This document shows positions 1 through 40,297 of a DNA stretch of 40,297 nt, piece after piece. A program made the position numbers and the translations under genes. The notes beneath the pieces are model-generated. The model searched no databases and was not told the DNA's origin. It saw nothing but the letters and a program-made list of their open reading frames with translations. This stretch comes from a virus, in IMG/VR virus record IMGVR_UViG_3300022204_000007, positions 1 to 40,297 of that record; one strand, written 5' to 3'. Positions within the stretch are counted from its first letter, which is position 1. Every line of letters begins with the position of its first letter.

Positions 1-25
1 CCCACCCTTCCCCCCCCCCTAAGCA
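1..25. other. C-rich tract at left end
   Basis: The window opens with a C-rich stretch that includes ten consecutive C at 10-19. Together with the C-rich right end (40271-40297) it would form one polypyrimidine tract of about 50 nt if the molecule is circular. The opposite strand then carries several G-runs able to form a G-quadruplex. It lies in the divergent region between the two gene arms, so it could be an assembly break, a packaging or end site, or part of an origin; the sequence alone does not decide. Confidence 0.5.
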
Positions 26-46
26 TTCCCAGCGAGCGAAAAGGGC

Positions 47-80
47 TAGACCCAGGCCGCGCATAGGCTATGCTGGGGGT
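47..80 (+). promoter_or_regulatory. Candidate promoter of the left operon, with palindrome over the -10
   Basis: TAGACC at 47-52 and TATGCT at 69-74 are separated by 16 nt. The -10 lies inside a near-perfect palindrome GCATAGGCTATGC (61-73), which could be an operator. The same -35-like hexamer TAGACC recurs before the 1665 gene at 1598-1603. A hairpin begins at 81, about where transcription would start. Confidence 0.4.
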
Positions 81-96
81 GCCCGGTGGAACGGGC
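81..96 (+). promoter_or_regulatory. 5'-end hairpin with GGA loop
   Basis: GCCCG-GTGGAA-CGGGC: a 5-bp perfect stem with a six-base loop containing GGA. It starts six nt after the candidate -10, so it would sit at the very 5' end of the mRNA, and it is followed directly by the Shine-Dalgarno GAGGAG at 98-103. It is one member of a family found in all leaders of this genome. Confidence 0.5.
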
Positions 97-107
97 TGAG
101 GAGCACC

Positions 108-263
108 GTGGTTCGACTCTACCCGCTGGCTGTGCTCACTCCTCGCCGCCAGCGAGGATCCACCCCGCCCCGGACGGGGAGAGGCAGAAGGGCCCGACTG
201 CCGCACCGGGGGTGTGCGGCTTCCATCTGTGTTGCCGCGTGGATGCGGCTGAGGAGGTCCTGA
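108..263 (+). CDS. Possible small Arg-rich protein, 51 aa (uncertain)
   Basis: A GTG at 108 is preceded by GAGGAG with a 4-nt spacer (CACC), exactly the ribosome site used by the gene at 1930. The reading frame ends in TGA at 261-263, overlapping the ATPase ATG as TGATG, the coupling style of this genome. The 51-aa product is rich in Arg and Pro and has no recognisable domain. It contains the hairpins at 200-220 and 234-249, so the region may instead be an untranslated leader. Composition resembles a shadow frame, which keeps confidence low. Confidence 0.35.
   Translation: MVRLYPLAVLTPRRQRGSTPPRTGRGRRARLPHRGCAASICVAAWMRLRRS
200..220 (+). repeat. Leader hairpin, copy 1 of a repeat
   Basis: A 7-bp stem (GCCGCAC / GTGCGGC) closes a G-rich loop. 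The same hairpin with its flank GGCCCGAC recurs at 2730-2761, after the gene ending at 2722. Both copies lie in leaders upstream of a GGA-loop hairpin and a start codon. Neither is followed by a T-run, so neither is a classical intrinsic terminator. Confidence 0.55.
234..249 (+). promoter_or_regulatory. GGA-loop hairpin before the ATPase start
   Basis: GCCGCG-TGGA-TGCGGC: a 6-bp stem, with a G.U closing pair, around a UGGA tetraloop, ending just before GAGGAGG and the ATG at 263. The tetraloop is the same as that of the 3781-3796 hairpin although the stem sequence is quite different. Confidence 0.5.
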
Positions 264-1267
264 TGGGATTCGTGATTGCGCCGGCCACGAAGGACGGCGC
301 CAAGCTGCGCTTCCTGCTGTCCGGCCCGCCGGGCAGCGGGAAGACGTACAGCCTGCTGTCAATGACCGAGGCTCCCGGCTTCGGCCGCCGAGTAGTGATC
401 GACAGCGAGCACGGAAGCGCCAGCAAATACGCCGACCTGTTCAGCTTCGACACCCTGCAGCTCCCCGACCCACACCCCGCCACGTACGTGCAAGCGATCC
501 ACGCCTGCGAGGACGCGGGCTACGACACCATCGTGGTGGACGGCCTCACGCACGCCTGGCAGGCGTGCCTCGAGCTGGTGGACGCCTGGGCGCACAGCCA
601 CAAGGGCGACTCGCACGGAGCCTGGCGAGACGTCAGCCCGCTCTGGCGAGACCTCCTCGACACCATCTTGCGGTCGCCGGCGCACGTCATGTGCTCGGCG
701 CGCGCGAAGACTGAGACGGTGCGCGAGGAGTACGAGGACCGGGGCCGCACGAAGACTCGAATCATCCAGCTCGGGCTGGCGTCGATCCTGCGGGACGGCG
801 CAGAGCACGAATTCGACGTCGCCCTGATGCTCGACGGGGACCACGTCGCCGAGGTGCGCAAGAGCAGATGCCGTGAGCTCGTCCAGCCGGTGCCCATGCC
901 GGGCGCCGAGTTGGGGGCAATGCTGCTGGCGTGGGTCACGAACAACACGCCGCCCCGCACCTGGGAGACGGACGGGCCATCGTTCGTCGCCGCACTGGTT
1001 GGGCTCGTGCCAGACAGCGTGGATCTGGCCGAGGCCGGCGGCGTCGCCGAGCGGGCGCTGGTCTCGCTGCTCCATAGCATGCAACGAGGGGCGCCCAGCA
1101 CGATGCGGCCCGAGCAGCGCGACGGACTGCTTCACTGGCTGGGCGCGGCCGGCAAGGCGAGGTGGGACGCCGCGGTGGCGGCAGAGGTGCGGCGCCTCGG
1201 GCCGCCAGACGAGGACCCCAACAACGGCGACGAGACGTGCGGCGACAGCGACCCCGCAGACCAGTGA
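263..1267 (+). CDS. Sak4-like RecA-fold ATPase (phage recombination/replication NTPase)
   Basis: The 334-aa protein has a Walker A GPPGSGKT at residues 21-28 and a Walker B TIVVDG at about 89-94, and the overall pattern of phage AAA/Sak4-type nucleotide-binding proteins: short N-terminus, P-loop, a 'VIDSEHGSA' segment and a later 'MCSARAKTE' segment. Such proteins work with single-strand annealing or exonuclease partners in phage recombination; here a YqaJ-type nuclease lies at 6566-7312. ATG 263 was chosen because GAGGAGG lies 5 nt upstream; an in-frame extension to 86 would cover leader hairpins. The C-terminal ~90 residues, acidic at the end, are not recognised. It overlaps the next gene as TGATG. 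Confidence 0.85.
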   Translation: MGFVIAPATKDGAKLRFLLSGPPGSGKTYSLLSMTEAPGFGRRVVIDSEHGSASKYADLFSFDTLQLPDPHPATYVQAIHACEDAGYDTIVVDGLTHAWQACLELVDAWAHSHKGDSHGAWRDVSPLWRDLLDTILRSPAHVMCSARAKTETVREEYEDRGRTKTRIIQLGLASILRDGAEHEFDVALMLDGDHVAEVRKSRCRELVQPVPMPGAELGAMLLAWVTNNTPPRTWETDGPSFVAALVGLVPDSVDLAEAGGVAERALVSLLHSMQRGAPSTMRPEQRDGLLHWLGAAGKARWDAAVAAEVRRLGPPDEDPNNGDETCGDSDPADQ

Positions 1268-1461
1268 TGGGCACGCCTGAACCACGCTCGCGCTTCTACC
1301 CGCAGCCGTGCCTCTCTGAGTACTGCGGGCGGGGCGTCTGCCCTCGCAGCTGCGAGCACCTCGCCGAGCTGCTCGACTTCAAGCGGTGGCTGCGGGCCAC
1401 CAGGGCGAAGCGGCCCGATCCTATCTACTGCCCCACCTTCTGGGAGCGCGGCGACCTCTAG
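1267..1461 (+). CDS. Small Cys-rich protein, 64 aa
   Basis: ATG at 1267 overlaps the ATPase stop (TGATG), so translation is probably coupled. The 64-aa product has five Cys (CLSEYCGRGVCPRSC near residues 16-30, plus a Cys in YCPTFW near the C-terminus) and one His, a pattern that could bind zinc. I do not recognise the family. Its position directly after the Sak4-like ATPase suggests a role in the same early or recombination module, which is inference only. GC at third codon positions is high, as in neighbouring genes. Confidence 0.65.
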   Translation: MGTPEPRSRFYPQPCLSEYCGRGVCPRSCEHLAELLDFKRWLRATRAKRPDPIYCPTFWERGDL

Positions 1462-1546
1462 CCCGCGCCCGCGCCGGCCCTGGCCCGCCCCTCCAACACG
1501 CCCTCACGCACGTCGTAAGGCTCGCATGAAATTGTGGGCCTAGAGC

Positions 1547-1586
1547 CCCAGCCCAAACCGGCATCACCGGGCCAGTTGTTTTTTTT
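1547..1586 (+). terminator. Possible intrinsic terminator after the ATPase operon
   Basis: A GC-rich stretch that can pair only weakly (CCGG-CATCA-CCGG, with flanking GCCC/GGGC) is followed by GTTG and then eight T at 1579-1586. Such a T-run is striking in this GC-rich genome. The stem is short, so this may also be just an AT-rich promoter upstream region. Confidence 0.4.
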
Positions 1587-1597
1587 GCATAAAATAC

Positions 1598-1630
1598 TAG
1601 ACCCCATTACGCTGGGGCCTTATAAGGGAT
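1598..1630 (+). promoter_or_regulatory. Candidate promoter of the 1665 operon with palindromic -10
   Basis: TAGACC (1598-1603), a 17-nt spacer and TATAAG (1621-1626). The -10 lies in the perfect palindrome CCTTATAAGG (1618-1627), and the spacer holds a 5-bp inverted repeat CCCCA / TGGGG (1602-1617). The arrangement suggests a repressor or activator site over the promoter. The rest of the gap from 1462 holds the T-run described separately and nothing else I recognise. Confidence 0.5.
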
Positions 1631-1650
1631 GTGCAGGTTGGATCCTGCAC
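1631..1650 (+). promoter_or_regulatory. 5'-end hairpin with GGA loop
   Basis: GTGCAGG-TTGGAT-CCTGCAC: a perfect 7-bp stem with the loop UUGGAU, starting four nt after the -10. It is followed by TTGAGGAGG and the ATG at 1665. Stem sequence is unrelated to the other leader hairpins, but the GGA loop and its position are kept. Confidence 0.6.
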
Positions 1651-1664
1651 TTGAGGAGGACGCG

Positions 1665-1919
1665 ATGAACACCTGTGAGACTACTGGCCAGCCCATTGAG
1701 CAAAAGGGTGGGCGCGGGCGCCCGCGCCGCTTCGCCAACCCCGAGGCCCAGCGCCTCGCCGCCATCCTGGCCGAGGCCGGCGACCTCATCCTGGCCCTGG
1801 GCCAGGATGACGGGTTCACCGTCGAGGCCCGTCGCGCCCTGCGGCGCCGCCTCAACGAGCTGACGAACCTCGCCCCGCTGTCCCTGACCACCAAGGCGGC
1901 CATCGCCGCGCGCAAGTAG
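1665..1919 (+). CDS. Small CxxTGxPI / GRP-motif protein, 84 aa
   Basis: ATG 1665 follows a strong GAGGAGG. The protein begins MNTCETTGQPIE, then has RGRPRRF and an Arg/Leu-rich helical C-terminal half (RRALRRRLNEL). It is clearly related to the 90-aa protein at 35440-35712 on the other strand: both share C-x-x-T-G-x-P-I, GRP, 'A[KQ]RL', and a final 'A.RRRL.EL..LA' segment. The C..TG.PI...GRP pattern resembles small nucleic-acid-associated or zinc-binding motifs, but this copy keeps only one Cys. Function unknown. Confidence 0.7.
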   Translation: MNTCETTGQPIEQKGGRGRPRRFANPEAQRLAAILAEAGDLILALGQDDGFTVEARRALRRRLNELTNLAPLSLTTKAAIAARK

Positions 1920-1929
1920 GAGGAGCACC

Positions 1930-2220
1930 ATGGGCGCTGACACTTTCTTGACCAGGTCGCGCGGGCGCAACGTGGCCGAGGCGTTCCACGCCGCCGTCGA
2001 GCGGGCGCGCTACGAGGACGGCCACGCCGGGTACACGGGGACGATCGCGGAGAAGTCCTCATGGACCGTGATTCAGCCCGCGGCGGGCGAGTCCCCCGAG
2101 GATTGCGCGAACCGGCTGCTGGACGACGACGACCGGCGCATCGCCGACAAGTGGGGGCCTGCGGGCGCCATCAAGGTGGGCGACGGCGACTGGCTGTTCT
2201 TCGGCTGGGCGTCCTCGTAG
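1930..2220 (+). CDS. Conserved-looking small phage protein, 96 aa
   Basis: ATG 1930 follows GGAGGAG with a 4-nt CACC spacer, 10 nt after the previous stop. The protein is acidic, with 'GHAGYTGTIAEK' in the middle and 'DKWGPAGAI...FFGWASS' at the end, a pattern I associate with small uncharacterised phage and plasmid proteins. No catalytic motif, membrane segment or Cys cluster is visible apart from one Cys near residue 59. Its stop codon (TAG 2218-2220) immediately precedes the structured leader of the next gene. Confidence 0.7.
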   Translation: MGADTFLTRSRGRNVAEAFHAAVERARYEDGHAGYTGTIAEKSSWTVIQPAAGESPEDCANRLLDDDDRRIADKWGPAGAIKVGDGDWLFFGWASS

Positions 2221-2227
2221 GGAGGAT

Positions 2228-2341
2228 GGGGGCGGCCGCCCCCTCTGCCGCCTGCACCCCAAGGCGGCAGAGGAGACGGCCGGCGCCACGCCGGGCCGCA
2301 CACCGGGCCAGGGATGGCCCAGCACAGAGGAGACCGACAAC
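2228..2341 (+). ncRNA. Structured mRNA leader, copy 1 (upstream of the 2342 gene)
   Basis: In order: a 16-bp palindrome with CGGCCG at its centre (2228-2243); a 10-bp hairpin with arms 2243-2252 and 2263-2272 (arm CTCTGCCGCC); a hairpin 2277-2298 with arms CGGCC/GGCCG and GGC/GCC; a hairpin 2305-2320 (GGGCCA-GGGA-TGGCCC); then AGAGGAGAC and the ATG at 2342. The same architecture recurs at 3704-3811 with compensatory changes, which is good evidence for a folded RNA. There is no promoter in the gap, so it acts within a longer transcript. Role (translation control, processing, attenuation) unknown. Confidence 0.7.
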
Positions 2342-2722
2342 ATGGGCCGCAAGTACGACCAGCAGGACCCGCACCCCCCAGCCCCCGCCATCTGCCACCT
2401 GCGGTGGCGCCAGCGCCGCAGCTCGACCGGTGCGGCCGTCCAGGTCAGCGACACCGGCCGCCCGGTCTGCTACGAGGCGCACGCCCCGCATGGAGCTACC
2501 CTGCGGGTCTACGCCCCCGCCGAGTGGGACGGGACCACCTACACCTACCGCAGCTCGCTTAGGACCGGGTGGCAGTGTGTCGTCCTGCTGGGCGACGAGG
2601 AGTACCGCTCCACCTGGTGGAACTGCGCGGCGCACGCGATGCTTTGGGCCGAGGAGGTCGCCCGGCTCCCTGGGCGCCACACCTGGACCAGCCAGAGCGA
2701 GGACGAGGAGCTGTTCGGCTGA
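2342..2722 (+). CDS. Hypothetical protein, 126 aa
   Basis: ATG 2342 lies 10 nt after AGAGGAG, at the end of structured leader copy 1. The protein is rich in Trp and Tyr, has no membrane segment, and includes 'ICHLRWRQRRSSTGAAVQV' and 'TWWNCAAHAMLWAEEVARLPG'; the last part looks like an amphipathic helix. I do not recognise a family. Sharing a leader RNA with the DUF932-like gene at 3812 suggests the two are controlled together. The repeat hairpin at 2738-2758 follows its stop. Confidence 0.6.
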   Translation: MGRKYDQQDPHPPAPAICHLRWRQRRSSTGAAVQVSDTGRPVCYEAHAPHGATLRVYAPAEWDGTTYTYRSSLRTGWQCVVLLGDEEYRSTWWNCAAHAMLWAEEVARLPGRHTWTSQSEDEELFG

Positions 2723-2737
2723 GGAGCCCGGCCCGAC

Positions 2738-2758
2738 GCCGCACCGGGGGTGTGCGGC
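2738..2758 (+). repeat. Leader hairpin, copy 2 of a repeat
   Basis: Same 7-bp stem and loop as the hairpin at 200-220, with the same GGCCCGAC flank on its left (2730-2737). It lies 15 nt after the stop of the 126-aa gene and before a new promoter. It could help end the upstream transcript, although no T-run follows. Confidence 0.55.
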
Positions 2759-2769
2759 CTCCCCGCCCC

Positions 2770-2803
2770 TGAAAAAGTAGTTCCCTGAAATGAAAAGTAG
2801 TCC
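2770..2803 (+). repeat. Direct repeats upstream of a promoter (possible operator)
   Basis: TGAAAAAGTAGTTCC (2770-2784) and TGAAAAGTAGTCC (2791-2803) are imperfect direct repeats about 21 bp apart, two helical turns, so a protein could bind both from one face. They are A-rich in a GC-rich genome and the second runs into the -35 region of the next promoter, as an UP element or an operator would. Confidence 0.45.
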
Positions 2804-2833
2804 ACTGCGGCGCTTTGGGTGCTAATATCCTGA
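2798..2833 (+). promoter_or_regulatory. Candidate promoter of the 2885 operon
   Basis: An extended -10 (TG at 2820-2821, then TAATAT at 2823-2828) is the clearest part. TAGTCC at 2798-2803 resembles the TAGACC boxes of two other promoters, but the spacing of 19 nt is long. A hairpin follows at 2834. Confidence 0.4.
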
Positions 2834-2865
2834 GTGTGCAATGGAGCACGCGGCCAGGGATGGCC
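2834..2865 (+). promoter_or_regulatory. Two tandem GGA-loop hairpins in the 2885 leader
   Basis: GTGTGC-AATGGA-GCACGC (2834-2851, 6 bp with one G.U) is followed without a gap by GGCCA-GGGA-TGGCC (2852-2865, 5 bp). Both loops contain GGA. The first starts five nt after the -10; the second precedes the start ATG at 2885 by 19 nt. The second matches 40183-40196 on the other strand base for base. Confidence 0.6.
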
Positions 2866-2884
2866 GAGCAACGAGGAGCCCGAC

Positions 2885-3169
2885 ATGACCACGACCACGA
2901 CCATCATCAGCGACATGACCTTCCTCCGCACCTGGAAGGAGGGCGACGTCAAATCCGCGACCAGCCGCCTCGCCACGAGCCTGGCCCTGCTGGAGGCCGA
3001 GGTGGCCTGGGCCAGCGCCGACCTGGAGGCCGGGCGCGACTACGCCGGAGCCTGCCTCGTCGGTCGGGTCCAGGGGGTCGAGGCCGACCGCGCCTCCCTG
3101 GCGGTCGCCCGCGCCGAGCTTCGCACGGTCCTGTTCGCCATCGAGCGCATCGAGGAGTCCTCCAAGTGA
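2885..3169 (+). CDS. Hypothetical helical protein, 94 aa
   Basis: ATG 2885 lies downstream of ACGAGGAG and of the two GGA-loop hairpins; an in-frame extension to 2834 would run through those hairpins and was rejected. After a Thr-rich start the product is almost wholly helical in character, with long Ala/Glu/Leu runs and probable coiled coil (residues ~20-94). There are no Cys clusters or membrane segments. It ends in GTGA, overlapping the next gene by 4 nt, so it heads a coupled operon of small proteins. Function unknown. Confidence 0.6.
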   Translation: MTTTTTIISDMTFLRTWKEGDVKSATSRLATSLALLEAEVAWASADLEAGRDYAGACLVGRVQGVEADRASLAVARAELRTVLFAIERIEESSK

Positions 3170-3366
3170 GCGCGCAGCAGCAGAAGCCCACCAAGGTCGC
3201 CCGAGGCCCCGTGAAGCCGGCGTGGTCTGGCTGGGAGTGTCAGGAGTGCGGGCACCGCTTCCGCACCGTGCGCGCGGCCGAGCGGGCCTCCATGGACGGC
3301 TGCCCGAAGTGCGGAGGGGTGGACGTGGACCTGTCCGCGACGGCCCCGCTCTGGTGGACGCTGTGA
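3166..3366 (+). CDS. Zinc-ribbon protein, 66 aa
   Basis: GTG 3166 overlaps the previous stop as GTGA. A basic N-terminus is followed by a two-knuckle zinc ribbon: CQEC near residues 25-28 and CPKC near 47-50, about 20 residues apart, with a hydrophobic C-terminus (APLWWTL). Such small ribbons usually bind nucleic acid or a polymerase or nuclease partner. The downstream gene is also Cys-rich and overlaps it as GTGA, so the two may act together, though that is inference. Confidence 0.65.
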   Translation: MSAQQQKPTKVARGPVKPAWSGWECQECGHRFRTVRAAERASMDGCPKCGGVDVDLSATAPLWWTL

Positions 3367-3701
3367 GCGGGTCGCACGGCATCGCGGCCGGCGCCCTCTG
3401 CACCGACGACGGCGGTGGCACCTGCACCGTCTGCGGGGTCGCCATGACGCTGTGCGACTCCTGCGGCCGCGTCGGCTACCACTGCACCTCGTGCAGGTAC
3501 AACGACGAGGGCCCCACCGTCCTCGCCCGCGCCGGCTTGAGCCTGGGCGAGGAGGACTGGTCGCCGACGGCCTGGCAGGTGCGCCTCGCCAGCGGCAAGG
3601 TCGCCTACGACATCAGCGACCGGGAGTCGGCGGATCTCGCGGAGGCCCTCAACCGCTGGGGCGTGACCTGGACCGCCATCGAGACGGCGGGGGACTGGTA
3701 G
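3363..3701 (+). CDS. Multi-CxxC zinc-binding protein, 112 aa
   Basis: GTG 3363 overlaps the previous stop. The N-terminal half has C near residue 13, then CTVC, CDSC and CTSC pairs within about 26 residues plus a His (GYHCTSC), enough to bind two zinc ions. The C-terminal half (SPTAWQVRLASGKVAYDISDRESADLAEALNRWGV, residues ~70-105) looks like a separate alpha/beta domain. I do not recognise the family. The TAG stop is directly followed by structured leader copy 2. Confidence 0.6.
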   Translation: MSGSHGIAAGALCTDDGGGTCTVCGVAMTLCDSCGRVGYHCTSCRYNDEGPTVLARAGLSLGEEDWSPTAWQVRLASGKVAYDISDRESADLAEALNRWGVTWTAIETAGDW

Positions 3702-3703
3702 GA

Positions 3704-3811
3704 GGGGGCGGCCGCCCCCTCTGCTGCTCGCGCGCCGGGCAGCAGAGGAGACGGCCGGCAGCTTCGCCAGGCCGCACACCGGGCCATGGATGGCCCACAG
3801 AGGAGACGAAC
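3704..3811 (+). ncRNA. Structured mRNA leader, copy 2 (upstream of the 3812 gene)
   Basis: Same order of elements as 2228-2341: palindrome with CGGCCG centre (3704-3719); hairpin with arms 3719-3727 and 3739-3747 (CTCTGCTGC / GCAGCAGAG); hairpin 3752-3774 (CGGCC/GGCCG and GGC/GCC, loop AGCTTC); hairpin 3781-3796 (GGGCCA-TGGA-TGGCCC); then AGAGGAGAC and ATG 3812. Against copy 1 the first stem shows a C-G to U-A exchange on both arms, while loops differ freely. As in copy 1 it begins right after a TAG stop. Confidence 0.7.
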
Positions 3812-4888
3812 ATGGTCGACCTTCACACCGCGCGCAACATCCTGGGGCGCCGCATCGAGCAGGGCCGGTCTGAGCAGACCGCCGTCATCCGGCGGATGCT
3901 CGACCAGCAGCCGGCCGACATGATGGTGCAGCGCCGCAGCCTCCGCTTCGGCGCGGAGGGCGGGCGCCTGACCACCAACGTCGATGGGGCGCCGCGCCTC
4001 CACCGCCACGCGCTGGCCCAGCTCGCCAGCGATAGCGGCATCATCACCCCCACCACCGTCACCAAGGCGGCCGAGGTGGGCCCGGTGGCCACCGAGGCCC
4101 TGGTCGGCTTCCTCAACCGCGTGTTCGGGGAGGCCCTCCCCGAACAGCGCCGCCTGGTCCGCAGCGTGGACGGCGAGGTCCGCGGCTACCTGAGCGACCG
4201 CTACCGGCGCATCGACTCGGCGCCCATCCTGGAGGCGTTCATCAGCGGGGCCCAGGCGCGCGGCGCCGTGCCCATCACCGGCCGCGCGAGCGACATCCGC
4301 TGGGGGTTCACCTGGGCCCGCTCGGAGCTGCTGGAGGTCAACGGGGAGGCCCTCATCATCGGCCTCCGCATCAGCAACTCGGACTTCGGGGCCGGGGCGC
4401 TGGATCTGCGCGGCTTCGTGGAGCGGCTCATCTGCGCCAACGGGATGACGACCGAGTCCGCGCTGCGCCAGGTCCACCTCGGCCGGCGCCTGAGCGACGA
4501 CATCGCCTGGAGCGACCGCACCATGCAGCTCGACACCGAGGCGCACGCCAGCGCGGTCGGGGACGCCGTGCACCACCTGCTGGACGACCAGCGGATCGCA
4601 CAGCAGCTCGCCACCATCGAGGACGCCGCGCAGGACGAGATCGACGGCGAGCGCGAGGTCAAGCGCCTGGTCGCCGGCCAGAAGCTCGGGCGGGAGGAGG
4701 GGGCGGCCGTGCGCGAGATCTACCGCTCGGCCGACGTCTCCAAGGTCCCGGCGGGCAACACCCGCTGGCGCCTGGCGAACGCCATCAGCCTGCTGGCCGG
4801 GCAGGCCCCCGACGCGGACAAGCGCGGGGACCTCGAGCAGCTCGCCGGCAACGTGCTCCAGGGTGCCACCCAGGCGACGGCCCGATGA
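3812..4888 (+). CDS. DUF932-like phage/plasmid protein, 358 aa
   Basis: ATG 3812 follows AGAGGAG at the end of leader copy 2. The middle region carries the pattern of DUF932-type phage and plasmid proteins: 'GYLSDRYRRIDSAPILE' (~residues 118-134), 'GLRISNSDFGAGAL' (~180-195) and 'ERLICANGMTTES' (~200-215). The last third is Gln/Glu/Arg-rich and helical. The biochemical role of this family is not established; members occur in mobile elements and phages. It is the largest + strand gene and ends in ATGA, overlapping the next gene. Family assignment is from remembered motifs, not a search. Confidence 0.7.
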   Translation: MVDLHTARNILGRRIEQGRSEQTAVIRRMLDQQPADMMVQRRSLRFGAEGGRLTTNVDGAPRLHRHALAQLASDSGIITPTTVTKAAEVGPVATEALVGFLNRVFGEALPEQRRLVRSVDGEVRGYLSDRYRRIDSAPILEAFISGAQARGAVPITGRASDIRWGFTWARSELLEVNGEALIIGLRISNSDFGAGALDLRGFVERLICANGMTTESALRQVHLGRRLSDDIAWSDRTMQLDTEAHASAVGDAVHHLLDDQRIAQQLATIEDAAQDEIDGEREVKRLVAGQKLGREEGAAVREIYRSADVSKVPAGNTRWRLANAISLLAGQAPDADKRGDLEQLAGNVLQGATQATAR

Positions 4889-5151
4889 CCACCAGGGTCG
4901 TGCTCGTCGGGCGCAACGGCGTGGCGCGCGCCTGGTCCCGGCTGACGTTCGACGCCTGCCGGGCACTTAGCGAGGCGCGGCGAGCAGGGCTCGACGGCGA
5001 CCTCCGCGGGCACGTTCAGCTCGCGCTGGCGGACGAGGCCTGGGCCTCCATCCCCGAGCTGGCGTCGGCGGCGGCGACCTTCCTTCACCTCCTCCTCCGC
5101 GAGGTCGAGGTGGAGCGCGACAAGCGCGCCGCCGCCCTCGCCGAGCCCTGA
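4885..5151 (+). CDS. Hypothetical small helical protein, 88 aa
   Basis: ATG 4885 overlaps the DUF932-like stop as ATGA, so it is probably translated from the same message. The 88-aa product is Ala/Arg/Leu-rich, begins with a short beta-like stretch (TTRVVLVGRNGVARAW) and ends in a helical, charged tail (LLREVEVERDKRAAALAEP). One Cys, no motif. Its TGA overlaps an ATG (TGATG at 5149-5153) that could open the possible gene 5151-5498. Confidence 0.6.
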   Translation: MTTRVVLVGRNGVARAWSRLTFDACRALSEARRAGLDGDLRGHVQLALADEAWASIPELASAAATFLHLLLREVEVERDKRAAALAEP

Positions 5152-5498
5152 TGTTCAACGGCTGCACCGCGGGCAGCAGCGCCACCCCAGGGCGCACAAC
5201 CTGGGTCCCGCCTGGGGGGGCGTGCCCCAGGCCCGGCCGTGCCCGTGGGGCGGCTGGTGCTCCTCGCCTGGACGTGGAGGTGACCAGGGGCGGCCCGCTG
5301 CCAGAGTGCGGGGACCGACCGGTGGCGGGACCACCGTGGTGCGGGGATCCCCGGTGGGCCCGCACGAGCGCCAGCCGGGGGTCGGACGCAGGGCGTCTGC
5401 GCGAGCGGGTGGGAGGCCCGCTACTTCCCCACCGTAGTGCTCTGGTGATATTGTGGCCACGCCGGGTGGATCCCCGGCAGAGGAGGAGGACTCGATGA
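5151..5498 (+). CDS. Possible gene, 115 aa (uncertain)
   Basis: This 343-nt gap between clear genes holds one open frame. ATG 5151 overlaps the previous stop (TGATG) and the TGA at 5496-5498 overlaps the next ATG (ATGA), the coupling expected of a real gene here. Third positions are mostly G or C for the first ~80 codons. Against it: the product is Pro/Arg/Gly-rich with no recognisable fold, and its 3' end contains a candidate promoter and the GGA-loop hairpin of the next gene. The stretch also holds a 7-bp hairpin CCTGGGG / CCCCAGG near 5214-5234, so it may be a non-coding control region. Confidence 0.35.
   Translation: MFNGCTAGSSATPGRTTWVPPGGACPRPGRARGAAGAPRLDVEVTRGGPLPECGDRPVAGPPWCGDPRWARTSASRGSDAGRLRERVGGPLLPHRSALVILWPRRVDPRQRRRTR
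5446..5460 (+). promoter_or_regulatory. Candidate extended -10 promoter of the 5495 operon
   Basis: TG-A-TATTGT at 5446-5454 fits an extended -10; no good -35 is visible, the nearest being TTCCCC at 5425-5430. The 8-bp palindrome GTGGCCAC (5453-5460) follows directly. The hairpin at 5461 begins six nt after the -10, the same spacing as in the other leaders. Confidence 0.4.
5461..5478 (+). promoter_or_regulatory. 5'-end hairpin with GGA loop
   Basis: GCCGGG-TGGATC-CCCGGC: a perfect 6-bp stem with GGA in the loop, followed at once by AGAGGAGGAGG and the ATG at 5495. It has the same position and loop motif as the hairpins at 81, 1631 and 2834, with an unrelated stem. Confidence 0.6.
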
Positions 5499-5791
5499 CC
5501 GAGAGCAACAACCCGGACGGCTGGAGGGTGACCGCGTCGCCCACCGGCCCACTGCCGCCCAGTACCATCCGGCCCCACGAGACGTTCGTCCTGCTGGCGT
5601 CCTCGGTGGAGGACGGCCCGGTCCCGGTGGACGTCGTGATCTGCCGCAACAGCTCGCTGGCGAACGCCATCGTCGGCGAGTACTACCCAGACCACCCCAC
5701 GCGCATCGTGCGGCGCCGCCTCAGCGTCCTGGGCGTGAGCTGCTACGTGTGGGTGCTCATCGTCTACCAGCAGCGGGCGGTGGTGCCATGA
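5495..5791 (+). CDS. Hypothetical protein, 98 aa
   Basis: ATG 5495 follows a very strong GAGGAGGAGG. The product starts with a polar stretch (TESNNPDGWRV) and continues as an alternating hydrophobic, probably beta-rich domain (ETFVLLASSV, PVDVVICRN, YVWVLIVYQQ). No known motif is visible. It ends in ATGA overlapping the next gene and heads the coupled operon leading to the YqaJ-type exonuclease, so a recombination-related or host-takeover role is possible but not shown. Confidence 0.65.
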   Translation: MTESNNPDGWRVTASPTGPLPPSTIRPHETFVLLASSVEDGPVPVDVVICRNSSLANAIVGEYYPDHPTRIVRRRLSVLGVSCYVWVLIVYQQRAVVP

Positions 5792-6165
5792 CGATCCTGG
5801 CGAGCGTCCCGATGGAGCGGGCCGTCCCCATCACGTTCGTCTTGAAGGACGACCACCTCCGCTACGCCATCACGGGCCCAGGCAGCCGGCCTGGGTTGGC
5901 GATGTGCGAGCGCGTGAACCTGCTCCGGGGCTCGCGCCGCGCCGCGTGGGTCGGGGACAGGCTGGAACTGGTCAGGACCGGCGAGACTAGGGAGATCAGC
6001 GAGGATGCGTGGGTGGTCTACCAGGGGCCGTCGAGGTGCGCCGAGGACTGCCTCGTGGCATCCGCGTCGTGCGTGCTGCCCGGCGGGCACCTCGGCCACC
6101 ACTTCGGCTTCGCCGTCGCGCCCGGCGGCGGCTGGGTCGGTCTGCTCTGGAGGTTCGAGACGTGA
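5788..6165 (+). CDS. Hypothetical protein, 125 aa
   Basis: ATG 5788 overlaps the previous stop as ATGA. The product is beta-rich in appearance: 'VPITFVLKDDHLRYAITGPG', 'WVGDRLELVRTGETREI' and a C-terminal part with Cys and His (CAEDCLVASASCVLPGGHLGHHFG, residues ~85-108) that could bind a metal. It ends 'GGWVGLLWRFET' and overlaps the next gene as GTGA. I do not recognise a family. Confidence 0.6.
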   Translation: MTILASVPMERAVPITFVLKDDHLRYAITGPGSRPGLAMCERVNLLRGSRRAAWVGDRLELVRTGETREISEDAWVVYQGPSRCAEDCLVASASCVLPGGHLGHHFGFAVAPGGGWVGLLWRFET

Positions 6166-6569
6166 ACCCCAACACCAAGCCCGGCCGCATCATGTTCGGC
6201 ATCCTGACCGACTCCATGGTCGAGCTGGTGGGCCCCACGCTGCGCGACTACCTGCGGCCCCTGACGTTCGCCTCCCTGCACACCAGGCTGGTCGATGCCG
6301 CCGCGGAGGGCCCGCAAGCGGTCTGCGACGAGCTGGCCGCGTTCGCCGCCGACGCCCAGCGTGAGTGGGGCAGGTGGGCGAGCCACGCGCTCGGCGCGCT
6401 CGGCGTCGTGGACGCCGAGCTGGAGGGCCTCGCCCTGGGGCTGTTCGGGGCGCCCGCGCTGACGCCAGTCCTCATGCCAGACGGCCAGGAGGACCGGCGC
6501 TCCGAGCAGCGCCGCATAGGGCAGGCAGCCGGGGCACGCCTGGCCGCCGAGGACTGGTGGCGCTCGTGA
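6162..6569 (+). CDS. Hypothetical protein, 135 aa
   Basis: GTG 6162 overlaps the previous TGA (GTGA). The product is mostly helical, with an Ala-rich middle (LVDAAAEGPQAVCDELAAFAADAQREWGRW) and a charged end that includes 'DGQEDRRSEQRRIGQAAG'. No motif or membrane segment stands out. It lies directly upstream of, and is coupled to, the YqaJ-type exonuclease, where phages often carry a single-strand annealing or accessory protein; this one does not visibly match such families. Confidence 0.6.
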   Translation: MNPNTKPGRIMFGILTDSMVELVGPTLRDYLRPLTFASLHTRLVDAAAEGPQAVCDELAAFAADAQREWGRWASHALGALGVVDAELEGLALGLFGAPALTPVLMPDGQEDRRSEQRRIGQAAGARLAAEDWWRS

Positions 6570-7312
6570 GTCTCGACAGGCGCCGCGCCGAGTGCGTCAC
6601 GGGCACCGACATCGGCCGCATCCTGGGCCTGTGCCCAGCGTCGTGGGGCGGGCCCGATCAGGTGCTGGCCGAGAAGATCGGGCTGCGCCACCAGCTTGAC
6701 GAGGAGCCCGGCGAGCTGGGGGTCGGGTCGGCAGCAGAGGAGTGGATCGCCGCGAGGTGGTCCCTGGAGACCGGCCACACCATCCGGCCGGCCGGCTTCG
6801 AGCTGCACCCCAGCGTCGCGCACGTCGGCGGGACGCCCGACTTCCGCGTGGTGTCTGGCCCGCTGCTCGTCCGCGGCGCGGTCGTGGAGGTGAAGACGAA
6901 CCTCCGGGGCGTCCGCGTCCTGCCTCCAGACGGGACCATCGCTACCTCCGAGTCGCTACCCGGCCGGCGCCACAACCTCGCGCAGGTGCTCTGGTACGCG
7001 GGGATGGACGAGGACCTCGTGAACGCCGAGCCGCGCTACTGCGGCGCGCTGGTGGTCGCGAGCTACCCGGCAGCCATCGCGAAGTGGTGGCCCAGCATGG
7101 ACGCCCGCGAGCGTGAGGTGGTGGCCCGGCTGGTGGGCCGCCTAAGCGTGCTGCGCTGGTATCCGGTGCCGCATGACCCAGGCGCCATCGCGTGGCTGTA
7201 CGCGCGCGGCCTGGAGTGGTGGGCGCGCTACATCGACGGCGCGGCTGCCGCGACGAGCGACCAGGCGTGCGACACCTCACCGCACGTCGCCCGCACCACT
7301 ACCGTCAGGTAG
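6566..7312 (+). CDS. YqaJ-type viral recombinase / exonuclease
   Basis: The 248-aa product has the PD-(D/E)XK plan of YqaJ and lambda-exonuclease-like phage enzymes: 'TGTDIGRILGLCP' (residues 12-24), 'GSAAEEWIA' with acidic residues near 58-59, 'GGTPDF' with Asp92, and 'VVEVKT' with Glu108 and Lys110, then 'HNLAQVLWYAGM'. Such enzymes digest 5' strands to start single-strand annealing recombination. GTG 6566 was chosen from its GTGA overlap with the previous stop. It probably works with the Sak4-like ATPase at 263. It is the last + strand gene, and its 3' end overlaps the opposing lipoprotein gene by 85 bp. Confidence 0.8.
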   Translation: MSLDRRRAECVTGTDIGRILGLCPASWGGPDQVLAEKIGLRHQLDEEPGELGVGSAAEEWIAARWSLETGHTIRPAGFELHPSVAHVGGTPDFRVVSGPLLVRGAVVEVKTNLRGVRVLPPDGTIATSESLPGRRHNLAQVLWYAGMDEDLVNAEPRYCGALVVASYPAAIAKWWPSMDAREREVVARLVGRLSVLRWYPVPHDPGAIAWLYARGLEWWARYIDGAAAATSDQACDTSPHVARTTTVR

Positions 7313-7788
7313 TGGCGCCCAGCGTCTGGCCCGAGCAGCTCCACGGCCGGCGCATCCACCCTGCACGCGTCTCGCTCGCACACCCACGGCCAGGTGCGCT
7401 CGTGGCAACTGGAGCCGCGGCAGACGTGCGCCACGATGCGCGTCCTGTCGGCCGGGAGGTGCCAGTTGCTCGCGAGGCTGAACCGCATGCGCGTCCAGGC
7501 GCGCACGGCCGGCGGCAGCGGGGAGGCGCCCACCCGCATCTCGGCGATGCCGTACTCGCCGACGAGGTCCCAGGGGCGGTCGGCATGGGCTGCCTGGGAC
7601 ACCTGAAGCGGGGCGAACCTCTCGCCTGCCCGCGCCTCCAGCACGTCGAGCACGGCCTGGGCTCGCGACACCTCGGCAGATAGGGCCTGGACGGCTTGAG
7701 CCGGCCGGGATGGTTCGGCAGCCCTGGGGCACCCGCACGCAGCCATCACGGCCGCACACGTCACCAGGGCCGCCCTCCCGGTCATCAT
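7228..7788 (-). CDS. Lipoprotein, last gene of the lysis cassette (possible outer spanin)
   Basis: ATG 7788 overlaps the previous stop (ATGA). The N-terminus is a short signal peptide ending in a lipobox-like 'AVMAACGC', so the mature protein would be anchored in a membrane through Cys. A helical, probably coiled-coil stretch (QAVQALSAEVSRAQAVLDVLEARAG) follows, then a domain with four Cys. Being a lipoprotein right after a single-pass membrane protein and an amidase fits an outer spanin of a Gram-negative phage, although 186 aa is long for one. It overlaps the convergent + strand exonuclease gene by 85 bp with no terminator visible between them. Confidence 0.6.
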   Translation of the reverse strand: MMTGRAALVTCAAVMAACGCPRAAEPSRPAQAVQALSAEVSRAQAVLDVLEARAGERFAPLQVSQAAHADRPWDLVGEYGIAEMRVGASPLPPAVRAWTRMRFSLASNWHLPADRTRIVAHVCRGSSCHERTWPWVCERDACRVDAPAVELLGPDAGRHYLTVVVRATCGEVSHAWSLVAAAAPSM

Positions 7789-8171
7789 GGCGGGGCGCCC
7801 TCGAGCGGGGGAAACGAGCGCCAGCAGTCCGAGCGGGTGCCGCCGGTCGTCACGCACTCCAGGCGGTTGATGGACCTCGCGAGCTGGGCGGTAGCCGCCA
7901 CGAGCCTCCCGAGGTCTGCTGGGGGAGGGTGGGCCACGAGCTCCAGCGCCGTGACGCGCGCCCCGAGGGGCCCGCTTGCCCCGAACGCCTCGGGCGCCAG
8001 GCGCACGCCTGCGAGGTAGGCTCCAGCCAGGAGCGCCACGATCAGGACTGCGGCGCGCGGCCAGTTCAGGGCGCCCTTCCCGAACACGACCTCCAGCAGC
8101 TTCGCCAGGAGTCCTGCCTTTCGCTCCAGCCCGTCCTGGGGCTCGTCGGGCTTAGGAGTGCGGGCTGGCAT
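7785..8171 (-). CDS. Single-pass membrane protein (holin or inner-spanin candidate)
   Basis: ATG 8171 gives 128 aa: a charged N-terminus (~35 residues, GLERKAGLLAKLLEVVFGKG), one membrane segment AAVLIVALLAGAYLAGV (~41-57), then a helical C-terminal part with two Cys near the end. The place between the amidase and a lipoprotein marks a lysis gene. One membrane segment with a long outer part fits an inner spanin; a class III holin is the alternative. The sequence does not decide. Confidence 0.6.
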   Translation of the reverse strand: MPARTPKPDEPQDGLERKAGLLAKLLEVVFGKGALNWPRAAVLIVALLAGAYLAGVRLAPEAFGASGPLGARVTALELVAHPPPADLGRLVAATAQLARSINRLECVTTGGTRSDCWRSFPPLEGAPP

Positions 8172-8220
8172 GGGCAAGTGCTCCAGGGTCGTTCTCGCCC
8201 TGAGCGTACCTGGGCGCGGA

Positions 8221-8964
8221 CTACCCGTCCACGAGGAGGAGCCTGTCAGTCGGGTGCCAGTCGCCGACGGCGCCGGGCTCGCACCTGCCGGCGAGGACCA
8301 GCCCCAGCGTTTTCCACGGGAAGTGGGGCCCAGGGTCGAGCTTGGTCGCGCGGACCTCGCAGTGGCCGAGCCACCTCGCCACGTCTCCGAGGGCCGGCAG
8401 CTCGTGCGCGAGGCGCCTGGCAACGGCCAGGAAGGCGGCCACCTGGGCCACCCGATACGGCTCCCACCCTTCGACGCGCTGGTGGTCGGGCGTGGACCGC
8501 TCCCACACCCCACCACGGTCACGCAGGGCAACAGGGCTCTCGTGCGGTGCTGGGCCTGCGTACGTCCCGCCGTAGGCGTCTACCCAGCGACCGGTGCCGC
8601 GGCTCAGGTTGCCGACGTTCTCGAGGTCGATGCCGATGGAGCGCATGTTGACGTCGCCCCTCCCGTCAGCAGTCCTGCTGCCGCCGGCGTGCCACGTCCT
8701 CCACTCCAGGGGCGCCCCCTGGATGACCTCGCCGGCCCTGGTCACGGCGAAGTGGGTTGAGGACTCCCGCGACGACCCGCCCAGCCACCTGCGGATGCGA
8801 GCCGGGTCGTCGCCGTGCTGGTGCGCGCCGCTGTGCGGCGTCGCAGTCCAGTGGACCACGACCAGCTCGACGGGTCGGGTGCGAGGGTCCAGGTCGCCGT
8901 ACGAGAACGGCGACGGGACGCGGTGGTCTGCAGGAACGAGCCATGTCTGCCTGGCCTGGGTCAC
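8221..8964 (-). CDS. Endolysin: N-acetylmuramoyl-L-alanine amidase (Amidase_2 type)
   Basis: The 247-aa enzyme would cut the amide bond between muramic acid and the stem peptide. Zinc-binding residues are visible: His38 in 'VVVHWTAT', a His in 'WRTWHAGGS' (~residue 92) and a His late in the domain in 'GHCEVRATKLDPGPHFPW', which also holds the Lys/Asp-Pro-Gly typical of this family. There is no signal peptide, so export would need a holin, probably the next gene. GTG 8964 overlaps the preceding stop (GTGA). No separate cell-wall-binding domain is evident. Confidence 0.9.
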   Translation of the reverse strand: MTQARQTWLVPADHRVPSPFSYGDLDPRTRPVELVVVHWTATPHSGAHQHGDDPARIRRWLGGSSRESSTHFAVTRAGEVIQGAPLEWRTWHAGGSRTADGRGDVNMRSIGIDLENVGNLSRGTGRWVDAYGGTYAGPAPHESPVALRDRGGVWERSTPDHQRVEGWEPYRVAQVAAFLAVARRLAHELPALGDVARWLGHCEVRATKLDPGPHFPWKTLGLVLAGRCEPGAVGDWHPTDRLLLVDG

Positions 8965-9578
8965 GTCAGGTCCACCGGGCTCTCGTAGTAGAGGAGCCGC
9001 ACGTCGGCCGTGAGGTCGTCGCCGGGGGTCAACCCGAAGCTCGTGTTGAGGACTCGGACGTGGATCTTCCCCGTGCCGTCCGAGTCCCAGGTGGGAACCG
9101 GCGCCCCCGAGTTGCTACCGCCGAACGAGGCGTAGCACCCAGCGGACCAGGCGCCGGGCGGGCCTCCGACGCCGAGCGGCTCCCCGGCGAACGCCGACCC
9201 CATGACCCACACCGGGGTCCCTGCTCGCGCCGCGTCGGGATAGACCCCGATGGCGACCGACGGGTTGGCGCCGGTCCCGCTCGCGCGCCGAGCGAACGCC
9301 TGGATGATGACGGCGTGGTCACCGCTGGCGAGGTCGATGGTGTAGTCGCCGTCGGCCGGGGAGCTGCCGTCGCCCAGGAGCGTGGCCGTGGTCCAGTTCT
9401 TCTGCGTGTTGTGGATCCCTGCCAGGACCCAGGCGCCGGCGGCGTCGGTCGCCCTCCACAACGTCCCCGGCGCGGTGTTCAGCATCGCGATGGAGCCGAC
9501 CGGGGCGGCGAACACCGGGGCGGCGTCGACGGTGCAGATCCACTGCGAGCCGCAGACCAGATGAGTGAGAAGGGCCAT
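8961..9578 (-). CDS. Virion/tail-fibre-region protein, 205 aa
   Basis: ATG 9578 starts 15 nt after the previous stop. The protein looks beta-rich, with Gly, Asp, Thr and Asn richness (SQWICTVDAAPVFAAPVGSIAML, DGDYTIDLASGDHAVIIQAFA) as in small capsid- or tail-associated decoration domains. No catalytic motif. Its place at the end of the tail genes, before the endolysin, suggests a tail-tip or fibre component. I do not recognise a family; it could also be a chaperone-independent receptor-binding domain. Confidence 0.6.
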   Translation of the reverse strand: MALLTHLVCGSQWICTVDAAPVFAAPVGSIAMLNTAPGTLWRATDAAGAWVLAGIHNTQKNWTTATLLGDGSSPADGDYTIDLASGDHAVIIQAFARRASGTGANPSVAIGVYPDAARAGTPVWVMGSAFAGEPLGVGGPPGAWSAGCYASFGGSNSGAPVPTWDSDGTGKIHVRVLNTSFGLTPGDDLTADVRLLYYESPVDLT

Positions 9579-9592
9579 GCGTGCGTGTCTCC

Positions 9593-10555
9593 CTAGTCGG
9601 CGACGAGGATGCCGTGGATGGATGCGTCGGCGCGGTTCCCCGCCGGGGCCAGCCCTGGGATGGCCGAAGCCTTGATGACGGCGCCTGCCGGGAATTTCAG
9701 GTAGTGGCTCCCCATCTCTGGGTTGCCCGTGTCGTTCGCCAAGTAGGCGTTGTCCTGGAAGTGGAAGATGCCGGGCGACAAGCTGCGGTCGTAGGCAAAC
9801 ACGTCCGCGCGCAGACGGACGTCCATGTCGGCGTTGAGCGCGTGGCACCCCCAATCGAGCAGGTAGAACGTGTGCCCGACGGGCACCTTGAAGCGGCACG
9901 ACATCGAGCGGTTGCCGCCTGCCTTGATGTACTCGTAAGTATTGGCGACGGTCGGCGGCGCGGCGGTCCCGTCGCTGGTGATCGAGATGTCCCCGGCCGC
10001 GGTCCCGAACGCTGTCCCTAGCTCGGAGACCTCCATCCACTGGAAGTAGGCGTGTGCGCTCCCGATGGCGACCTTGGTCGTCCCGTTCATCGCGTACTCG
10101 TTCGACTGAAGCGCACCTCCGTCGATGGAGACCACGCGGACTTTCCGTGCCCCGGTGCCGGCTGGTCCGTCCTGCGCGCTGGACGAGTAGAGGTAGTACG
10201 GCGTGCCGATGGTGGGCACGTTCACGTCGGCCTGCGATACGTCCAGGTACTCGGCGATGTCCCCGTAGGCTGACGTGCTGCTCCACCCCGAGATGCGGCG
10301 GCCCATCACATAGACGTGGGTCGCCGAGCGCCCCATCACGGCGCCAAGGAACGCTGCCGCCCATTCTGGGTTGCTCATGCCCCCTCCGATCGGCTCCCAG
10401 ACGCCGCCCCCCATCGAGAGCCAGATCCCGCCGTAGGACCCGAACAGCAGCGCGATGGACGAGATCGGTTCGTGGACCGCTGGCGCGTCGTTGGGATCGG
10501 CGTCCACGACCACGATGTGGCTGTCCCCTGCCGCCAGGCGGGTGAGGACAGCCAC
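9593..10555 (-). CDS. Tail-fibre/receptor-binding-type protein, 320 aa
   Basis: GTG 10555 starts 2 nt after the previous stop. The sequence is typical of phage fibre or virion surface proteins: Gly/Ser-rich, beta-like, with 'SSIALLFGSYGGIWLSMGGG' early, 'YYLYSSSAQDGPAG' in the middle and aromatic repeats later (HTFYLLDWGCHAL, GIFHFQDNAYLAND). No enzymatic motif is visible. Location among the last tail genes supports a distal-tail role, probably host contact. Family not identified. Confidence 0.6.
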   Translation of the reverse strand: MAVLTRLAAGDSHIVVVDADPNDAPAVHEPISSIALLFGSYGGIWLSMGGGVWEPIGGGMSNPEWAAAFLGAVMGRSATHVYVMGRRISGWSSTSAYGDIAEYLDVSQADVNVPTIGTPYYLYSSSAQDGPAGTGARKVRVVSIDGGALQSNEYAMNGTTKVAIGSAHAYFQWMEVSELGTAFGTAAGDISITSDGTAAPPTVANTYEYIKAGGNRSMSCRFKVPVGHTFYLLDWGCHALNADMDVRLRADVFAYDRSLSPGIFHFQDNAYLANDTGNPEMGSHYLKFPAGAVIKASAIPGLAPAGNRADASIHGILVAD

Positions 10556-10557
10556 GG

Positions 10558-10899
10558 CTACGCCCCGAGCGCCAGGCGCCGCGCCTCTGCCGCCGCGCGC
10601 CGCGCCTCTGCCGCGTCTGCTGCTGAGTGGTCGCCGGTCTGGCGCTTGGAGTCACGCTCGGCGGCCTCTGCCGCCTCGGCCCTCGCCAGCGCATCGACCT
10701 TGCTGGCGCGCTCCACCGCGAGCGAGTCCACCGCGAGGGCCTCCAGCTCGGGCTCCGTGATGGGGCCGACCCCATCCACGGCACGCTCGGCGTTGAGGGC
10801 AGCGAGGGCCGCCGCGATGGGGTCGCGCTGAATGCGGCGGTCCTCTGCCTCCAGGGCGGCGAGTCGGACCATGCGGAGGATCACGTCAGGTGCGCTCAC
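10558..10899 (-). CDS. Coiled-coil protein of the tail region, 113 aa
   Basis: GTG 10899 overlaps the previous stop as GTGA. The protein is nearly all helix: 'VILRMVRLAALEAEDRRIQRDP' early, then a long Ala/Glu/Arg coiled coil that ends in the tandem 'AEARRAAAEARRLALGA', encoded by a short direct repeat in the DNA near 10575-10610. It lies between two structural genes, so it may be a fibre-assembly chaperone or a trimerising stalk. No family recognised. Confidence 0.6.
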   Translation of the reverse strand: MSAPDVILRMVRLAALEAEDRRIQRDPIAAALAALNAERAVDGVGPITEPELEALAVDSLAVERASKVDALARAEAAEAAERDSKRQTGDHSAADAAEARRAAAEARRLALGA

Positions 10900-12044
10900 A
10901 GCGTCACCTCCCAGGGATAGCCCGCGCTGATGTCGAGAAGCTGCGACTGCAGGTAGACCTCGCCCATCCGGCTGGCCGCCGGGGGCGACTGCACCACCAG
11001 GCCCACCCACCCTGCACCTGCCGCAGCGGCGAAGCCCTGGTCCAGGCTGCACGGAGGCCCGTCGGCGGTCCCGACCCACCCCGAGAACAGGTCGGCGCCG
11101 TCCCGCTCCAGGTAGAGCGTGGACCCCATCGTCATGACCTGGCCGCCCGTCAGGTTGTTGGCAGCCGGGTTCAGGGTCCAGGCCCCGTTGATCGCGTTGT
11201 TGGCGGCGCCCGACCCCGTGATGGTGCGGCCGCGGACCTGGGACGCTGCCGTGGTCAGCGACCCGACCAGCTCCAGGACGCAGCCTCGAGCCTCGTCGCC
11301 GTTCGTCTGGCAGTACATCAGGCCGGCGATGTGCTGGCCCTGCGGCGCGTTCAGGGTGCCGTTGCCGCCGTAGGGCCAGCGCACCCCGATGCGGATCGCC
11401 ATGCGGAACGCCCCTGCGGGCACGGCCTGCACGAGACCGTAGGTCACCGGGGCGCCGCCGCCGAGCTGGGCGGGGAGCCATAGGCGGCGCTCGCGGGTGG
11501 TGCCTGTCGCGGTTACCCCGCTCGCAGTCACCCCAGCCGGCGGCCCTGCCAGGGCCGCAGACAACTCCGTCCACGGGGTCGCCGTGACGACGTCGCTATC
11601 CTCCCGCAGACCTGGGAACCGGGTCGGCTGGTAGTCCACCCCGAGCACCGTGGTGGAGCCGCCGCCGTCAGCGCGCCGGCTCAGGGTGGCCGCCCAGGTC
11701 AGCGTTACGCCTGCGAGGCCCGTCACCTGCACGTCCAGGTCGTTGCCGGTCAGGACGATGGTCGCTGCGATGCCGACGTCGGTGCGGTCGAGGAACAGCG
11801 TGGAGACGCCTGCGGGGCCGAGCGCGGCGGCGCCGCCCTCGCGGTACACCTCCACCTCCAGCAGGAACACGGCCCGCTCCACGGCAGCGGCGTCGCGGCA
11901 GACCACTCGGGCCTCGACCAGCTCCACCGACTGAGTGGCGACCGTGCGGCTCCCTGCACCCCAGTCGATGGTATCGGGCACCGCGTCGTTGGTGACCACC
12001 CCTCCGCTGATGGTGCGCGACATCGTGCTGAACGAGGTGCTCAT
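10896..12044 (-). CDS. Tail structural protein, 382 aa
   Basis: ATG 12044 overlaps the previous stop (ATGA). The product is Ser/Thr/Gly/Val-rich and beta-like, without signal peptide or membrane segments. Segments such as 'TLTWAATLSRRADGGGSTTVLGVDYQP' and 'GMYCQTNGDEARG'-like Cys-containing loops suggest stacked beta domains. Position between the large tip protein and the fibre genes implies a tail-tip or fibre-network component. Not matched to a named family. Confidence 0.6.
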   Translation of the reverse strand: MSTSFSTMSRTISGGVVTNDAVPDTIDWGAGSRTVATQSVELVEARVVCRDAAAVERAVFLLEVEVYREGGAAALGPAGVSTLFLDRTDVGIAATIVLTGNDLDVQVTGLAGVTLTWAATLSRRADGGGSTTVLGVDYQPTRFPGLREDSDVVTATPWTELSAALAGPPAGVTASGVTATGTTRERRLWLPAQLGGGAPVTYGLVQAVPAGAFRMAIRIGVRWPYGGNGTLNAPQGQHIAGLMYCQTNGDEARGCVLELVGSLTTAASQVRGRTITGSGAANNAINGAWTLNPAANNLTGGQVMTMGSTLYLERDGADLFSGWVGTADGPPCSLDQGFAAAAGAGWVGLVVQSPPAASRMGEVYLQSQLLDISAGYPWEVTL

Positions 12045-12403
12045 GCGTTGGGCCCGATGTACTCGGCGTAGAGCTCGACGTCCGTGCCCACTGGAGCCTG
12101 GATCGCCACACCCAGCGACGGGACGCCGTTTACCTCGCGCCGCATTTCCTCGCCCGGCCCCACGCGGCAGCGGTTCGTGGTCGCTGCCGCGCTCGCCCCG
12201 GTGAACTGGAGGTAAGCGTCGCCCGGCCCGAGGTTGCGGACCAGGTAGAACAGGGGCCGCAACCCAGCAGGGAGGACCGTGCCGGTATCCACCGTCTCGT
12301 TCATGAACGAGGCCGAGGTGAGCGGCACCCAGGCGCCGGTGCCGGCGTGGTCGAGGCGCCCGTAGTGGGTTGCGACGATGTGGGGCCGACCGTTGCTCAT
12401 CAT
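12041..12403 (-). CDS. Small tail-region protein, 120 aa
   Basis: ATGATG at 12403 follows GGAG in a 53-nt gap after the large tip gene. The 120-aa product looks like one beta-sandwich: 'GTGAWVPLTSASFMNET', 'FYLVRNLGPGDAYLQFTG', 'VGTDVELYAEYIG'. It may be a small head- or tail-decoration domain or a receptor-binding accessory. No motif known to me. It ends in ATGA, coupled to the next structural gene. Confidence 0.6.
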   Translation of the reverse strand: MMSNGRPHIVATHYGRLDHAGTGAWVPLTSASFMNETVDTGTVLPAGLRPLFYLVRNLGPGDAYLQFTGASAAATTNRCRVGPGEEMRREVNGVPSLGVAIQAPVGTDVELYAEYIGPNA

Positions 12404-12456
12404 CCCGCTCCAGGCTGGCGAATCGTCCCCAGCCTACCGGGGCGCGCTCGCCGGGT

Positions 12457-15400
12457 CTACACCCACTCCCGCGCCGGGTCTGCCGCGGCCCCGAGCGTGT
12501 CGGCGGCGTCGGCCTGGAACGCATAGAGCCGCATCGGCGCGGGCTGGGTGTCGTAGAGCTGCGGTTCGATGTGGCCCAGGGTGCCCACGATGCCGTGCGG
12601 CGCGGCGAACGTGATGCGGCCGGGGTTCGGGTCGGCCAGGCCCTGGATGGAGGTGATCGTGTGGCCGGTGCGCCCAGCGTACCCCAGGCCGCCCTCGGGG
12701 ATGTAGTAGACCGCCAGCGTGCCCCCGGTCGCCAAGAGGATCTCGCGGAGATACTCGCTGTCGCGCATCGTCGCCCCGGTGATCGGGTGGATGGCGTCGC
12801 CGTAGATGGTGGCGAGGGTGTCCAGCTCGGTGGCGCTCGGCGCCGCGCCGCTGTGCACGCAGGCCGGGGCCCACCCCGTCCCGTTGTTGAAGTGCAGGCG
12901 CCCCGCCAGTTGCCCCGTCTTCGCGCCGATGTCGATCTCGCGGGAGGTGATCCGCATCACCGCGCCGCCTGTGATGTAGTCCCCGCGCTCGTCCTCGATG
13001 TGCGAGCTAGTCACGGAGACCACGTCGCCGACGCTCAGGAGCAGCGCGCGGGAGGCGTCCACCGGCAGGGTCGCCACCCGCGTCGGGCTGCCGTACTGCG
13101 CGAGCACCTCACGGAACCACGGCCCGAAGCGGCCTGCTGCGCGGGTCGGGTCGGTGGCATCCAGCACGATCCCGCGCATCTTGAGGCTGAGGATCTCCCA
13201 CCTACGCCCGAGGGCCTGATACGAGGGCTCGTCGCGCAGCTCGAGGTCCAGCCCGAACCGCTCGTCGTCTGGGTCCCAGTTCACGGCGACGTCGGCGCCG
13301 TTGATGACCTGGCCGTCCACGGCAGCGTGGAAGTGCCGGTCGCGCGCGTCGGCGTCGGAGAACGACTCCAGGGACTCCAGGGAGGTGGCGAGCCCCGTGC
13401 GGACCAGGGTCAGCTTACGCTGGCCGGTGGCGCGGTTGAGCCGCGTCACGATCTGCGCCCCCGATGCCTTCAGCAGGCCCTCGACCAGCTTGCGGAGGTC
13501 GACGTTGTCCCTGAAGTCCAGGTCCACTTCGTTCGCGTATGAGGGCAACGCAAAGGCACGGAACGAGTCCACGTCCACGTGGCTGGTGTCGAGGTCGAGG
13601 CCGAACGGGAGGACGTCCCAGACGCTGTTGAAGGTGTTGCCCTCGCCGGACAGGAGCAGTTTCAGGAGGACCTCGGAGATCCTGGCGTAGCTGAACCGGA
13701 TTGACAGTTGCAGCTCGGCGCGGTCGTAGCCGGGCCAGTCCCCGTAGGGCCGAGCCTCGAAGCGGTTGGCTGGGCCGTCTACGTCCAGCTCCAGCGAGTA
13801 GCCCACCGGGTTCCCGGTCCACGGGTCGTTGCGCGCCGCCACCGCGATGACGCGGTGCCAGGTCGTGACCGGCTTGCCGGCCCCGACGCTGTAGGAGAAG
13901 GGCGCGTCGGCTGCGAACGTGACGCGCACGTCGAAGGGCGGGGTGCGTCCCCCGAAGTTGCCGTCCACCAGGACGTATCGCTCGCCCGTGGCCCAGAACG
14001 CCGAGGCGATGCGCCGCAGCGGGATGATGTCGTGCGCCTGGTCCCCGTCGCCGGGGCGCTTGGTGACCATCATCCAGTCGGGGTCGTTGTCGGGACCGCG
14101 GTGGAAGCCCTGGGCGTTGTCCTGCCCCTCCACCCGCCCGGCGCCGCGAGGGTAGAAGATCCACCCGAGCCCGGTGGTGCCAGGCGGGGCCCAATCGATC
14201 CCGTACCAGAGGTGCTGTAGGCGGTTGGCGTGCAGGATGACCGACAGCCTGCCGGGGTGCTTATTGCTGTTCGGCCGCACCTGAAGGGCAGGGCCGCCGG
14301 CGAACCGCTGGACCCGCTCGTGGAGGCTGAGGCGCGCCCAGCGCCCTGCAGCGCCCTTGTTCGTGGCGATGTTCCCCCAGGTCGCGAAGTCCACGAGGAC
14401 GTCGCGCGGCCAGCGGACCACCTGCTGGGCTACCCCGAACGACGCCAGCACGTCGAAGGTGTGGGTCTCGGCCTGCGAGGTATTCCGCACGTCGTCGGCG
14501 ACGGCGATCCCGATGGCGAACCCAAGCGGAAGAACCGTGAAGGCGGGCCCAGGCGGGATTGCGAGGTACGCGGCCGGGACCTGGGTCTGGTTCCCGTTGG
14601 GGAGCCTGATCTGCCCCGAGCGGGGGTGTGGGAGCCCGGTGACGGGGTCGGCTGGCAAGGTGATGTCGAAGACGTCGGCGTGCGAGTCCTCGCCACCTGC
14701 CGCACCGAGCGGACCAGCCCCGGAGGCGTAGACGGCGACCGCCCCAGGCGCGGCCGCCGCCGAGATGATGCCGCGGTAGCCCTCGCCTTCCCGCCACCCC
14801 AGCGTGACCGGGATGCGGGTGTGCGCGCTCTCCTCGAACATGTGGTAGCCGGGGACGAGGTGCTGGACCAGCGCATCGCCGCCGACCTTGCCCCGGATGG
14901 AGTGGGTGAGCGGGAGGACCACGAGCGAGATCGTGAGCCCGTCGGCCGACTTCTGCGGCGGCCCCTGGAGCTGACCGTGAACCACGTCGACCAGCCCCGA
15001 CTCGTCCAGGGTTCCGTCGGGGAGTAGGTGGCACGCTCGGACGCGGGCAAACAGGCCGTCCAGGTTCACGCAGTGGCCGGTGATGTCGGCCTCCCACTCC
15101 CCGGCGACGTAGGCGTGGCGGGCGATCCGCGAGCCGTAGGTGCCGCGGGTGATGCCCTGGAACTCGACGTTGCCGACGCCGCCGATCGCGGCGTAGTCGA
15201 TCGCCTCGGTCCCTACCCAGACGGTCCCGGCAGCCGGCCACCCGGCAGCAACCAGGTCGCGGTCGGTGGTGATGGGGTCGGGGGCGCCCACCTGCACGGG
15301 GAGCGTGGTGCGGAGCCGCGCCTGGTAGGGCGACCCCCGTGGGCCGATTCGGAGCAGGGCCGAGCGCGCTGCTGCCGTGGCGGCGATGGTGACGGTGACG

Positions 15401-15603
15401 GGCTCCTCGGCAGCGATGCCTCCGAGCGGGTCGCTGCGCTCGCTGGTGGGCCCGACGGCGAGGAGCCCCGGCCAGTCCACGAACGGCGGCGCGGCGGTCG
15501 GGGCGGCCGTGTCGGCGTGGAACCGCTGCGGCAAGCCGTAGACCTCGAGCACGTACCACGCGCTGGTGGTCTGGCGGCTCGCGAGTAGGGTGGCGACCGT
15601 CAT
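12457..15603 (-). CDS. Large tail-tip / host-contact protein, 1048 aa
   Basis: The largest gene of the window. ATG 15603 overlaps the previous stop (ATGA). The early part has 'VTVTIAATAAARSALLRIG' and 'AGTVWVGTEAIDYAAIGGVGNVEFQGITRGTYGS' (~residues 110-140), a pattern seen in phage tail proteins that lie after the tape measure. The central part is beta-rich and includes DNA-independent domains of unknown type; the end contains 'HSGAAPSATELDTLATIYGDAIHP'. By size and place it is the best candidate for the central tip or hub protein, comparable in role to lambda gpJ, although I see no clear gpJ sequence signature. Confidence 0.65.
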   Translation of the reverse strand: MTVATLLASRQTTSAWYVLEVYGLPQRFHADTAAPTAAPPFVDWPGLLAVGPTSERSDPLGGIAAEEPVTVTIAATAAARSALLRIGPRGSPYQARLRTTLPVQVGAPDPITTDRDLVAAGWPAAGTVWVGTEAIDYAAIGGVGNVEFQGITRGTYGSRIARHAYVAGEWEADITGHCVNLDGLFARVRACHLLPDGTLDESGLVDVVHGQLQGPPQKSADGLTISLVVLPLTHSIRGKVGGDALVQHLVPGYHMFEESAHTRIPVTLGWREGEGYRGIISAAAAPGAVAVYASGAGPLGAAGGEDSHADVFDITLPADPVTGLPHPRSGQIRLPNGNQTQVPAAYLAIPPGPAFTVLPLGFAIGIAVADDVRNTSQAETHTFDVLASFGVAQQVVRWPRDVLVDFATWGNIATNKGAAGRWARLSLHERVQRFAGGPALQVRPNSNKHPGRLSVILHANRLQHLWYGIDWAPPGTTGLGWIFYPRGAGRVEGQDNAQGFHRGPDNDPDWMMVTKRPGDGDQAHDIIPLRRIASAFWATGERYVLVDGNFGGRTPPFDVRVTFAADAPFSYSVGAGKPVTTWHRVIAVAARNDPWTGNPVGYSLELDVDGPANRFEARPYGDWPGYDRAELQLSIRFSYARISEVLLKLLLSGEGNTFNSVWDVLPFGLDLDTSHVDVDSFRAFALPSYANEVDLDFRDNVDLRKLVEGLLKASGAQIVTRLNRATGQRKLTLVRTGLATSLESLESFSDADARDRHFHAAVDGQVINGADVAVNWDPDDERFGLDLELRDEPSYQALGRRWEILSLKMRGIVLDATDPTRAAGRFGPWFREVLAQYGSPTRVATLPVDASRALLLSVGDVVSVTSSHIEDERGDYITGGAVMRITSREIDIGAKTGQLAGRLHFNNGTGWAPACVHSGAAPSATELDTLATIYGDAIHPITGATMRDSEYLREILLATGGTLAVYYIPEGGLGYAGRTGHTITSIQGLADPNPGRITFAAPHGIVGTLGHIEPQLYDTQPAPMRLYAFQADAADTLGAAADPAREWV

Positions 15604-16241
15604 GGCAGCTCGGGGGTCCAGGCCTCCCAGATGGAAATCGTGTAGAGGTCGACCAGGGTGGCCACGCCTTGCAGCTCCACGTCGAGGCCTCCGAACGTGG
15701 ACAGCCGCAGCATCCTGGGCGCCGTCGAGAGGACGGCCGGGTTGATCTGCGGGTCAGTGGCCCACCCGCTGTGCGCCAGGTTGCCCGCCCTCCGCTTGCG
15801 CGCCCCCCCGAGCTCCTCGTCACCCTCAGGCGTCAGGTCGCCCTGAGCCAGGGACCAGGTGGCGCCGGCGTCCACCACGACCGCCCCGCTGGGGTTGTAG
15901 AGCGAGAACACGACCGACGGGGCGCCGGGCCCGGTGACGGGTTCCTTCGTCCTGTACGTGAAGGCGATCCACACGTAGTCGGCGCCGACGCGCGGGAACC
16001 AGAGCAGGGAGTGCGTGCGCGCCGCCGCCGGGCCGCCGTAGTAGAACGAGTCGTGGTCGGTCTGGGCGGTGGCCTGGTGACGGAACAGCCAGCCCTCGCA
16101 CCAGTTGGCGTGCTCGGCGAGGCCGGCGAGCTGCCGGCCGGCGGTAGGGCGGGCGATGTGCGTGGTGTAGGGCCACGCGAGCGCCGCCGGTTGCTCCACC
16201 GCGTCGAGGCCGGGCATGTTCGTTGGGACGGGGACAGGCAC
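15600..16241 (-). CDS. Tail-region protein, 213 aa
   Basis: GTG 16241 lies 3 nt after the previous stop. The product begins 'MPVPVPTNMPGLDAVEQP', much like the start of the next upstream gene product (MPITVPAAYPNPD), and is beta-rich with many aromatics (DHDSFYYGGPAAARTHSLLWFPRVGADYVWIAF). It sits directly before, and is coupled to, the 1048-aa tip protein, so it is probably a distal-tail or minor tail component. No family recognised. Confidence 0.6.
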   Translation of the reverse strand: MPVPVPTNMPGLDAVEQPAALAWPYTTHIARPTAGRQLAGLAEHANWCEGWLFRHQATAQTDHDSFYYGGPAAARTHSLLWFPRVGADYVWIAFTYRTKEPVTGPGAPSVVFSLYNPSGAVVVDAGATWSLAQGDLTPEGDEELGGARKRRAGNLAHSGWATDPQINPAVLSTAPRMLRLSTFGGLDVELQGVATLVDLYTISIWEAWTPELP

Positions 16242-16244
16242 GGC

Positions 16245-17450
16245 TCAGGCTCCGAAGACTGCGAACGACTCCACGAAGTCGCTGCCGGTGGCAGCGGCGG
16301 CGCCTGCCTGGGCCTCGACCATCGCCACGCGGAACGGGTCGCCGGGCGGGCCCTGGATGTCGGACTCGTCGCGCATCGTGCACACCCTGGGCGCCAGCGT
16401 GCCCACGTCGTTCCAGCCCCGGCCGGCGACCGCGCTCCGGTCGAACCTGAGCACCTGGGCGCCGGGGGGCCGGTCGGAGGGGTCCCAGAACTGCTCCTCA
16501 CCGACCCCGCCCATGACGAGTTGGAAGGTGGCCGGGCTCACGTTCGCCGGGTCTCCGAGGTAGCAGTGGGCCTCCACGAACCGCAGCGGGCCGGGGCCGC
16601 CGGGGTTGATGATGCGCGGGGCGCGCCTGATGCGGGGCCCGAACGTGGCGAGGTCAGCCGCCGCGGGGAGGTCCTGCACGCTCGACCAGTTCCAGATCAT
16701 CCGAGGGTACTGGAGCCGGATCGCGGTGGACCCGAACCCGCCGGGCCACGGCCACTCCTGGCGGTCGGTGTTCGACAGCCGGTAGGCGTTGCGCATCAGG
16801 TTGCGGCCGACGCGCGCACTCAGGACCGCGTCGTCGTTGAACTCGGAGTCGTCGGGCCAGTTGGGCGCTACGGTCGGGATGACGAGGTGCTGGACCATCA
16901 CGGCGTGGACGACGTGCGCGTTCGCCGCGTCGCCCGAGGTGTACATCCGCACGACGTCGAAGTTCGTGTCTCCTGGCAGCACGGGCGCCCAGGCGCGGGT
17001 GATCTGGAGGTGCGGGATGGCGGCGCCGTCCGACCAGATCCACTGCCCTACGGTCCCGTTCGGAATCGCGATCTGCACCACGTTCCCGGTGCCGAGCGAC
17101 TCGAACTCCACCAGGGAGCCGCTCCCCGCGTTGGAGGTGGCGCGCACCCCGACCCTCATCTGGATCCGCGTGCTGCCCCACTGCGGGATGGGCGCCAGCC
17201 AGCGGCAGCGGAACGTCCCTTCAGGCGCCGCGCCGCCGCTGCGGACGTTGATGTCCGAGAAGCGGCTGTCCTGCCACTCCTGGAGCACCGTCGGGGAGGT
17301 CCCGCCCCAGGCGTGCTCGTAGTTCTGTGCGCGGCCGAGGTTCCGCAAGGTGCGTGCAGGGATGCCGGTGTCGTTGCCGACGATGGGCGACCGCGCGACG
17401 AACTCGGCAGGGTCGGGGTTCGGGTAGGCGGCTGGGACGGTGATCGGCAT
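16245..17450 (-). CDS. Tail-region protein, 401 aa
   Basis: ATG 17450 is preceded by a 98-nt gap holding a strong inverted repeat; the Shine-Dalgarno is weak (GGGGG about 9 nt upstream). The product is beta-rich, with 'GTFRCRWLAPIPQWGSTRIQMRVGVRATSNAGSGSLVEFESLG' as a likely jelly-roll or sandwich region, and no membrane segment. Position after the tape measure and before the tip protein suggests a distal tail or minor tail protein. Family not identified. Confidence 0.6.
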   Translation of the reverse strand: MPITVPAAYPNPDPAEFVARSPIVGNDTGIPARTLRNLGRAQNYEHAWGGTSPTVLQEWQDSRFSDINVRSGGAAPEGTFRCRWLAPIPQWGSTRIQMRVGVRATSNAGSGSLVEFESLGTGNVVQIAIPNGTVGQWIWSDGAAIPHLQITRAWAPVLPGDTNFDVVRMYTSGDAANAHVVHAVMVQHLVIPTVAPNWPDDSEFNDDAVLSARVGRNLMRNAYRLSNTDRQEWPWPGGFGSTAIRLQYPRMIWNWSSVQDLPAAADLATFGPRIRRAPRIINPGGPGPLRFVEAHCYLGDPANVSPATFQLVMGGVGEEQFWDPSDRPPGAQVLRFDRSAVAGRGWNDVGTLAPRVCTMRDESDIQGPPGDPFRVAMVEAQAGAAAATGSDFVESFAVFGA

Positions 17451-17466
17451 TCAACGGCCCCCAGGG

Positions 17467-17533
17467 GCCAGCAGGCGGCTCGGGCGGGGCTCGCAGTGAG
17501 GGGCCGTCAGGCCCAGCCCTGCCGCCTGCTGGC
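17467..17533 (-). promoter_or_regulatory. 13-bp perfect inverted repeat between tail genes
   Basis: Arms 17467-17479 and 17521-17533 are perfect inverse complements (13 bp) around a 41-nt loop that contains a second hairpin GGGCC-GTCA-GGCCC (17501-17514). It fills most of the only sizeable gap in the tail operon, and there is no T-run. It could be a processing or stability stem, an attenuator, or a control element for the poorly led 401-aa gene at 17450. Confidence 0.6.
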
Positions 17534-17548
17534 TCGTGGAGGCCGTCG

Positions 17549-18838
17549 TCACGACCCGCTCGCGAGGTCCATCAGGATGGAGACCTCGCCCCGCGTGAGG
17601 AGGTCCCCGTCAGCATCCCAGCCCTGGGAGCTGCTGTCGTCGGCCGAGCGCCAGCCACGCAGGCGCCCGCGCCGCCCGTTCCACTCGCAGGTGGCGAGCT
17701 TCCCGTAGCTCGTGGTGCGGAGCTGGGGCGCCGTGCGCCTGGTGTCCCCCCACTGCTGATAAGCCGTCATCGGCGACGTGAGCGGGCACAGGCCCAGCCA
17801 GTCCAGCCAGTGCTCGCTCAGGTCGTTGGAGACACCCGTGGTCGGAGTCACATAGGGCCACCCGCCGGTGCTCGAGGGCCCTCCCACCCAGAACGTGATC
17901 TGCGCGGTGCCATGCTTGCTGTGCGTGTTCCCGATGGGCTGCCCGGTGCTCAGTCTGGCGGTCGCAGTGGTCTCCAGCCTGGAGCGCACGATGCGCTTGG
18001 CACCACGCTCCAGCACGATGAACCCGCGGGCCGGGTTGCGGGCGCGGAGCACGTCGGTGGTCCCGCCCACCATGGCGGCCCCAACCTCGGTCCCGTCGTA
18101 GCCCAGCCAGTCACGGAATGCGGTGTCGATCCAGACCGGGAGCGCGGCGCCTGAAGGCACCTGGGCGTAGACGTGGCCGAACTGGTCGATCCCCCACCGC
18201 ATGTAAGTGGTGGGGTCGAGCGTGAAGCACCGGGCCTCCAGGTTGTCGTCCACGGCCGTCGCGTCGGCGTCGCCCTCGTTGTGCTCGCGCAGGAAGCCCG
18301 GCACCCCCTGCATGACCAGCCCATAGAGCGGGCTGGGCCAGGTGAACGCCGCCGATGCGCCGGGGGTGATGGTGATGCGGCAGTCCAGGTTGTCGAGCCC
18401 GATGGTGCCCCGGCGCCACTCGTTGTCGGCGACGAGGATCTGCTGGCCGCCCACCAGGGCCGAGGCCTGCCCGGCAAGGTCGATGCCCCACACGGCGTTG
18501 CCGGCGCCGGCGCCGACCGTGAACGGGTCGGCCGGCGCCCCTACGTTGGAGAGCCAGAAGCGGTCGTCGGAGTTGATCCCGACGTACCAGGTGCGCGTCC
18601 CCGTCTTGAGCGCGGCGAGCTGCCCGGTGGAGGCGCCCGAGGAGGAGCCGCCGTGGCGCGGGGTCTCCACCCCGCGCCCGTTCAACAGCTCCACCAGGTC
18701 AGCGAAGACGCGGGCCGGGGTGTTCGTGGAGACGAGGCTGATGTTGACGGCGCCGATCGAGAACAGGTCGCCGGTGAACATCGAGGTGTCCACGCCGCAG
18801 CCCAGGGCCAGCTTCGGGAAGGGCTCGTTACCAGGCAT
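17549..18838 (-). CDS. Tail structural protein after the tape measure, 429 aa
   Basis: ATG 18838 overlaps the previous small gene by 11 nt. The product is beta-rich with many Trp, Gly and Thr and no signal or membrane segment: 'LFSIGAVNISLVSTNTPARVFADLVELLNGRGVETP' near the start and 'GWDADGDLLTRGEVSILMDLASGS' at the end. Its place immediately downstream of the tape measure suggests a distal-tail or tail-tip protein. I do not recognise a family signature. Confidence 0.6.
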   Translation of the reverse strand: MPGNEPFPKLALGCGVDTSMFTGDLFSIGAVNISLVSTNTPARVFADLVELLNGRGVETPRHGGSSSGASTGQLAALKTGTRTWYVGINSDDRFWLSNVGAPADPFTVGAGAGNAVWGIDLAGQASALVGGQQILVADNEWRRGTIGLDNLDCRITITPGASAAFTWPSPLYGLVMQGVPGFLREHNEGDADATAVDDNLEARCFTLDPTTYMRWGIDQFGHVYAQVPSGAALPVWIDTAFRDWLGYDGTEVGAAMVGGTTDVLRARNPARGFIVLERGAKRIVRSRLETTATARLSTGQPIGNTHSKHGTAQITFWVGGPSSTGGWPYVTPTTGVSNDLSEHWLDWLGLCPLTSPMTAYQQWGDTRRTAPQLRTTSYGKLATCEWNGRRGRLRGWRSADDSSSQGWDADGDLLTRGEVSILMDLASGS

Positions 18839-18983
18839 GGCGCCACACCAGGGTGACGGTGACGCCGTACCGACGCACCCGCCCGCGCACCCAGGAGACG
18901 ATCACCCCAGCCACGAACCAGCGAGTGGTCCACACCAGCGGCACCGCGCGGAGGGTGAGGTCGTAGGTCGTCTTCGGCATCAT
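18828..18983 (-). CDS. Small membrane-like protein, 51 aa
   Basis: ATG 18983 overlaps the tape-measure stop (ATGA); a second ATG follows directly. The 51-aa, Arg/Val/Trp-rich product has a hydrophobic stretch 'WFVAGVIVSWV' (~residues 22-32), rather short for a membrane span, and a basic end. It overlaps the next gene by 11 nt. Tight coupling to both neighbours argues that it is real. Function unknown. Confidence 0.5.
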   Translation of the reverse strand: MMPKTTYDLTLRAVPLVWTTRWFVAGVIVSWVRGRVRRYGVTVTLVWRHAW

Positions 18984-20854
18984 GCGGCCCTCTCGACCAC
19001 GACGCGGACGCCGCCGCGCCCGGTGGAGCCGGACTCCTCGACCACGGCCTGGTGGACCGCGGAGCGGCTGATACCGAACCGCACGACGATGGTGGTGGGC
19101 CCGCCCTCCCGGCGCGCAACGTCGGGCCGGGCCCCGAACCCACCCACCCCGCCGGTGCCGGCTGCGGCGCGCGAGGTGGACTCCCGCGCCGTGCCACCCA
19201 GGCCCCTGGCCGCGATGGCGGCGCCCGTCCCGACGATGGCGAGGGCCGCCGCGCCCTTGAGCGCGACGGCCGCACCGATGCCGGGCAGCAGGACGCCGGC
19301 GACCGGGGCGATGGCGGCGAGGTAGGCGGCCTGGCTGAATGCCTGGATGCTGATGGACTCCAGGACCGACGCCGCAGCGCGTCTCCACGTGCGTGAGAAC
19401 GACTCGCCGTTGATGATGGCTGCTGCTAGCGACTCGCCGATTGCGTCGGACATACCGCGAAACATCGACCCTGCCGAGCGGGTGAAGATGGAGGTGGCGT
19501 CGGTCGCCTCCACCAGGGCGTCCACGTAGCCCGAGAGCTGCCCCACCCCTCCTGGGGTGTCGGAGTCGATACCCAGCGCGCTAAGGTCTGCGCCGGCGAA
19601 CATGGCGGCGCCCTCCGCCTTGCCGCGCTCCACGTCGCGGTTGACTCCCCCACCAGCAAGCCGCACCTGCTGGAAGGCCGCCTTCGCACGGGACTCCCAC
19701 GCCGACCACTGCGCGTCGGTCGCGTCCTGCCACGCCTTGTTCGCCGCGACGATGCGAGCCTCGTCGGCGGCCATCTGGTCGGCGAGGCGCTCCGTGGTGC
19801 GCTGCCGGTCGTCGGTGTCGATGCTGTCCCAGATCGCCTGCTGGGCCGTGACCCGCTCCTCGTTGAGCTTCGCCCAGGCCGCCTGGGCCCGCTTGGCGGC
19901 CTCCAGCCGGGCTTTCTCCTCGGCCTGGATGTCCAGGGCCCGCTGGCGCGCGACCCGCTTGCGGAAGGCGGTGTCGATGGCGTCGGCCCCGCCCGCGACT
20001 GTCGCGCCGGCTTCGCCGAACACCTCGCCCAGCGCGGCGAAGGGCGAGCGGTCGGTGGTGTCGCTGATGCGGTCGAGGCTGAACCTCATCGCTCGCAGCG
20101 CGTCGTTCAGCATGTTGACGGCGCCGGCGTTGGCGCGGAGCTGCTCGGTCTGCGCGATGCTGAACGCCGAGAACCGCCCCACCAGGTTCTCGGCCAGGAA
20201 CGACTTCAGCCCGTCCTTGAAGTTAGCCCAGGCGGCGGCGACCTTGCCGACGGCGTCGCCCTGGGACTCCAGGATCGGCCCGGCGCGCCCCGCCACCTCG
20301 TTGACGAGTGCCTGGGTCTTCTGCTGCGCGGTGAGCTGGTCGACGGTCACTCCGAGCGTCTTCGCCAGCCGCTTGTTGAGCGCCTCGACGTCAACGATGA
20401 TGCCGAGGTTGTCGAGCCACTGTTTCGACCCGCGCGCCACGCCGGTCACGACCGACTCCAGGGCGTAGGTCATGTCGAGGCCGAGGGACTGTGCCGCGCT
20501 CCTGGCGGCGGGGATGAGTCGCTCGAAGCCCTTCGACCCGATCCCCAGGGTGACGGCCATGTTGTGGAAGCGCCGCACCTGGGCGTCGCTGACGGCGCCC
20601 CCCAGGGCCGCCGACATGCGCTCCAAGGACGCAGCAGTCCCGCCCATCCGCTCGAAGGCGCGGGCGACGTCGTTGATGCGGGCGCCCTCGGAGACGAACT
20701 GGAACGCCTTGCCGAGCGCGTCGATCCCCTTCTTCGCCAGCTCGGCGCCCTGGTTCAGCGCGACAAGGCCGCCGCCGACCTTGCCCAGGCTCGCCTCGGC
20801 CTGCTGGGCCCCGGTGACCCGGACGTCGATGTCGGCGCGGGTGACGACGGGCAC
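18980..20854 (-). CDS. Tail tape measure protein
   Basis: The 624-aa protein has the usual plan: long helical and coiled-coil stretches (e.g. 'EEKARLEAAKRAQAAWAKLNEERVTAQQA'), a helical N-terminal region ('GGLVALNQGAELAKKGIDALGKAFQFV'), and a hydrophobic segment near residues 500-545 (AYLAAIAPVAGVLLPGIGAAVALKGAAALAIVG). It sits directly after the tail chaperone frameshift pair. GTG 20854 lies 3 nt after the TAG stop of the chaperone extension. At the common ~1.5 angstrom per residue, its length would suit a tail of roughly 90-100 nm, which is an estimate. Confidence 0.85.
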   Translation of the reverse strand: MPVVTRADIDVRVTGAQQAEASLGKVGGGLVALNQGAELAKKGIDALGKAFQFVSEGARINDVARAFERMGGTAASLERMSAALGGAVSDAQVRRFHNMAVTLGIGSKGFERLIPAARSAAQSLGLDMTYALESVVTGVARGSKQWLDNLGIIVDVEALNKRLAKTLGVTVDQLTAQQKTQALVNEVAGRAGPILESQGDAVGKVAAAWANFKDGLKSFLAENLVGRFSAFSIAQTEQLRANAGAVNMLNDALRAMRFSLDRISDTTDRSPFAALGEVFGEAGATVAGGADAIDTAFRKRVARQRALDIQAEEKARLEAAKRAQAAWAKLNEERVTAQQAIWDSIDTDDRQRTTERLADQMAADEARIVAANKAWQDATDAQWSAWESRAKAAFQQVRLAGGGVNRDVERGKAEGAAMFAGADLSALGIDSDTPGGVGQLSGYVDALVEATDATSIFTRSAGSMFRGMSDAIGESLAAAIINGESFSRTWRRAAASVLESISIQAFSQAAYLAAIAPVAGVLLPGIGAAVALKGAAALAIVGTGAAIAARGLGGTARESTSRAAAGTGGVGGFGARPDVARREGGPTTIVVRFGISRSAVHQAVVEESGSTGRGGVRVVVERAA

Positions 20855-20857
20855 GAG

Positions 20858-21924
20858 CTACCCTCCCGCCCCGCGCTGCATATCGGCGGCCTGGTCGCTC
20901 ATCTGCTGCGCACGCAGGGCCGCGCGCTCCACGAGCACGGTGTAGATGGCGTCGCCCATGGCGGGCGTGAGGTCGTCCAGCTCGGCGGGGCCAAGTCCCC
21001 CGCCCTCTGGCCCCACCGCGAGGGTGGCCCGCTGCCAGACCTCACCGACCCAGGGGGCGGCGGCGGCAGCGACGGGGCAGGCGCGGAACACGGTGCCGGC
21101 CCACCGGGGGTCGCCCCCGGTGATGTCCATCCCGTCCACCCGCGCGCGCCCTTCGCCGTCCACGGTCACTCCTGATGCGTGTCGGCCGTCGACCCGTCGG
21201 AAGGGGCCGCCGCAGTTGCCTCGTCGGGCTCGCAGCCCTGGGATGGCGTCGCACTGGTCGCAGGACCACCGGGAGGCGTACTCGTATCCCTCCCAGCAGG
21301 CCCACCGGAGCGCGCTTTTCCCGCGGCACTCAGGAGCGACAGCCGGGTGATGTGCCCGGCGATCTCCCCGATGGCGGCCGGCAGGGTGTCGGCGACGGCG
21401 TCCACCACCTCGGCGGGGTAGCGCCCCTGGGCGTCGGGCTGGTAGCCGTCCAGGTCGCCGCCCGTCATCCGCACTACCCCGTAGCGGACGAGGAGCACCT
21501 GGCGCCGGATGGTCCAGGCGAGCTGTCGCTGCCAGGCGTCGTGCTCCTCGTCGGTCAGGGCGTCGAGCGCGCGTGCAGCGGCCAGGTCTGCCGCCTCGTT
21601 GGCGGCCTCGTCGTCGGCGCCTGCCTCGTCTGCGGCGGCCCTCGCCTGCGCCGTCGCCTCGCCGAGGCGGTGGGCCACGCGCTGGCCGAGGTGGCTGATG
21701 CGCCCGGCCTCGCGCTCCACCCTGTCGATGGTGCGGCGGTCCAGGCTGCGGACGGTGACCAGCGTGGCGTCGGCCGGCACCACCAGGTCGTCGTCCAGCT
21801 CGCCCTCCCGGAGCTTGTCCAGGAGCTCCTCCTGGTGGGCGTTGGCGGCGGCGACGCTCGGGTCGCACGCCAGCGGCAGCGCGACGGGCTCGACCTCGGA
21901 CCGGACTCGGAAGGGGAGGCCCAT
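20858..21924 (-). CDS. Tail assembly chaperone, -1 frameshift fusion (355 aa)
   Basis: Produced if ribosomes slip -1 at GGGAAAA (21322-21316) in the 252-aa gene starting at 21924. The zero-frame codons there are GGA AAA and the slipped codons GGG AAA, the canonical arrangement; 203 residues then join 152 residues encoded by 21316-20858. The extension starts 'SALRWACWEGYEYASRW', has Cys pairs (CDQC, later C in GNCGG), and ends just before the tape measure gene. This is the equivalent of lambda gpG-T: the long form guides tape-measure assembly. The efficiency is not known. Confidence 0.8.
21166..21924 (-). CDS. Tail assembly chaperone, short form (252 aa)
   Basis: ATG 21924 starts 2 nt after the tail tube gene. 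The product is helical and Ala/Asp-rich (GEATAQARAAADEAGADDEAANEAADLAAARALD), followed by 'DEEHDAWQRQLAWTIRRQVLLVRYGVVRMTGGD' and a low-complexity Pro/Ser/Thr tail that begins about where the slippery site lies; the tail is thus the part replaced when frameshifting occurs. The place between the tail tube and tape measure is the standard one for these chaperones. Confidence 0.75.
   Translation of the reverse strand: MGLPFRVRSEVEPVALPLACDPSVAAANAHQEELLDKLREGELDDDLVVPADATLVTVRSLDRRTIDRVEREAGRISHLGQRVAHRLGEATAQARAAADEAGADDEAANEAADLAAARALDALTDEEHDAWQRQLAWTIRRQVLLVRYGVVRMTGGDLDGYQPDAQGRYPAEVVDAVADTLPAAIGEIAGHITRLSLLSAAGKARSGGPAGRDTSTPPGGPATSATPSQGCEPDEATAAAPSDGSTADTHQE
21316..21322 (-). promoter_or_regulatory. 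Programmed -1 frameshift site GGGAAAA
   Basis: Reads G GGA AAA in the frame of the 21924 gene and matches the X-XXY-YYZ pattern. The -1 frame is open from before this point to 20858 and becomes the better-looking coding frame right after it, while the zero frame turns low-complexity and stops at 21166. Confidence 0.8.
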
Positions 21925-21925
21925 G

Positions 21926-23239
21926 TCAGACCACCGGCATCCCGAACTTCCAGGGGGCGCCGGCGGGGTCCACCCGGCTGTCGTCGCCGTCCCAATAGTC
22001 GCCCGTGAAGGTCGCCGTCTGGGTGATGCGGTCGCCGGTGTCGTCCAGCAGGCTGTCCTCGGTGAGGTGGGCGGCCTGGATGACGCCGCACCAGCCCGAG
22101 CCGGCCCGCCCGGGGCCGCACCCGATGAGGAGCTGGCGGCGCTCGCGGGTGGTCAGCATCGTGTCGAGCAGCGCCACGGGCGTCACGCGCAGGGTGGCGC
22201 GGGCGATGGACTGGACCACCTCCCACTCGCTGACCGCGAGCGGCCCGGCCCCGTGGGTTTCCACGCCGGCCAGGGTGTTCTCGATCTCGAAGGTCCAGTC
22301 GGCCGCCGCCTCGAGGGTGGTGCGGCTGAGCTGGAGCCCGACGCCGCCGGTGTAGGGCAGGGTGATGGGCCCGCTGACGCAGACCTCAGAGCCGAGCGCG
22401 TTGGCGACGGAAGCCCCCTCGTCGATGATCGGCTCGCCGGGCACGGTCGCGCCCTCGTCGCGGACGTTGGCGAAGTCGATCTCGTAGTCGGCCATCAGGT
22501 GGCGGCGCTCGCCGTCCGGCCGGAAGGTGACCTTCCGCACCCGGCCCCCGTAGGCGAACGTCTGGCGCGCCCCCAGCACCGGGTGAAGCCTGCGGAACCG
22601 CATCGAGATGGACCGGCCGAGCCCGGTGCCGAGCCCGGAGATGGCCGGGGCCCAGGTGTGGCACGGGTAGACGTTGCCGGCCGCGAGCGCGAGCGCCGGG
22701 GAGTGGATGATGTTGGCGGTGATCTCGGTCACGCACGAGAAGCGCCGCGCGCCAGCCACCTCGACGCCGATGATCTGGCCGAGCGTGTAGTCCCCCACCA
22801 CGGTGGGCGTGAACTCGTTGGCGCCGACCGCGCCCGCCACGGGGTCCACGTCGTCGTTCGGGGTGTAGCCCGCGAAGCCGCTGTTGTTCAGCAGGCCGAC
22901 CGGGTGGGGCGTCCCGCCGACGTTGTACTGCGTGTACTGCCCGGCCGTCACCAGCCCCCGCATGGGAACGGTGATGGTGATGGACCCGGTACGACGCGGC
23001 AGCGGGGCGCCGGCCGACCAGATCGTGTCGGGCTCGTCGGGGCGCATGTAGGGCCCGGCGCGCTGGGAGTCGAGCGGCAGGCGCGGGGTGGACCCGATGG
23101 TCAGCGACCCGCGGCGCACCTCCATGGCGCGGTAGGTGTTCAGCGAGGAGTCGGGGATCCCGCTGGCGTCCAGGGAACCGAAGTTCCCGCCCGGCTCCTG
23201 AGCGACGGCGACCTCGCCGATTGCCTGTCCCGCTGCCAT
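21926..23239 (-). CDS. Major tail tube protein (probable)
   Basis: ATG 23239 gives 437 aa. The product is beta-rich, with repeated short strands, no signal peptide and no catalytic motif: 'GSITITVPMRGLVTAGQYTQYN', 'MADYEIDFANVRDEGAT', 'QTATFTGDYWDGDD'. It lies between connector genes and the tail chaperone pair, the standard place of the tube protein. It is long for a siphovirus tube subunit (often ~150-350 aa), so it may carry an extra surface domain. Call rests mainly on position and beta character. Confidence 0.7.
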   Translation of the reverse strand: MAAGQAIGEVAVAQEPGGNFGSLDASGIPDSSLNTYRAMEVRRGSLTIGSTPRLPLDSQRAGPYMRPDEPDTIWSAGAPLPRRTGSITITVPMRGLVTAGQYTQYNVGGTPHPVGLLNNSGFAGYTPNDDVDPVAGAVGANEFTPTVVGDYTLGQIIGVEVAGARRFSCVTEITANIIHSPALALAAGNVYPCHTWAPAISGLGTGLGRSISMRFRRLHPVLGARQTFAYGGRVRKVTFRPDGERRHLMADYEIDFANVRDEGATVPGEPIIDEGASVANALGSEVCVSGPITLPYTGGVGLQLSRTTLEAAADWTFEIENTLAGVETHGAGPLAVSEWEVVQSIARATLRVTPVALLDTMLTTRERRQLLIGCGPGRAGSGWCGVIQAAHLTEDSLLDDTGDRITQTATFTGDYWDGDDSRVDPAGAPWKFGMPVV

Positions 23240-23261
23240 GTTCCTGCCTCCGCTCCTGGCC

Positions 23262-23735
23262 CTAGAAGTACTCGACGGTGAACGGTAGCACGCCGACGAG
23301 CGCGAGTGGCTGGCCCTCGTCGCTGACCAGGACGTCCACCGCCCACGGGCGGCCCGCCTGGAAGTACAGGTTGTCGATGTCGGTGCCGGCCCAATTGGTC
23401 GGATTGCGGAGCCACGCCGTCATCGTGCGCGCGTCCTGCGCGGCCATCCTCCGCAGCAGTTCCTCGTCACCGACGCAGAGCGGGTACAGGACCCGCACGG
23501 CCCACTCCTCCGACCAGAGCGGGCTGGCGATGGCGAGGATCAGGTCCTCGCGGGCGCCAGCATCCGTCACGATGTCGAACGCCCGCAGGTGGCCGCTCCC
23601 GAGCTGGGCCAGGGACTCGAGGCGCGGCACCCCTCCAGTCGCGTCTGCGAGCGAGACGAAAGTCACGGTCGGGTCTACCTCAGGCACCAGCGCGCGAAGC
23701 TGGGAAGTGATCGTGTCGCGGATGGCGGCTGTCAC
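23262..23735 (-). CDS. Head-tail connector / tail terminator candidate, 157 aa
   Basis: GTG 23735 overlaps the preceding stop (GTGA). The product begins 'MTAAIRDTITSQLRALVPEVDPTVTF', a helix-strand start as in small tail-terminator proteins, continues with alpha/beta character, and ends in a strand (GVLPFTVEYF). It lies between the gp10-like connector and the tail tube gene, the usual place of the tail terminator. No sequence signature confirms the role. Confidence 0.6.
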   Translation of the reverse strand: MTAAIRDTITSQLRALVPEVDPTVTFVSLADATGGVPRLESLAQLGSGHLRAFDIVTDAGAREDLILAIASPLWSEEWAVRVLYPLCVGDEELLRRMAAQDARTMTAWLRNPTNWAGTDIDNLYFQAGRPWAVDVLVSDEGQPLALVGVLPFTVEYF

Positions 23736-24217
23736 TTCGCGACCTTCACGAACCGGCCTCGACTGTCGCGCTGGCGACCGGCCGTGGTGCTGGTGGACTT
23801 GGCGCCGGCGCCCTTCGCCACGAGCGCCGTCAGGATGCGCGCGACCACGGTCTGGGCGTAGGCGGCGTCAGCAGGGGACAGGCCGAGCCACGGCCGCAGA
23901 TCGTCCACGAACGACCCGTAGGTGGCGGGGTCTCCGGTCAGGCCGATCAGGAACCCGGTGGCCGTGGGCCGCTTGAGCCGCAGCGAGCGCCGCATCGCGC
24001 CGGTCCAGGTCAGGTCGACCCGGCCACTCCTCCCTGACGCCACCCGCTTGGCGAGGTAGCGCGTGGAGTACGGCGCATGCGGCTGGTCTGCGGTCGAGAG
24101 GCCCTGGTCGAAGGCTCGACGGGTGATCTTAGCCACGAGGGCGGCCCCGAGCTGGAGGCTCGACGCACGGTCCCACACGCGCGTGAGCAGCCCTGGCCCG
24201 CTAATCCTGACTGTCAC
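23732..24217 (-). CDS. Head-tail joining protein (gp10/Mu gpG-like candidate), 161 aa
   Basis: GTG 24217 (or GTG 24223) is the start. The product begins 'VTVRISGPGLLTRVWDRASSLQLGAALVAKITRRAFDQG', with 'PHAPYSTRYLAKR' and 'DLTWTGAMRRSLRLK' following; 'DLTWTGAMRRS' is the kind of segment common in phage virion-morphogenesis and gp10-like proteins. It ends basic (RQRDSRGRFVKVAK). Upstream in the 53-nt gap is a 10-codon minigene (ATG 24246, MPERRARRWG, stop 24214) whose TGA overlaps this GTG, and a UUCG hairpin, so translation may be re-initiated from the minigene. Confidence 0.65.
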   Translation of the reverse strand: MTVRISGPGLLTRVWDRASSLQLGAALVAKITRRAFDQGLSTADQPHAPYSTRYLAKRVASGRSGRVDLTWTGAMRRSLRLKRPTATGFLIGLTGDPATYGSFVDDLRPWLGLSPADAAYAQTVVARILTALVAKGAGAKSTSTTAGRQRDSRGRFVKVAK

Positions 24218-24246
24218 CCCCACCTGCGGGCCCTCCGCTCGGGCAT
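24214..24246 (-). CDS. Possible 10-codon leader minigene
   Basis: ATG 24246 has GGAG about 8-10 nt upstream and reads MPERRARRWG, then TGA overlapping the GTG at 24217 as GTGA. It is Arg-rich. It may only serve to bring ribosomes to the weakly led connector gene, or may be chance. Confidence 0.3.
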   Translation of the reverse strand: MPERRARRWG

Positions 24247-24253
24247 CGTGAAT

Positions 24254-24267
24254 TTCTCCGAAGAAAA
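24254..24267 (-). promoter_or_regulatory. UUCG-tetraloop hairpin between head genes
   Basis: TTTTC-TTCG-GAGAA: 5 bp including one G.U, closed by the very stable cUUCGg loop. It is an A/T-rich island in a GC-rich genome, in the 53-nt gap between the 340-aa gene and the connector gene. It may be an mRNA stability or translation element; a terminator is unlikely because the following sequence has no T-run. Confidence 0.45.
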
Positions 24268-24269
24268 TC

Positions 24270-25292
24270 TCACCGCTCGTCCCCGACCCGCCGCACCTCC
24301 CACTCCTCGGTGACGGCGTTGCTGGGCGCCTGGAAGTCCGCGTCGCCCGAGAACAGCCCGATGACCATCGACGGCACCTGGGACGCCACGTCCACCTCGC
24401 CCGCGTCGGGCACCCCATCGCCGTCGCAGTCGATCCACGGTACCGAGCGCATCACCTCCTCGTAGAGCGCCCAGGCACGAGCCCGGAAGTCGTCGCGGGG
24501 CTCGGCCAGTCCTGCCCCTACGGCGACGTGCCCGCCGAGGACGATGGAGGCGGCGAGCATGGCGTGGACCTCCTGGAAGGCCAGCCCCATGACGGCGTCC
24601 TCGCCCTCCACGCACCCGAGCGAGTGGAGGTCGCCCCGCAGGCGGCGCACCAGGAGCGTCTCGGCAAGGCGGATCTGAGGCTGCCAGGAGGACTGCCGCC
24701 GCGGGACGCTCGACCCCATGCCCGGCAGCCAGGACAGGAGGAGGTCGTCGGTCAGGCCGGTGTCGAAGGGCTGGCGCACCGCATGGGCCAGCCCGCGCAG
24801 GTGGCGCCGCACGAGCCCGGCAGCGCCAGACGGCTCGTCATAGGTGACCACCCACGGGATAGCCCGCTCGGCCGCAGCCACCCAGGCCGCCAGGATGGTC
24901 GCCTGCCAGGTCTGCCAGGTCAGGCGGGCGACCGCGCCGATGACGGCTGCGCTGGGGAGGGCATCGGCGAGCACGGCCGTGGTGTCGCTCGTGAACCGCT
25001 GGACTTTGACCGGGCCAGCCCAGCCCTGGCCGAGGTCGAGCCAGGCCACTCCGCCGCGGTCACCCACCGCCCCGACGCTGCCCGCCCCACCTCCCGCGCC
25101 CACGGTCAGGGTACGGCGGTCGGCCCCAACCGCGGAGACGGTGACGGTGGCGCGGAGGACGGTCATCGCGGGAGCCTGGGCCCCGGCGTCGAAGCCGATG
25201 GACAGCGTGGGCGTGGTCCCGTTGGCGACGGGAGCAGGGAGCCACCACGAGGCCAGGTTGTTCTCGCCGACCACCCACTTCGTTTCGCTCAT
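24270..25292 (-). CDS. Virion-region protein with DxDxDG motif, 340 aa
   Basis: ATG 25292 overlaps the preceding stop (ATGA). The N-terminal ~110 residues look beta-rich (TPTLSIGFDAGAQAPAMTVLRATVTVSAVG); the rest is helical and amphipathic (LVRRHLRGLAHAVRQPFDTG). Near the C-terminus 'DCDGDGVPDAGEVD' (~300-313) matches the DxDxDG calcium-binding loop of thrombospondin type 3 and dockerin-like repeats. Its place between the minor head protein and connectors suggests an adaptor or head-completion protein with a fused domain. Family not recognised. Confidence 0.6.
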   Translation of the reverse strand: MSETKWVVGENNLASWWLPAPVANGTTPTLSIGFDAGAQAPAMTVLRATVTVSAVGADRRTLTVGAGGGAGSVGAVGDRGGVAWLDLGQGWAGPVKVQRFTSDTTAVLADALPSAAVIGAVARLTWQTWQATILAAWVAAAERAIPWVVTYDEPSGAAGLVRRHLRGLAHAVRQPFDTGLTDDLLLSWLPGMGSSVPRRQSSWQPQIRLAETLLVRRLRGDLHSLGCVEGEDAVMGLAFQEVHAMLAASIVLGGHVAVGAGLAEPRDDFRARAWALYEEVMRSVPWIDCDGDGVPDAGEVDVASQVPSMVIGLFSGDADFQAPSNAVTEEWEVRRVGDER

Positions 25293-26215
25293 CGCTTCCC
25301 CCGTCGGCCCGGGTCGCCGGCTGCGGCGTTGGCGGCCGCCACGTTGCCAGCCGTCCCCAGCGTAGCACCGAACGCCGAGACGTCGTCGCGATGGACTGCG
25401 CTCCAGACGTGGCGGCAGTTGTACCCGCCGCCGAAGTGGATGGGCCCGCCCACGCCCCCGATCTGCCCGTTGTTCAGGCTCGCCACCTGCTCGAGGGTGA
25501 ACACGAGCCCCACCAACTCCCCGCAGAAGGGCCGCAGGAGGGCATCGGTCGGGCCGCCGTAGTAGCGGAGCAGCTCCGAGCCCGTCGGGTCCACCTCCAG
25601 CGCCACCTCCTCGGCGACGAACCGGTCGAACTCGGCGATGGAGGTCCGCGCCTCGGTCAGCGCCTGGGCGCGCGTGATGCCCAGCTCGACCTCGATGGTG
25701 GCGGCCAGGTCATCCAGGGTGCCGCCCAGGGCCTGGCGGTGCAGTTCGGATAGGATGCGCTCGGCAGTCGGCCTCGCCACCTTGCCGTCCCAGAACGTCT
25801 CCTCAGTGCGGCCCAGGTGCGCTGCAATGGCAGACCGGACCGCCTGGGTGTCCAGTGCAGCGTCGGCGTCATCGAGCGCCCCTGACGCCTCCAGGGAGGC
25901 TGCTGCGGCCTGTGCTACGGCTGCGTGTCGGGCGAACCATCCCTGCCGGGCGTCGTCCATCCCGAGGTCGTCCAGGATGTCGAGCACGTCCTGGAGGTTG
26001 TGGCGTAGGAGCTGGGCCCGCGTGGCGTCGCCGACCTTGCCGCTGGGCCCAGCCTGCACGAGCCTCCCCAGCTCGTCGCCGACGCGGTCGGCGAGCTTGA
26101 CCAGCTCCCCGTCGAGCCATGCGGTCGCCGTGTCGCTGACCTTGACGCGGGCGTCGAGGACGTCTGCCAGGGACTCGGCCGCAGGCCCGGCGCGCATCGT
26201 GGCGGGCCGGGCCAT
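25289..26215 (-). CDS. Minor head protein (Mu gpF / SPP1 gp7-like)
   Basis: ATG 26215 gives 308 aa. The first two thirds are helical (DARQGWFARHAAVAQAAAASLEASG); the C-terminal part has 'LLRPFCGELVGLVFTLEQVASLNNGQ', then 'GGYNCRHVWSAV', the Cys/His/Asn pattern of the Mu gpF-like minor head proteins. Those proteins sit inside the capsid near the portal and often help scaffold or DNA entry. Here the gene lies after the major capsid gene rather than next to the portal. The C-terminal tail is Ala/Gly/Arg-rich. Confidence 0.75.
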   Translation of the reverse strand: MARPATMRAGPAAESLADVLDARVKVSDTATAWLDGELVKLADRVGDELGRLVQAGPSGKVGDATRAQLLRHNLQDVLDILDDLGMDDARQGWFARHAAVAQAAAASLEASGALDDADAALDTQAVRSAIAAHLGRTEETFWDGKVARPTAERILSELHRQALGGTLDDLAATIEVELGITRAQALTEARTSIAEFDRFVAEEVALEVDPTGSELLRYYGGPTDALLRPFCGELVGLVFTLEQVASLNNGQIGGVGGPIHFGGGYNCRHVWSAVHRDDVSAFGATLGTAGNVAAANAAAGDPGRRGKR

Positions 26216-26219
26216 CCCG

Positions 26220-26558
26220 TCAAGCCTCGGTGCGTGCCTTGCGGTTGCGGGGAGGGCGCTTCGCGGGAGTGGGCGGGGTGGCGTCCACGATGGACTGGAG
26301 GTGCGCGACCTCCCGCTTCAGCTTCGCCACCTCGGCGCGCAGAAGCTCCACCTCGGTGAACGTCGGGGCGGGCTCGCCATCCAGTGGGATCAGCTTGACC
26401 CCGTCGCCGTCCCCGCGCCGTGCATACGAGGCACGCAGCGCGGCAACGGTCTCGTCGCCGAGGTGGACCACCTCCCCGGCGCGCCCGGTGTGGGCGGCGC
26501 CGGGGCCGTGGCCGATGATCTCGCGCGGGTTGTCTGGCTCGAATCGGTAGGCTCGCAC
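26220..26558 (-). CDS. Small head-region protein, 112 aa
   Basis: GTG 26558 gives 112 aa. The first part is beta-like (AYRFEPDNPREIIGHGPGAAHTGRAGEVVHLGDETVAALRASYARRG) and resembles the short domains that follow capsid genes in other phages; the middle is a coiled coil (EVELLRAEVAKLKREVAHLQSIV, ~72-94), and the end is basic and Pro-rich (PAKRPPRNRKAR). A head-associated accessory role is inferred from position after the capsid gene. Confidence 0.6.
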   Translation of the reverse strand: MRAYRFEPDNPREIIGHGPGAAHTGRAGEVVHLGDETVAALRASYARRGDGDGVKLIPLDGEPAPTFTEVELLRAEVAKLKREVAHLQSIVDATPPTPAKRPPRNRKARTEA

Positions 26559-26589
26559 GTTGCCCCTCCAGGCGCGGCCGGGCTGGCGG

Positions 26590-27615
26590 TTACGCCAGGA
26601 CGTTGGAGATCCGGAGCCCTCGGTTGAGGTTGATCACGGTGTCGCCGCGGTGGTACTCGGCCCACACGTGGCGCGCGGTGAGGTCCAGGGTGTCGTACAT
26701 GCCCCCGACCCACCCCATCGAGCTGAACGACACCGCCGCCGCCGGCTCGACGCGCACCCTGGACTTGCCGACCGTGACCGCGTTCGGGCCGGGCAGCAGC
26801 CCGATCCAGACGGTGTCGGTCCACTGGTCCGCCTGGGCCGTCGCCACGCCCTTGACGGCGGTCTCGTGGCGCATGGCGCCGACGTGGATGCGGAGCGACC
26901 CGTTGCCGACGCTCTGGGCGAGGACCGCCAGGATGGCCGAGGTCGGCATCACCCGGTCACCGCCACCGGAGACGCCGAGGGTGGCATCGCCCACGTAGCC
27001 GCGCAGCTCGAGGTTGCGCCCGCACGCCCGAACGACGTCGTACGGGATGATCATGTCGGACGGGTCCACCCCGTTGCTGGTCCCGCGCACGATGTCGTGG
27101 GCGAGGTGCCAGTCCACCGCCGGGGTCGCCCCCGCGACGTTGACCTGGAGGCCCGAGCCGCCGGGGATGGCGGCCTGGGCGACGGTGGTCCAGGCCGGGG
27201 CGCCCGACATGAAAAACTGCGCGACGCGGTCCTCCCGCTTCAGTCGGAGGGAGCGGCCGACGCGCCGCACCATCCGCTCCTCCTCGTCGCCGGGGAACTG
27301 GCTGTCCTCGATGTCCTCCATCGGGATGGCGTCGGAGAGGCAGCGGATGTCGCAGGTGTAGGTGGTGGTCGTGCGGATGTGGCTGGTGATCGGCTTCCGC
27401 TCGGCGCCGGGCGCGCGGAGGTCGTCGGCGTCGGGCGACCCCATCAGGTTGCGGTCGTTCTCGATCAGCAGCGTCCCGGTCCGCCCCACGGTGGAGACGT
27501 CCACGGGGGGCAGGACCTCGTCCTGGATGAGTAGCGAGAGGTCCTGCACGGCCTCGAACAGGACCGAGGACAGGATCTCGTTGACGGGGTGCTTCTGTGC
27601 GTAGGACTCGGCCAT
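26590..27615 (-). CDS. Major capsid protein
   Basis: ATG 27615 gives 341 aa. The order protease/scaffold, decoration, this gene is that of lambda-like head modules (C/Nu3-D-E). The sequence has the pattern of a capsid protein of the lambda gpE type rather than a processed HK97 delta-domain type: 'MAESYAQKHPVNEILSSVLFEAVQDLSLLIQDEVLPPVDV' early, 'TTYTCDIRCLSDAIPMED' in the middle, and 'MGWVGGMYDTLDLTARHVWAEYHRGDTVINLNRGLRISNVLA' at the end. It should be the main HK97-fold shell subunit. Confidence 0.85.
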   Translation of the reverse strand: MAESYAQKHPVNEILSSVLFEAVQDLSLLIQDEVLPPVDVSTVGRTGTLLIENDRNLMGSPDADDLRAPGAERKPITSHIRTTTTYTCDIRCLSDAIPMEDIEDSQFPGDEEERMVRRVGRSLRLKREDRVAQFFMSGAPAWTTVAQAAIPGGSGLQVNVAGATPAVDWHLAHDIVRGTSNGVDPSDMIIPYDVVRACGRNLELRGYVGDATLGVSGGGDRVMPTSAILAVLAQSVGNGSLRIHVGAMRHETAVKGVATAQADQWTDTVWIGLLPGPNAVTVGKSRVRVEPAAAVSFSSMGWVGGMYDTLDLTARHVWAEYHRGDTVINLNRGLRISNVLA

Positions 27616-27627
27616 GGTCGTTGCTCC

Positions 27628-28017
27628 TTACGCGCCGGCCAGGATGTGGCCGGTGACGAAGACCCGGATGGAGATCCCGGCGGCGCCGGGGTTCGCCGGG
27701 AGCAGCTCGGGCTCCCAGATGGCCACCTGCACGTTGCCGGCGCCCGCCACGAACGGGATGAGGCGCCCCGTGGCGTCGCACATGAGGGCCATGTGCGTCC
27801 CCTTCGTGAGCGCGGCGCCGGTCAGGGCCTCGCTGGGCCCGCCCGAGATCACGTCCACGGTCCCCAGGGCCGGAACGGCGCGCTGGACGATGCCGGCGAA
27901 GGGGCCGGTGGCGCCGGCGGTCTGGATGATGCGCCCGGCGGCGTCGAACTGCGTCGCCAGGTACTCGGTCAGAGCACCGGCGGCGGCGACGATGAGGGTG
28001 CGAGTGCGGGGAATCAT
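27628..28017 (-). CDS. Capsid decoration/cement protein
   Basis: ATG 28017 overlaps the protease stop (ATGA). The 129-aa product has the look of small capsid cement proteins (DUF2190-like): 'TGPFAGIVQRAVPALGTVDVISGGPSEALTGAALTKGTHMALMCDATGRLIPFVAG' then 'NVQVAIWEPELLPANPGAAGISIRVFV'. These beta-rich proteins bind the outside of the expanded capsid. The DNA for the 'PANPGAAG' segment (27676-27709) reappears exactly at 37411-37444. Confidence 0.75.
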   Translation of the reverse strand: MIPRTRTLIVAAAGALTEYLATQFDAAGRIIQTAGATGPFAGIVQRAVPALGTVDVISGGPSEALTGAALTKGTHMALMCDATGRLIPFVAGAGNVQVAIWEPELLPANPGAAGISIRVFVTGHILAGA

Positions 28018-28517
28018 CGGGCGCCCCTCCGTCCGGGCATGGTCGCCTCGGAGCACAGCCGCACCCACTCGGCGGGCTGGGTGGCCTTGAACTGCTGGAG
28101 CTCGACCGAGAACGAGGTGCCGTTTTCCTTGGCGAGCGCGTGGAGGTGGCCGGTGAGGGCCGCCATGTCGGCGTGCTGGGACGACTCGGGCGGGGTGGCC
28201 GCGCCCTGGAGGCCCCGCGGGACCGCCGCGCCGTCGGGGAGGCCCTCGACCAGCTTGCGGGCGGCCGCGTTGCCGAACGCCTCGCCGGCCTCGGCGCGCA
28301 TGGCCGCGCTGATGGCGCCGCGCGCCTGGTGCCGGTCGAGCCACTCGTTGCAAGCCTTCGCCTGCGCCTCGGCCTTGAGGGCCTCGACGGCGCCCGACAG
28401 CTCGGTGAGGGTGGCCGCGGTCGCGGTCGCCCGCGCCTCGGCCTCGCTCGCCCGCGCCTCGGCCTCCGCGGCGGCGGCTCGCAGGCGGTCCATTTCGGCC
28501 TGCTGCTCGGGGGTCAT
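28014..28517 (-). CDS. Nested scaffold protein, 167 aa (internal start in the protease gene)
   Basis: In the same frame as the protease gene, ATG 28517 (Met280 of the long form) has an ideal GGAGGTG 6 nt upstream. The resulting protein begins MTPEQQAEMDRLRAAAAEAEARA and is a long coiled coil followed by 'SSQHADMAALTGHLHALAKENG'. This repeats the lambda arrangement in which Nu3 scaffold is the C-terminal part of the protease gene C. It probably forms the internal core of the procapsid and is later cut. Confidence 0.7.
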   Translation of the reverse strand: MTPEQQAEMDRLRAAAAEAEARASEAEARATATAATLTELSGAVEALKAEAQAKACNEWLDRHQARGAISAAMRAEAGEAFGNAAARKLVEGLPDGAAVPRGLQGAATPPESSQHADMAALTGHLHALAKENGTSFSVELQQFKATQPAEWVRLCSEATMPGRRGAR

Positions 28518-29354
28518 CGTCACCACCTCCACGCCCGTGGCGTTGAACTGTCCTGCCTCCGCACCGTAGCTGACGTCGGCATTGCCCGTCGAGGAGATTT
28601 CCAGGGGCGCTGGAACGGAGGGCACCTCATCGACCCCGCCGACCACCTCCTCGGGGGTCAGGATGGCGTCGACCATGCCCCGCGCCAGCGCCTCGCTGGC
28701 GAGGAAGGTGGCGCCCTCCCCGACTGCGACCGCGGCGCCGTCTGGTGCCCAGCCGCGGGCCGTGGCGATGTCGCCGAGCATGATTCCGGCCATCTCGTCC
28801 ACGAGGGCCTGGGTCTGCGCGGCCCCGTCCTCGGTGTCGGCGCGGGCTGCCTTCCGCCGCGTGGCAGAGGACACGAACACGCGGCGCCGATCGTCGTCAT
28901 CGAGGAGGACCCCGATGAGGACACCGACGGAGCCGATGGGGGCCTCGGCCAGCGCCGTGACCCGGTCGGCAGCGGTAGAGAGCCAGTACGCCGCCGACAG
29001 GCAGTGACCCACGGCCCGAGCCTCGGTCGGCTTGGCGCATCGGGCGAGCTGGGCCCGCGCCACCCTCACTCCCTGCACCTCACCGCCCGGCGAGTTGACC
29101 TCCAGGCGGATGTCGGCGACCTGGGGGTCTGCCTCGGCCGCCACCAGGGCGGCGCGGATCTCCTCGTAGGACACCCCGCCCCAGAAGCTCGGCCGCGCCG
29201 TCAGAGGGCCGCACACGTCGATGACGGCGGTCTGGCCCTCGAGCCTGTACGGGAGGCCCTCGTCGCGCTCCACCTCCACCTCGAGGTCGAGGTAGTACGC
29301 CAGCGCCCCGCGCTCCATGGCCCACTGCCGCCCGGCCCACCACGGCTTGCTCAT
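28014..29354 (-). CDS. Prohead protease (S49/ClpP-like) with scaffold domain
   Basis: ATG 29354 overlaps the portal stop (ATGA). The 446-aa protein has the S49/lambda gpC features: 'VNSPGGEVQG' with the oxyanion Gly pair (~86-95), the nucleophile Ser120 in 'GHCLSAAYWLS', and 'IGSVGVL' (~140-146). Residues ~280-446 form a coiled-coil scaffold that can also be made separately from an internal start. It cleaves scaffold during head maturation. The fusion keeps the protease linked to the core. Confidence 0.8.
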   Translation of the reverse strand: MSKPWWAGRQWAMERGALAYYLDLEVEVERDEGLPYRLEGQTAVIDVCGPLTARPSFWGGVSYEEIRAALVAAEADPQVADIRLEVNSPGGEVQGVRVARAQLARCAKPTEARAVGHCLSAAYWLSTAADRVTALAEAPIGSVGVLIGVLLDDDDRRRVFVSSATRRKAARADTEDGAAQTQALVDEMAGIMLGDIATARGWAPDGAAVAVGEGATFLASEALARGMVDAILTPEEVVGGVDEVPSVPAPLEISSTGNADVSYGAEAGQFNATGVEVVTMTPEQQAEMDRLRAAAAEAEARASEAEARATATAATLTELSGAVEALKAEAQAKACNEWLDRHQARGAISAAMRAEAGEAFGNAAARKLVEGLPDGAAVPRGLQGAATPPESSQHADMAALTGHLHALAKENGTSFSVELQQFKATQPAEWVRLCSEATMPGRRGAR

Positions 29355-30817
29355 CCCTCGCCTCCCTCGTCCAGCGGCAACTTCTGCTGGCCACCACCAC
29401 GCGCCTGGTCGAACAGCGATGCACCGCTGACCCTGCTCGGCCTGCCGGTGCGCCGGGAGTCTGGCGGCCGGGCCGATGTCGAGTCCAGCTCGGCCATCCC
29501 CAGGCCCCGCCGCAGCTTCCGCTCGTCGGCATCCTGCCACGTCACGAGCCCGGCAGACTGGAGGCCCGGCAGGGTCGAGACTTGCTCGATGAAGTCGTCA
29601 ACACGGATACCCTCGAACCAGATCCGTGGGTACTCGCGCGGCTTGAGCTGGTCGCCGAAGTTGAACTGGAGCATGCGGCCCACGGTGCCGGCGCCGGGGC
29701 GCCCCGGCCCGTTGATCTCCCCGTAGATCCACTCCAGGGTGTTGACCAGGGCGCGCTCGGCGGTCGTCTTCTGCACGTCGCCGAGGCTCCACGAGCCGCT
29801 GGAGCCCTGCGACCCGAGCTGGAGGAACTGAGCCATCCAGGCCGAGCTGATGGCCCACCAGTGGTGCTGCGCCTGAGCGATGAGGCCGCTCGGGTCGTGG
29901 TCTCCTCCGACCACTTCGATGTGGACCCCGACACCGCTCACGAGGTGACCCAGCTCGTGGGACGTGTACGCCTTGAGCTGGGCTGCGACGTTGGCGGCGA
30001 GGAGCTCGAAGTCGGCCTTCGTTGCGGCGGGGTGCGCCTGCCGCACCTCCATCTCGTTGATCTTCGCGTGCGGGGTGCCGATGCCCCACCGCTGCGCCCC
30101 GGCGGCCATCAGGCGATAGAGGAGGTCGAGGTCGGCGGCGTGCGGGTGGCAGACCCGGCCGATTCCGATCCCGCGCCAGTTGGCGCCGGTCCGCATGTGG
30201 GAGAGGTGCAGGATGCGGTTGGCGTCGATGACGCGGGCGCCCGATGACCAGCCGCCGACCGGGCGCTGGATGACCGCGACCAGCCGCTCGGCCTCGTCCG
30301 TCCTCCACTCGTTGATGGACTCGGGCTCGCGGTAGTGCCAGTCGGCCAGCCAGTCGCGCCCGTCGGCGGCGTACCACTCCTCCTCGTGCACCCCGAAGCC
30401 GTAGAACGGGGCCCAGAGGAAGTCGGCCAGGTACGCCTCGAACCCACGCTGCGCGCGGCCGCGGGATGCGAACGACCCCAGGCCGAACGCTTCCTCAAGG
30501 TAGTCCGCAGGCTCGCGGCTGCCGTCCTTCGCAGGCTCGACCGTGGTGGTGCCCGACAGCCAGGCCGACCGCGTAAACCACCAGGGCGCGAACATGGCCG
30601 GCGAGGAGCGGACGAAGTGGGCCAGGTCGCGGATGAGGAGTTGGTCGGCGAGACGCGCGTTGCGCTCGTACCCGTACACCCTCCCGCCCGCCCCCAGCGG
30701 CTTCCCGCTGTTCCCCTGGATGCCCACGGGGGGCCGCGCCGGGGTCTCCTGACGCTCGCGGGCTGCGTCGCCCGTCACCACGCCTGCGAACCATCCGAGG
30801 TCGTTGGGGCTGCCCAT
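29351..30817 (-). CDS. Portal protein
   Basis: ATG 30817 gives 488 aa, the size of a portal. It lies after the large terminase and before the prohead protease, the standard place. The sequence resembles DUF935/Mu gp29-type portals: 'RVYGYERNARLADQLLIRDLAHFVRSSP' early, 'GSQGSSGSWSLGDVQKTTAERALVNTLEWIYGEINGPG' in the C-terminal half and 'GLVTWQDADERKLRRGLGMAEL' near the end. It would form the dodecameric ring through which DNA enters. A 37-bp piece of this gene (29843-29879) is copied exactly at 37443-37479. Confidence 0.8.
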   Translation of the reverse strand: MGSPNDLGWFAGVVTGDAARERQETPARPPVGIQGNSGKPLGAGGRVYGYERNARLADQLLIRDLAHFVRSSPAMFAPWWFTRSAWLSGTTTVEPAKDGSREPADYLEEAFGLGSFASRGRAQRGFEAYLADFLWAPFYGFGVHEEEWYAADGRDWLADWHYREPESINEWRTDEAERLVAVIQRPVGGWSSGARVIDANRILHLSHMRTGANWRGIGIGRVCHPHAADLDLLYRLMAAGAQRWGIGTPHAKINEMEVRQAHPAATKADFELLAANVAAQLKAYTSHELGHLVSGVGVHIEVVGGDHDPSGLIAQAQHHWWAISSAWMAQFLQLGSQGSSGSWSLGDVQKTTAERALVNTLEWIYGEINGPGRPGAGTVGRMLQFNFGDQLKPREYPRIWFEGIRVDDFIEQVSTLPGLQSAGLVTWQDADERKLRRGLGMAELDSTSARPPDSRRTGRPSRVSGASLFDQARGGGQQKLPLDEGGEG

Positions 30818-30863
30818 GCGGCCGACGGTAGCACGCCCAGGCGCGGCCCGTCACCGCAGGGCG

Positions 30864-32348
30864 CTACCGCTCGGCCTTGACCCTGCCGACCCAGGCCGGC
30901 GGCGCCACGTCGATCAGCCCAGCAGCGCCCCCGATGTCGAACGCCGGCAGCGTCCACAACAGGTATCGCACCAGGTAGCGGATGGCGTCTGCGACGTGCT
31001 GGGGCTGGCCTCTGCCTGGGTTCTGCGGGCGCCCCTTCTCAGGCCAGCGGTACGCCATGATCGTGTGCGCCGGGTTCCTGGCTGGTGGGGCCTGCGACCT
31101 CCACTCGTCCCATACCTCGCGGGGGACGACAAGCCGCCGGCCCCCGTCCGCGGTGCAGATGGCGCGCTGAACCCTGACGATTCCACCGCGGACGTCCTGC
31201 TTCGCCGCGTCGGTCTCGGCGATGGCGGCGAGGCCCAGACCCCAGCCTACCGGGCCTTCCACGGCTGCGCCGCCGGGGGGCGGGTAGGCGACCGCGTCCA
31301 CGTCACTCCACCCCGAGTGGAGGTTGCGGGCCAGCCCTGCAGGGTCCACCACCACCCCGTCGAGCCAGATACGAGGCCCAGGCGCCAGGTGCGCCAGGTG
31401 CCTGGGCCATGCGACCTCCCGCATGTGCTCCAGCAGCTCGGGCGTCAGGCAGTCGTCGGGGCACTGGCTGCGGAACATCACGGACAGCGGGTCTACCCTC
31501 CCGGTGTCGGGGTTCAGGCGCTCGGTGTCCTGCACGTAGACCACCGCCGGCCAGCGATAGCCCCAGTCGATGCCCGCCAGGGTCGGGCGCGCCGGGTCGT
31601 ACACCCAGCCGTCGAGGAGGTTGCCAGCAGGCCAGGACTCGGGCCGCCAGGACCCGTACGGGCGGTCAGCGACGGGCCAGGGGAGCCCGTGCATCAACGC
31701 GTCGACCTCTTCGGGGGTGCGGGTCGCGCGCTGCCGGTCGAACCAGCCGGGGTCGAGGTTGGCGGCGTTGTCCTCGCTTACCGGCCGCATCACCACCCCG
31801 CCGGCGTTGGCGATGGCGGTCGGCCACCACTCGACGGCGGACGGGCGGCCGTTGACGACGACGCCCGCGGGGTGCTCCACGCCGTTGACGTCGAGAGCGC
31901 TCGAGCGGGCGCGGTCGGATGCGTGCTTGAAGGGCGTGTCGTCCTCGAACTTCTGCGCCTCGTCGATGACGACCAGGTGCGCGTCGCGGCCCTCGAGCGG
32001 GTTTGCCCCCTCGTGGCGGGTGTTGCTCGCGTCCCGGTAGTACCGCAGCTTGACCTCGGAGCCGTTGGGGTGGGCGTACCGCTTCACCCCGGCCAGCCAG
32101 CGCCACGAGGGCCCGAGGACGGCGTCGAGGTTGGGGCGCGCGATGTCGCCCAGGTCGCCGTAGCTTTCCATCACGAAGATGATGGAGCACCCCGGCCGCG
32201 TCTCCCCGACCACCTTGCAGAGCATCGCCAGCGCCACGCTCTTGCCGCAGCCGATGCCCCCCCAGACGCCCACGAAGGGGTGCTCGAGGCACGTCAGCAG
32301 GAAGTCGCGCTGGAAGCGGTTGAGCCGGAGGGCCGAGACGTCGGCCAC
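30864..32348 (-). CDS. Terminase large subunit (packaging ATPase/nuclease)
   Basis: The 494-aa protein has a Walker A 'GGIGCGKS' (~30-37), Walker B 'LVVIDEAQ' (~130), and nuclease acidic residues in 'LAGIDWGY' and 'HVADAIRYLV' near the C-terminus. It cuts concatemers and drives DNA into the procapsid through the portal, encoded just downstream. Start is GTG 32348, 3 nt after the methyltransferase stop. Its small subunit is not adjacent: a lipoprotein and a methyltransferase lie between. Confidence 0.9.
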   Translation of the reverse strand: MADVSALRLNRFQRDFLLTCLEHPFVGVWGGIGCGKSVALAMLCKVVGETRPGCSIIFVMESYGDLGDIARPNLDAVLGPSWRWLAGVKRYAHPNGSEVKLRYYRDASNTRHEGANPLEGRDAHLVVIDEAQKFEDDTPFKHASDRARSSALDVNGVEHPAGVVVNGRPSAVEWWPTAIANAGGVVMRPVSEDNAANLDPGWFDRQRATRTPEEVDALMHGLPWPVADRPYGSWRPESWPAGNLLDGWVYDPARPTLAGIDWGYRWPAVVYVQDTERLNPDTGRVDPLSVMFRSQCPDDCLTPELLEHMREVAWPRHLAHLAPGPRIWLDGVVVDPAGLARNLHSGWSDVDAVAYPPPGGAAVEGPVGWGLGLAAIAETDAAKQDVRGGIVRVQRAICTADGGRRLVVPREVWDEWRSQAPPARNPAHTIMAYRWPEKGRPQNPGRGQPQHVADAIRYLVRYLLWTLPAFDIGGAAGLIDVAPPAWVGRVKAER

Positions 32349-32351
32349 GGG

Positions 32352-33902
32352 CTAGCCCTCGACGGCGTGCGCCACGCGGGCGCGGATGATGTCGCAGTAG
32401 GCCGGCTCGCGCTCGATGCCGATGCAGGCGAAGCCCTCGCGCTCGCAGGCGACGAGCGTGGTGCCGCTGCCGGCGAACGGCTCAAGGACCACGCCGCCCG
32501 GCGGAGTCACAAGGCGGACCAGCCAGCGCATGAGGCGCACCGGCTTCACCGTGGCATGTGTGTTGGTCCGGGCAGACTCCGTGCGCCCGCCGTCGCGCAG
32601 GGCGTCGGCGCCCTGCGCGACGGCGGGCGCCAGCCCATCACACCCAGCGTCTCGCTCTGACCGAGCGGGCTTCGGGCATGCGTAAACGTTCGCCGGGAAA
32701 CGACCTATCGGCGAAGCCACCATAGCCGGCGGCGGCGCGTCATCGTCTTGCGGCCCCGGCCACGACGCGTCGCCATACGCGATCCTGCACCCGTCGATGT
32801 TCAGCGCCCCGGTGCCGTGCGCAAGCACCGTCTCAACGACCGTGCCGATCAGCGGCTTGCGAGCCAGGATGGCGGGCTCCTGCGCTGGCTTCAGCCCGGT
32901 ACCCCAGCCGTCCCACTGCTTGGCGTCGTCAGTGACAGGATCGCCCTTCGGCGTCCGGGTGTAATTCGGCCCTCCCATGCTTCCGTTGTTGCTCACGACA
33001 GGTCCAGCCTGGCCCCTAAGGTGTCCCTCGACTGCGTCCATGGCCTTCGCCACGTCGAGGCTCTTCGGAAAGCCGTTGTAGTAGAGCCATGAGATGGTGT
33101 CTCTGATCTCGAAGCCGGCATCCTCAAGCGCAACGGCGAGGCGGTGCACCGTGCGCGTGCCGCCAAAGGCGACAACGTGCCCGCCAGGCTTGAGCACGCG
33201 GAGCGCCTCGGCGGCGAACTCCGGCCCAGGCGGCAGCGCGTCCCACGCCTTGCCCATGAAGCCGATGCCGTAGGGCGGGTCGGTCACAATGGCGTCGATG
33301 CTGCCGTCCGCGATCGTCCGCATGACCTCGACGCAGTCGCCGCAGGTCAGCGCGTGGCGCCCCAGCGGCACCACCTCGCCGGGCTGCGTGACGGGCTCGG
33401 CGGGTGGCGGGGGGACGTCATCGTCGCCGGGGCGGTCGTCGTGCGGAGCGGGTGGCGCGGGGGGCTCTGCGAGGGTCAGCGAGAGGGATGCCTCGTCGAA
33501 GCCGAGGGCCAGCGGCGCGAAGTCGGTCACGAGGTCGCCCAGCTCCACGCGCAGCGCCGGCGCGTTCCACCCGCCCCGGTCGTACGTGGCGTTGTCGGCG
33601 AGGGCGTAGGCGCGGGCCTCGCGCGCGGAGCCGGCGAACGGCACCGCAGCGATGGTGGTCCACCCGAGGCGGCGCGCAGCGAGGAGGGTGCCGTTGCCCG
33701 CGATGACCACGCGGTCGGCGGGCCGGTATACCACCGGCTTCTGCTGCCCGTGGCGCTCGAGGGACGCTGCGACGGCGGCGACGGACGCCTCGGGGTGGGT
33801 GCGGAGGTTGGCGGGGTCGAGCTCGAGCGTGGCGACGTCGACGAGGAGCCCGTGGAGGGCGGTGGCCACGTGCGGCGCGGCGGGTGGGCGGCGCTTGCTC
33901 AT
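32352..33902 (-). CDS. ParB-like domain fused to a DNA methyltransferase (beta class)
   Basis: ATG 33902 overlaps the lipoprotein stop (ATGA); 516 aa. Residues ~15-110 form a ParB/Srx-like domain ('RTHPEASVAAVAASLERHGQ', 'VIAGNGTLLAARRLGW'). The methyltransferase has DPPY at 208-211 before the SAM-binding FAGSGTT at 476-482, the beta order, and the family's 'GWGTGLKPAQEPAILARKPL' and 'HGTGALNIDGCRI' segments. It would methylate adenine N6 or cytosine N4 and protect phage DNA from host restriction; target sequence not predictable. Its place in the packaging module may let it mark DNA late, near packaging. Confidence 0.85.
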   Translation of the reverse strand: MSKRRPPAAPHVATALHGLLVDVATLELDPANLRTHPEASVAAVAASLERHGQQKPVVYRPADRVVIAGNGTLLAARRLGWTTIAAVPFAGSAREARAYALADNATYDRGGWNAPALRVELGDLVTDFAPLALGFDEASLSLTLAEPPAPPAPHDDRPGDDDVPPPPAEPVTQPGEVVPLGRHALTCGDCVEVMRTIADGSIDAIVTDPPYGIGFMGKAWDALPPGPEFAAEALRVLKPGGHVVAFGGTRTVHRLAVALEDAGFEIRDTISWLYYNGFPKSLDVAKAMDAVEGHLRGQAGPVVSNNGSMGGPNYTRTPKGDPVTDDAKQWDGWGTGLKPAQEPAILARKPLIGTVVETVLAHGTGALNIDGCRIAYGDASWPGPQDDDAPPPAMVASPIGRFPANVYACPKPARSERDAGCDGLAPAVAQGADALRDGGRTESARTNTHATVKPVRLMRWLVRLVTPPGGVVLEPFAGSGTTLVACEREGFACIGIEREPAYCDIIRARVAHAVEG

Positions 33903-34162
33903 TGGCGGCAGATGTTGCTCTCGACGTAGCCCCAGCCGACGAAGCACAGGCCGTCCACGCAGGCCCCGCCGGGCCCGTACGCGCAGCAGACGCCCGTCAC
34001 GTCGCCCACCGTGCAGATGTACTCAGGCGCCGCGTCCACCGGAGCGGACGCGGCGTCCGCGACCGCCGAGTCCGCCTCAGCGTCGGGGCCGGGCGCGTCG
34101 CAGTCCTCACCGCACCCGACTGCGAGCAGGGCGAGGAGGACGGCGGTGGCGCCGGTGGTCAT
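33899..34162 (-). CDS. Lipoprotein, 87 aa
   Basis: ATG 34162 overlaps the small terminase stop (ATGA). The signal peptide 'TTGATAVLLALLAVGC' ends in a lipobox, so Cys would be lipidated. The mature part starts with an Asp/Ala-rich linker (CGEDCDAPGPDAEADSAVADAAS) and ends in a compact Cys-rich domain (six Cys within ~40 residues). Phage lipoproteins of this kind are often superinfection-exclusion factors that change the host envelope, but nothing here proves it. Its place inside the terminase block is odd; it may be a moron-type insertion even though it is tightly coupled. Confidence 0.7.
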   Translation of the reverse strand: MTTGATAVLLALLAVGCGEDCDAPGPDAEADSAVADAASAPVDAAPEYICTVGDVTGVCCAYGPGGACVDGLCFVGWGYVESNICRQ

Positions 34163-34662
34163 GGTTCCTCCCGTGGCGCCACGAGCTGCTCGAGCAGGGT
34201 CTTGAGGCCCGCGTCCGCCGCCTGGAGCCCGTGGTTCACGCTCAGCTCGGCCTTCGGGCTGTAGCGCCCACTCCCGCTGTGCCTCATCCTCAGGTTCGCC
34301 TCCGCCGCTCTCCAGTCGCCTGCGGCGGCGGCTTGGTGGATGGTGTTGAGGTCGCGGAGGTCCCGCGCCGCCTCCGCGCGCGTAACCGCGTCGTGCAATT
34401 CGACATACGGCTGGTCGGCCGCATCGACGGCAGGGCCCGCCCCGCTGCCCGAGACCGGCTCGCCGTCGTCCCCCACCTGGTCATCCACCCTCGGCGCTGC
34501 CGCGCCTCTGGCGAGCCACCCGAGCAGCGTGGCGCGGTGAACGCCGGCGTGGCCGGCGGTGGTGGCGCGGTCTGCCCCGAGCGAGACTGCCTCCACGATG
34601 CGCGCCTGGCGCTCGGGGTTCAGCAGCAGCGGGCGGCCGGGCCCCCGGCGGGCCCGCGTCAC
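34159..34662 (-). CDS. Terminase small subunit (probable)
   Basis: GTG 34662 overlaps the previous stop (GTGA); 167 aa. It has an N-terminal basic 'GRP' segment and a helix-turn-helix 'RIVEAVSLGADRATTAGHAGVHRATLLGWLARG' (~21-53), as in phage small terminases and their look-alikes, followed by an acidic linker and a helical C-terminal part that may oligomerise. It would recognise phage DNA and load the large subunit. Other DNA-binding roles are possible; distance of ~1.8 kb from the large subunit gene is unusual. Confidence 0.7.
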   Translation of the reverse strand: MTRARRGPGRPLLLNPERQARIVEAVSLGADRATTAGHAGVHRATLLGWLARGAAAPRVDDQVGDDGEPVSGSGAGPAVDAADQPYVELHDAVTRAEAARDLRDLNTIHQAAAAGDWRAAEANLRMRHSGSGRYSPKAELSVNHGLQAADAGLKTLLEQLVAPREEP

Positions 34663-35048
34663 AGCTTCACCTGGAGCGGCAGGGCTCGGGCTGCGGCGGC
34701 CTCGGCCTGGGCCGCCATCACCTCGCCGACGTGCTGGCGGGCGACCGCCAGGGCGGCCTCGCTCAGGGCGAGCTGGACGTGGGCCAGCGTGATGGGGTGG
34801 GCGGCCTCGGGCTGGACGTGGACTGCGCCGGACGGATCCACGACCACGACCACGGCCACCAGGGCGGCCTCGACCTCGGCCTGGGCCCGGAGGTGGTTCG
34901 CTGCGCTTTGGAGGAGCGCGCCGAGCGGGGCGCCCTTGCCAGAGCTGATCGGGGTCCGGCCATCGGGCCCGACGAGTCTCGCTGCCATCTGTGCATTCTC
35001 CCGGCGGGCGCGCGCCGCCTTCCTGGCCAGGGTGCGCCTCGCGTTCAC
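34659..35048 (-). CDS. Hypothetical helical protein, 129 aa
   Basis: GTG 35048 overlaps the GroES stop (GTGA). A very basic N-terminus (NARRTLARKAARARRENAQMAARL) is followed by 'GALLQSAANHLRAQAEVEAALVAVVVVVDPSGAVHVQPEAAHPITLAHVQLALSEAALAVARQHVG', a mixture of helix and short strand. No known motif. It is coupled to both GroES and the small terminase, so it may take part in packaging or head assembly. Function unknown. Confidence 0.6.
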   Translation of the reverse strand: MNARRTLARKAARARRENAQMAARLVGPDGRTPISSGKGAPLGALLQSAANHLRAQAEVEAALVAVVVVVDPSGAVHVQPEAAHPITLAHVQLALSEAALAVARQHVGEVMAAQAEAAAARALPLQVKL

Positions 35049-35443
35049 GGTGCGTGCTCGGGGAGGGTCCACCCGACGCCGGGCGTGTGGACCGCCTCGA
35101 CCGGGGAGTGGTCTGCCTGGGTGTCGTCCTCGATGACCGCGAGGACGACCCACGTGGACACCAGCACGTAGCCCACCCCGTCGTCCTCGGTGCGGAACCG
35201 CTTCTCGCCGTCCACCGTCTGGCCGCCGTAGCGGTTGATGATGACCCGGTCGCCAACTGCCAGCGGGATGGGCTGCACTTTCTTGACCGGCCGCCAGCCG
35301 CTCCCGACGGCGACCACGGTGCCGCTCGTGGAGCTGCTCCGCTTGGTGTCGGGGAGGATGAGGCCGCCCCGGCTGGTCTCCTCCGGTGGGTCCAGCCGGA
35401 TGAGGACGTTGTCGCCGATGGGGCGCAGGTGTTCGGGGTTCAT
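35045..35443 (-). CDS. GroES-like co-chaperonin
   Basis: ATG 35443 overlaps the previous stop (ATGA); 132 aa. It matches Cpn10 closely: 'LRPIGDNVLIRLDPPEETSRGGLILPD' with the mobile loop (~20-32, GGLIL being the GroEL-binding part), 'SGTVVAVGSGWRP' and 'VGDRVIINRYGG'. It lacks the usual end and has ~25 extra residues (DTQADHSPVEAVHTPGVGWTLPEHAP). By analogy with T4 gp31 it could let the host GroEL fold a phage capsid protein; its place near the head genes supports this. Confidence 0.85.
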   Translation of the reverse strand: MNPEHLRPIGDNVLIRLDPPEETSRGGLILPDTKRSSSTSGTVVAVGSGWRPVKKVQPIPLAVGDRVIINRYGGQTVDGEKRFRTEDDGVGYVLVSTWVVLAVIEDDTQADHSPVEAVHTPGVGWTLPEHAP

Positions 35444-35712
35444 GGTTCGGCCTGGCTCCAGGCTGGGTCGGCGTCGGTCGGGTAGGCGAGGTCGTGCAAC
35501 TCCCGCAGGCGCCGCCGGAACGCGGCCGAGGCAGCACGAGAGAATCCTGGCCCGCCTGGGGCCTGCAGGCGCCCCAGGAGCGTCTCGGCGTAGCTCAGGC
35601 AGTGGCCCAGCCTTTTCGCGTCCTCGCAGCAGGTTGTCTGCGGGCGGCCTGGCTTCGATGGGGCCGGGATGGGGCGGCCGGTGACGGCGCAACTGCGGGG
35701 GTGGTCTGCCAT
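35440..35712 (-). CDS. Small CxxTGxPI / GRP-motif protein, 90 aa (paralogue of the 1665 gene)
   Basis: ATG 35712 (a GTG lies 9 nt upstream) gives 90 aa. It begins 'DHPRSCAVTGRPIPAPSKPGRPQTTCCEDAKRLGHCL' and ends with 'ASAAFRRRLRELHDLAYPTDADP'. The order C-x-x-T-G-x-P-I, GRP, A-K-R-L and the final Arg/Leu helix are shared with the protein at 1665-1919 in the other arm. This copy has four Cys, so it may bind zinc where the other does not. It is coupled to GroES (ATGA). Function unknown. Confidence 0.7.
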   Translation of the reverse strand: MADHPRSCAVTGRPIPAPSKPGRPQTTCCEDAKRLGHCLSYAETLLGRLQAPGGPGFSRAASAAFRRRLRELHDLAYPTDADPAWSQAEP

Positions 35713-35724
35713 AGCAGGCACAGC

Positions 35725-36324
35725 CTAACCGGGGTTGCGCTCACCCGCAACCGGCCACGGCAGCCAGTAGTCTGCGCGGCGGATCTTCGCCATCCGGCCG
35801 TCTGGGTGGTGCCAGACGATGCCCTCGATGGGGTTGGCGGCCAGGTAGTCGCGCAGCCTGTCGAACTCCCGCGGCGCGCCGTCGAGGGCCTCGAGGCCGT
35901 GCGCGAAGAACCTGTGGTCGGACAGCCCCTCGTGGTTGGCGTTGATCCGCGGCCCGCACAGCTCATACGTGCCATCCGGCAGCGCATACGGGAACCGGCT
36001 GAACGCGTCGTCCCGCGCCGCGAGGTGCCAGACGTCGGCGGGGTTGTCAGCCGAGACGGCGACCCAATGTGGCCAGTGCCCGGTTGCCGGGTCCGGCGCT
36101 GGCGTGCACGGGATGGCGCCCGGCGGCGGCGTCTTCCCGCGCTTCGCGTCGTACCGCTTGTACAGCACCCCGGCGAGGACCATGCACGCGGTGCCGTCCC
36201 GCTTGCGGGTGGCGCGTCCCTCGCTGAAGACGACCCACTCGCACCCCGGCGTGATGGTGTTGAGCAGCACCGGGCGCCGACGGTCCGTGAAGTCGCGCTC
36301 GAACAGGCACGGGATTTTCCTCAT
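35725..36324 (-). CDS. RNA ligase (nucleotidyltransferase superfamily)
   Basis: ATG 36324 starts 4 nt after the RuvC stop; 199 aa. The ligase motifs are visible: KRDG with the likely AMP-acceptor Lys41 (motif I), 'GTYELCGP' (118-125, motif III), 'EGIVWH' (167-172, motif IV) and 'MAKIRR' (178-183, motif V). It would join or repair RNA ends, e.g. tRNAs cut by a host defence nuclease. No polynucleotide kinase/phosphatase is recognised nearby, so it would need 5'-phosphate and 3'-hydroxyl ends or a host partner. It is short for an RNA ligase, with little beyond the catalytic domain. Confidence 0.8.
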   Translation of the reverse strand: MRKIPCLFERDFTDRRRPVLLNTITPGCEWVVFSEGRATRKRDGTACMVLAGVLYKRYDAKRGKTPPPGAIPCTPAPDPATGHWPHWVAVSADNPADVWHLAARDDAFSRFPYALPDGTYELCGPRINANHEGLSDHRFFAHGLEALDGAPREFDRLRDYLAANPIEGIVWHHPDGRMAKIRRADYWLPWPVAGERNPG

Positions 36325-36328
36325 TGCG

Positions 36329-36811
36329 CTACTCCCCCGTCCCCCACCTGCCCCCTCGGGCAACCTCGGCGACCCAGAGCGCGTCGGCCTCGTTGTCGTC
36401 GGCCACCTCGCCCCACCTCGTCACGGCTGCGGCCTTGACGGCCGGCTTGGCGGCGTTGCCTTTGCCGGTCGCGGTGCGCTTGATGGTGGCGACTGGCACG
36501 CCCTCGTAGGGCACCTCCACCTCCTCGCACAGGCCGGTGACGGCGGCGACGATGCCGCCATAGACGTGGGCGGCATCCACCCCGAGGTGGGCCCGCACCT
36601 CCTCGTAGGCGACCTCCACCGGAGGGTATGCCTCGAGCAGCTCGCGCAGGTAGCGGCGCACCCGCAGGTAGCGCATCCCGCCGCCCTCGTGGCGGCGCGG
36701 TCGGAGGTCCCAGACCCCGGACGCCACGCGCTCGCCGTCCTCCTCGCGCAGGACAGCCCAGCCGCACGCGGTGCCGGGGTCGATGCCGATGATGTAGTTC
36801 GTTCCAGTCAC
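36329..36811 (-). CDS. RuvC-like Holliday junction resolvase
   Basis: GTG 36811 has GGAGG 5 nt upstream; 160 aa. The RNase H-fold sites are visible: Asp11 in 'IIGIDPGT', Glu70/71 in 'VAYEEV', and Asp138/139 with Asp143 in 'DDNEADALWVAE'. Length and the 'ATIKRTATGKGNAAK' segment before the last motif match RuvC-type proteins. It probably resolves branched DNA made by replication and recombination before packaging. The next gene, 4 nt away, is the RNA ligase. Confidence 0.85.
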   Translation of the reverse strand: MTGTNYIIGIDPGTACGWAVLREEDGERVASGVWDLRPRRHEGGGMRYLRVRRYLRELLEAYPPVEVAYEEVRAHLGVDAAHVYGGIVAAVTGLCEEVEVPYEGVPVATIKRTATGKGNAAKPAVKAAAVTRWGEVADDNEADALWVAEVARGGRWGTGE

Positions 36812-36857
36812 CCCGCCTCCAGTGGCCCGCTCGGGCCCCCGCGTGGTCGCAAGAGTT

Positions 36858-37208
36858 TCACGGGGGCCCGACGGACTCGGCCGACCGGACCTGGAGACCG
36901 GCGCCGAGTCCGTCGGGCGTGTAGAAGTGTGCCCGGCCCATCGTGGCCGAGAGGTCCTCGACGGGCCGGCGCAACGTCTCCACCGCATCCAGCGCGGCGT
37001 CCCAGCAGGCCCAGGTGACGGCGGCGTGCTGGGCTGCCAGGCTGTCGGCGAGGTCGCGCAGGTCGCCGGCAGTGGAGCACGCTGGGGTCATCATCGCCCG
37101 GCGCACCATCTCGGCTTGCCGGCCCTCGGAGACTCCCATGCGGTGCCCGAGCGCCACCCCGGCTGCCACCCCGAGCGCCGCCGCGACGACCAGCCAGTCA
37201 CGGCTCAT
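36858..37208 (-). CDS. Small membrane-anchored protein, 116 aa
   Basis: ATG 37208 overlaps the upstream gene by 11 nt. Residues ~5-22 (WLVVAAALGVAAGVALGH) are a membrane anchor or signal anchor; the rest is helical with several Ala and a more polar end (HFYTPDGLGAGLQVRSAESVGPP). No lipobox or lysis motif is visible. Function unknown; it lies between the replication and the RuvC/RNA-ligase genes. Confidence 0.6.
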   Translation of the reverse strand: MSRDWLVVAAALGVAAGVALGHRMGVSEGRQAEMVRRAMMTPACSTAGDLRDLADSLAAQHAAVTWACWDAALDAVETLRRPVEDLSATMGRAHFYTPDGLGAGLQVRSAESVGPP

Positions 37209-37458
37209 CGCAGACCTCCTCCAGCCAGGCGCCCAGGCCGCCGTTCACGGGCGGGATCTCGCCCGCCAGCAGCAGGGAGGCAGGGTCGCCGAGCGAGCGC
37301 CCCTCCGCGCCGTCCCCGCGCCACCACATGAACCCAGCGGGGTGGGCGTGGTGGCCGAGGTGCCCGGCTCGCCGGCGGCACGTTCGGCCGTGCGGGTGAG
37401 GGGCGCCGCACCCGGCGGCGCCGGGGTTCGCCGGGAGCAGCTCGAGCTGATGGCCCAC
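37198..37458 (-). CDS. Small Cys/His protein with copied 5' end, 86 aa (start uncertain)
   Basis: From ~37410 down to 37198 the frame has strong G/C third positions and a convincing product: 'CGAPHPHGRTCRRRAGH' (a C...GxxC+..AG.H zinc-type motif), then 'MWWRGDGAEGRSLGDPASLLLAGEIPPVNGGLGAWLEEVCDEP'. Upstream of it lies the copied patch 37411-37479. A GTG at 37458 inside the patch opens the frame, giving 'GHQLELLPANPGAAG' before the Cys motif, but without a good ribosome site. An ATG at 37329 would give only 43 aa and lose the motif. The original 5' end may be lost or the patch may be an assembly error. Confidence 0.45.
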   Translation of the reverse strand: MGHQLELLPANPGAAGCGAPHPHGRTCRRRAGHLGHHAHPAGFMWWRGDGAEGRSLGDPASLLLAGEIPPVNGGLGAWLEEVCDEP

Positions 37459-37479
37459 CAGTGGTGCTGCGCCTGAGCG
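37411..37479. repeat. Mosaic patch: exact copies of two distant gene pieces
   Basis: 37411-37444 is identical to 27676-27709 (34 bp of the decoration gene) and 37443-37479 is identical to 29843-29879 (37 bp of the portal gene), both in the same orientation. The two copies share 2 bp (CG) at the join. No further match to the genome was seen on either side. The join looks like a 2.1-kb deletion junction pasted elsewhere: either real templated insertion or a chimeric-read artefact. Confidence 0.85.
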
Positions 37480-37490
37480 GCATGGCTGGG

Positions 37491-37832
37491 TCACAGCATC
37501 GACCCCAGCAAGGGGCCGTGGACGGGATCCACGGCCGGCGGCGCGACCCCCGTGGTGGTCGCCACAAGGGCCCAGGTGGCGCCGAGGGCGGTGAGCTGCT
37601 CGTCCAGCAGGGTCCACCCCTCGCACAGCAACGCGACCGCCTCGCGGCTGTACGGCGCCTCCCACTCGTAGATCCCGATCCACTGCGAGGGCGGGTGCTC
37701 GTACCGCTCGGCCTTGAGCACTTCCCGCGCCGCCGCCAGCGTGAGGTGGAAGGGCCCGGTCGCGTCCTCGGGCTTGGTGGAGCCGCCTGGGGTGATGAGA
37801 GCGACCGACCAGATACGCCTCGTGCCGGCCAT
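37491..37832 (-). CDS. Hypothetical protein, 113 aa
   Basis: ATG 37832 overlaps the previous stop as TGATG (a GTG 3 nt upstream is possible). The product is alpha/beta-like, beginning 'MAGTRRIWSVALITPGG', with 'LTLAAAREVLKAERYEHPPSQWIGIYEWEAPYSREAVALLCEG' in the middle. No motif or membrane segment. It belongs to the right-arm operon headed by the replication genes. Function unknown. Confidence 0.6.
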   Translation of the reverse strand: MAGTRRIWSVALITPGGSTKPEDATGPFHLTLAAAREVLKAERYEHPPSQWIGIYEWEAPYSREAVALLCEGWTLLDEQLTALGATWALVATTTGVAPPAVDPVHGPLLGSML

Positions 37833-38455
37833 CACGCCACCGCCTTTCGCCGGGTCGGCGCCACCAGGTCGGGCTGGGACGGCTCCATGGTCACGGCGAC
37901 CTCGCTGGCGTGGAGGTCATCGAGCTGGGACGCCGTCAGCGGGACATCGCGCAGCGTCGCCTCCAGCACGATGTGGAGCAGGACGTCGGCGTGTACCAGC
38001 TCCACCACGGGGCGGCCCGTGAGGCTCAGCGCCTGCGACAGCAGCGGCGGCGCGTCGGGCTGGCGGCGCCCCTCGTCGGGCACCGCGTGGAGCGTCACCA
38101 GGTAGTTCCCCGCCATCCGCTTGTCGCGGAGGGTGTAGACCGCCCGCAGCCCGTCATCGAGCGGGGCGAGCTTCGCCAGCTCGGGGATGGCGGACGCCAG
38201 CGCCAGCCAGAGGTCGTCGGGCTTGCCGGCGGCAGACACCCCCAGGCACAGCGACAGGCCCAGGCGCAGCCGCAGCGGTTTATTGCCGCCCGCCTTGCCC
38301 GTCTTGACGCTCGTCACCATGCCGACGTGGTTCGTGCACTTCAACATCTCGGCCCCTCCAAGTCGGGCACGGGCGGCGGGCCAGCGCGTCTGCGCCACGA
38401 CGCGGCTGTGCACCATGCACGCCTCGCCGCCGGGGACCTCGCCGCCCGTGCTCAT
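37832..38455 (-). CDS. Hypothetical protein, 207 aa
   Basis: ATG 38455 overlaps the DnaC-like gene stop (ATGA). The product has an N-terminal part with Cys and Arg, then 'LKCTNHVGMVTSVKTGKAGGNKPLRLRLGLSLCLGVSAAGKPDD' and a long helical C-terminal half (LLSQALSLTGRPVVELVHADVLLHIVLEATLRDVPLTASQLDDL). No family recognised. A replication or recombination accessory role, such as single-strand binding, is possible from its place but not visible in the sequence. Confidence 0.6.
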   Translation of the reverse strand: MSTGGEVPGGEACMVHSRVVAQTRWPAARARLGGAEMLKCTNHVGMVTSVKTGKAGGNKPLRLRLGLSLCLGVSAAGKPDDLWLALASAIPELAKLAPLDDGLRAVYTLRDKRMAGNYLVTLHAVPDEGRRQPDAPPLLSQALSLTGRPVVELVHADVLLHIVLEATLRDVPLTASQLDDLHASEVAVTMEPSQPDLVAPTRRKAVA

Positions 38456-39348
38456 CGTTCTCGCCTATCCGGTCCATCGACCAGCACGCAGTCGCAGGCC
38501 CCCCGGAGGCGGCTGTAAGCGCGCTCGCCGAGCCTGCCTTTCAGGTCCAGCGGATCGTCCTCCCCGAGCAGCGCGCGTTGCGGCCTCGGGTCCAGGTTCG
38601 TCGTCATCACGCAGGGGCGGCCATCTTCGAACCTCGCCCCCACCGTCCTGTCGAACACCTCCCGGCGAAACTCCGTGTCACGCTGGCCCCCGTACTCGTC
38701 AACGACCAGCAGATCCACGGCCCGCAGCCGCGCCGACACCTCACGAGGCAACGACTTCTCGGCCGACATCGCCTCGCAGAAATCCGGCCAGTCCAGCCAC
38801 GCGACAGTGGCGGCGTGCCGCAGGGCCGCCAGGATGGCGACCCAGCCTGCCAGGGTGGACTTGCCAGTCCCCGGAGGCCCGTAGAGGAGCACCCCGCGTC
38901 GGGGCGGCCACTTCGCCCGCCCCACCAGCGCCTCGATGGCGGCCCTGATGGTCGCTGAGTCCGAGTAGCCGTCCCATGCGAAGTCGCCTCCACGGCCCTT
39001 GAACCTCGCAGGAATGCCAGCCTGCCGCAGCCTGTCGCGCCGCAGCAGCATCGGCCCGCAGTGGCACGGCACGCTGACCACGTGCCTGTAGCCCAGGGTG
39101 GGGTGGTCCCGCTCTGCCAGGCGGCGCCCGTCGTCGCTCCCGTGGCAGTACCCGCACGGGGCCCACCCGTCGGGCGGGCGCGCCGCCAGCGTGCCTCCGC
39201 TGTCCTCCAGCCGAAAGGCCCGCTCGTCCCACTCGTCGGGGACGACAGGCGGGGCGGTCGGGCCCCACGACCCGCTTGCCTGTAGCTCCTCCAGCCACGC
39301 CTCCAGCTCGGCCTGGAGGGCGGCGGCGGCGGCCTTGAGCGGGGTCAC
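38452..39348 (-). CDS. DnaC-like helicase loader (AAA+ ATPase)
   Basis: GTG 39348 overlaps the previous stop (GTGA); 298 aa. An N-terminal helix is followed by a zinc-type module with Cys at 65, 68, 95 and 97, then the AAA+ core: Walker A GPPGTGKS at 157-164, Walker B 'LLVVDEYG' at 213-220 and a sensor 1-like 'TTNLD' at 249-253. This is the plan of phage DnaC/DnaI-type loaders, which load the replicative helicase on phage DNA. No helicase gene is seen in the window, so the host DnaB would be used. Confidence 0.85.
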   Translation of the reverse strand: MTPLKAAAAALQAELEAWLEELQASGSWGPTAPPVVPDEWDERAFRLEDSGGTLAARPPDGWAPCGYCHGSDDGRRLAERDHPTLGYRHVVSVPCHCGPMLLRRDRLRQAGIPARFKGRGGDFAWDGYSDSATIRAAIEALVGRAKWPPRRGVLLYGPPGTGKSTLAGWVAILAALRHAATVAWLDWPDFCEAMSAEKSLPREVSARLRAVDLLVVDEYGGQRDTEFRREVFDRTVGARFEDGRPCVMTTNLDPRPQRALLGEDDPLDLKGRLGERAYSRLRGACDCVLVDGPDRRER

Positions 39349-39701
39349 TCTGGCCCGTCCTCGGCCCTGGCCCCAATATGCGGCGGCCCCTGCGAGCGCC
39401 AGGTAGCCGTCGGGCGCGCGACCATGCAATCCACCAGCACGTCGATGGCAGCCAGCCGCAGCTCGACCACCACGCTGTCCCGGCCGATGTGAGCCGTCGC
39501 CCGCTTGAGGGCCTCGGCCATCAGGTCGGGCTCCACCCACGCACCGGGCGTCACGGAGGCATCGGCCAGTGCCCGCAGGATGTCGTGATCGCTGGCGTTG
39601 AGCCAGGCGGGCGCCGGCGGCGGCGCCGAGATGATGCTGGCCAGCCTGGAGAGCACCGGGACCCTCGCCTCGGCCAGCCAGTCGATGACGTGCCCGATCA
39701 C
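39345..39701 (-). CDS. Hypothetical protein of the replication operon, 118 aa
   Basis: GTG 39701 overlaps the initiator-like stop (GTGA), and its own stop overlaps the DnaC-like start (GTGA), so the three are translated together. The product is helical: 'VIDWLAEARVPVLSRLASII' early, 'DHDILRALADASVTPGAWVEPDLMAEALKRATAHIGRDSVVVELRLAAIDVLVDCMVARP' later. No motif is visible. Its place between an initiator-like protein and a helicase loader suggests a part in loading, as an inference only. Confidence 0.6.
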   Translation of the reverse strand: MIGHVIDWLAEARVPVLSRLASIISAPPPAPAWLNASDHDILRALADASVTPGAWVEPDLMAEALKRATAHIGRDSVVVELRLAAIDVLVDCMVARPTATWRSQGPPHIGARAEDGPE

Positions 39702-40171
39702 TGCCCACCCCTCCCGTATCGCTGCGCCATGGGGCCGCCCGAGGGCGACCGCTGCTCGACGGAGTCCGCGCGCCACCAGTCCAGCAGGCCGGCGAAGTGG
39801 GTGGGTCTGCACCAGGTCTCCAGGCGCCTGACCATGCGGCGCTCGCGCCACCAGGGAGCCCGCTGCACGGCGTCGAGGACGGCGGCGAAGTCGGCCTCGC
39901 TGTACCCTTCACCGAGGCGAGCGCGGATGGCGCCAGTACGCCGCCGCCCGACCGCGGTCGTCGCCTTCGCCTCCACTCCCACCAAGCCGCAGGCGGCCAC
40001 CCACGCCGCGAAGCACCGGCCCACCGTGTCGTCGGGAGCCGGCGGCGGCGGCGCCGCATCGCCCTCGAGCACGCCGGCAGACACCAGCGCGGACAACGCC
40101 GCAGCCGAGGTCGCCTTCGTGGGGCGACCGCCCCCGGCGACCTCCTCTGCCCATCGCTTCAAGTCGTCCAT
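39698..40171 (-). CDS. Replication initiator-like protein (phage C-terminal domain, Phg_2220_C type)
   Basis: ATG 40171 follows GGAGGAG and a GGA-loop hairpin; 157 aa. The N-terminal 45 residues are Ala/Pro-rich. The C-terminal part 'AIRARLGEGYSEADFAAVLDAVQRAPWWRERRMVRRLETWCRPTHFAGLLDWW' (~81-133) fits the conserved phage C-terminal domain found at the end of replisome organiser proteins (I+aRl.EGy...F..vi..k...W......yLrP.tlF...). The usual N-terminal winged helix is missing, so this is a short version. Coupling with the helicase loader supports a replication start role. Confidence 0.75.
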   Translation of the reverse strand: MDDLKRWAEEVAGGGRPTKATSAAALSALVSAGVLEGDAAPPPPAPDDTVGRCFAAWVAACGLVGVEAKATTAVGRRRTGAIRARLGEGYSEADFAAVLDAVQRAPWWRERRMVRRLETWCRPTHFAGLLDWWRADSVEQRSPSGGPMAQRYGRGGQ

Positions 40172-40182
40172 GGATCTCCTCC

Positions 40183-40196
40183 GGCCATCCCTGGCC
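40183..40196 (-). promoter_or_regulatory. GGA-loop hairpin before the replication genes
   Basis: On the - strand GGCCA-GGGA-TGGCC, identical to 2852-2865 on the + strand, ends directly before GGAGGAG and the ATG at 40171. The same motif thus opens operons in both arms. Confidence 0.6.
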
Positions 40197-40203
40197 AGCC
40201 AGC

Positions 40204-40223
40204 GCCCCTGCAGAATCAGGGGC
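40204..40223 (-). promoter_or_regulatory. 5'-end hairpin of the right-arm operon
   Basis: GCCCCTG-ATTCTG-CAGGGGC: a perfect 7-bp stem starting six nt after the -10, i.e. about at the transcription start. Unlike the + strand leaders its loop lacks GGA; the GGA hairpin follows as the second one (40183-40196). Confidence 0.55.
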
Positions 40224-40229
40224 CTTTTC

Positions 40230-40258
40230 CTTCTAGCAAAACCCAGGGGACAATGGAA
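40230..40258 (-). promoter_or_regulatory. Candidate extended -10 promoter of the right-arm operon
   Basis: TG-C-TAGAAG (40238-40230) fits an extended -10. No good -35 is present at the usual distance; TTGTCC lies too close (40253-40248). It would drive the leftward transcript that may reach 7228. A second CTAGAAGG lies at 40262-40269 with the same sequence as the -10, perhaps an operator repeat. Confidence 0.35.
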
Positions 40259-40270
40259 CTGCCTTCTAGG

Positions 40271-40297
40271 CCACCCCACCCCCATCCCACCCCCCTA
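40271..40297. other. C-rich tract at right end
   Basis: The last 27 nt are runs of C broken by single A and T, continuing the pattern at 1-20. The last 8 nt (CCCCCCTA) also occur at 14-21, which could be a short terminal overlap or chance in such sequence. See the left-end entry. Confidence 0.5.

Follow-up and report, generated by a model that had tools for sequence, protein, structure and literature searches.

The RNA hairpins recognized by CsrA, RsmA and RsmE, such as those of glgC, hcnA and flhDC, have in common an ANGGAN hexaloop, a C-G closing pair, a place near the Shine-Dalgarno sequence (SD) and an arrangement in paired sites 10-63 nt apart (PMC7652899, PMC6028588). NMR of RsmE with high-affinity RNAs revealed this ANGGAN hexaloop, in which the protein contacts the A and the GGA, and 10-63 nt is also the range over which CsrA bridges two sites; repression of glgC and protection of the 5' end of flhDC are the precedents for its action (PMC7652899). 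Hairpins with AYGGAY-type loops are found in the Csr/Rsm sponge RNAs and in the candidate TwoAYGGAY RNA (RF01731, PMC4333381) as well. In addition, phages engage the Csr system by encoding the protein: 30 csrA-carrying phages have been described (PMC7366521), and tblastn found csrA in 85 records of INPHARED.

The DNA discussed here, the window, is the whole stretch of 40,297 bases of the virus record IMGVR_UViG_3300022204_000007, with 72% G+C. Unlike the sites of glgC, hcnA and flhDC, its candidate sites lie in phage genes and are repeated before successive transcription-unit genes; unlike the sponge RNAs and TwoAYGGAY, they are hairpins that stand singly or in tandem in the leaders of mRNAs and form no compact small RNA; and whereas csrA-carrying phages bring the protein, here there are sites without the protein. 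Rfam gave no match at the gathering threshold for the window, and within positions 1-5600 no family related to Csr reached E<=10.

GGA-loop hairpins in the leaders of the window

On the plus strand, an early block reaching from 1 to about 9.6 kb encodes an AAA_24 ATPase, a weakly YqaJ-like nuclease and small proteins, and the minus-strand block, which begins at 40170 with a DnaC/IstB-like gene, also contains terminase, portal, protease, capsid and tail genes, the late genes occupying about 38.4 to 9.6 kb. The initial annotation described nine leader hairpins with GGA in the loop, and all nine were found where it had placed them. The first on the plus strand, GCCCG-GTGGAA-CGGGC (81-96), is 2 nt 5' of GAGGAG, after which comes a short leader open reading frame (GTG 108); the second, GCCGC-GTGGAT-GCGGC (234-249), adjoins the GAGGAGG that precedes ATG 263 of the AAA_24 ATPase gene, and the third, GTGCAGG-TTGGAT-CCTGCAC (1631-1650), is located 5' of GAGGAGG and ATG 1665. 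Next on this strand are three copies of a single leader unit of about 39 nt, that is, 2301-2339 with GGGCC-AGGGAT-GGCCC (2305-2320), the SD AGAGGAGA and ATG 2342, 2847-2885 with CGGCC-AGGGAT-GGCCG (2851-2866), the SD CGAGGAG and ATG 2885, and 3777-3815 with GGGCC-ATGGAT-GGCCC (3781-3796), again AGAGGAGA and ATG 3812; the sole difference between hairpins 2305 and 3781 is the N of ANGGA. The hairpin of the second copy has a 5' partner, GTGTGC-AATGGA-GCACGC (2834-2851, plus strand), so the tandem pair noticed at 2834-2865 is present, with its GGAs 12 nt apart. The last plus-strand case, GCCGGG-TGGATC-CCCGGC (5461-5478), lies 5' of AGAGGAGGAGG and ATG 5495, and on the minus strand CTGGCC-AGGGAT-GGCCGG (40181-40198) abuts GGAGGAGA of the first gene of that strand (ATG 40170). 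Hairpins 2834-2851 and 5461-5478 are real 6-bp hairpins in which the GGA is one base off. ANGGA is present in five of the nine loops; the remaining four hold TGGA without the first A, and would be weaker CsrA sites.

The first 5.5 kb has five plus-strand intergenic gaps longer than 100 nt. A GGA hairpin occurs in each of them, in the first leader and before the first minus-strand gene. The statement that such a hairpin opens every leader was nevertheless too strong, as the tightly packed (abutting) genes and the late genes are without one. The 3' ends of the hairpins are 0-10 nt 5' of the SD, and the GGA of the loop and that of the SD are separated by 9-14 nt in seven of the eight leaders and by 5 and 8 nt at 40183. 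A GGA within the SD is trivial by itself and is not diagnostic. RNAfold placed eight of the nine hairpins in the minimum free energy (MFE) or centroid structure of their own leaders; hairpin 81-96 is absent from the MFE structure of its 51-nt context, where an alternative fold wins.

Excess over chance and recurrence in other phages

A strict scan for an NNGGAN hexaloop on a stem of at least 5 bp with an SD within 16 nt returned seven cases (81-96, 234-249, 1631-1650, 2305-2320, 2851-2866 and 3781-3796 on the plus strand, 40181-40198 on the minus strand). It had been suggested that the hairpins would lose their meaning if shuffled genomes gave similar numbers, but 300 dinucleotide shuffles gave a mean of 0.46 and a maximum of 4 (Poisson 6e-7). 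Because one leader unit recurs at 2301, 2847 and 3777, about five rather than seven of the strict cases are independent, for which we estimate P at about 1e-4 from the Poisson mean of 0.46. GGA was the top loop trinucleotide before an SD among those adequately sampled (7/99 against 0.7% overall), a second loop definition gave 8/198 against 0.69%, and as a hairpin loop GGA was found in 7/99 cases near an SD and in 5/1296 elsewhere (Fisher 4e-6).

Close kin were to decide whether the loops are conserved, and none was found, neither in INPHARED (megablast and tblastn) nor in IMG/VR, so the search was extended to phages outside close kin; dozens of such unrelated phages keep the loop. GGCCANGGATGGCC followed by GAGGAG was found in 15 IMG/VR stretches and the scrambled loop ANGAGT in 2; GGGCCANGGATGGCCC with the SD GAGG gave 49 IMG/VR matches, mostly directly 5' of phage reading frames; and GGGCC-NNGGAN-GGCCC 5' of a start codon occurred in 81 IMG/VR stretches, against 9 for the loop NNGAGN. 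Among 76 non-redundant sites the first loop position is A in 62, the second is any base and the sixth is T or C in 65, so the phage-wide consensus resolves to an ANGGAY loop, that is, CANGGAYG in a hexaloop. With loop base 2 being A, C, G or T and position 6 often C, a GNRA tetraloop (AGGGAU closed by A-U around GGGA) is ruled out. Tandem ANGGAY hairpins with differing stems recur in L025 (three in a row), L029, L035, L038, L042, L053, L059 and L063, and L125 has a tandem repeat; counted on the sequences, tandem sites are 12-20 nt apart, within the 10-63 nt that CsrA can bridge. The ANGGAT form had only 22 matches in 257 Gb of bacterial genomes, mostly chance ones judging by the downstream reading frames, and of these L068 and L075 alone were taken as host evidence.

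Because a 16-nt hairpin picked for its pairing makes a covariance model circular, pairing was examined instead on octamers not selected on the stem. All CAN-xyz-YG octamers 5' of SD-preceded reading frames in the motif-bearing phages were collected, those with GGCC stems were dropped, and at least three further flanking pairs were scored as pairing. CANGGAYG was paired in 21 of 78 instances, against 84 of 1898 (4.4%) for all other trinucleotides (p 1e-10), and in the same test on the same phages loops beginning with C, G or T had no significant pairing excess. The stems of the paired octamers are highly diverse (GTGTC, TTGC, CCGC, GGCAC, AGCAC, TCTC and GGAGTTC), so the variation of the stem around a kept loop and place, noticed at first in the window, is seen in other phages too. 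In phages unselected for the motif the effect was weak (5/48 against 5%, p 0.1). The cultured Pseudomonas putida phage Lu11 has a site, GGGCCAAGGAAGGCCC, 5' of a gene at about 68.2 kb; the phage has no significant general excess. A scan with the GCCGC stem lacked the A-first bias (23/69). Because of these three results the feature is limited to a subset of phages, in which the stem GGGCC is favoured. Binding by CsrA alone would not require such a stem preference. The hairpins are thus real, more frequent than expected by chance and one instance of a feature shared more widely among phages.

Host CsrA and other possible readers

The hairpins are probably cis-acting sites of the CsrA/RsmE type that are read by the CsrA of the host. 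The window has GGA in a hexaloop, at best ANGGAN, and places it in leaders near the SD; the stem is free while the loop is kept, with the caveat that GGGCC is favoured and the GCCGC scan was negative; and the 12 nt between the GGAs of the pair at 2834 and 2851, as well as most loop-to-SD GGA distances (9-14 nt), would suit a dimer. The likeness pointed out in the initial annotation has become stronger through the five ANGGA loops of nine, the phage-wide CANGGAYG, the tandems and the varied stems, while its suggestion that the phage may have its own regulator finds no support, as the window has no CsrA domain. Nor was CsrA found in a first set of 15 records, and among 48 motif-bearing viral records none exceeded the Pfam cut-off, one sub-threshold match having an E of 1.9e-4. 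Since the phage encodes no CsrA, the reader would be that of the host. We infer the binding, the direction in which it acts and the host: a single CsrA dimer could bridge the loop GGA and the SD GGA or, alternatively, two tandem hairpins, as at 2834-2866, and bound CsrA would hold the early mRNAs in a defined state set by the free CsrA of the cell, with the SD covered as in glgC or the 5' end protected as in flhDC. A sponge effect would be expected only if the leader mRNAs were abundant.

The assignment of the host matters because csrA was present in only 39 of 96 sampled large-genome Myxococcota. This group would be the likeliest host group, as protein matches indirectly suggest. The nearest matches of the AAA_24 protein are phages including Myxococcus Mx8/Mx9 (42%), and terminase relatives were found in one of 284 Myxococcota genomes (G299), in none of 246 Planctomycetota and in none of 299 genomes of the Pseudoxanthomonas order. 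The genome G299 (11.4 Mb) has three prophage-like regions with matches to about eight proteins of the window, including structural ones, at 24-33% identity; the prophage regions read are without such leaders. L4, R6, V42 and R44 are RNA-binding residues of CsrA. G299 carries csrA, and the product keeps these four residues of the E. coli protein. Furthermore, two genomes with a phage-like match, of Pseudoxanthomonas and of Planctomycetaceae, both have csrA. Such leaders might be expected in csrA-carrying phages, an expectation that phi297, the sole one checked, did not bear out, as it has none. Counted against the CsrA reading are the 39 of 96, the four loops without ANGGA, the lack of close kin in which the loops might be conserved, the results of the GCCGC scan, of the unselected phages and of Lu11, and the lack of leaders in phi297 and in the G299 prophages.

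It is unlikely, but the most serious alternative, that the loop is bound by another RNA-binding protein of phage or host with a similar ANGGAY preference, as might be thought from the lack of a phage CsrA in the window and above the cut-off in the 48 records and from a GGGCC preference beyond what CsrA needs; against this, the consensus and six-base size of the loop, the spacing of tandem sites and the place close to the SD are all as in CsrA/RsmE, and a non-exhaustive search found no common small protein for the role. Less likely again is that the hairpin serves to stabilise the mRNA or to keep the SD accessible, with an incidental loop. Hairpins 81, 1631, 2834 and 5461 are shortly 3' of AT-rich possible -10 elements and could be at the ends of transcripts, and no sigma-70 match was found; however, such protection or insulation of translation needs neither a GGA in the loop nor a preceding A nor a following Y, and pairing beyond chance was confined to A-first GGA loops.

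It is very improbable that the hairpins act as operators in the DNA or descend from a duplicated leader, with a loop that has no function in RNA: the units at 2301, 2847 and 3777 are indeed copies and GGCCANGGATGGCC is near-palindromic, but the stems differ wholly from one hairpin to the next, whereas the loop, the strand and the spacing to the SD are kept, and the differing stems argue against a DNA operator. A ribosome standby site is hardly credible: the loop GGA could pair with the anti-SD UCC and the hairpins adjoin SDs, but pairing over three bases inside a closed hexaloop would be weak, and neither the A at loop position 1 nor the free second position would be accounted for.

Meaning for phage gene expression

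Host CsrA as the reader could have consequences beyond this phage. It is possible, though this is put forward tentatively and as less probable than the reading of the single window, that there is a viral Csr regulon, in which many unrelated phages lacking CsrA equip the leaders of early and virion genes with strong ANGGAY hairpins, host CsrA times or protects their expression and the mRNAs collectively may titrate CsrA. CsrA is among the most widespread bacterial global regulators, and a limited search of the open literature turned up no description of CsrA-type sites in the leaders of phages. Should the hairpins be read by host CsrA, phage expression would be tied post-transcriptionally to the carbon and growth state of the host, and leader sequences could then predict such coupling. 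The wide set of sites consists of short, testable RNAs, one of them in the cultured phage Lu11, and their recurrence suggests that many phages have tied genes to an RNA-binding regulator of the host that they themselves lack.

Short frame before the AAA_24 gene

A short GTG-started frame of 51 codons, which begins VVRLYPLAVLTPRR, lies 3' of the first leader hairpin on the + strand (108-263), holds the hairpin 234-249 in its 3' end and terminates in TGATG, overlapping the start of the AAA_24 ATPase gene. Judged from this arrangement in the sequence, the frame is possibly a leader peptide with translational coupling to the AAA_24 gene.

Repeated hairpins in the leaders

Long leaders are duplicated at 2228-2284 and 3704-3759 (+ strand), each containing the palindrome GGGGGCGGCCGCCCCC together with a second hairpin, the arms of which, CTCTGCCGCC..GGCGGCAGAG in one copy versus CTCTGCTGC..GCAGCAGAG in the other, differ by compensatory changes, and this hairpin is followed by the Shine-Dalgarno-like AGAGGAGAC. 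A 21-nt hairpin, GCCGCACCGGGGGTGTGCGGC, is repeated exactly in two leaders on the same strand (200-224 and 2738-2762), and it may be a terminator-like structure or another regulatory element.

Other features of the window

Both ends of the window carry C-rich runs on the + strand (1-20 and 40265-40297); these could represent either genuine termini or a repeat. The gene at 32352-33902 (- strand), which adjoins that of the large terminase, encodes a ParB-like domain fused to a DNA methyltransferase.

Similar leaders in other sequences

In the phage fragment L014 (6100-7320), five nearly consecutive small genes are preceded by GGGCCANGGATGGCCC or a closely similar sequence; the portal of this fragment is related to those of Pelagibacter HTVC023P and Caulobacter GB2A. 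The tandem TTGC-ATGGAT-GCAA and GGGCC-AAGGAT-GGCCC occurs both in L075, which is a contig of Pseudoxanthomonas koreensis, and in the IMG/VR contig L063, and the genes downstream of these hairpins encode homologous predicted phage proteins (MATYSREEFVRQVLLELG and MATFERERLVRRTLMALG).

Follow-up and report, generated by a model that had tools for sequence, protein, structure and literature searches.

A GGA-loop hairpin at the ribosome sites of unrelated phage genes: a candidate CsrA/RsmA-type operator

Why should a phage place nearly the same structured RNA in front of two genes that have nothing in common? The question is raised by an IMG/VR virus record of 40,297 bases and 72% GC (the whole stretch analysed, here called the window), which carries genes for terminase, portal, head protease, helicase loader, RNA ligase and RuvC. 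The original prediction placed two leaders at 2228–2341 and 3704–3811, each after a TAG stop and ending in the ribosome site of the next gene, and took the entire 110-nt RNA to have been copied as a control module. The positions are confirmed: leader A fills the interval 2221–2341 on the plus strand between a TAG at 2218–2220 and the ATG at 2342, leader B lies at 3702–3811 on the same strand between a TAG at 3699–3701 and the ATG at 3812, and the 3' end of both is AGAGGAG followed by the ATG. The proteins served are unrelated (BLASTP E = 2.1), as had been claimed. Leader A precedes a 126-amino-acid protein for which no family was found (2342–2722, plus strand), and leader B a 358-amino-acid protein (3812–4888, plus strand) that matches phrog_1362, of unknown function, at E 5e-37 and was previously described as DUF932-like. 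The 96-amino-acid protein encoded before leader A (1930–2220) is widely mobile and of unknown function, with relatives in Gordonia, Rhodococcus and Caulobacter phages, haloarchaea and actinobacteria.

The two leaders share 85% identity (91 of 107 aligned columns, columns 11–117) and have four hairpins in common. They differ in 3 of 54 paired columns as against 13 of 53 unpaired ones (Fisher p = 0.007), which bears out the earlier observation that loops vary while stems are kept, and the C-G to U-A double change reported for the first long stem is found again on the aligned stems (CTCTGCCGC/GCGGCAGAG in A versus CTCTGCTGC/GCAGCAGAG in B). A second stem pair has gone from C-G to U-G, with one side changed, and the remaining pairs are invariant except for one outer pair at an alignment gap; two copies with one double change amount, taken alone, to weak covariation. 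Both leaders are predicted to fold more stably than their shuffles (z = -3.7 for A and -3.2 for B). The minus strand folds better still (-76 and -66 kcal/mol for A and B versus -66 and -60 kcal/mol for the plus strand), because an alternative long stem contains C.A mismatches that are G.U pairs on that strand, and the predicted best fold of the 5' part of A differs from that of B.

A third copy of the last 40 nt or so of the leaders, at 2847–2885 (the second repeat family in the window), pointed to a smaller module, in which a hairpin with GGA in its hexaloop is followed within a few nucleotides by a GAGGAG ribosome site (SD). When hairpins were sought before an SD and start codon, eight genes were found to have such a module, with differing stems. 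On the plus strand these are GCCCG-GUGGAA-CGGGC with GAGGAG at 81–103, before a small ORF at 108–263; GCCGC-GUGGAU-GCGGC with GAGGAGG at 234–257, before an AAA_24/Sak4-like gene that begins at ATG 263; GTGCAGG-UUGGAU-CCTGCAC with GAGGAGG at 1631–1659 (ATG 1665); the module of leader A at 2305–2332, which consists of GGGCC-AGGGAU-GGCCC (2305–2320) and the SD AGAGGAG (2326–2332); CGGCC-AGGGAU-GGCCG with GAGGAG at 2851–2878 (ATG 2885); the module of leader B at 3781–3805, which consists of GGGCC-AUGGAU-GGCCC (3781–3796) and AGAGGAG (3799–3805); and GCCGGG-UGGAUC-CCCGGC with GGAGGAG at 5461–5487 (ATG 5495). The eighth, UGGCC-AGGGAU-GGCCG with GGAGGAG, is on the minus strand at 40176–40197, before a gene that begins at ATG 40171. 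The 2851 module forms part of a tandem of two GGA-loop hairpins (2834–2866), the upstream one being GUGUGC-AAUGGA-GCACGC at 2834–2851 on the plus strand. From these sequences, the functional unit appears to be the last 40 nt or so, the GGA-loop hairpin with its SD, present in eight copies and not two.

The GGA is in the loop of all eight window modules, and a search that was blind to the loop, accepting any hexaloop before an SD and start, found six sites in the window, six of six with GGA, versus 0.16 sites (0.02 with GGA) in shuffled windows. The stems consist of 5–7 mostly G-C pairs. All 35 of 35 cells are paired, with double changes in all five pairs and a covariation score of 1.08 versus 0.25 when shuffled, the pairing percentage being biased since the sites were picked as hairpins. 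Four of the eight loops have the A of ANGGAN and are closed by C-G, the others being GUGGAA, GUGGAU, UUGGAU and UGGAUC, and the base after GGA is U or A. From the GGA of the loop to that of the SD the distance is 12–17 nt in seven modules and 8–11 nt in the minus-strand copy. The small ORF at 108–263 (51 amino acids, GTG start), which has its own GGA module, ends in a TGA that overlaps the ATG at 263 of the Sak4-like gene, and the two are likely to be translationally coupled. The window also contains a second duplicated non-coding hairpin, GCCGCACCGGGGGTGTGCGGC, at 200–224 and 2738–2762, with 96% identity and a terminator- or leader-like appearance; one copy is shortly 5' of the module at 234 and the other directly after the 126-amino-acid gene.

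The rest of the leader behaves differently. Its first element is a perfect palindrome, GGGGGCGGCCGCCCCC, at 2228–2243 in A and, in the same form, at 3704–3719 in B, which is strand-neutral and could have a role as DNA or RNA. Stem 1 follows at 2243–2272 in A (CTCTGCCGCC/GGCGGCAGAG) and 3719–3747 in B (CTCTGCTGC/GCAGCAGAG, with the double change already mentioned), and then stem 2, with a one-base bulge in each copy, at 2277–2298 in A (CGGCCGGC..GCCGGGCCG) and 3752–3774 in B (CGGCCGGC..GCCAGGCCG), all on the plus strand. The palindrome and these two stems are found only at leaders A and B, and no relatives of the 5' two-thirds of the leaders were found among the 2.9 million viral contigs of IMG/VR. 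In an alternative long stem, a palindrome arm pairs with the later CGGCCG, an arrangement that is mutually exclusive with the separate hairpins; an RNA switch is thus conceivable, but conservation does not back it. It was also considered whether all 110 nt serve between cistrons as one RNA for antitermination (put-like) or for processing (as an RNase III site), of which the 3' hairpin is one part. Four hairpins in a row between genes, after a stop codon and more stable than shuffles, would suit such a role, as would the finding that an SD and start follow only part of the module matches elsewhere. However, the 5' part has neither relatives nor an Rfam match, the fold is not conserved between A and B, and six more copies of the 3' hairpin occur without any 5' part, which makes this reading most improbable. 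The idea that the 110-nt RNA was copied as a control module therefore survives in part: a structured RNA element does lie before unrelated genes, but the whole leader does not hold as the unit, its 5' two-thirds being without relatives, duplicated once and inconsistent in its fold. We can guess that the 5' hairpins form a separate duplicated inter-cistron spacer with a role in processing or insulation; the 5' part may serve as a spacer, in RNA processing or as an operator in the DNA.

Could the palindromes act as DNA, as operators or protein-binding sites of the early region whose RNA folds are incidental? GGGGGCGGCCGCCCCC is a perfect palindrome that is identical in both leaders, and inverted repeats are equally palindromic in DNA; being the same in both copies, GGGGGCGGCCGCCCCC says nothing on RNA versus DNA. 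The GGA loop, in contrast, is asymmetric, lies in the sense of the gene and keeps a narrow spacing to the SD, the stems change while the loop and SD stay, and no sigma-70-like promoter was found in 1–7000. A purely DNA role is very improbable on this evidence.

The module is not confined to the window. A pattern of the GGCC stem with GAGGAG matched eight contigs, in seven of them directly before a start codon. GGGCCANGGATGGCCC was found in at least 119 stretches of IMG/VR versus 22 with the same stem and the permuted loop ANGAGT, which makes the GGGCC-ANGGAU-GGCCC hairpin at least five times commoner than this loop-permuted control, a control that is not dinucleotide-matched. Among the matches listed, an SD and ORF start follow the hairpin in 49 of 113 distinct contexts versus 2 of 20 for the permuted loop, and about half of the hairpin matches have no SD and start directly after them, some being terminator-like or in tandem. 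The second loop base is free (A51 T25 C24 G13), and the distance from loop GGA to SD GGA in other phages is 13–27 nt. The exact hairpin with AAGGAT, GGGCCAAGGATGGCCC, is present in 12 of 50,697 annotated phage records, always outside annotated genes, and the hosts are gamma-proteobacteria, with one host field blank (a Pradovirus). These records are seven Xanthomonas-type phages (including the Pradoviruses Titan-X and L13.2), two of Lana, and HRDY3, SFCi1 and Arash, or roughly five independent lineages. The hairpin is directly before an SD and ATG in HRDY3, SFCi1 and Ninurta and some 35 nt before them in Titan-X and L13.2, while in Lana and Arash no gene start was found close after it. The genes served are of many kinds, among them those for head and tape-measure proteins, nucleases, a holin and a dNMP kinase, a variety that suits a portable control element. 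Few bacterial chromosomes have the exact module (4 of 249 and 2 of 246 genomes), suggesting that it is not simply a common host operator sequence. When varied stems were sought within the contigs retrieved, GGA was only slightly in excess (8 of 163); of these non-selected GGA hairpins, 6 of 8 begin with A, and the base after GGA is mostly C or U and rarely G. Another pattern, GCAGAGGAGACGGCC, matched 52 contigs; none of the contexts examined was leader-like, and they were used as controls.

Five IMG/VR contigs (L073:3320, L075:3661, L088:3791, L117 at 4225 on the reverse strand and L165:4359) have a second GGA-loop hairpin after the first, with a differing, compensating stem. These stretches are not directly before a gene start, a terminator-like hairpin precedes four of the five, and no Rfam match was found for them; they are possibly phage-encoded small RNAs of the RsmZ/TwoAYGGAY kind.

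A stronger test of covariation than the varied-stem search left the outer stem bases free, only CCAAGGATGG..GGAG..ATG being fixed, at 67 distinct sites whose ORF has 40 amino acids or more or continues past the contig end. Watson-Crick pairing is seen at the first outer pair in 51 of 67 sites (shuffle mean 34, maximum 46 in 2,000) and at the second in 45 of 67 (shuffle mean 20, maximum 34 in 2,000), with all four Watson-Crick pair types present. By the third outer pair the figure is down to 24 of 67, from which a typical stem would have 4–5 pairs. A covariance model (R1), built from 66 modules of other phages and none from the window, recovered four of the eight window modules, namely those at 3781 (E 3.5e-5), 2305 (E 2e-4), 2851 (E 0.0012) and, on the minus strand, 40197 (E 0.023); it gave no further window site below E = 2, and its best hit on 569 kb of control contigs had E 0.034. 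No Rfam family, including TwoAYGGAY, CsrB and RsmX/Y/Z, matched the module or the leaders at the curated threshold. The original prediction was to be judged by covariation in relatives and by the occurrence of such leaders outside this genome; the 3' hairpin covaries in other phages and exists outside the window, whereas the 5' two-thirds has no relative. At the level of sequence, then, the evidence establishes the module itself, the eight copies in this genome, the compensation in their stems and the occurrence at gene starts of many other phages.

What could such a module do? We propose, with a probability of about one half, that it is a cis-acting translational operator controlled by the CsrA/RsmA family. 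A short mRNA hairpin just 5' of the SD would present GGA(U) in a hexaloop, and the SD, GAGGAG, would offer the second GGA 12–17 nt on (8–11 nt in the 40197 copy). We infer that a CsrA/RsmA-family dimer would contact the loop through one face and the SD through its other face and so keep ribosomes off, as at E. coli glgC, the model case, in which the dimer is anchored at the loop site and excludes ribosomes at the SD site (PMC7652899). The SELEX consensus of CsrA is RUACARGGAUGU, in a six-base loop closed by AC/GU on short stems; the RsmE structure has an ANGGAN hexaloop, and one CsrA dimer bridges sites 10–63 nt apart (PMC7652899). A hairpin of RsmZ-2 with AAGGAU binds RsmA (PMC4066749). Compared with the short stems that SELEX selected, those of the window are more stable. 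Phage genes that bear the module would be translated in step with the amount of free CsrA available during infection, and the modules, being numerous on abundant phage mRNA, would in addition sequester CsrA.

The CsrA would probably be supplied by the host, as no csrA gene was found in the phage record and the host protein would have to be the ligand. Phage-encoded CsrA was rejected as a general ligand, csrA being present in 1 of 50 module-bearing records versus 0 of 50 controls. Xanthomonas phage PhiXhv-12 (PV764601.1, 103560–103724; L364) has both its own CsrA homologue and a GGGCCAAGGACGGCCC hairpin. Hints of the host of the window phage are contradictory and include actinophage-like genes, halophile and mixed matches and a protease of proteobacterial-phage type, with proteins that are not acidic. 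No relatives of the leaders or the neighbouring genes were found in IMG/VR by protein and DNA searches, no close relative of the phage was found in IMG/VR, annotated phages or species genomes, and the terminase had no match in annotated phages or species genomes. CsrA would also be compatible with an actinobacterial host: of 246 Actinomycetota genomes sampled evenly across the phylum, 51 have CsrA (PF02599), more than expected; the assumption that Actinobacteria are without CsrA is wrong for a fifth of the sampled genomes. Elsewhere in the window, a ParB-like domain is fused to a DNA methyltransferase (32352–33947, minus strand), and across the whole window CTAG is strongly depleted (13 versus 101 expected) and GGATG doubled (79 versus 37 expected), a skew that is possibly a restriction or recognition bias of the host.

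Two other explanations of the hairpin were considered. The hairpin could work without protein in translation or mRNA stability, by opening the SD region, blocking 5' decay or docking the 30S subunit through the AAGGA of the loop and the anti-SD. It sits exactly at the SD before unrelated genes, GGA belongs to the SD core and the window stems are stable, all of which this explanation would account for. However, anti-SD pairing would favour G after GGA, where G is rare, variation at the second loop base is easier to reconcile with ANGGAN than with AAGGAG, and a hairpin that merely stabilizes would need no GGA loop. We regard this explanation as unlikely; the variable second base, together with U or C following GGA, agrees more closely with CsrA than with another anti-SD contact. 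The other candidate is an operator for an RNA-binding protein of the phage itself, an autogenous translational repressor comparable to the coat protein of MS2 or to RegA/gp43 of T4. In its favour, the genome has eight copies, most of them in one arm, and many window genes have no family. However, phages that differ widely, also in their gene sets, have the loop motif in common, which is an indication of a shared host factor, and no known RNA-binding repressor was recognised among the proteins scanned, so that a phage-encoded repressor seems quite unlikely.

We tentatively suggest, at somewhat less than even odds, that many kinds of phages use a common uncatalogued leader module to place chosen genes under host CsrA/RsmA, with phage mRNA titrating CsrA and host physiology timing the infection programme; the window, with eight copies, would be an extreme case of its use. 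Reports exist of csrA genes in phages (PMC7366521) and of an effect of csrA on prophage release (PMC12371270), and no description of CsrA-type operators as a recurrent feature of phage mRNA was found in the literature searched, which largely did not extend to subscription papers. CsrA is a global regulator of host metabolism and lifestyle. If the module binds it, many uncharacterised phage genes would acquire a testable control mechanism, and the timing of translation during infection would become accessible by simple reporter fusions. Even with another ligand, a structure-conserved, SD-coupled hairpin of unrelated phages merits a family model.

Among known systems, the put RNAs of phage HK022 are also duplicated structured leaders of roughly 70–100 nt in one phage genome, a likeness to leaders A and B that is by description only, as is the difference that put acts on RNA polymerase near early promoters. 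The SAS/ESAS of cluster K mycobacteriophages are a fixed 13-mer, GGGATAGGAGCCC, at gene starts (PMC3203893, PMC12699233). Like SAS, the module is a short repeat at many phage gene starts that overlaps the ribosome site in the non-structural half of the genome; unlike SAS, which has no supported hairpin, its stems vary and compensate. Identity with SAS was rejected, as GGGATAGGAGCCC with up to two mismatches has 0 matches in the window. TwoAYGGAY (RF01731) and the sponge RNAs of the CsrB/RsmZ type share AYGGAY/ANGGA loop hairpins and are predicted or known to bind CsrA, but they are small non-coding RNAs, while the modules are mRNA leaders with no match to Rfam. The closest comparison is with the two-site operators of CsrA/RsmA, such as the E. 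coli glgC leader and RsmE/hcnA. Known examples of these belong to host genes, whereas the module is a repeated element of phage genomes and a candidate only, and half of the window loops have no leading A. A C-G-closed ANGGAU loop is present in the other half and in the modules of other phages, where it belonged to the search pattern. Like those operators, the module has a GGA hexaloop just 5' of the SD and a second GGA in the SD at a spacing within the bridging range.
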